DNA from: a virus
Reading direction: 5' to 3' (one strand)
Length of the DNA: 24,685 nucleotides
IMG/VR virus record: IMGVR_UViG_3300008267_000349
Span: 1 to 24,685 of that record
In this document: piece by piece, positions 1-24,685 of the stretch
Layout of the letters: every line of letters begins with the position of its first letter
How positions within the stretch are numbered: the stretch's first letter is position 1
Program-made: the position numbers and the translations under genes
Notes under the pieces: generated by a model
Databases searched by the model: none
Seen by the model: the letters and a program-made list of their open reading frames with translations, nothing else
Told to the model about the DNA's origin: nothing

Positions 1-89
1 AGCAAACCAATCTCACTTGTGGTAGACAAGGTCATGTTGTTTGAATTTGCATTAATCAACGATACGTTGACAATATTAGGTGCGGCCAT
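1..89 (-). CDS. Partial virion/fibre-like protein (N-terminal 29 residues)
   Basis: Only the first 29 codons lie in the window; the gene runs off the left edge. The product begins MAAPNIVNVSLINANSNN, a Ser/Asn/Thr-rich, beta-prone start like those of small virion proteins in marine T4-like phages (from memory, not searched). A strong GGAGG Shine-Dalgarno sequence lies about 10 bases before the ATG and is embedded in the last codons of the upstream fibre gene, so the two are probably translationally linked. It is the last visible gene of the leftward late operon. The function cannot be assigned from this fragment. Confidence 0.7.
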   Translation of the reverse strand, partial: MAAPNIVNVSLINANSNNMTLSTTSEIGL

Positions 90-95
90 TTAGTT

Positions 96-758
96 TTATC
101 CTCCAAATACAATAGCCATCGCTATTGCCTTTCCTGTTGTTGCACCTGGTGATGCAAGTTTTGCGTTTGAAATTGTTCCGTCAACGATGTTATTTGCGTT
201 GATTGCTGTAAGGCCAATCTTATCGCCTGTTACAGCTCCTGATGCTAGTTCGGATGTATTGATTGAACCATCTGCAATCGCTGCTGTAGTTATAGCGTTA
301 GCTGCAATCAGATTACTAGTGATTGATGATAGGCCAAGTTTATCGCCTGTAATAGTGGTAGCAGCTATCAGGTTACCAGTAATTGCAGTCAATCCAATCT
401 TATCGCCAGTAATTGTACTAGATGCAAGCTTGACACCAGTAATTGAACCGTCTATAATTGATGCAGCAGTTAAAGTACCTTCAGCAGGAATAAATTTAGT
501 GATTGTATAGTTGCGATAGGTAACAATAATATTACCAGTGCCAACTGATGGTGCTCCAGTAAACGTGAGGGTTTGTGTTCCGTTTACAGTATATGCCTCA
601 TATGGATCCTGTTGAACATTGTTAACAAGAACTTCAATGTCAGAGGGATTATACACCGCTCTAGACAATGTGATAGTAGTTGTGCTACCATCGCCATTGA
701 ATCTTTCAGTAAGAGATGTAAATGACTGAGTGGTGGGTGTGTTACCTAGAAAAGACAT
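96..758 (-). CDS. Tail fibre-like protein with decapeptide repeats
   Basis: 220 residues. Residues about 20-84 form a small beta domain of the GDGSTTTITL...VNNVQQDPY...TLTFTGAP type, seen at the start of many phage fibres and also present inside the 848-residue wedge protein of this window. Residues about 101-203 are about ten copies of a ten-residue unit of the form I-A-x-x-x-I-T-G-D-K, expected to build a trimeric beta-helix or beta-prism shaft. The last 12 residues (GKAIAMAIVFGG) are hydrophobic and resemble the end of the 274-residue protein upstream. A GGAG Shine-Dalgarno sequence lies 7 bases before the ATG. It is probably a fibre or fibre-tip protein displayed at the tail. The receptor is unknown and no enzymatic motif is visible. 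Confidence 0.75.
   Translation of the reverse strand: MSFLGNTPTTQSFTSLTERFNGDGSTTTITLSRAVYNPSDIEVLVNNVQQDPYEAYTVNGTQTLTFTGAPSVGTGNIIVTYRNYTITKFIPAEGTLTAASIIDGSITGVKLASSTITGDKIGLTAITGNLIAATTITGDKLGLSSITSNLIAANAITTAAIADGSINTSELASGAVTGDKIGLTAINANNIVDGTISNAKLASPGATTGKAIAMAIVFGG
159..458 (-). repeat. Tandem 30-bp (10-residue) repeats in the fibre gene
   Basis: Codons 101-200 of the fibre gene fall into about ten decapeptide units, e.g. LASSTITGDK, IGLTAITGNL, IAATTITGDK, LGLSSITSNL, IADGSINTSE, LASGAVTGDK. Alternate units resemble each other most, giving a 60-bp super-period: near-identical DNA blocks around TATCGCC(T/A)GT recur near 219, 339 and 399. This is a protein-level structural repeat, not a mobile or intergenic repeat. 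Confidence 0.85.
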
Positions 759-771
759 TAGTTAACTCCAA

Positions 772-1089
772 TTAAGTTATTTCTAGGACAGACAGGATCA
801 CATCACACCCGGCTGATGATGAAACCTTAATTGCATCTGTTGCCTCTAGGACCAACTTCTGATCTCCACCAATCGGAACAAAGGCGCCTCCGACTGCAAT
901 CGTAGCATTTCGAACCATGTAATAGTCAGCTGCACTTGCAGTTACAAACACATTACAACTTACTGGAGAAGTTGTTAAGTTTGCAATGGACATGCCAATG
1001 ACAGTTGCTGAGACACCACTGCCAGCGGTAAAAATTGTAGTATTTGCGGATACATTTGCACCGAAATAATTCTTGAAGGTATTAGCCAT
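772..1089 (-). CDS. Small beta-rich virion protein, function unknown
   Basis: 105 residues, starting MANTFKNYFGANVSANTTIF and ending in GGDQKLVLEATDAIKVSS...LSVLEIT. There is no signal peptide or membrane segment. The alternating pattern of small and hydrophobic residues suggests a single compact beta-sandwich. Similar short proteins occur in fibre clusters of marine T4-like phages (recalled resemblance). It has its own late-promoter-like motif upstream (GATAAATAG, 1110-1118) and an AAGGAAAA Shine-Dalgarno sequence about 7 bases before the ATG, so it may be expressed more strongly than its neighbours, as expected for a decoration or fibre-accessory protein. No enzymatic function is suggested. 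Confidence 0.7.
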   Translation of the reverse strand: MANTFKNYFGANVSANTTIFTAGSGVSATVIGMSIANLTTSPVSCNVFVTASAADYYMVRNATIAVGGAFVPIGGDQKLVLEATDAIKVSSSAGCDVILSVLEIT

Positions 1090-1109
1090 CTTTTATTTTC
1101 CTTGATATT

Positions 1110-1118
1110 CTATTTATC
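1110..1118 (-). promoter_or_regulatory. T4-type late promoter-like motif (GATAAATAG)
   Basis: Read on the minus strand the sequence is GATAAATAG, close to the T4 late -10 consensus TATAAATA. It lies in the 32-base gap between the 274- and 105-residue genes and would start RNA about 15 bases before the ATG at 1089, leaving room for the AAGGAAAA ribosome site. It matches the motif at 9724, 14739, 20921 and 21359. In T4 such promoters need the gp55 sigma factor. Confidence 0.5.
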
Positions 1119-1121
1119 TAT

Positions 1122-1946
1122 TTAACCTAGTGCAATTGCAAAGGCCAGGCCATCACCTGAAACAGCTGAGGCTATAAGTCCAACAGCTGTTACAGTTTGT
1201 TGTATAATTAAGTTGCCTACCATACCTGAGTGATTTTGACACTGGTAAACATAAGTGTTACCTGTTAATGCAAAAGGAACTTTCCAGATAAGTGTTCCAG
1301 TTTCTTTTGCTTGAGCACCACTTTCAGTAGTAACAACACCAGCTGTTGATACATGAGTAAGTCCTACATTATAAAGTACTCCGCCATTTGACTGTCTTAT
1401 TAAAAATGGATGTCCTGAAGCATTAATATTAAATGAAACTGTTTGGCCTGGATGTAAATATATGTCAGGATTGTTACCAGAATATTGGTCAAATAGATAA
1501 GCACCTGAACCTGAATTCGTAACAGCAAAAGTAGTAACACCAGTTCTTACATTAGCATTTGAAGAAAATGCAAATCCATTGACAAGAATATTTGTAGATG
1601 AAGTTAATAGACCGGATGCACTTGTTAAAGTGGAAATATTTGCTGATCCAGATACAGCAAGATTAGTTAAAGTTGTGTTACCTGTTACAGATAGATTGTT
1701 TGCAAAAGAAGCCGAACCATTAGAGTTGATATCATCAAAACTAATTGAATCAAGGACAATATTTCCCGATACTGTTAAATCGCCACCAATTGTAAGGTTG
1801 TTAGCAACCGAAAGGTTGGTATTTGAATAGAAAATGGAGCCACTGCCACCTTCGACCAAGGAGTTAGTCCTTGTGATGAGGTCTTGTGTTCCCGTCAACC
1901 ATTGACTGAATGTGTTTGCGGTATTTAATTGTGAAATTATAGGCAT
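1122..1946 (-). CDS. Fibre-like protein with C-terminal cupredoxin-like domain
   Basis: 274 residues. Residues 1-45 may be an attachment segment. Residues about 48-125 are repetitive beta sequence (LTIGGDLTVSGN, FANNLSVTGNTTLTNLAVSG) typical of phage fibre shafts. Residues about 145-250 look like a cupredoxin: DIYLHPGQTVSFNI, then GHPFLIR with His179, and a C-terminal YVYQCQNHSGMVGN with Cys236, His239 and Met242, the His-Cys-His-Met set of type-1 copper proteins. Residues 252-274 are a small hydrophobic tail (GDGLAFAIALG) like that of the 220-residue fibre. The ATG overlaps the upstream stop (TAATG), with AGGA about 8 bases before. The fibre reading is fairly sure. Copper binding is inferred from motif spacing alone; the fold may have been adopted only as a stable tip or binding domain. 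Confidence 0.75.
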   Translation of the reverse strand: MPIISQLNTANTFSQWLTGTQDLITRTNSLVEGGSGSIFYSNTNLSVANNLTIGGDLTVSGNIVLDSISFDDINSNGSASFANNLSVTGNTTLTNLAVSGSANISTLTSASGLLTSSTNILVNGFAFSSNANVRTGVTTFAVTNSGSGAYLFDQYSGNNPDIYLHPGQTVSFNINASGHPFLIRQSNGGVLYNVGLTHVSTAGVVTTESGAQAKETGTLIWKVPFALTGNTYVYQCQNHSGMVGNLIIQQTVTAVGLIASAVSGDGLAFAIALG

Positions 1947-2173
1947 TACTTATCCTGATTTGCAGCAATTTGCAATAACAACTGTTTAATATCTTGCATA
2001 TCTTGTTCTAGCTTATCCAGTCGTTGTTTATCTTGTTGTTTTTCTTCTTGCTGGCGTTTAGAGATTTCACGCTTCATACGATACTCATTTAAACCATTTA
2101 TGTCTGTATTTAGAATGGCTTTGGAATGAGTATCTCGAACAAAAGTAGAATCGTTAACTTGTACTAATGGCAT
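1946..2173 (-). CDS. Small coiled-coil protein of unknown function
   Basis: 75 residues. The first third (MPLVQVNDSTFVRDTHSKAIL) is followed by a highly charged, Gln/Glu/Lys-rich helix (residues about 33-71) with heptad-like hydrophobic spacing (RLDKLEQDMQDIKQLLLQIA), so an oligomeric coiled coil is likely. The ATG lies 3 bases after the stop of the 1976-residue gene, and its own stop overlaps the next ATG by one base, so it is translationally coupled inside the baseplate-fibre operon. It could be a trimerisation or assembly factor for the fibres on either side; this is inference from position and shape only. I do not recognise a named family. Confidence 0.7.
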   Translation of the reverse strand: MPLVQVNDSTFVRDTHSKAILNTDINGLNEYRMKREISKRQQEEKQQDKQRLDKLEQDMQDIKQLLLQIAANQDK

Positions 2174-2176
2174 ATT

Positions 2177-5100
2177 TTAACCTGCTGGGAATGCAATTGC
2201 ACGAACATCACGAATCTTTGGAACATCGATTGTATCTGTACCTGCCATTACAATCTTAATTGAGAAGGTTCTAAATGTTGAGAAACCGGTTGTATCAGTT
2301 GTATAACTAACAGAATTGTTTGCTACACCACCAGTTCCAGGTGCAAATACCAATTCACGATAATCATTTCGGTTAACAGCAACAAAGTTTTCGTTGCCAA
2401 GTTCTGTCATTAACTGATAGTTCTTATTATCGAACAAATCAGAATCGGACTTAGAAAGAATCTTGTAATAAACAAGTATTTTTGCATCAGCTGGTTTGAA
2501 AGCTGTTAAGTATACACGCAAATCACCCGAATCGAAACCATCATTCAAAATAATTTTACGGAGAATATAACGAACATAAGAGTTTCCGCCAAACTGTTTA
2601 TCTTCACCATTGTAAATTGCAACAGCACCAGAACCACCACCTGAGCCAGGCGTTAATGTGATTATAGGAGAAGTTGTATAACCAGAACCTGGATTTGTAA
2701 TGTAAACTGAATTAACTGTATTACTTACAACATTTGCCACAGCGGTTGCACCTGAACCACCACCGCCTGTAATAGTTACCGTAACATCACTAGTGTTTGC
2801 GTAACCTGTGCCTGATGAAGTAACAAATACCTCAGAATTTCTTAGTGGCAAATCATTGATGATATTACGAATTGTTAAAGCGCCAAAACGAGTTGAATCT
2901 ACAACTGGAGTAACTGCTGGATTCAATGAAGTCAATGTTGCATTTACAATCAAAGAGTTATTGCTTGTTGTAATTACACGGCGACCTCCGCCATCATCCA
3001 TGTAATAGTCTTTAAGTGGCGTAATTGGTTTAAAACCAGCTGAACCACCGCCAGCATCAACTACAGAATTAAATTGGTAAGATACAGACGTATTAGAAAT
3101 AACCACATCATTTGTGATTAGGTGCATTAAATCATATGGCACATTTGCAGCTGGTGCAATTGCTCTAAATCGCAATTGTGCAGGTGATGTTGAAAATACA
3201 TTTCGGTAAATTCTAAACAACATGTCTGAATTTTGATCAGCAGTCCAAGTAGAACCGTTTTGAGATAGGAATAGAGAACCACCATATGGCTGTTCTGAAA
3301 TCTGTCTTTGTTGGACAATATCTAACTTACCAATCTCAGCAATATAAGCTTCATACTTGTTTGAGTTGGAGAACAATACGAATGAATGTTCACCAGGCTG
3401 CATGTATACAGGTGCATCAAACTTAAACTCAGTATATTTTGTAGCATCATCCAAATCTGGAGAATCAGTTGTGTTAACTTTATCAGGAGTCAATACAACA
3501 GTACCATTTGGATAAATGATTGATGCAGATGGAACACCGTTAACCGTTGGCCTCAATTGCAATGTAACTGGAACAGTATCATCTTTTGTTTTAAAGCAAA
3601 CACTCAAACGACTTATATACACACCTTGTGGGTATGTTAATGGGTCAACTAAGAATGTTTGTGCAAGTGGATCAAACCATCCAGATATATCAGGATCTGG
3701 GATTCTTCTTTGTCCTATAATCCTAGAAATAGGTTGTTCTGCGTTTACCGCACTTCTTTGAATTGTTGGTTGTGTAATTGAAAGAATTGTTTCTTCTACA
3801 GTTTGAATTAAACCTTGTGCAAAGAATGAAGTATCTCCGTTTGTGGATGAAGTTACAACATCATTGATATTATTATCAATCAATCTTAAGCGTTTCTCAC
3901 CAATGCGGAAAGTGGAAGCAGGTATAGTAAATAAACCTGCAACATCACCTGCTGCGGTAGTTTTTAATCTGCCAATTGAGTATACTGAATTGTTTGCAAC
4001 TGGCGTTGTAGTCCAAGAAGATGAAATTGATGCCACTCTTGTAGCTGGATTATATGTTGAAATAGTTGCTTGTTGACCAGCACCAGTTCCTGAAACAACA
4101 AAGATTGTAGCTGCGTTATAATCGGTAATGTTATTGGCTGTTGTAGCATCCAAATCTAGTGTGATAGAAGATGCCGCAGCACCTTGACACAAACCACTAT
4201 AGTGTTCATAACCAACTATTCTAGCAGTTGTTCCTGTGCTTTGGCCAATCAAGTTGGCGGAAGCCAAGTTATATGATCCGCTAGGCTGGTTGTTAATAAT
4301 AAATGCTTCAGTATTTGAAGTTCTTACAATAACAGCCGTACCGTTTGTGGTTGAGGTTGTGTTATTGAAAATATTAACTAGTTCAAAATTACTTACCTCT
4401 GTGCGGTAATTTAATTTGTTTTCACGCAGAATAAACTTATTAGCCCGAGATGTAAAACTTTCAATCAATGTAGTATCAAAGAAAGGAAACATTGTGATAT
4501 TTGGTTTAAAATCAGAGCCAACAACTACAATACCTTTCTCACGCATAAACGGAATAATAGAAAAGTCTATAAGTCTATCACCAATACTTTGTGTGATGGT
4601 CTCTGGCACAACCCTAGAAACTATACCTGAACGTGTTGCTGTACCAAATTGTCTTGTAGTTTCAAGGTTGTCTTGTTCAGTTGTGACTGTTCTTCCTGTC
4701 CAGTTTTCTTGCCAATTGCCCCAAGTGAAATCAAAAGGAGATGTTGAGGATGTAATTTTATCCCATACATCTTTAGTACCACCAACATTAATAACAACTT
4801 GTGGCAGTCTATTTGTATCTAACCAAATATCTGTTGTTGGGTCAATAAAAACTTTACCAATATAACTAGTCACATTGAATGGGTTAACACTCAACGATCT
4901 AGAAGCTTTTGGTTGACTGATGAATGTGGTATCAGTTGTTGATATGATAATTGATGAACCATTTTGTTGGAAGCCAGATGAATTGGCCGCATCAAATTCC
5001 AATGTGATTGGTGTAATGTTAAATGATGGTCTCAATTCTTTTGCTTGTGAATCAATAGATGCACGATAGTCAACTTTTGCCACATCGGCAACTGAATGGC

Positions 5101-8100
5101 CATCAAAAGAATCAACAACAATACCATTTTTAAATCTAGGCAAGTTTGCAGAGTCCAAAATTGTCAAGTCTTGTTTAGAAATTGCGTTCTGTTCAAGTAG
5201 TGACAATGCTGTGTAATACTCAATATTTTCAACACGTTTTTCAATAGCACCAATGTCACGCATTGTGTATCTTCTGTGGTTGATATATTGTGTTGTAACA
5301 TTAGATGTGTTGGCAACATATGCAGGACTACGCAAGATATACAATGTCATAGCATTGTCTTTATCTTTTGGATCTTCTGGATATAAACTAGAGATGCCTT
5401 TAATAACTTCAAATGTTCTATCTTTGTTTAGAATAATTTTATCATGTCTTGGCAAATAATATTGATAACTCAAAATAATATCAGAACCATTTTCTGGAAT
5501 TTTTGGACCGGTTGTAGATGAGTCAACATCAAATGTTACAGTATTTGCCGTTGCAACAGTTGCCGCAGCACGAACTGGTCTAAAGTCTAAACAGTCACGG
5601 AGAGAATATTCAATACCATTGGTTGATGTATATGAACCCACATTCTCATAACCAAAAGCTGCATCATAAGAATCCACATTAAAGAATCCAGCACCAGATG
5701 ATGAGAACTTATCAAATTTGACAACGAGTGGACCGACTGGAGCAGAAACACCAGGTTTTAATTTAATAGATGCATGGTCATAATAAGAATCTCTTTGGCC
5801 ATTATCTAACGTGTACCTTGATGTAATATCAATAGCACTTGCCACATTGGCCTGTGTAATGTTTGTATTGTTAAAGTCTAATACGGAAACAACTCTAATT
5901 ACATCAGGAACATACAATGACTGAGATACTGTAGGTGACTTAACAACTGTGTTTGCCGAAATATGGAGTTGACCAGGTGTTGTGAATAGGTTTACGGCAC
6001 CATTACTGAAAAGATTTAAACCTGATGTTAATTGCAAATCTGTGTTTGCCTGCACGTATGTTTTCGTTTTCTCATTAGGAGAAGTGGAATCAATGGTTGC
6101 ATAGACGTTAGCAGTTAAATTCAAACCATTAGTAACTGTAATTCTTCTTGTGGCAATATCAACTGTAAACAAGTCAGTAGGAATTGTTTTACCAAGTTGA
6201 TATGAAGAAGTACCAGCATTTGTAACCACGACTTGATAATTTGATTGCCTTGTACTTGTGGAAGATGCTGTAGATAAAGCTTCGCCAGCACCTACTGACA
6301 ATGTTGGAGACAGGCCTGATGCAAATGTTAGCGACTCATACAATCTTCTATATGATAATGAGAGACCTGTAATTGTATTATTGGCAACAAAGTTTTCACC
6401 TAAAGCAAACAATAATTGTTCTGAAGTTGTATCAGAAATATAAGTGTCATCAAATGCCGTTGAGTGGTCTTTTGACCGGTCGTCAATATCAACCGCAGCA
6501 ACTCTTGCAGCTGCACCGGCGCCAGATGTAACAACAACAGACTTAACATCATTAAATTCAAAATCAATTGAGTATGTAGAAGCTGTTGTTAGTGGTGTAA
6601 TGAATGGCTCAGATAACTGAATTGTCTGATTTACGCCACTATAGTTAGTAATAATTTTTGCTAATTCTCCAGCGCCTGGACCTGAAGTAATTCTAAATTT
6701 GGCACCACGATAAGCATTATCGGTTGTTAAACGATTATTAGCCAATCCTAGTGTGTTTGCAATTTGAACATGTGTTATATTAATTGCACTATTTACGGAA
6801 CCGGTTAATGAACCAACATTTACATCTGTTAAAAATACCTTGTATTCATATGTTGAGGCATTAGATGTATTTGAAGTTGAATCAAATTGAACCGATTTAA
6901 TTCTAGCTGTACCAACTTTTGTATTTGAAATTGTTGCAGTGGATGTTACATTGATTGAACTGTTTGGAACACAATGTAGGTCTACTGTCTGGAGACTATT
7001 GATTGGCAACGTGCCATAGAGAGTATTAGCATAGACATAATATCCATAGTCGGCTGTAATACGCTTACCTGTTACAGAAGCTAATTCTCTTGGTTTTGGA
7101 ATATTAATTATTGTTGATCCAACTGTTTCAAGTTCATAACCATAAACATAAGCTTTACCTGGTGACAAGATAAGACTCATGTTAGCAGAGTTTGCAGATG
7201 ATGTTTCAATCGCTAATTTAAATGGTTTAACTGTGTAATTGCCAGATTCGTCATACGTTCTTCGAGCAAGAGTATCTTCCAATACTGCATAAATTGGAAA
7301 TCTATCGTACTTGGTCAAAGTGCCTTCTTCAATTCGAGCAAGTTCTATAAATTTTGTATCGTCTATAGATTCGAGACTTCTCATTGTAAGAGTCATTTGA
7401 ATCTTGTAACGGTCGGAACCTGGAGCTTGAAAGTTGGAGGCGTCTTGAGCTGGATCCAACAATGAAGTATCGGAAGTATAAGATACTGTTGATTCTGTAA
7501 TTTCAAAACCAATTCGTGCATTGGCTGTTTGTGAATACTTTGAAACGGCAATAGTTTGTGCATCCGTTTTAACAAAGAATCCTTCATAATAATATACGCC
7601 TTCATTGACTGAAAAAACTTGGCCAGTGCCAACACCTGCTGTAGCTATATTTGCAGATACGGTGTTAGTCTCAAAAGTTTTAATTGTGTTACCAGCTACA
7701 AATGGAGTGCCATAAATTTCTTTAATCAATAAAGTTTTAGGATCACCAGTGCCTGCGTCAGCATCAAAAGTTTTAAGTACAAAAGCTCTTTGCGTAGGAT
7801 TGGTATTATTATCAACGAGTGTTTTATCAGTAAAGTTACTAACTGTTACCGCAGAACCTAGAAAAGTTGAATCTAACTTTAAAGAAATTACATTTTGGAA
7901 AAAAGTTTGGCCACCTGTTACAACAGAGCCATTTTTAAATACATGATTACCAAATCTCTGTACTTGTTTCTGTAAAATTGTTTGAAGTTGTGTTAACTCA
8001 CGAGCCTGAACAGCATAGCCTGGCTTAAATAACATGCGAAGAAATTTCTTATCTTCATCATAGTCATCATAATATGGATTTACATTAAAATTGGTATCAA

Positions 8101-8107
8101 GAGCCAT
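2177..8107 (-). CDS. Very large virion structural protein (1976 residues), baseplate/fibre associated
   Basis: 1976 residues, the largest product here. The N-terminus (MALDTNFNVNPYYDDYDEDK, then FKPGYAVQARELTQLQTILQ) resembles the DUF4815-type start of large structural proteins of cyanophage-like myoviruses (recalled, not searched). Two copies of a SGxGAGxxAxI...YSI module occur near residues 470-515 and 1335-1380. A conserved-looking core follows around 1130-1210 (PFMREKGIVVVGSDFKP). A lectin-like beta-sandwich is likely at about 1475-1640 (DPLAQTFLVDP...MQPGEHSFVLFSN). Two GxGY/TITGGGGSGA modules lie at about 1765-1840. No enzyme motif was seen. An AAGGA Shine-Dalgarno sequence precedes the ATG. 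Following gp8, it occupies the place of the T4 gp9-gp12 outer baseplate and fibre genes and probably links baseplate to fibres. Confidence 0.7.
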   Translation of the reverse strand: MALDTNFNVNPYYDDYDEDKKFLRMLFKPGYAVQARELTQLQTILQKQVQRFGNHVFKNGSVVTGGQTFFQNVISLKLDSTFLGSAVTVSNFTDKTLVDNNTNPTQRAFVLKTFDADAGTGDPKTLLIKEIYGTPFVAGNTIKTFETNTVSANIATAGVGTGQVFSVNEGVYYYEGFFVKTDAQTIAVSKYSQTANARIGFEITESTVSYTSDTSLLDPAQDASNFQAPGSDRYKIQMTLTMRSLESIDDTKFIELARIEEGTLTKYDRFPIYAVLEDTLARRTYDESGNYTVKPFKLAIETSSANSANMSLILSPGKAYVYGYELETVGSTIINIPKPRELASVTGKRITADYGYYVYANTLYGTLPINSLQTVDLHCVPNSSINVTSTATISNTKVGTARIKSVQFDSTSNTSNASTYEYKVFLTDVNVGSLTGSVNSAINITHVQIANTLGLANNRLTTDNAYRGAKFRITSGPGAGELAKIITNYSGVNQTIQLSEPFITPLTTASTYSIDFEFNDVKSVVVTSGAGAAARVAAVDIDDRSKDHSTAFDDTYISDTTSEQLLFALGENFVANNTITGLSLSYRRLYESLTFASGLSPTLSVGAGEALSTASSTSTRQSNYQVVVTNAGTSSYQLGKTIPTDLFTVDIATRRITVTNGLNLTANVYATIDSTSPNEKTKTYVQANTDLQLTSGLNLFSNGAVNLFTTPGQLHISANTVVKSPTVSQSLYVPDVIRVVSVLDFNNTNITQANVASAIDITSRYTLDNGQRDSYYDHASIKLKPGVSAPVGPLVVKFDKFSSSGAGFFNVDSYDAAFGYENVGSYTSTNGIEYSLRDCLDFRPVRAAATVATANTVTFDVDSSTTGPKIPENGSDIILSYQYYLPRHDKIILNKDRTFEVIKGISSLYPEDPKDKDNAMTLYILRSPAYVANTSNVTTQYINHRRYTMRDIGAIEKRVENIEYYTALSLLEQNAISKQDLTILDSANLPRFKNGIVVDSFDGHSVADVAKVDYRASIDSQAKELRPSFNITPITLEFDAANSSGFQQNGSSIIISTTDTTFISQPKASRSLSVNPFNVTSYIGKVFIDPTTDIWLDTNRLPQVVINVGGTKDVWDKITSSTSPFDFTWGNWQENWTGRTVTTEQDNLETTRQFGTATRSGIVSRVVPETITQSIGDRLIDFSIIPFMREKGIVVVGSDFKPNITMFPFFDTTLIESFTSRANKFILRENKLNYRTEVSNFELVNIFNNTTSTTNGTAVIVRTSNTEAFIINNQPSGSYNLASANLIGQSTGTTARIVGYEHYSGLCQGAAASSITLDLDATTANNITDYNAATIFVVSGTGAGQQATISTYNPATRVASISSSWTTTPVANNSVYSIGRLKTTAAGDVAGLFTIPASTFRIGEKRLRLIDNNINDVVTSSTNGDTSFFAQGLIQTVEETILSITQPTIQRSAVNAEQPISRIIGQRRIPDPDISGWFDPLAQTFLVDPLTYPQGVYISRLSVCFKTKDDTVPVTLQLRPTVNGVPSASIIYPNGTVVLTPDKVNTTDSPDLDDATKYTEFKFDAPVYMQPGEHSFVLFSNSNKYEAYIAEIGKLDIVQQRQISEQPYGGSLFLSQNGSTWTADQNSDMLFRIYRNVFSTSPAQLRFRAIAPAANVPYDLMHLITNDVVISNTSVSYQFNSVVDAGGGSAGFKPITPLKDYYMDDGGGRRVITTSNNSLIVNATLTSLNPAVTPVVDSTRFGALTIRNIINDLPLRNSEVFVTSSGTGYANTSDVTVTITGGGGSGATAVANVVSNTVNSVYITNPGSGYTTSPIITLTPGSGGGSGAVAIYNGEDKQFGGNSYVRYILRKIILNDGFDSGDLRVYLTAFKPADAKILVYYKILSKSDSDLFDNKNYQLMTELGNENFVAVNRNDYRELVFAPGTGGVANNSVSYTTDTTGFSTFRTFSIKIVMAGTDTIDVPKIRDVRAIAFPAG

Positions 8108-8116
8108 TGACCGTCC

Positions 8117-9718
8117 TTAAAAACTTACGACTAGTTTAATATTTTCCGCCTGGCCATCTGCCCGGTCGAGTTTTGTTATATTTTCCGTATACATTATATC
8201 ACCTGTATATGGTTCGAATTCTGGTTGAGCTGTTGCGGTAACTGTTCTAGAAGAGCCAGAGTTAAAACCAATGAGTGGAAGACCAGTAACAAATGTCCCT
8301 TTGACTTTTGTTAATCTAACTCCGTTGGTAGTCTGTGCGTTAATAAAACCGTAGGCATTTGGATTAGATACTGATCCTTGATAAACATATTCATTCAAAG
8401 AAAAAGAAGTTCCAGCAACAACATCTAAATTGGTAGTCTGTGATATAACAGAATTAGCTGTAGCAGTATTTGCTGCGACAGTTGATCCATATTTATATGG
8501 ATCCCTCAACAGTCCAATTTGTCTAAACGAAGTATCAATTGAAATTAATCCTTGTTCAGTAGAATCAATTTCACCAATTCTAACAGCAACCATTACATTA
8601 TTTGCACTTAATTCTTTAGCAGGATTAAAAGAGTGGCCAAACTTTGGCGGTAAAATAACTCTAGTTTGAGCACCAGAACCTGAGCCGTAAATGAATGCAT
8701 TTGCTGTGGTATAATCAGAACCAATAGTAGAAACAGTAATCTTTGATATATTAGCTTGAGCTGCTGAAGCACCAGAAGAAGTGTTGGAAAGTGTAGCGCT
8801 TGCGACAGCACCAATACCATCACCAGCAATATAAACTCTGGTTGAGATTGTTATGTTATTAGCATTACCACCAACTCCACTTGTGGCAGATGAGAGTGTT
8901 ATAATACCTGTTGTGTTTGAAATAGAACTAATAAAAGTATCTGCCAATATACCTGTTCCACTAATGGTCAAGTTACTTAAATTGAACAAAGTTGGAATAC
9001 TGAATACAGACAAAGTTAGTGAGGTGTTTGATAGCTTTAGCGATGTTTGGCCAGAGGTAAAAGAATCAACCCTAATGTTAGAAGCTTGTCTATAATTAAC
9101 ACCTGGATTAGTAACAACAATTGTAGTTAGTTCTCCATCAACAACGCCAGAACTATTGACGCCATAGTCTAATGCAGCTGTAGAGGTCGGTGCTGGTATC
9201 CATTGCGTTGTTAAAAATTTATTTGATGGTTTAACATTGTACATATACTTCCAAACAAACCCATCACCTGTAGAGATGTTACCGTTAGAAGTTGTATAGT
9301 CACCTGAAGGTTCGACTGTGGAGTTTGCAGATGCATTATTGGAAACACACTTGTAAACATTTCTTGCCGATGTGATTACATACATCGGTTTCAAATTTTG
9401 TGTGGTGTTTGAAGACAATAATGTTGAAACTTCAACTGTATCATCATATTGACGATATTTGGTATTTGAGGTCCAGTTAATCTTTGGAACCACTAATTCA
9501 ACATCATTTCCCGTTGCTCTTTTCGCAGCAAAGATGTTATCCCAAGTATTTTTTTCTGCTGATATTGTATCGACAATAGAATCTGGAGAAGACTCATTTG
9601 CATAGGGGACATGGTTTCCAATAAAGACATATGCTATAGTTGGATTAGCCTCCGAGAACGATTCTTTGAATTGTTCTGCTGTATTAAAAGATAATTTTTT
9701 GTTAGTTATTGCTGCCAT
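8117..9718 (-). CDS. gp8: Baseplate wedge protein gp8
   Basis: 533 residues against about 334 in T4. The N-terminal third carries the gp8 pattern: an opening region with IAYVFIGNHVPYANES, then NVYKCVSNN near residue 124, STVEPSGDY, and GDGFVWKYMYNV near 150, matching T4 gp8 VYRCLDV...GDGYVWEYLFEI. In T4, gp8 dimers join gp10, gp7 and gp6 in each wedge. The extra length comes from inserted beta modules, including GxNY/GSDY-type units near residues 208 and 334 like those in neighbouring genes. A CATAAATAG late-promoter-like motif lies 5 bases before the ATG. It follows the gp7-position gene, as gp8 follows gp7 in T4. Confidence 0.85.
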   Translation of the reverse strand: MAAITNKKLSFNTAEQFKESFSEANPTIAYVFIGNHVPYANESSPDSIVDTISAEKNTWDNIFAAKRATGNDVELVVPKINWTSNTKYRQYDDTVEVSTLLSSNTTQNLKPMYVITSARNVYKCVSNNASANSTVEPSGDYTTSNGNISTGDGFVWKYMYNVKPSNKFLTTQWIPAPTSTAALDYGVNSSGVVDGELTTIVVTNPGVNYRQASNIRVDSFTSGQTSLKLSNTSLTLSVFSIPTLFNLSNLTISGTGILADTFISSISNTTGIITLSSATSGVGGNANNITISTRVYIAGDGIGAVASATLSNTSSGASAAQANISKITVSTIGSDYTTANAFIYGSGSGAQTRVILPPKFGHSFNPAKELSANNVMVAVRIGEIDSTEQGLISIDTSFRQIGLLRDPYKYGSTVAANTATANSVISQTTNLDVVAGTSFSLNEYVYQGSVSNPNAYGFINAQTTNGVRLTKVKGTFVTGLPLIGFNSGSSRTVTATAQPEFEPYTGDIMYTENITKLDRADGQAENIKLVVSF

Positions 9719-9723
9719 AAAAT

Positions 9724-9732
9724 CTATTTATG
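9724..9732 (-). promoter_or_regulatory. T4-type late promoter-like motif (CATAAATAG)
   Basis: The minus strand reads GTGACATAAATAGATTTTATG, with the final ATG starting gp8. The motif overlaps the stop codon of the upstream 848-residue gene. The identical core GTGACATAAATAG occurs before gp25 (14739-14751), which argues against chance. A start six or so bases downstream would leave almost no leader before gp8, so RNA from here may be nearly leaderless or serve mainly downstream genes. Confidence 0.5.
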
Positions 9733-12274
9733 TCACTATAATTAAAGTTTGAGCGCTGGCATTCATAGTCCATGCAGAAGAAACCGAAATATTTGTGTTA
9801 CTTATGATACTATTTACAATTCTTAATTCGCCATTAACTGCAACATTGGTACCAAGTGTGATTGATCCAAGTGAGTTTGCAATATTAAATTTGGTGTTTA
9901 CTCCAGTAACATAGATTGACCCGTTTGATACTGATACTGTACCAGAAATTTGGTTAGTAATAGTTCTGGAAACAGCTGTGTCTTTCTGTGTTATAGTTAA
10001 ATTCTTATTCAAATCTGCATAGTTTACAAATCCAGATGGATGTAAAAGTTGGCGAAGAACATCTTTATATTTTGTAAACTCTGTCAGAGAGGATGTTATG
10101 TAAGAATAATCCACATAATAATTATTACCTTGGAGTTTTCTTTCAGAACTTGATAGAATGGAATCAGATGTTGTCCATCGGCCAGATAAAGTGGAATAAG
10201 AATTACCAACTTGAGCTGTTGCAGTTGCAGAGCCATCTCCAAAGTTTATCAAATCAACTTGTGGAATGTACTGATAACCAGCACCACCTGATGTAACTCT
10301 AATTCTTAAAATTTGACCAGGAACGGTATCGGTAAGAGCATTCAAATTTTCACCATCACCCATCAAAGATGTGATTGCAATATTAGCACCAGAACCATTA
10401 GATGAGGAAACTGTAACTGTTGGGAAACTGCCTTGAGTATAGTTAATGCCACCAATAACACCTCTCGACAATGAACCTATTGGTGAATTGTTTGAATATA
10501 CAGTTCCATCACTAAATGAGAAGGCTGCATTTACGGTTGCGGTAGTAGAAGATGTGACTGCATTAATAAATCGTTCTTGACTTCTAATAGTAATTTTATC
10601 TCCAACACCAGGCTCTCCTGCTGCACCAAAAGATGTACCTGTTCCAGTAACAACAATTGAATTATTTGAAATGTTTGCGGTGCCAGCAGCTCTTTGAGAT
10701 TGAACTTTTATTTTAGTAATTGTACCTGAACCAGCCACTTCGGTAACCGCAGCTGCAGCGCCATATCCATATGTGCCTGAAGGGTTCGAACCAAAAATAA
10801 TTTCATCACCAACTTTGTAATTTACTCCGCCATTATATACATCAATTCTACCAACTGCCCGAAAAGATTTGATATCACTTAACGTACTGCCTAAGAAATA
10901 AAGAGAACCTTGAGAATCTAGTATAGCCGTATTTACAGATGTATTAGAGAATAAAATAATAGCATTGGTTATTGGGCCTAAGTTAGTAATTGTAAGTGAG
11001 CTTAATGCATCAAAAATTCGTGTATTGATATTTTCGCCAGCTGGAATAACCTGTGAAGGAAACCCATAATCAACCGCAGATAAAGTAATATTTGAATACG
11101 TATTAATAATATCATCATTAACTAAAAATGTAATATTAGTATTAGCGCCAGAAGTATCAACACCATCAACAGCGCCAGTAAGAAATGAGTTGCCTGGAGT
11201 GTTAGAGCTTGAAATTAAAGAAGCAGTACTAAATCCTGCGCCGCCATAATTAACAACAATACGATTTGTTAGACCAGCTGTTACAGATTCAACTTCTGCC
11301 GTGGCAGCACTTGTTGCGCCACCACCAAGAATAGTTACGGTGTCACCAACATTATATGAAGCACCAGAACCTGTAACCAAAATGGATGTTAATATTGAAA
11401 ATGTATCCGCAACAAGTGTTATCTTTGTTCCATTAGGATCAATAATATCCGTTATGACTTGTTCGCCATTGGTAAATATGCCACTTAAAGTTTTCTTATC
11501 AATAATTAATTCAAATGGCAAACCAAAGTTTAATCGGTCGGTAATAATACGCTTTGAAGCACTTTCAATAATAGCAGTAGCACCTGATGTTTGGCCTGTA
11601 ATTTTTCTATTGTTTAGTTGGGTAACATCAAAGTCATCATATACAACTTTAATTGCTGTGTTTGAAACAGGCGCAGAATTAAAAACCAACTTCCTAGATT
11701 CTTTTCGAATTGTGTAATCGGTATTAATTGTTTTTAACACATCGTCAACATAAACTTCAACCGCATCAGGATCAACTTGTTGAGCCAAAAAGAATGTGGT
11801 ATTTGAACCTGTACCTGTATATGTGCTACGAATATCAGTTTCTAATTTTAAAAGATTGTCAACTGTCCATTTACCATCTGATATTCGCAAGACATTATTT
11901 TTTGGTAAGATAACATCAACTTCATCATTGAACAACATTCTAAACAATAACTTAAATGACTTTTCATTGCCTCTAGAAATATAAAGAGGTAAAACATTTT
12001 TAATAAGTGTTTCTTTATTTACCTCAACATCTCTAGGAATCAAAGAGGCAAAGTTATTAAAGAAACTTTTTTCAAATGCGCCAATAGATGCGTCTACATC
12101 TGAAACATATCTCATGTTTTTGCTGAGAGTCAATACATTGTTTTTTTGATTGCCTTGAGCTTCTTCCATGAATTCATAATATGCTTCAAGGAAAGAAATG
12201 AATAAAGGATATTCATCATTTATGTATTCAGGTACTTGTTGTGCAACAAGTATGGATGTTTTTAAATTGGACAT
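9728..12274 (-). CDS. Baseplate wedge structural protein in gp7 position
   Basis: 848 residues, between gp6 and gp8 where T4 has gp7 (1032 residues). The N-terminal 140 residues are helical and distinctive (VPEYINDEYPLFISFLEAYY, then LIPRDVEVNKETLIKNVLPL). Residues about 155-213 are a small beta domain that closely parallels the start of the 220-residue fibre protein (VEVYVDDVLK...KLVFNSAPVSN). From about 300 to 690 there are several GxGY-type beta modules (GASYNVGD, GGAGFSTAS, GGVNYKVGDE, GGAGYQYIP). The rest is Ser/Thr/Asn-rich beta sequence. I see no clear residue-level match to T4 gp7, so the assignment rests on synteny. There is no Shine-Dalgarno sequence; the ATG lies 4 bases after the gp6 stop, suggesting coupled translation. 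Confidence 0.65.
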   Translation of the reverse strand: MSNLKTSILVAQQVPEYINDEYPLFISFLEAYYEFMEEAQGNQKNNVLTLSKNMRYVSDVDASIGAFEKSFFNNFASLIPRDVEVNKETLIKNVLPLYISRGNEKSFKLLFRMLFNDEVDVILPKNNVLRISDGKWTVDNLLKLETDIRSTYTGTGSNTTFFLAQQVDPDAVEVYVDDVLKTINTDYTIRKESRKLVFNSAPVSNTAIKVVYDDFDVTQLNNRKITGQTSGATAIIESASKRIITDRLNFGLPFELIIDKKTLSGIFTNGEQVITDIIDPNGTKITLVADTFSILTSILVTGSGASYNVGDTVTILGGGATSAATAEVESVTAGLTNRIVVNYGGAGFSTASLISSSNTPGNSFLTGAVDGVDTSGANTNITFLVNDDIINTYSNITLSAVDYGFPSQVIPAGENINTRIFDALSSLTITNLGPITNAIILFSNTSVNTAILDSQGSLYFLGSTLSDIKSFRAVGRIDVYNGGVNYKVGDEIIFGSNPSGTYGYGAAAAVTEVAGSGTITKIKVQSQRAAGTANISNNSIVVTGTGTSFGAAGEPGVGDKITIRSQERFINAVTSSTTATVNAAFSFSDGTVYSNNSPIGSLSRGVIGGINYTQGSFPTVTVSSSNGSGANIAITSLMGDGENLNALTDTVPGQILRIRVTSGGAGYQYIPQVDLINFGDGSATATAQVGNSYSTLSGRWTTSDSILSSSERKLQGNNYYVDYSYITSSLTEFTKYKDVLRQLLHPSGFVNYADLNKNLTITQKDTAVSRTITNQISGTVSVSNGSIYVTGVNTKFNIANSLGSITLGTNVAVNGELRIVNSIISNTNISVSSAWTMNASAQTLIIVT

Positions 12275-12278
12275 TTAA

Positions 12279-14330
12279 TTAATCAGATATTTTGACTAAA
12301 TCAATTGTAATGGATGTAGGGTCGGTTTCATCAATTGTAATAATTGTACTTCTAATAGTTTCAACAATACCTTTTTCCGACTCAAATGATAGTCTTATGT
12401 AACCGTCAGCTGAAGCAACAGATAACATGTTAATATCAAAAATGTTAATTAAACCAGCGGTATAATCAATCTCACCAACATTATCATCAACGATTTGTCT
12501 TTGTGCAGCTGAATCATAATAAATTGTTCTGAGTGTTCCTACTCGACCATCTACTATTGCAACGGCTGAAGCTCCATATCCATCACCACCGGTAACTGTT
12601 ACTACAGCTCGTGTGTAATCGGTTCCACGATCCACAATATTAATATTCTGAACTCTGCCGTTAACAATAATGGCTTCAGCTGTTGCACCAGTACCATCGC
12701 CTGTGATGGTTACTGTTGGTGCAGAGGTATAGCCTGTACCCGCATCAGTAACACCGATTGAGGTAATGCCTGAAGATGACTGTGGTATTTCATCAAAGAT
12801 AACAGTTCTTTCAATACCATCCACATCCAAAACATTAAAACTGGTTGATGTTAGTTTATTTGTAATTGTACCACGTTTTAAAGGTGCATTAAAATCGATT
12901 GCGTAATTTTTAGATTGATTCAAAATAGGCAAAAATCTTTTCTGTAACCTAACAACAGATTCGGAGCCAACAATAGAATTTAAATTTGTAGAATCAATTG
13001 AATCTTGCATCTTAGACAAAATAAATTTAGCACCAAATTTATTTAATTTTGAATTTCTGTATGCTATGATGGCGTTTCTAATATTATTTTTAATGCCATC
13101 CGCACTTACAGTTGTTTTCTTAGGATCATACTGTATGGTATTGTTAATCAATAAGTACAAGAATTCAGGATCTTTAAATTCTGCTTGAACGGAAACAATA
13201 GATTTTGGCTTAACGATATCATTTAAAATTCTTTGTTTTTCAGTTTCAGAAATATAGTAATCTGTTTTTGGTTTAATGGATATATAAACTTTGCCATAAA
13301 CTGGAGGAGTTTCTTCTTCGCCACCCCAAACTGAAATAGAATCTAGTGATGGATAATTTTTAATAATGTAAGATTCGTAATCTTTAAAAGTGACTAATCT
13401 ATTTTGTGTAGCAAATTGAGTTACAGCATTGTATTTAATTTCATTAACTGTTTCTCTATTTTTTCCACCAGCTGCAGCACTTAAAGTGGTAATAGTAATA
13501 TCGGTATATCCAGAAATAGGAGCACCCACAGTAAAACTTAAAGATTTATTTGCGGCAGGGCCATTTGTTGACAGATATGTTAAATTAATTATTGCACCAT
13601 CATTAATTTTTTTACCAATAACATCGTCACCAAAATAAATTTTATATTTGCCGCCTTTAGATTCTTGTAAAAAATATACTTCAGATGAGTTTGTAACATC
13701 TAAAATATCCGTAGCTTTATTAAAAATACTTATTTGTGAATTGCTTGAAGACGGCCTAACAGATACAGAAATAGTATTTGTATCAATATTAGAATCAGGA
13801 ATTTCAAAAATAGCTTTTGGATTTTCTCCGTCGTTTTGTGTAAAAGAATAAGATACAAATTCACCTTCTTTAATTTCTAATCCCTCAAAAAAATATTTTG
13901 TTCCACTTTTTGTAACCGTTGTGTCACCCATAACAGCAAAATTATAAGATTGATTATCACTAGGGCTGGATATAAACACAAAACCTTTGGGTATTGTTAC
14001 AGTATCAATTGTTGTACTATTGGTTTCTATCGTTAAATCAATAACTGCTGTAGCTGATGTTTTAGAATAAGGAACATATCCTAATGTTTTAGCATGTGAA
14101 ACAACAGAATCTCTCAATAAAGCTGTATCTAAAAATGATTCATTAGCTACCATATTAAGATAGTATGCATTATAATGAGTATTATATGCTAAAAGATTAA
14201 TTAAAACATTAAGCCCAGAGCCTTCAAAATCGTAATCTTGAAATTCCGTTTGTTGTTTTAAATATGTTTTTAAATTGGTTTTGATTGTATCAAAATCAAG
14301 TTCTGCAACTTGTAAACGATTATCTGCCAT
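12279..14330 (-). CDS. gp6: Baseplate wedge protein gp6
   Basis: 683 residues, close to T4 gp6 (660). The N-terminal region has the gp6/J-like signature: FEGSGLNVLINLLAYNTHYN, then NESFLDTALLRDSVVSHAKT and LGYVPYS (residues about 36-90). In T4, gp6 dimers form the continuous inner ring that holds the wedges together. The middle (YNAVTQFATQNRLVTFKDYE, about 295-325) matches the usual gpJ-family layout. Near residues 525-600 there are two GTGYTSAPTVTITGDGTGAT-type beta modules, which also occur in three neighbouring genes and appear inserted relative to T4. The ATG directly follows the gp25 stop (TAAATG), so translation is probably coupled. Confidence 0.88.
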   Translation of the reverse strand: MADNRLQVAELDFDTIKTNLKTYLKQQTEFQDYDFEGSGLNVLINLLAYNTHYNAYYLNMVANESFLDTALLRDSVVSHAKTLGYVPYSKTSATAVIDLTIETNSTTIDTVTIPKGFVFISSPSDNQSYNFAVMGDTTVTKSGTKYFFEGLEIKEGEFVSYSFTQNDGENPKAIFEIPDSNIDTNTISVSVRPSSSNSQISIFNKATDILDVTNSSEVYFLQESKGGKYKIYFGDDVIGKKINDGAIINLTYLSTNGPAANKSLSFTVGAPISGYTDITITTLSAAAGGKNRETVNEIKYNAVTQFATQNRLVTFKDYESYIIKNYPSLDSISVWGGEEETPPVYGKVYISIKPKTDYYISETEKQRILNDIVKPKSIVSVQAEFKDPEFLYLLINNTIQYDPKKTTVSADGIKNNIRNAIIAYRNSKLNKFGAKFILSKMQDSIDSTNLNSIVGSESVVRLQKRFLPILNQSKNYAIDFNAPLKRGTITNKLTSTSFNVLDVDGIERTVIFDEIPQSSSGITSIGVTDAGTGYTSAPTVTITGDGTGATAEAIIVNGRVQNINIVDRGTDYTRAVVTVTGGDGYGASAVAIVDGRVGTLRTIYYDSAAQRQIVDDNVGEIDYTAGLINIFDINMLSVASADGYIRLSFESEKGIVETIRSTIITIDETDPTSITIDLVKISD

Positions 14331-14735
14331 TTATCGGACTCGCTCTAAGAAAAATTTGATTGCTATCGGATCGGTTCTATTAATAATTTGAAACAATAAT
14401 TCAACTTTAAAACCATTATTATCGAAATCTGGAGAAACAACAATTTTTGTAACATTTGCTCTTGGCTCAAAATTGTTTATTGTTTCTACAATTTCACGGT
14501 CAATTAAAGATGCTGTGATCATATCCAATGGTTCAAACAAAAGCTTTCGAATATTACATCCAATTTCTGGTTGAAAAGGGATCTCATAGTGATTAGTTAA
14601 AATTAAATTCTTAATGGAATTAATTACCGCAAACTCAGCCCTGTGTTTGTTAATGTCTTTACGGATTGGATGAATATTGAAATTTAAATCTAAATCTCGC
14701 CATTCTCTAGTTGTTGTTATTATTGTTGTTGCCAT
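14331..14735 (-). CDS. gp25: Baseplate wedge protein gp25 (GPW/gp25 family)
   Basis: 134 residues, nearly the same as T4 gp25 (132). The family pattern is clear: NSIKNLILTNHYEIPFQPEIG (residues about 39-59), LLFEPLD, and the EPR motif at 90-92 (INNFEPRANV), followed by beta strands ending FFLERVR. gp25 is the sheath-initiator-like wedge component, conserved in contractile tails and type VI secretion (TssE), where it sits at the inner baseplate and primes sheath assembly. A CATAAATAG late-promoter-like motif lies 3 bases before the ATG, so it may head its own late transcript with gp6 and the genes beyond. Confidence 0.93.
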   Translation of the reverse strand: MATTIITTTREWRDLDLNFNIHPIRKDINKHRAEFAVINSIKNLILTNHYEIPFQPEIGCNIRKLLFEPLDMITASLIDREIVETINNFEPRANVTKIVVSPDFDNNGFKVELLFQIINRTDPIAIKFFLERVR

Positions 14736-14738
14736 TTT

Positions 14739-14747
14739 CTATTTATG
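14739..14747 (-). promoter_or_regulatory. T4-type late promoter-like motif (CATAAATAG)
   Basis: The minus strand reads CAGTGACATAAATAGAAAATGG. The motif fills the 12-base gap between the stop of the 282-residue gene and the gp25 ATG and shares the longer block GTGACATAAATAG with the copy before gp8. There is no Shine-Dalgarno sequence between motif and ATG. Confidence 0.5.
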
Positions 14748-15596
14748 TCACTGGTTAGCAAGCCTAGATTTTAATTTATCACTTCCAATAAGATTTTGAA
14801 CTAGATTGTCTTCAGATGCTCCTAAATTTTCATATCTGCGTATATTTTTAGCTTCGTTAACCAATTGATTTGATTTTGTATAAAAATTCTCATCATGTAC
14901 CCGCCTGTCATGTAACAAAGTATATAAAGTATTTGCAAATTCAGCAATTGAATTTACTGTATTATATGTTAAATTTGAAGTGTTTATTGGATCAAATGTG
15001 ATAGGATCAATTGTCGTACTAATACTATTATTAACTGTATTTGGATATGTCACAATTGTATTAGCATAATTACTAATTGTATTTGCCACCAAAATGCTAG
15101 TAAAACTGCCTAGCATGGGTGCATTGTCTTCACGACCATCTACTTGATATATTACATATGTTAATGCTCGACCAATTTGCATGGCTTGTTCAAGATGTGG
15201 TTTATCGGCTGCGTCTGTATTTGCAGTAATTGGAACTACACCAGAAATTCTATTTGTGTGGTTTATAAATTGAACCATTTCGGTATTGGCATCAACAATA
15301 TTTCCTAATGTTGTATAGATTGTTGTCCACAGCGGTGTTGTATTAGCAGCACCTTGTAAATTATTTGCAATGCTCACTAGAGTGTTTGCCGTGGTCCAAA
15401 TAATGTTACATGAATTAGCTACAGGGTTCACATAATAACCAGTAGTATCATCATTTATCAAATCATCTCTCATCCATTGATTTGGTACCAATGCTGGCGC
15501 CGTATTCAATTGTTGAACAGCTGTATTTGGTAATGTAGTTATTGTGCCACTGGTGTCGGTAAAATTAAAACCTGTTCTATCAAAAAGAGTCGCCAT
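14748..15596 (-). CDS. Unrecognised virion protein between spike and gp25
   Basis: 282 residues, not matched to any T4 family I know. The sequence is rich in Asn, Thr and Ala with many ANT steps (TTANTLVSIANN, DANTEMVQFINHTNR, LVANTISNYANTIV). The C-terminal 60 residues are more charged and helical (LLHDRRVHDENFYTKSNQLV...LIGSDKLKSRLANQ). There is no signal peptide, membrane segment or catalytic motif. An AAGGA Shine-Dalgarno sequence lies 7 bases before the ATG, just after the spike gene. Its place between the gp5C-like spike and gp25 suggests a hub or inner-baseplate component, or an assembly factor for the spike; this is inference only. Confidence 0.7.
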   Translation of the reverse strand: MATLFDRTGFNFTDTSGTITTLPNTAVQQLNTAPALVPNQWMRDDLINDDTTGYYVNPVANSCNIIWTTANTLVSIANNLQGAANTTPLWTTIYTTLGNIVDANTEMVQFINHTNRISGVVPITANTDAADKPHLEQAMQIGRALTYVIYQVDGREDNAPMLGSFTSILVANTISNYANTIVTYPNTVNNSISTTIDPITFDPINTSNLTYNTVNSIAEFANTLYTLLHDRRVHDENFYTKSNQLVNEAKNIRRYENLGASEDNLVQNLIGSDKLKSRLANQ

Positions 15597-15605
15597 AATA
15601 TATCC

Positions 15606-16427
15606 TTAAATCATTTTTGGAATTGGTGGACCTGTAGGTCCTTTGAAGCCCACATGAATGTGGCAATTATGTAGTGCAGTATTTATCGTATCGGTCATTA
15701 ATACTGAACTCATTAATCCAAAAGTTCCTAGTGGAGCTGCAACAGCAAGCAAAGCAGTAATTGTTGTCGAAGAAAAAATGCCTGTAGGCAGAACTGGAAT
15801 TTGGCCTTTTAATGGATTACCTGGATCTCCTAGTCCACAGCTAACACCAGCCCTGGCAGTAAGTGTAGCACAGCTAACTGTATATGCGTCTAAGGCGCCA
15901 TCGACAACCATGTTACCGGTAATAACTACGTCAGGAGTTCTAAGTGACAATGTATCTCCCATAAGACTGACTGTATCTTTTGATGTTATGCTGGCAGTTT
16001 CTTGAGCTGTAACGGTATAATCACCCTTAACAACAATACTGTAATCACCGTCAATCAATTCTTTTCTATTGCCCTTAACATGCAAGAGAGAATCTCCCTC
16101 AATTGTAATATTACAAACGCCACTAATTAAAACATTTTTATTTTTGGTAATAATTTCATAACCATCACCATAAATTTTATGTACTTCATCACCATTTGGA
16201 TGCATTTCTGTAAATGTTCCTGAACGATGGTGTATACGTATTCTTTCTCCGCCAGGAGTATCATCCATCTCAAACATATGTCCAGATGGAGTTTGTGTAA
16301 TATTATTAAATGGATATTTTGGTGGATATTCTATTGAAGCAGGAGATTCCGGCTCAGTCCATCCATAGTCTTCAGGAGGCCTTTCGGGATCCACTTCTCT
16401 CACATAAGGTATAAATGTATCTGACAT
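15606..16427 (-). CDS. Baseplate central spike, gp5 C-terminal beta-helix type
   Basis: 273 residues. Residues about 45-180 have the repetitive pattern of a trimeric beta-helix like the needle of T4 gp5: TPSGHMFEMDDTPGGERI, GTFTEMHPNGDEVHKIYGDG, KNKNVLISGVCNITIEGD, VVKGDYTV. The C-terminal end has HNCHIHVGFKGPTGPP with His256 and His258 in an HxH motif, as in P2 gpV-type spike tips where three chains hold an iron atom; the assignment to metal is by analogy. It follows the OB-fold hub gene, and together they correspond to T4 gp5 without its lysozyme. No Shine-Dalgarno sequence is evident. The likely role is the membrane-puncturing tip of the contractile tail. Confidence 0.88.
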   Translation of the reverse strand: MSDTFIPYVREVDPERPPEDYGWTEPESPASIEYPPKYPFNNITQTPSGHMFEMDDTPGGERIRIHHRSGTFTEMHPNGDEVHKIYGDGYEIITKNKNVLISGVCNITIEGDSLLHVKGNRKELIDGDYSIVVKGDYTVTAQETASITSKDTVSLMGDTLSLRTPDVVITGNMVVDGALDAYTVSCATLTARAGVSCGLGDPGNPLKGQIPVLPTGIFSSTTITALLAVAAPLGTFGLMSSVLMTDTINTALHNCHIHVGFKGPTGPPIPKMI

Positions 16428-16449
16428 ATTTTATTATTTCACTTTTATA

Positions 16450-17499
16450 TCAAGGTCCTTGGCCAACATCAAGTGGACTATTTATTGGGCCTGCATCACT
16501 AATTAATTTGTTCATAGCTACGCCTGCAGCATCAACTTCAGATTGACTTGTTGGTGAAAGAATTACTGCTGCTAAAGTTGCAGGTTGAACTGTTGCAATA
16601 AGTCTTGCGCCTGAGCTTGCTAAATCTTGAACGGCGTCAGCACCTTCTTGTACAGCAGTTATTATTTCTCCAATACCGCCAATCTCTACATCACCAACCA
16701 AATCCGTAAATAAATCTTTAAGGCCTTTTCTTAAAATTGCTGTAAATTTTCTTACACAATCTGTAAAAAAAGCTGCTGCTTTTGCTGGTAAACTGAGAAT
16801 GTAATCAATCATTGCTCTCACTTTTCTAGCAACTTCCAGCCAACCACTAACAGTTTTTTGTACTTCTTTTACCACTCTAGTAAACTCTTTTATAAAAGCA
16901 GTAACTTTTCTAACTATATCTACAATCGTTTTTGAAATTCCAGTTGGATCAAGACACGTAGCACCAATGGCAGCATTGATAAGTTTTCTAATTACATCAA
17001 ACACTGGACCAAAAAGAGTTTTTATGGCAGAAACAGTTTGATCAACCTCATATGAAATATCACAAACGTGTGCTCTACTTCTATTTGAAGTATCTATAGC
17101 AGTAAATTGCACAACGCCTCTACCTAATGGTGGCAAAGATGGTTGGCCAGGCCTGTCATAAATTTGACCAGCTGGCATACGAGGTGCACCAACTGGTTGT
17201 TTAACAAGCACAGTATTGATACCTGGAAGAACATGAGTTACAATTGGAAATTGAGCGTCAGTTCCATCAAGGAAAAAACCAATAACCCAATCTCCAACCT
17301 TTGGTGAGTGAGTTGTTGTTGACCCATTAACAGGCACAGCAACTTGAGCCCATTGTAAATCTTCCGTTGGTAAAATTGTTTTATCAAGATTGTGAAATCC
17401 GTTAATTCGAACCCGAAGCCTTCCGCTCTTTAAAGGATCATCATAACTTTCAATAACAGCTGTCCAATTATTTGGATTTGGTGAATCTAATCCATACAT
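16450..17499 (-). CDS. Baseplate hub protein, gp5 N-terminal (OB-fold) type without lysozyme
   Basis: 349 residues from the ATG at 17499. An upstream TTG at 17505 would add two residues, but AGGGAG lies 9 bases before the ATG and only 3 before the TTG, so ATG is preferred. Residues 1-100 are the gp5 OB fold: MYGLDSPNPNNWTAVIESYD, GRLRVRINGFH, LQWAQVAVPV, PKVGDWVIGFFLDG, FPIVTHVLPG. After a Pro/Gly-rich linker (about 105-135), residues about 145-300 are amphipathic helices (VFDVIRKLINAAIG, FIKEFTRVVKEVQKTVSGWL, RAMIDYILSLPAKAAAF). T4 gp5 has a lysozyme domain here; I see none of its active-site pattern. It follows gp27, with which it should form the hub trimer, and precedes the spike gene. Confidence 0.87.
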   Translation of the reverse strand: MYGLDSPNPNNWTAVIESYDDPLKSGRLRVRINGFHNLDKTILPTEDLQWAQVAVPVNGSTTTHSPKVGDWVIGFFLDGTDAQFPIVTHVLPGINTVLVKQPVGAPRMPAGQIYDRPGQPSLPPLGRGVVQFTAIDTSNRSRAHVCDISYEVDQTVSAIKTLFGPVFDVIRKLINAAIGATCLDPTGISKTIVDIVRKVTAFIKEFTRVVKEVQKTVSGWLEVARKVRAMIDYILSLPAKAAAFFTDCVRKFTAILRKGLKDLFTDLVGDVEIGGIGEIITAVQEGADAVQDLASSGARLIATVQPATLAAVILSPTSQSEVDAAGVAMNKLISDAGPINSPLDVGQGP

Positions 17500-17501
17500 T
17501 T

Positions 17502-18845
17502 TCAATAACTCCCTAAAATTTGTGATAATTCTCTATTAGCCGCAACAATTGGTTTGGCAGAAGAATCAGTTACAACCTCCACAATAGTTTCAAACATCTT
17601 GTATTTTATAATATGCCTTGTTGAAAGAATAGCATATTTTCCTTTTAATGTTACATCAGAGTTATCTGCACCCCTAGTATTAAAAGATCGTTTTGGAACA
17701 TCTAAATTAATAGTTTTACCTGGAGATATCAAAAAGTTTCCAGGTAAAGCTAACTTCAATCTTTGAGCTGTAAAATTTTGAAATATTGCTTTTCTAGCAT
17801 ATGAGTACTTCTGTGGAACATCATCAGTAGTTAAAGATCCTGGCTCTCCGTTTTTAATCCATTCAGATTGATTTCTTGGTCCAGTTGTTAAATGATAAAC
17901 TACTCTAGACTGATCCATTTGTGAGTTTGTTTTATTTAATTTATTCGTATCAATTGGCAAATTAGGATTTCTGTTAGCATGACTTGTTGATCCATATGAA
18001 GTATTAAAAGTTTTCTTTTCAGGTATTATTTGCCTAGTTAGTGGATCTATTCCAACATATGTTCCAGCAAAAACACCAGCTTGAGTATTCTTAATAAAAT
18101 CAAATTGACTTATAACTTCCATAGCTCTAGCACCAAGCAATTCAGCCTTTAAGTTTTGATCTCCATTTTCATCACTTAAATTTTTAACATCAAAGTTTAC
18201 AGAAAATATAGGTTCTTGTTGCATAATTTTTGACAAGGTTGTAAAATTATAACCACCATCGTTTTCAAAAAACAAAAATGTTGGTTGTCCTTTTGAATCA
18301 ATTGCCCTCTTTGAACACCAATTTATAGCATCAAAAGGTTTTAACGTGGGTATAATTACATCAATTGCACCTACTGATTTTTCAAAATTTCTTTCTTTAA
18401 AATTGTTTCCAGAAACTTTTAATTTATTGACTAGTATTTTTTTAACTATATCGGTATAAGTTCCTTTATAACACTCTGACAATGTTTGTTGTTCAGACAA
18501 AATAATTTCTTCAGAAGCAAATTTTAAAACATAAATCTCACTTGTTTGATTCTTATTTTTTCTATCCGATTGTTTATAAATTCTAAAGGCTCGTTTAATA
18601 TTACCAAAGCCAGTACCCTTATCTATATCAATCAAAAGTAATTCTGATCCATCAATTAACAATTGAGAAGACAATCCTATGGCATCACTAATGATAATAT
18701 CACCAGAAATGCAGGGAGCTAACATACTTTCATATATGTTAATTTCTTCAAACATTTGGCGTATATCTATTTTGCCACCTTTTGTAACTAAAGTTAATTC
18801 ATTAATTCTATAGTCTGTGGATTGTCTTAAATTAAAATCACTCAT
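17502..18845 (-). CDS. gp27: Baseplate hub protein gp27
   Basis: 447 residues (T4 gp27 is 391). The sequence fits the hub fold: YRINELTLVTKGGKIDIRQM, FEEINIYESMLAPCISGDII near residues 28-48, SELLLIDIDKG, and IPTLKPFDAINWCSKRAID near 168-187, typical of gp27/gpD-type tail hub proteins, followed by FLFFENDGGYNFTTLSKIM. The trimer would form the collar onto which the OB-fold and spike proteins dock and which continues into the tail tube. The ATG overlaps the gp53 stop (ATGA), and its own stop lies 2 bases before the ATG of the OB-fold hub gene, consistent with coupled production of hub parts. Confidence 0.88.
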   Translation of the reverse strand: MSDFNLRQSTDYRINELTLVTKGGKIDIRQMFEEINIYESMLAPCISGDIIISDAIGLSSQLLIDGSELLLIDIDKGTGFGNIKRAFRIYKQSDRKNKNQTSEIYVLKFASEEIILSEQQTLSECYKGTYTDIVKKILVNKLKVSGNNFKERNFEKSVGAIDVIIPTLKPFDAINWCSKRAIDSKGQPTFLFFENDGGYNFTTLSKIMQQEPIFSVNFDVKNLSDENGDQNLKAELLGARAMEVISQFDFIKNTQAGVFAGTYVGIDPLTRQIIPEKKTFNTSYGSTSHANRNPNLPIDTNKLNKTNSQMDQSRVVYHLTTGPRNQSEWIKNGEPGSLTTDDVPQKYSYARKAIFQNFTAQRLKLALPGNFLISPGKTINLDVPKRSFNTRGADNSDVTLKGKYAILSTRHIIKYKMFETIVEVVTDSSAKPIVAANRELSQILGSY

Positions 18846-19501
18846 AGAGAGTCACCCATTATTCTTTTAAATTCTTCATCAACTTCTTTTGAAAATTCAG
18901 GTTTTAAAATTATTATTTCTCTTTTATTTTCATTTAATTGAGTTTCATAATCATAATAGTTTTCTGTTTCTTTTGATACCACAACTCTCAAAGGTGTTCC
19001 ATCTGTTAAGGTATAGTTTGTTGTTGATATAATAACATTGTTGTAAGTATTTGCATCAACTGTAATTGTACTTTTTTTAAACAAGCCATTTGAAAGATCA
19101 GTTCTTGTTTCAATTTTGTAATAAGCTTGAATATTATTTTTTGCCCAAGTTGTGCCACTAACCTCTGTGTTTGCTGTATCCGAAAAACTTGGCGATGAAT
19201 ATTTTGATTCAATAAATTTAGCTATCGATCTTTGTGAAAGAGGCCATTCATAAATTGGATCTACAATGTCATTCATTGTTAAAATTATCCAATGTCTTTC
19301 AGAAGAACCGTAAATCTTAAATGCCAAATTTTCTGGCGTATCACCATCTTTTACTTTATATTTGTAATACGCAGCTGAGTTTTTTTTCAAATCATTACTA
19401 AAATTATATCTAGCTGTAATATTAGTTATAACATCTAGTGATGTTGAATCTTTATTTTTATAATATGCTGTTTTTGGAAAAAAATTGAAATAGTTTGCCA
19501 T
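18842..19501 (-). CDS. gp53: Baseplate wedge protein gp53
   Basis: 219 residues (T4 gp53 is 196). Residues about 44-90 carry the LysM-like segment of this family: YYKYKVKDGDTPENLAFKIY, then SSERHWIILTMNDIVDPIYE and WPLSQRS, which parallels T4 gp53 NAIYGNPQLYWVLLMCNDNY. The C-terminus is helical and charged (NENKREIIILKPEFSKEVDE). In T4, gp53 is the last wedge protein added and clamps wedges together around the hub. It lies 11 bases after the gp48 stop with AAGG as a weak Shine-Dalgarno sequence, and overlaps gp27 by 4 bases. Confidence 0.9.
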   Translation of the reverse strand: MANYFNFFPKTAYYKNKDSTSLDVITNITARYNFSNDLKKNSAAYYKYKVKDGDTPENLAFKIYGSSERHWIILTMNDIVDPIYEWPLSQRSIAKFIESKYSSPSFSDTANTEVSGTTWAKNNIQAYYKIETRTDLSNGLFKKSTITVDANTYNNVIISTTNYTLTDGTPLRVVVSKETENYYDYETQLNENKREIIILKPEFSKEVDEEFKRIMGDSL

Positions 19502-19512
19502 CTTAATTAACC

Positions 19513-20895
19513 TTAATCTAAGTTACCAATATCTTCTTCAGTATAATTTTCACTACCCAATGCAAAATCATCAGTAGCTTCTTCATATTCGGTATCAGCT
19601 GTTGCGTTATTTTCAAGCCCAATGCTGAGATCGTCTATATCTGAGGCTAAGGTAAAACCTGCAGAATCTATTTGAGTGGAACTTACTGAATTTCCTTGGC
19701 TTACACTATCAGTAGATCCGCCACCAGTGCTTCCAAATGGACTATTGTATTTTTCTTCTCTTTCACCCTTCAAGAATTGTTTAGTAATAATTCGAGTTTC
19801 TTTGAATGATAGATCCATACGAATAGCAACAGGCATGCCGGTTCCACCTCGTTCTGGTTTATTTGCACTCAGTAGTGTTTCATATGAAGCAAATCCACTA
19901 GGTGCATAGTCAACACTTATACTTGTTAAAACGCAAGGAGCTACCTTTGGTATGTTAGGATTTATTCCTCCATTATATCGAAATTCAATTTCAAATTCTG
20001 ATGGAGGAACCAAATATCTTCCAAAAGACGAAGATAAAATTTCTGGCGCTTGATGGAATGTAAATGAATCAATAATGTCTAAAATTTCTATAGCTTCTTT
20101 TTTGCTTCTTGGATAAAACATAAAAGAAAACCTAAAACTTCTAAAATCTGTTCCTTCATATATTAATTCTAGTTGAGGATTTATAGCTAAAGCACCACCC
20201 GTAACAGCACTTAAAGCACTAAACAAAACTTTACTACCTGGAAGTCCAGCCTCTCTAGCAAGTTCAGCTGCAAACGGAGCAGCATTTTTTGCCGCAGAAG
20301 AAATACTTCCTGTTTTTCTATATGCATCATAAGTTGAAGCGCCAGCTTGTGCAGCCATTCCTAAATTTCCTAATTCTTTAGTAACATTCAAATTACTATA
20401 AGCTTGTTGATAGTCAAAGGCCAAAGTATCTGGCATGTACAAAGCAATTGTATCTTTTGTTTTTGTTATAGTTCTGAAAAAATTACCCTTTGCTAATAGA
20501 TTTTGATCTGGACCAGGTGTAGATGATAGAAGCGTATTGAAAACATCTTTAGTAGTTTGAGAGAGCTCTTCTCTAAAGACCTTTCCTAATATTGAATCAT
20601 CAACTGTGGAACTATATGTACCTGATACACTTTCTTGTACATCTTGTCCTTCGGCTCCAATATTTGTGTTAGGATCAGTAGCTATATTTTGAAAGTTTTG
20701 TGATGTGTTTGTTTGACTAGTTTGGCCAACCTGAGTTCTATTTTGTGTGAATATATAGAACATTATATAATGTCCTTTATCAGTCGAGCCAAGGTCTATT
20801 GGATATCTTTTATTATTTAAACTGAAATCAGTTAAGTTGGATCCCCTATTATCCGAAGAAAGAAATTTTATGTCTGTTAGTGAAAAAAGTGCCAT
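19513..20895 (-). CDS. gp48: Baseplate-tail tube cap gp48
   Basis: 460 residues against 364 in T4. The middle and C-terminal part has the tube-cap pattern: RSFRFSFMFYPRSKKEAIEI near residue 255, then EILDIIDSFTFHQAPEI, PPSEFEIEFRYNGG, VLTSISVDYAPSGF and GMPVAIRMDLSFKETRIITK, corresponding to the T4 gp48 strands EIFGPCQIQSIRFDKTPNG and FTLEITMREI. gp48 sits on the hub and, with gp54, forms the platform from which the tube polymerises. The last 75 residues are an acidic, Ser/Asp-rich extension (NATADTEYEEATDDFALG) not expected from T4. It is the first gene of the leftward operon, with a CATAAATAG motif 25 bases upstream and AAGG before the ATG. Confidence 0.87.
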   Translation of the reverse strand: MALFSLTDIKFLSSDNRGSNLTDFSLNNKRYPIDLGSTDKGHYIMFYIFTQNRTQVGQTSQTNTSQNFQNIATDPNTNIGAEGQDVQESVSGTYSSTVDDSILGKVFREELSQTTKDVFNTLLSSTPGPDQNLLAKGNFFRTITKTKDTIALYMPDTLAFDYQQAYSNLNVTKELGNLGMAAQAGASTYDAYRKTGSISSAAKNAAPFAAELAREAGLPGSKVLFSALSAVTGGALAINPQLELIYEGTDFRSFRFSFMFYPRSKKEAIEILDIIDSFTFHQAPEILSSSFGRYLVPPSEFEIEFRYNGGINPNIPKVAPCVLTSISVDYAPSGFASYETLLSANKPERGGTGMPVAIRMDLSFKETRIITKQFLKGEREEKYNSPFGSTGGGSTDSVSQGNSVSSTQIDSAGFTLASDIDDLSIGLENNATADTEYEEATDDFALGSENYTEEDIGNLD

Positions 20896-20920
20896 TTTAT
20901 GCCTTTTGGTTGCCTAGATA

Positions 20921-20929
20921 CTATTTATG
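20921..20929 (-). promoter_or_regulatory. T4-type late promoter-like motif at the divergent gap (CATAAATAG)
   Basis: The minus strand reads ATGACATAAATAGTATCTAG. The motif lies 25 bases before the gp48 ATG, a normal leader distance, so it is the best candidate for the main promoter of the leftward tail operon. Its CAT is the complement of the ATG start codon of the rightward gp4-type gene (20927-20929), so promoter and start codon are superimposed on opposite strands. Confidence 0.6.
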
Positions 20930-21358
20930 TCATATAAAGGAACTTTTTTACCAAAGAACCCATCCAAGTACAATGGAAATTCAAAAAATATCATATATCG
21001 TTCCAACTGGGAATTAAGGGTTATGAAGTATTTTGATGACCATCCAAATGTTATTTGGTGGGCATCCGAAGAGCTAACGATACCATACGTGTCTCCCATA
21101 GACAACAAAACGCACAGATACTTTCCAGACTTCATTGTAAAGATGCGTTTAAAAGATGGTAAGGTCACCACTTATATATTAGAGGTGAAACCATTGGCTC
21201 AAACCAAGATGCCTGTGCAAAAACGCAAGACCAAAAGATTCATTCAAGAGGCAGCAACATATGCGGTCAATCAGGAGAAATGGCGAGCTGCAGACCTTTT
21301 CTGTAGAGAACATGGATGGCAGTTCAAAGTTATCACGGAAAAAGAACTTGGTCTTTGA
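20927..21358 (+). CDS. gp4: Head completion protein gp4, PD-(D/E)xK nuclease-like fold
   Basis: 143 residues (T4 gp4 is 150). It has the TnsA-like nuclease layout: YRSNWELRVMKYFDDHPNV with Glu29, THRYFPDFIVKM with Pro67-Asp68, and YILEVKP with Glu86 and Lys88, the E...PD...ExK pattern of PD-(D/E)xK enzymes, then KTKRFIQEAATYAVNQEKWR. In T4, gp4 is needed to finish DNA-filled heads before tail joining. This ATG is the only sensible start (next Met is residue 33). There is no Shine-Dalgarno sequence, and upstream DNA is the antisense of gp48, so its promoter must lie within the gp48 start region or further away. It heads the rightward arm. Confidence 0.88.
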   Translation: MSYKGTFLPKNPSKYNGNSKNIIYRSNWELRVMKYFDDHPNVIWWASEELTIPYVSPIDNKTHRYFPDFIVKMRLKDGKVTTYILEVKPLAQTKMPVQKRKTKRFIQEAATYAVNQEKWRAADLFCREHGWQFKVITEKELGL

Positions 21359-21367
21359 TATAAATAG
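21359..21367 (+). promoter_or_regulatory. T4-type late promoter-like motif (TATAAATAG)
   Basis: This is an exact TATAAATA, the T4 late -10 consensus, followed by G as in the four minus-strand copies. It fills the 12-base gap after the gp4-type gene and ends 3 bases before the ATG at 21371. Transcription would begin at or just inside that ATG, so it may yield leaderless RNA for the 192-residue gene or chiefly drive the tube initiator, gp26 and beyond. Confidence 0.55.
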
Positions 21368-21370
21368 AAC

Positions 21371-21949
21371 ATGGCGTATTTACTAGACAGAATAAATCAA
21401 TCGTTAAGAAAACAAGGTTTGACTCCAAGAACAAACCAAGCACGGGCATGGCTAAAATCTAAGGTAACTGAATTGAAGCCAACACGCCAAGCGTTATTAC
21501 AGGATAAAACCCGTCTACGTGATTCGACCATAATTGGCAAGATGTATTTTTACTTTTATGATCCAAAGACAAAAGATTCGATGCCATACTACGACCGGTT
21601 TCCATTGGTATTACCAATAGAACAATATAATGACGGATTTTTAGGGTTGAATCTACATTACATTCACCCAAAGCAACGAATTATTTTATTGGATAAATTG
21701 AGTGACTATGCAAACAATACCAACTTTGATAAGACTACAAAGTTAAGGTTAAGTTATGCCACTTTAGCTTCCGCTTCAAAGATATTTGAAGCACAGCCTT
21801 GTATTAAACGATATCTCTTTAGTCAGATACAATCAAGGTTTATGGAAATATCTGCTGACGAGTGGGACATAGCTGCATTATTACCAATGGAAAGTTTTGT
21901 TGGTGCAACAGCAAGTAAAGTTTACGCCGAATCTCAGGAACAATTTTAA
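21371..21949 (+). CDS. Conserved-looking protein of unknown function beside gp4
   Basis: 192 residues. The N-terminal 50 residues are basic and helical (INQSLRKQGLTPRTNQARAW, then KSKVTELKPTRQALL), suggesting contact with nucleic acid or an acidic partner. The middle is striking and probably the conserved core: GKMYFYFYDPKTKDSMPYYD, then RFPLVLPIEQYNDGFLGLNL and HYIHPKQRIILLDKL. The C-terminal part is helical. There is no membrane segment. I recall similar proteins next to gp4 in other marine myoviruses but no secure T4 counterpart; a head-completion or DNA-end-protecting role would fit the neighbourhood but is speculative. There is no Shine-Dalgarno sequence. Its stop overlaps the next ATG (TAATG). 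Confidence 0.75.
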   Translation: MAYLLDRINQSLRKQGLTPRTNQARAWLKSKVTELKPTRQALLQDKTRLRDSTIIGKMYFYFYDPKTKDSMPYYDRFPLVLPIEQYNDGFLGLNLHYIHPKQRIILLDKLSDYANNTNFDKTTKLRLSYATLASASKIFEAQPCIKRYLFSQIQSRFMEISADEWDIAALLPMESFVGATASKVYAESQEQF

Positions 21950-22731
21950 TGTCATTCTCACCACAACTATTTCTATCAAACATTAAAACTAAAGATGGAC
22001 TGGCCAGACCAAGTCGATACGAAGTCATTCTTCCTATTCCAAAATATATTGGTGATTTTATTTCATCATCAGCTTTGGAAAAGTTTTTTAATATACCAAA
22101 TAATATCATTGCAGATATTACAGCTGATATTAATAGTATTACAGGCAACGGCAGAGATGAAACCAAAACTTCAAATCCCGCACTTTCTAGATATCTGGCA
22201 TTACAATGTGAATCAGCTGAATTACCTGGAAAAACATTGTTAACACAAGATGTTAAAATATATGGGCCTGGATTTAAAGTACCATATCAAACACAATATA
22301 CTGAAACAACATTAACATTTGTATGTACAAATGAATTCTATGAACGTAAATTGTTTGAACGATGGATGGAAGCAATTATGCCAACAGACACAAACAATCT
22401 AAGATACTCAAAGGATGAAGACACAAGGTATATGACAAATATTCAAATCATCCAATATGATGATTTTATTAAAAAAATATTTATTATAGAATTAATGGAT
22501 GCTTTTCCTATTTCAGTTGCATCTCAACCACTATCTTGGAGCGAAGAAGGTTTTCACCGTGTTTCGGTTCAATTTACATACCAAAAATACCGTGTGGTAT
22601 ATTCTGGCAGCTATGATCTTGCGGCCGCAGCTGCTGCTTTGTTTGGAGTTAAAGCTTCAAAATTCTTTGATAAAGCTGGGCAATCCATTAGCAATGCTTT
22701 GGTTGCACCTTTAGCAGGAACTATTTTTTAA
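21949..22731 (+). CDS. gp54: Baseplate tail-tube initiator, gp54/gp19-fold family
   Basis: 260 residues (T4 gp54 is 320, tube gp19 163). The start GLARPSRYEVILPIP is the usual first strand of T4 tube-fold proteins. RYLALQCESAELPGKTLLTQ and KIYGPGFKVPYQTQYTETTL, then FVCTNEFYERKLFERWMEAI, the linking strand IQIIQYDDFIKKIFIIELM, and SVQFTYQKYRVV complete the fold. An insertion of about 45 residues (about 33-80) and an Ala-rich C-terminal extension make it longer than a plain tube protein, so a baseplate-level initiator (gp54) is more likely than the main tube. It is coupled to the upstream gene by TAATG and followed by gp26, as fits a tube-assembly block. Confidence 0.72.
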   Translation: MSFSPQLFLSNIKTKDGLARPSRYEVILPIPKYIGDFISSSALEKFFNIPNNIIADITADINSITGNGRDETKTSNPALSRYLALQCESAELPGKTLLTQDVKIYGPGFKVPYQTQYTETTLTFVCTNEFYERKLFERWMEAIMPTDTNNLRYSKDEDTRYMTNIQIIQYDDFIKKIFIIELMDAFPISVASQPLSWSEEGFHRVSVQFTYQKYRVVYSGSYDLAAAAAALFGVKASKFFDKAGQSISNALVAPLAGTIF

Positions 22732-22750
22732 CATACTATGAGGATATAAA

Positions 22751-23491
22751 ATGGCGTTACCAAAAATTGATGTGCCAACGTATGAAACAACTTTGATTTC
22801 ATCGGGTAAGAAAATAAAATATAGACCGTTTCTTGTAAAAGAACAAAAACTATTTCTGATGGCAGCACAAGCAGCTGATGAGAAAGAGACTATTGATGTT
22901 GTCAAACAAGTTTTAAATAACTGCATTATCACCGATATAGATGTTGATGATTTGCCAACATTTGACCTTGAATACTTATTCATGCAGCTTCGTGCTAGGT
23001 CTGTTGGTGAAGTTGTGAACTTAAAATACAACTGCAATAATATCGTTAAGGATGATAAGGATGAAGACAAAGTTTGTGGTGGTTTGGTTAAATTTGATCT
23101 ACATCTTCTTGAAATTGAACCTACACGAAGCGAAGAACATAACAATAAAATTGAAATTAGTGACAAACTAGGTATTGTAATGAAGTATCCAACTTTAAAA
23201 ATGATTGGCAATACAAAGAATTTACAAGATGAAAACATTGAAGTGGTCATAGATATGATCATTAAGTGCATTGATTATGTTTATGATGCAGATCAAATAT
23301 ACTATGCCAAAGATTCCACACAAGAAGAACTGATGGAGTTTTTAGAAAGTATGCAACAAGATGATCTTGAAAAAATTCAAAAGTTTTTTACTACCATGCC
23401 AAAGATTTCAAGGCCTTTGGATTTTAAATGTGGTAAATGTGGATATGAAGAAAAGATTGTCGTAGAAGGCATCCAAAATTTTTTCGTATAA
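22751..23491 (+). CDS. gp26: Baseplate hub assembly protein gp26 family (probable tail assembly chaperone)
   Basis: 246 residues (T4 gp26 is 208). The start MALPKIDVPTYETTLISSGK, then KYRPFLVKEQKLFLMA, VLNNCI and FDLEYLFMQLRARSVGEVVN, is characteristic of the T4 gp26 baseplate family. Cys95 and Cys109 flank an acidic loop, and Cys227-x2-Cys230 forms a knuckle (FKCGKCG); together they could bind zinc. AGGA lies 7 bases before the ATG. The last codons, IQNFFV, contain the slippery heptamer T TTT TTC, after which a -1 shift would open a 64-codon extension. In T4, gp26 helps hub assembly; here its frameshift and its place before a tape-measure-like gene suggest a chaperone for the tape measure. 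Confidence 0.85.
   Translation: MALPKIDVPTYETTLISSGKKIKYRPFLVKEQKLFLMAAQAADEKETIDVVKQVLNNCIITDIDVDDLPTFDLEYLFMQLRARSVGEVVNLKYNCNNIVKDDKDEDKVCGGLVKFDLHLLEIEPTRSEEHNNKIEISDKLGIVMKYPTLKMIGNTKNLQDENIEVVIDMIIKCIDYVYDADQIYYAKDSTQEELMEFLESMQQDDLEKIQKFFTTMPKISRPLDFKCGKCGYEEKIVVEGIQNFFV
23464..23469 (+). promoter_or_regulatory. Internal Shine-Dalgarno-like stimulator before the slip site
   Basis: AGAAGG lies within the gp26 coding sequence, ending 9 bases before the slippery heptamer. Shine-Dalgarno-like sequences at about this distance stimulate -1 frameshifting in bacteria (dnaX is the model case). No start codon follows at a suitable distance, so it does not look like an initiation site. Its function here is inferred from spacing. 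Confidence 0.4.
23479..23485 (+). promoter_or_regulatory. Probable -1 ribosomal frameshift site (T TTT TTC)
   Basis: In the gp26 frame the codons read AAT TTT TTC GTA TAA, giving a perfect X XXY YYZ heptamer two codons before the stop. A -1 slip re-pairs both tRNAs on TTT TTT and continues CGT ATA ATA TTT GGT into the downstream open frame. No strong stem or pseudoknot is visible after it; only a weak TACC-TTA-GGTA hairpin starts about 20 bases on. Confidence 0.7.
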
Positions 23492-23679
23492 TATTTGGTT
23501 ATGATACCTTAGGTAATTACTTTCAAACTAACTTTGCTTTAATGCAACATCACAAGTATAGTTTGACTGAATTGGATAATATGATACCTTGGGAAAGACA
23601 AGTTTACATTGATATGTTAGTGAAATTTTTAGAAGAAGAAAAAGAACGATTAAAAGCTCAACAGCAAGCGAGAAAATAA
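23485..23679 (+). CDS. Small gp51-position ORF, probable -1 frameshift extension of gp26
   Basis: This frame is open for 64 codons from the slip site: RIIFGYDTLGNYFQTNFALM, then QHHKYSLTELDNMIPWERQV and YIDMLVKFLEEEKERLKAQQ. The region before the first ATG (23542) already reads like protein, and that ATG has no Shine-Dalgarno sequence, so expression as a fusion of 309 residues with gp26 is more likely than independent initiation, which would give 45 residues. The end is a charged helix rich in Glu, Lys and Gln. In T4, gene 51 (hub assembly) directly follows 26; the position matches, but I cannot claim sequence homology to T4 gp51. Its stop is immediately followed by the next ATG (TAAATG). Confidence 0.75.
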   Translation, partial: RIIFGYDTLGNYFQTNFALMQHHKYSLTELDNMIPWERQVYIDMLVKFLEEEKERLKAQQQARK

Positions 23680-24685
23680 ATGGCAGATAAACAGTCCAGA
23701 TTAGCAGAGATTTACAAAGCCGAAAAATCTAAGGGTGGCGGACTAGCATCCACTTTAGGTAAACGAGCGCTTGAAAAAGTGGATCCAAGGCAATTCTTTA
23801 ATCAAAAAGGATTTATGGCTGCTGCTTTACCATCATTATTTAAATCGTATAGTGCAACACCAATTAAATCTGGTGGAAAAGTTGCCAGTTTAGGCAGTGA
23901 TTCATTATCTAGTAATGCTTTAGAAACAAAGTTAGATGTACTTATTGGTGAAACAAAAGATGTTAAAATAAACTCCAAACTTTCTGCTAAAAACTCAATG
24001 GTCTTGCCAGATATTGCAAGAGATATGAATGTGATGCGCCAAAATATACAGAAGCTGGTTAAATTACAAGGCGGAACTGCAGCTAAAGGTACAGACATGT
24101 ACTTTAAAAAATCAGGAGAAAGAGAAGCATCTTACGAATCACAATTTGGAAAAGAAAAATTTAAAACTAGTCCTACGCTAGTTGGTGATAAAAAGGAAGA
24201 AAAAAAAGAAGGTGGTATATTAGGATTATTATCAACACTTTTTGCACCACTATTAACACTTGGCGCAACAATTGCTTCAGCAATCACTGGAACATTAGCA
24301 ACATTATTTTCCCCAGATAATTTAGTAAAAGTATTTGGCCTTGGCTTAGATGTTATTAAGGGTATAGGCACCGCATTTCGTGTATTATTGCCTTTACTAA
24401 CAAATCCAGTATTTTTGTCAATTGTTGGCGGCCTACTGGCAGCAAAATGGTTAATGGATTTAATTGATAAGAAAAATTCAGAAGCTAATACAAAAGAAAA
24501 AACTGATTTGCGTATAGCTCAAGACAGGGGTAGTCAATCGTCAAAACTTGCAAGAAGAACTTTTTTAATAAATGATGAGTTGAAATCCTATCTAAAAGAT
24601 GATAGAACCGATGAAGAGCTATCCGACTTTACCTCAGGTGAAATAAGAACTAAAGATGAGTTGCGAGCTAAAATTGCTGAGGCTG
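23680..24685 (+). CDS. Partial large tail protein, candidate tape measure/hub protein (gp29 position)
   Basis: 335 residues are visible and the frame is open to the window edge. The N-terminal third is polar and helical (ADKQSRLAEIYKAEKSKGGG, DPRQFFNQKGFMAAALPSLF). A helix with MVLPDIARDMNVMRQNIQKL follows near residues 107-126. Residues about 179-262 hold hydrophobic segments (GGILGLLSTLFAPLLTLGAT, RVLLPLLTNPVFLSIVGGLL), then a charged helical stretch. Such hydrophobic stretches in a long helical protein suit a tape measure, which is ejected and can cross membranes. The start directly follows the stop of the frameshift extension, the usual place for a tape-measure gene. Another hub-interior protein is possible. 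The C-terminus is missing. Confidence 0.7.
   Translation, partial: MADKQSRLAEIYKAEKSKGGGLASTLGKRALEKVDPRQFFNQKGFMAAALPSLFKSYSATPIKSGGKVASLGSDSLSSNALETKLDVLIGETKDVKINSKLSAKNSMVLPDIARDMNVMRQNIQKLVKLQGGTAAKGTDMYFKKSGEREASYESQFGKEKFKTSPTLVGDKKEEKKEGGILGLLSTLFAPLLTLGATIASAITGTLATLFSPDNLVKVFGLGLDVIKGIGTAFRVLLPLLTNPVFLSIVGGLLAAKWLMDLIDKKNSEANTKEKTDLRIAQDRGSQSSKLARRTFLINDELKSYLKDDRTDEELSDFTSGEIRTKDELRAKIAEA

Follow-up and report, generated by a model that had tools for sequence, protein, structure and literature searches.

The window, by which we mean the whole 24,685-nt stretch of viral DNA analysed (IMG/VR record IMGVR_UViG_3300008267_000349, positions 1 to 24,685), carries a T4-like tail cluster with a gp4-like head-closure protein, a DNA end protector and a tail-tube-like protein. 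Within this cluster, the plus-strand gene at 22751-23491 encodes a 246-residue gp26 homologue, which matches the Pfam family PF12322 (T4_baseplate; E = 8e-65) and the PHROG family phrog_150 (E = 1.7e-71). Two further features of the cluster are recorded here in passing. The gp4-like protein (20927-21358) matches a TnsA-like endonuclease N-terminal domain (PF08722, 3.8e-25), and the C-terminal half of the gp26 homologue (23030-23450) contains paired cysteines (CGKCG) resembling a zinc ribbon, near the slip site described below; the C-terminal cysteine pair is absent in S-PM2-type relatives.

The gp26 frame ends with the codons GTA GAA GGC ATC CAA AAT TTT TTC GTA TAA, the stop occupying 23489-23491. 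One codon 5' of this stop, and in the gp26 frame, lies the slippery heptamer T_TTT_TTC (23479-23485, plus strand), which has the X_XXY_YYZ form of a -1 frameshift cassette. A second candidate, A_AAT_TTT (23476-23482), overlaps it, and slippage there would give an identical product. Upstream, and separated from the heptamer by 9 bases, is the Shine-Dalgarno-like element AGAAGG (23464-23469, plus strand), a likely stimulator of the kind found in some cassettes. The -1 frame is closed by a TGA at 23446, which leaves the vicinity of the slip site as the only place of entry; from there it is open for 64 codons (23485-23676) up to a stop at 23677-23679. The preliminary description of this DNA had pointed to the heptamer, the AGAAGG element and the 64-codon frame, and all three are present; the product lengths that it predicted, 246 and 309 residues, follow from them (245 + 64 for the fusion). 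As a single sequence, however, the arrangement is only suggestive, because TTTTTTC occurs 16 times on the two strands of this AT-rich window, so that the heptamer alone is not rare, and because an open run of 64 codons has a chance probability of p ~0.006. We consider that it is conservation, and not the single sequence, that exceeds chance and so decides the matter.

The extension read in the -1 frame (23485-23679, plus strand; RIIFGYD...QQQARK) is a gp51 tail. It aligns to positions 58-119 of the 121-position profile phrog_634 (E = 1.3e-27), and also matches the C-terminal end of the gp26-family profile phrog_150 (E = 1.7e-4), which indicates that this profile extends past the gp26 stop and into the tail. 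Together, the locus thus holds both the PF12322 domain and the gp51 tail of the gp26 and gp51 proteins of T4-like phages. In tblastn searches the tail matched 524 phage records, with most alignments starting at its residue 1. In one relative (L008), an in-frame 21-nt deletion removes SLTELDN from the tail and leaves the -1 frame intact.

From viral contigs and annotated phages we assembled 183 loci, selected on having the heptamer, in which a homologous -1 tail accompanies an in-frame T_TTT_TT(C/T/G) near the end of gp26. Clustered by gp26 identity, they fall into 81 groups at a threshold of 90% and into 16 at 50%; the clade of the window itself is represented only by metagenomic contigs. The heptamer lies exactly one codon before the gp26 stop in 167 of the 183 loci, and sixteen additional loci (L228-L243) agree with this pattern. 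Elsewhere in the 81 non-redundant gp26 genes, T_TTT_TTY occurs in frame only 4 times in 18,879 codons, and at other Phe-Phe pairs of these genes in 4 of 79 cases. The codon preceding TTT varies (AAT, AGT, TCT, GAT, GCT) and always ends in T. An alignment of the junction across relatives, which the preliminary description had proposed as a check, thus shows the heptamer kept and the -1 frame open from the slip site through the tail.

The first ATG of the -1 frame in the window lies at 23542-23544 on the plus strand, and the separate proteins annotated in GenBank and RefSeq for S-PM2, HTVC008M, P-SSM2 and Mosig begin at an ATG of this kind, which in cyanophages is near codon 3. An independently initiated gp51 tail is nonetheless very unlikely. 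The ATG at 23542 has no Shine-Dalgarno sequence (best anti-SD energy +2.2 kcal/mol), as the preliminary description had noted, and it is not conserved, being lost in relatives such as L046, L106 and L153. Among the 81 relatives, the first -1 ATG falls at codon 18 or 19 (counted from zero) in 46 and at codon 2 or 3 in 26. A Shine-Dalgarno sequence precedes it in 0/46 and 0/26 of these, respectively, compared with 56% of gp26 starts, and so relatives with a ribosome site for the small ORF, which would have spoken against frameshifting, did not turn up. Furthermore, protein constraint acts on the 17 codons that precede the ATG. Their dN/dS across relatives is 0.14 in the -1 frame, whereas the other two frames give 1.25 and 1.41. 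This result bears out the earlier view that the frame reads as protein well ahead of its first ATG. A start at 23542 would also discard residues homologous to T4 gp51. The tail is thus coding from the slip site onwards and has no start of its own, and with no Shine-Dalgarno sequence and with constraint upstream we reject initiation at 23542 and regard this ATG as an internal methionine.

Termination-reinitiation, in which ribosomes finishing gp26 restart in the -1 frame and release a free gp51 tail, has some points in its favour: stop and start codons overlap (TAATG) in some Ackermannviridae and Vibrio phages, and an ATG follows the slip site by 3-4 codons in 26/81 relatives. In the window, however, no ATG, GTG or TTG occurs within the tail's first 19 codons, and reinitiation would give the heptamer no reason for being conserved. 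Pelagibacter phage Mosig allows the two mechanisms to be told apart, since its gp26 stop lies 8 codons 3' of the heptamer. Homology in the -1 frame begins at the heptamer, so that the conserved tail starts 8 codons before the stop at which reinitiation would take place. On this junction reinitiation was rejected, and we hold it to be extremely unlikely. A one-base error in a run of T is a common artefact that could split one long gene into two, but the same split and the same frame relation recur in 183 loci, isolate genomes included, and this conservation refutes a sequencing or assembly error, the probability of which is practically nil. Reading in the +1 frame was also rejected, as that frame is soon closed in nearly all relatives.

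Comparison across relatives strongly supports programmed -1 frameshifting, and we assign a probability of about 0.92 to the reading in which slippage at T_TTT_TTC yields a gp26-gp51 fusion and thereby a chaperone pair like lambda G and GT. In the proposed mechanism, most ribosomes translating gp26 would terminate at 23489-23491 and release the 246-residue, G-like short protein. A fraction would pause at T_TTT_TTC, probably aided by pairing of AGAAGG with 16S rRNA, and slip back by one base as tRNA-Phe re-pairs on TTT TTT. The slipped ribosomes would then read the gp51 tail to 23679 and produce a 309-residue, GT-like fusion. The short and long forms may then work as paired tail-assembly chaperones of the hub and the tape-measure protein, and T4-type phages would obtain the same two proteins from the paralogous genes 26 and 51.

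The tail is present without the heptamer at a few loci, namely in Ackermannviridae (L097, L099, L100) and Pseudomonas phage Cygsa01; two Vibrio phages and phage Kuja also lack the heptamer and show weaker tail matches. The Ackermannviridae gp26 homologues (L099, L100, L210-L227) carry the same -1 tail and no T_TTT_TTY, in place of which the gene ends with an invariant GAR ATT TTC ATY TAA. The slip site of T7 gene 10 is G_GTT_TTC, which this sequence resembles. The junction has no ATG in 15/18 of the Ackermannviridae loci from viral contigs.

Both kinds of stimulator known from dnaX-type cassettes, in which a slippery heptamer is accompanied by a Shine-Dalgarno-like element ~10 bases upstream and a hairpin downstream, were evaluated across relatives. 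For the upstream element, the median anti-SD energy in the 81 relatives is -5.5 kcal/mol at the site and -1.1 elsewhere in the gene. Its mean of -5.8 lies below the -4.8 of synonymously recoded sequences (Wilcoxon p = 1e-4), so the element is modestly stronger than these. Part of the nucleotide conservation here, including that of the element, reflects protein constraint, because Phe-Phe and the upstream Gly are also kept in T4-type gp26. Downstream, a hairpin begins ~6 nt 3' of the heptamer in S-PM2-type phages. Tested against synonymous recodings it has z = -2.97 (n=38), with p<0.05 in 84% of cases, and hairpins are also found in several relatives beyond this group. Different sub-clades carry different hairpins at one and the same place. 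Support for these hairpins comes from the synonymous-recoding test, because little column-wise covariation is seen inside a sub-clade; cyanophage lineages seem to have evolved stimulatory hairpins of their own at a shared position. In the clade of the window, the same test was not significant (mean z = -0.55, n=28; window z = -0.53) and RNAalifold gave no structure downstream of the slip site, so a hairpin in the window is not supported. The window cassette therefore shares the upstream element with the dnaX type and differs from it in its T-rich heptamer and in the hairpin, none having been found in the window clade.

The relation to T4-type phages helps to identify the two products. Enteric T4-type gp51 (250 aa) consists of a PF12322 domain at residues 1-201 (4.6e-59) followed by the gp51 tail, and it is colinear over its full length with the predicted gp26-gp51 fusions, with no break at the junction. 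T4-type gp26, in turn, is homologous over its length to the unshifted product and ends where that product ends. Genes 26 and 51 of these phages are neighbours in divergent orientation and have no slip site, in contrast to the single gene with its slip site in the window. Most T4-type gp26 proteins retain Phe-Phe, encoded as TTC TTT, and for this reason lack the heptamer. From the colinearity and the shared end it follows that the short and long proteins come from two paralogous genes in T4-type phages and would come from one gene in their aquatic relatives. Cyanophage gp51 was reported by Sullivan et al. (2010) to be without approximately the first 200 residues of T4 gp51 (PMC3037559), which would be because frameshifting supplies them. 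T4 gp26 and gp51, annotated as 'baseplate hub assembly catalyst', are listed as hub assembly chaperones, of which gp51 is required and absent from the particle (PMC3004832).

The preliminary description had compared gp26 and the gp51 tail with lambda G and GT, and the comparison gains strength from T4-type gp51 being colinear with the fusion along its whole length. The predicted 246- and 309-residue products are a short and a longer form with a common N-terminus, and the locus resembles that of lambda in its short ORF, a slip site near the end of that ORF, a -1 tail without a start and an adjoining tape-measure candidate. It differs in the slip site itself, which in lambda is G_GGA_AAG. Judged by architecture and position, the two forms fit a G/GT-type tail-assembly chaperone pair. 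Tail-assembly chaperones made by -1 frameshifting, lambda G/GT among them, were described by Xu, Hendrix & Duda (2004), as cited in PMC9024508. Against the solved tail-assembly chaperones, gp26 gave no significant sequence match. AlphaFold2 models were of high confidence (gp26 mean pLDDT 86; second model pLDDT 90), and Foldseek comparison of gp26 with solved chaperones was not significant (HK97 2OB9, E = 0.73; YqbN 3KLU, E = 3.2). Fold comparison was therefore dropped as proof of membership.

The next ORF (23680-24685, plus strand) continues beyond the end of the window, and its ATG abuts the -1 stop (TAAATG). By position alone it is a tape-measure candidate. It is 698 aa long in contigs with an identical gp26 (L001/L002) and 698-840 aa in close relatives, and the closed ORFs of relatives range from 573 to 904 aa; in HTVC008M the annotated tape measure lies two genes on. 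In L001, C-terminal residues 435-644 of this ORF (3930-6023) give a partial match to phrog_90, labelled endolysin (E = 6.5e-22).

In most relatives the ATG of the next ORF abuts or overlaps the -1 stop, and in the window and S-PM2 clades it usually has no strong Shine-Dalgarno sequence. Within the window clade, the distance from the -1 stop to this ATG is -1 to 3 in 27/28 loci, and a strong Shine-Dalgarno sequence is missing in 27/28, in a clade in which 96% of gp26 starts have one. Frameshifting might conceivably also set the output of the tape measure, if its translation depended on slipped ribosomes and its ratio to the long chaperone were fixed in this way, although we consider this doubtful. 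Within the window itself the evidence is weak (best anti-SD energy -4.2 at the start of the next ORF), because several other genes of the window also lack a strong Shine-Dalgarno sequence.

Frameshifting at a T4-type gp26 had been taken by the preliminary description to be undescribed, which does not hold. On chaperone genes of T4-like phages, PMC10885494 and PMC12846349 both refer to Vladimirov, Gautam & Davidson (Virology 2022, 566:9-15), and it is through these citing papers that the content of the study is given here. According to PMC12846349, the gene for the short chaperone of such phages is known to carry poly-T -1 slip sites, and according to PMC10885494 some of them have a separate short gene and a long fusion gene. 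As described there, the poly-T slip site and the split-gene arrangement match what we find in the window and in T4-type phages, respectively. A search of the open-access literature for a frameshift under the names gp26 and gp51 returned nothing relevant. The chaperone genes of the 2022 study are reportedly those of gp26 and gp51, an equation that we make partly by inference.

On the strength of these citing papers, a frameshifted chaperone in T4-like phages appears not to be new in kind, and the window adds a member. The stimulator analysis, the alternative site in Ackermannviridae and the putative tape-measure coupling are additions, which the 2022 study may already contain. Relative to that record as cited, the gain lies in wider sampling, quantification, likely stimulators and the repair of annotation, since the phage records examined that match the tail have it either annotated as a separate gene or left unannotated. 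Among these very abundant aquatic phages, what has passed for a tiny, free 'hub assembly catalyst' would instead be the C-terminal part of a fusion. One protein pair would thus be made in two ways, by frameshifting or from two paralogous genes.
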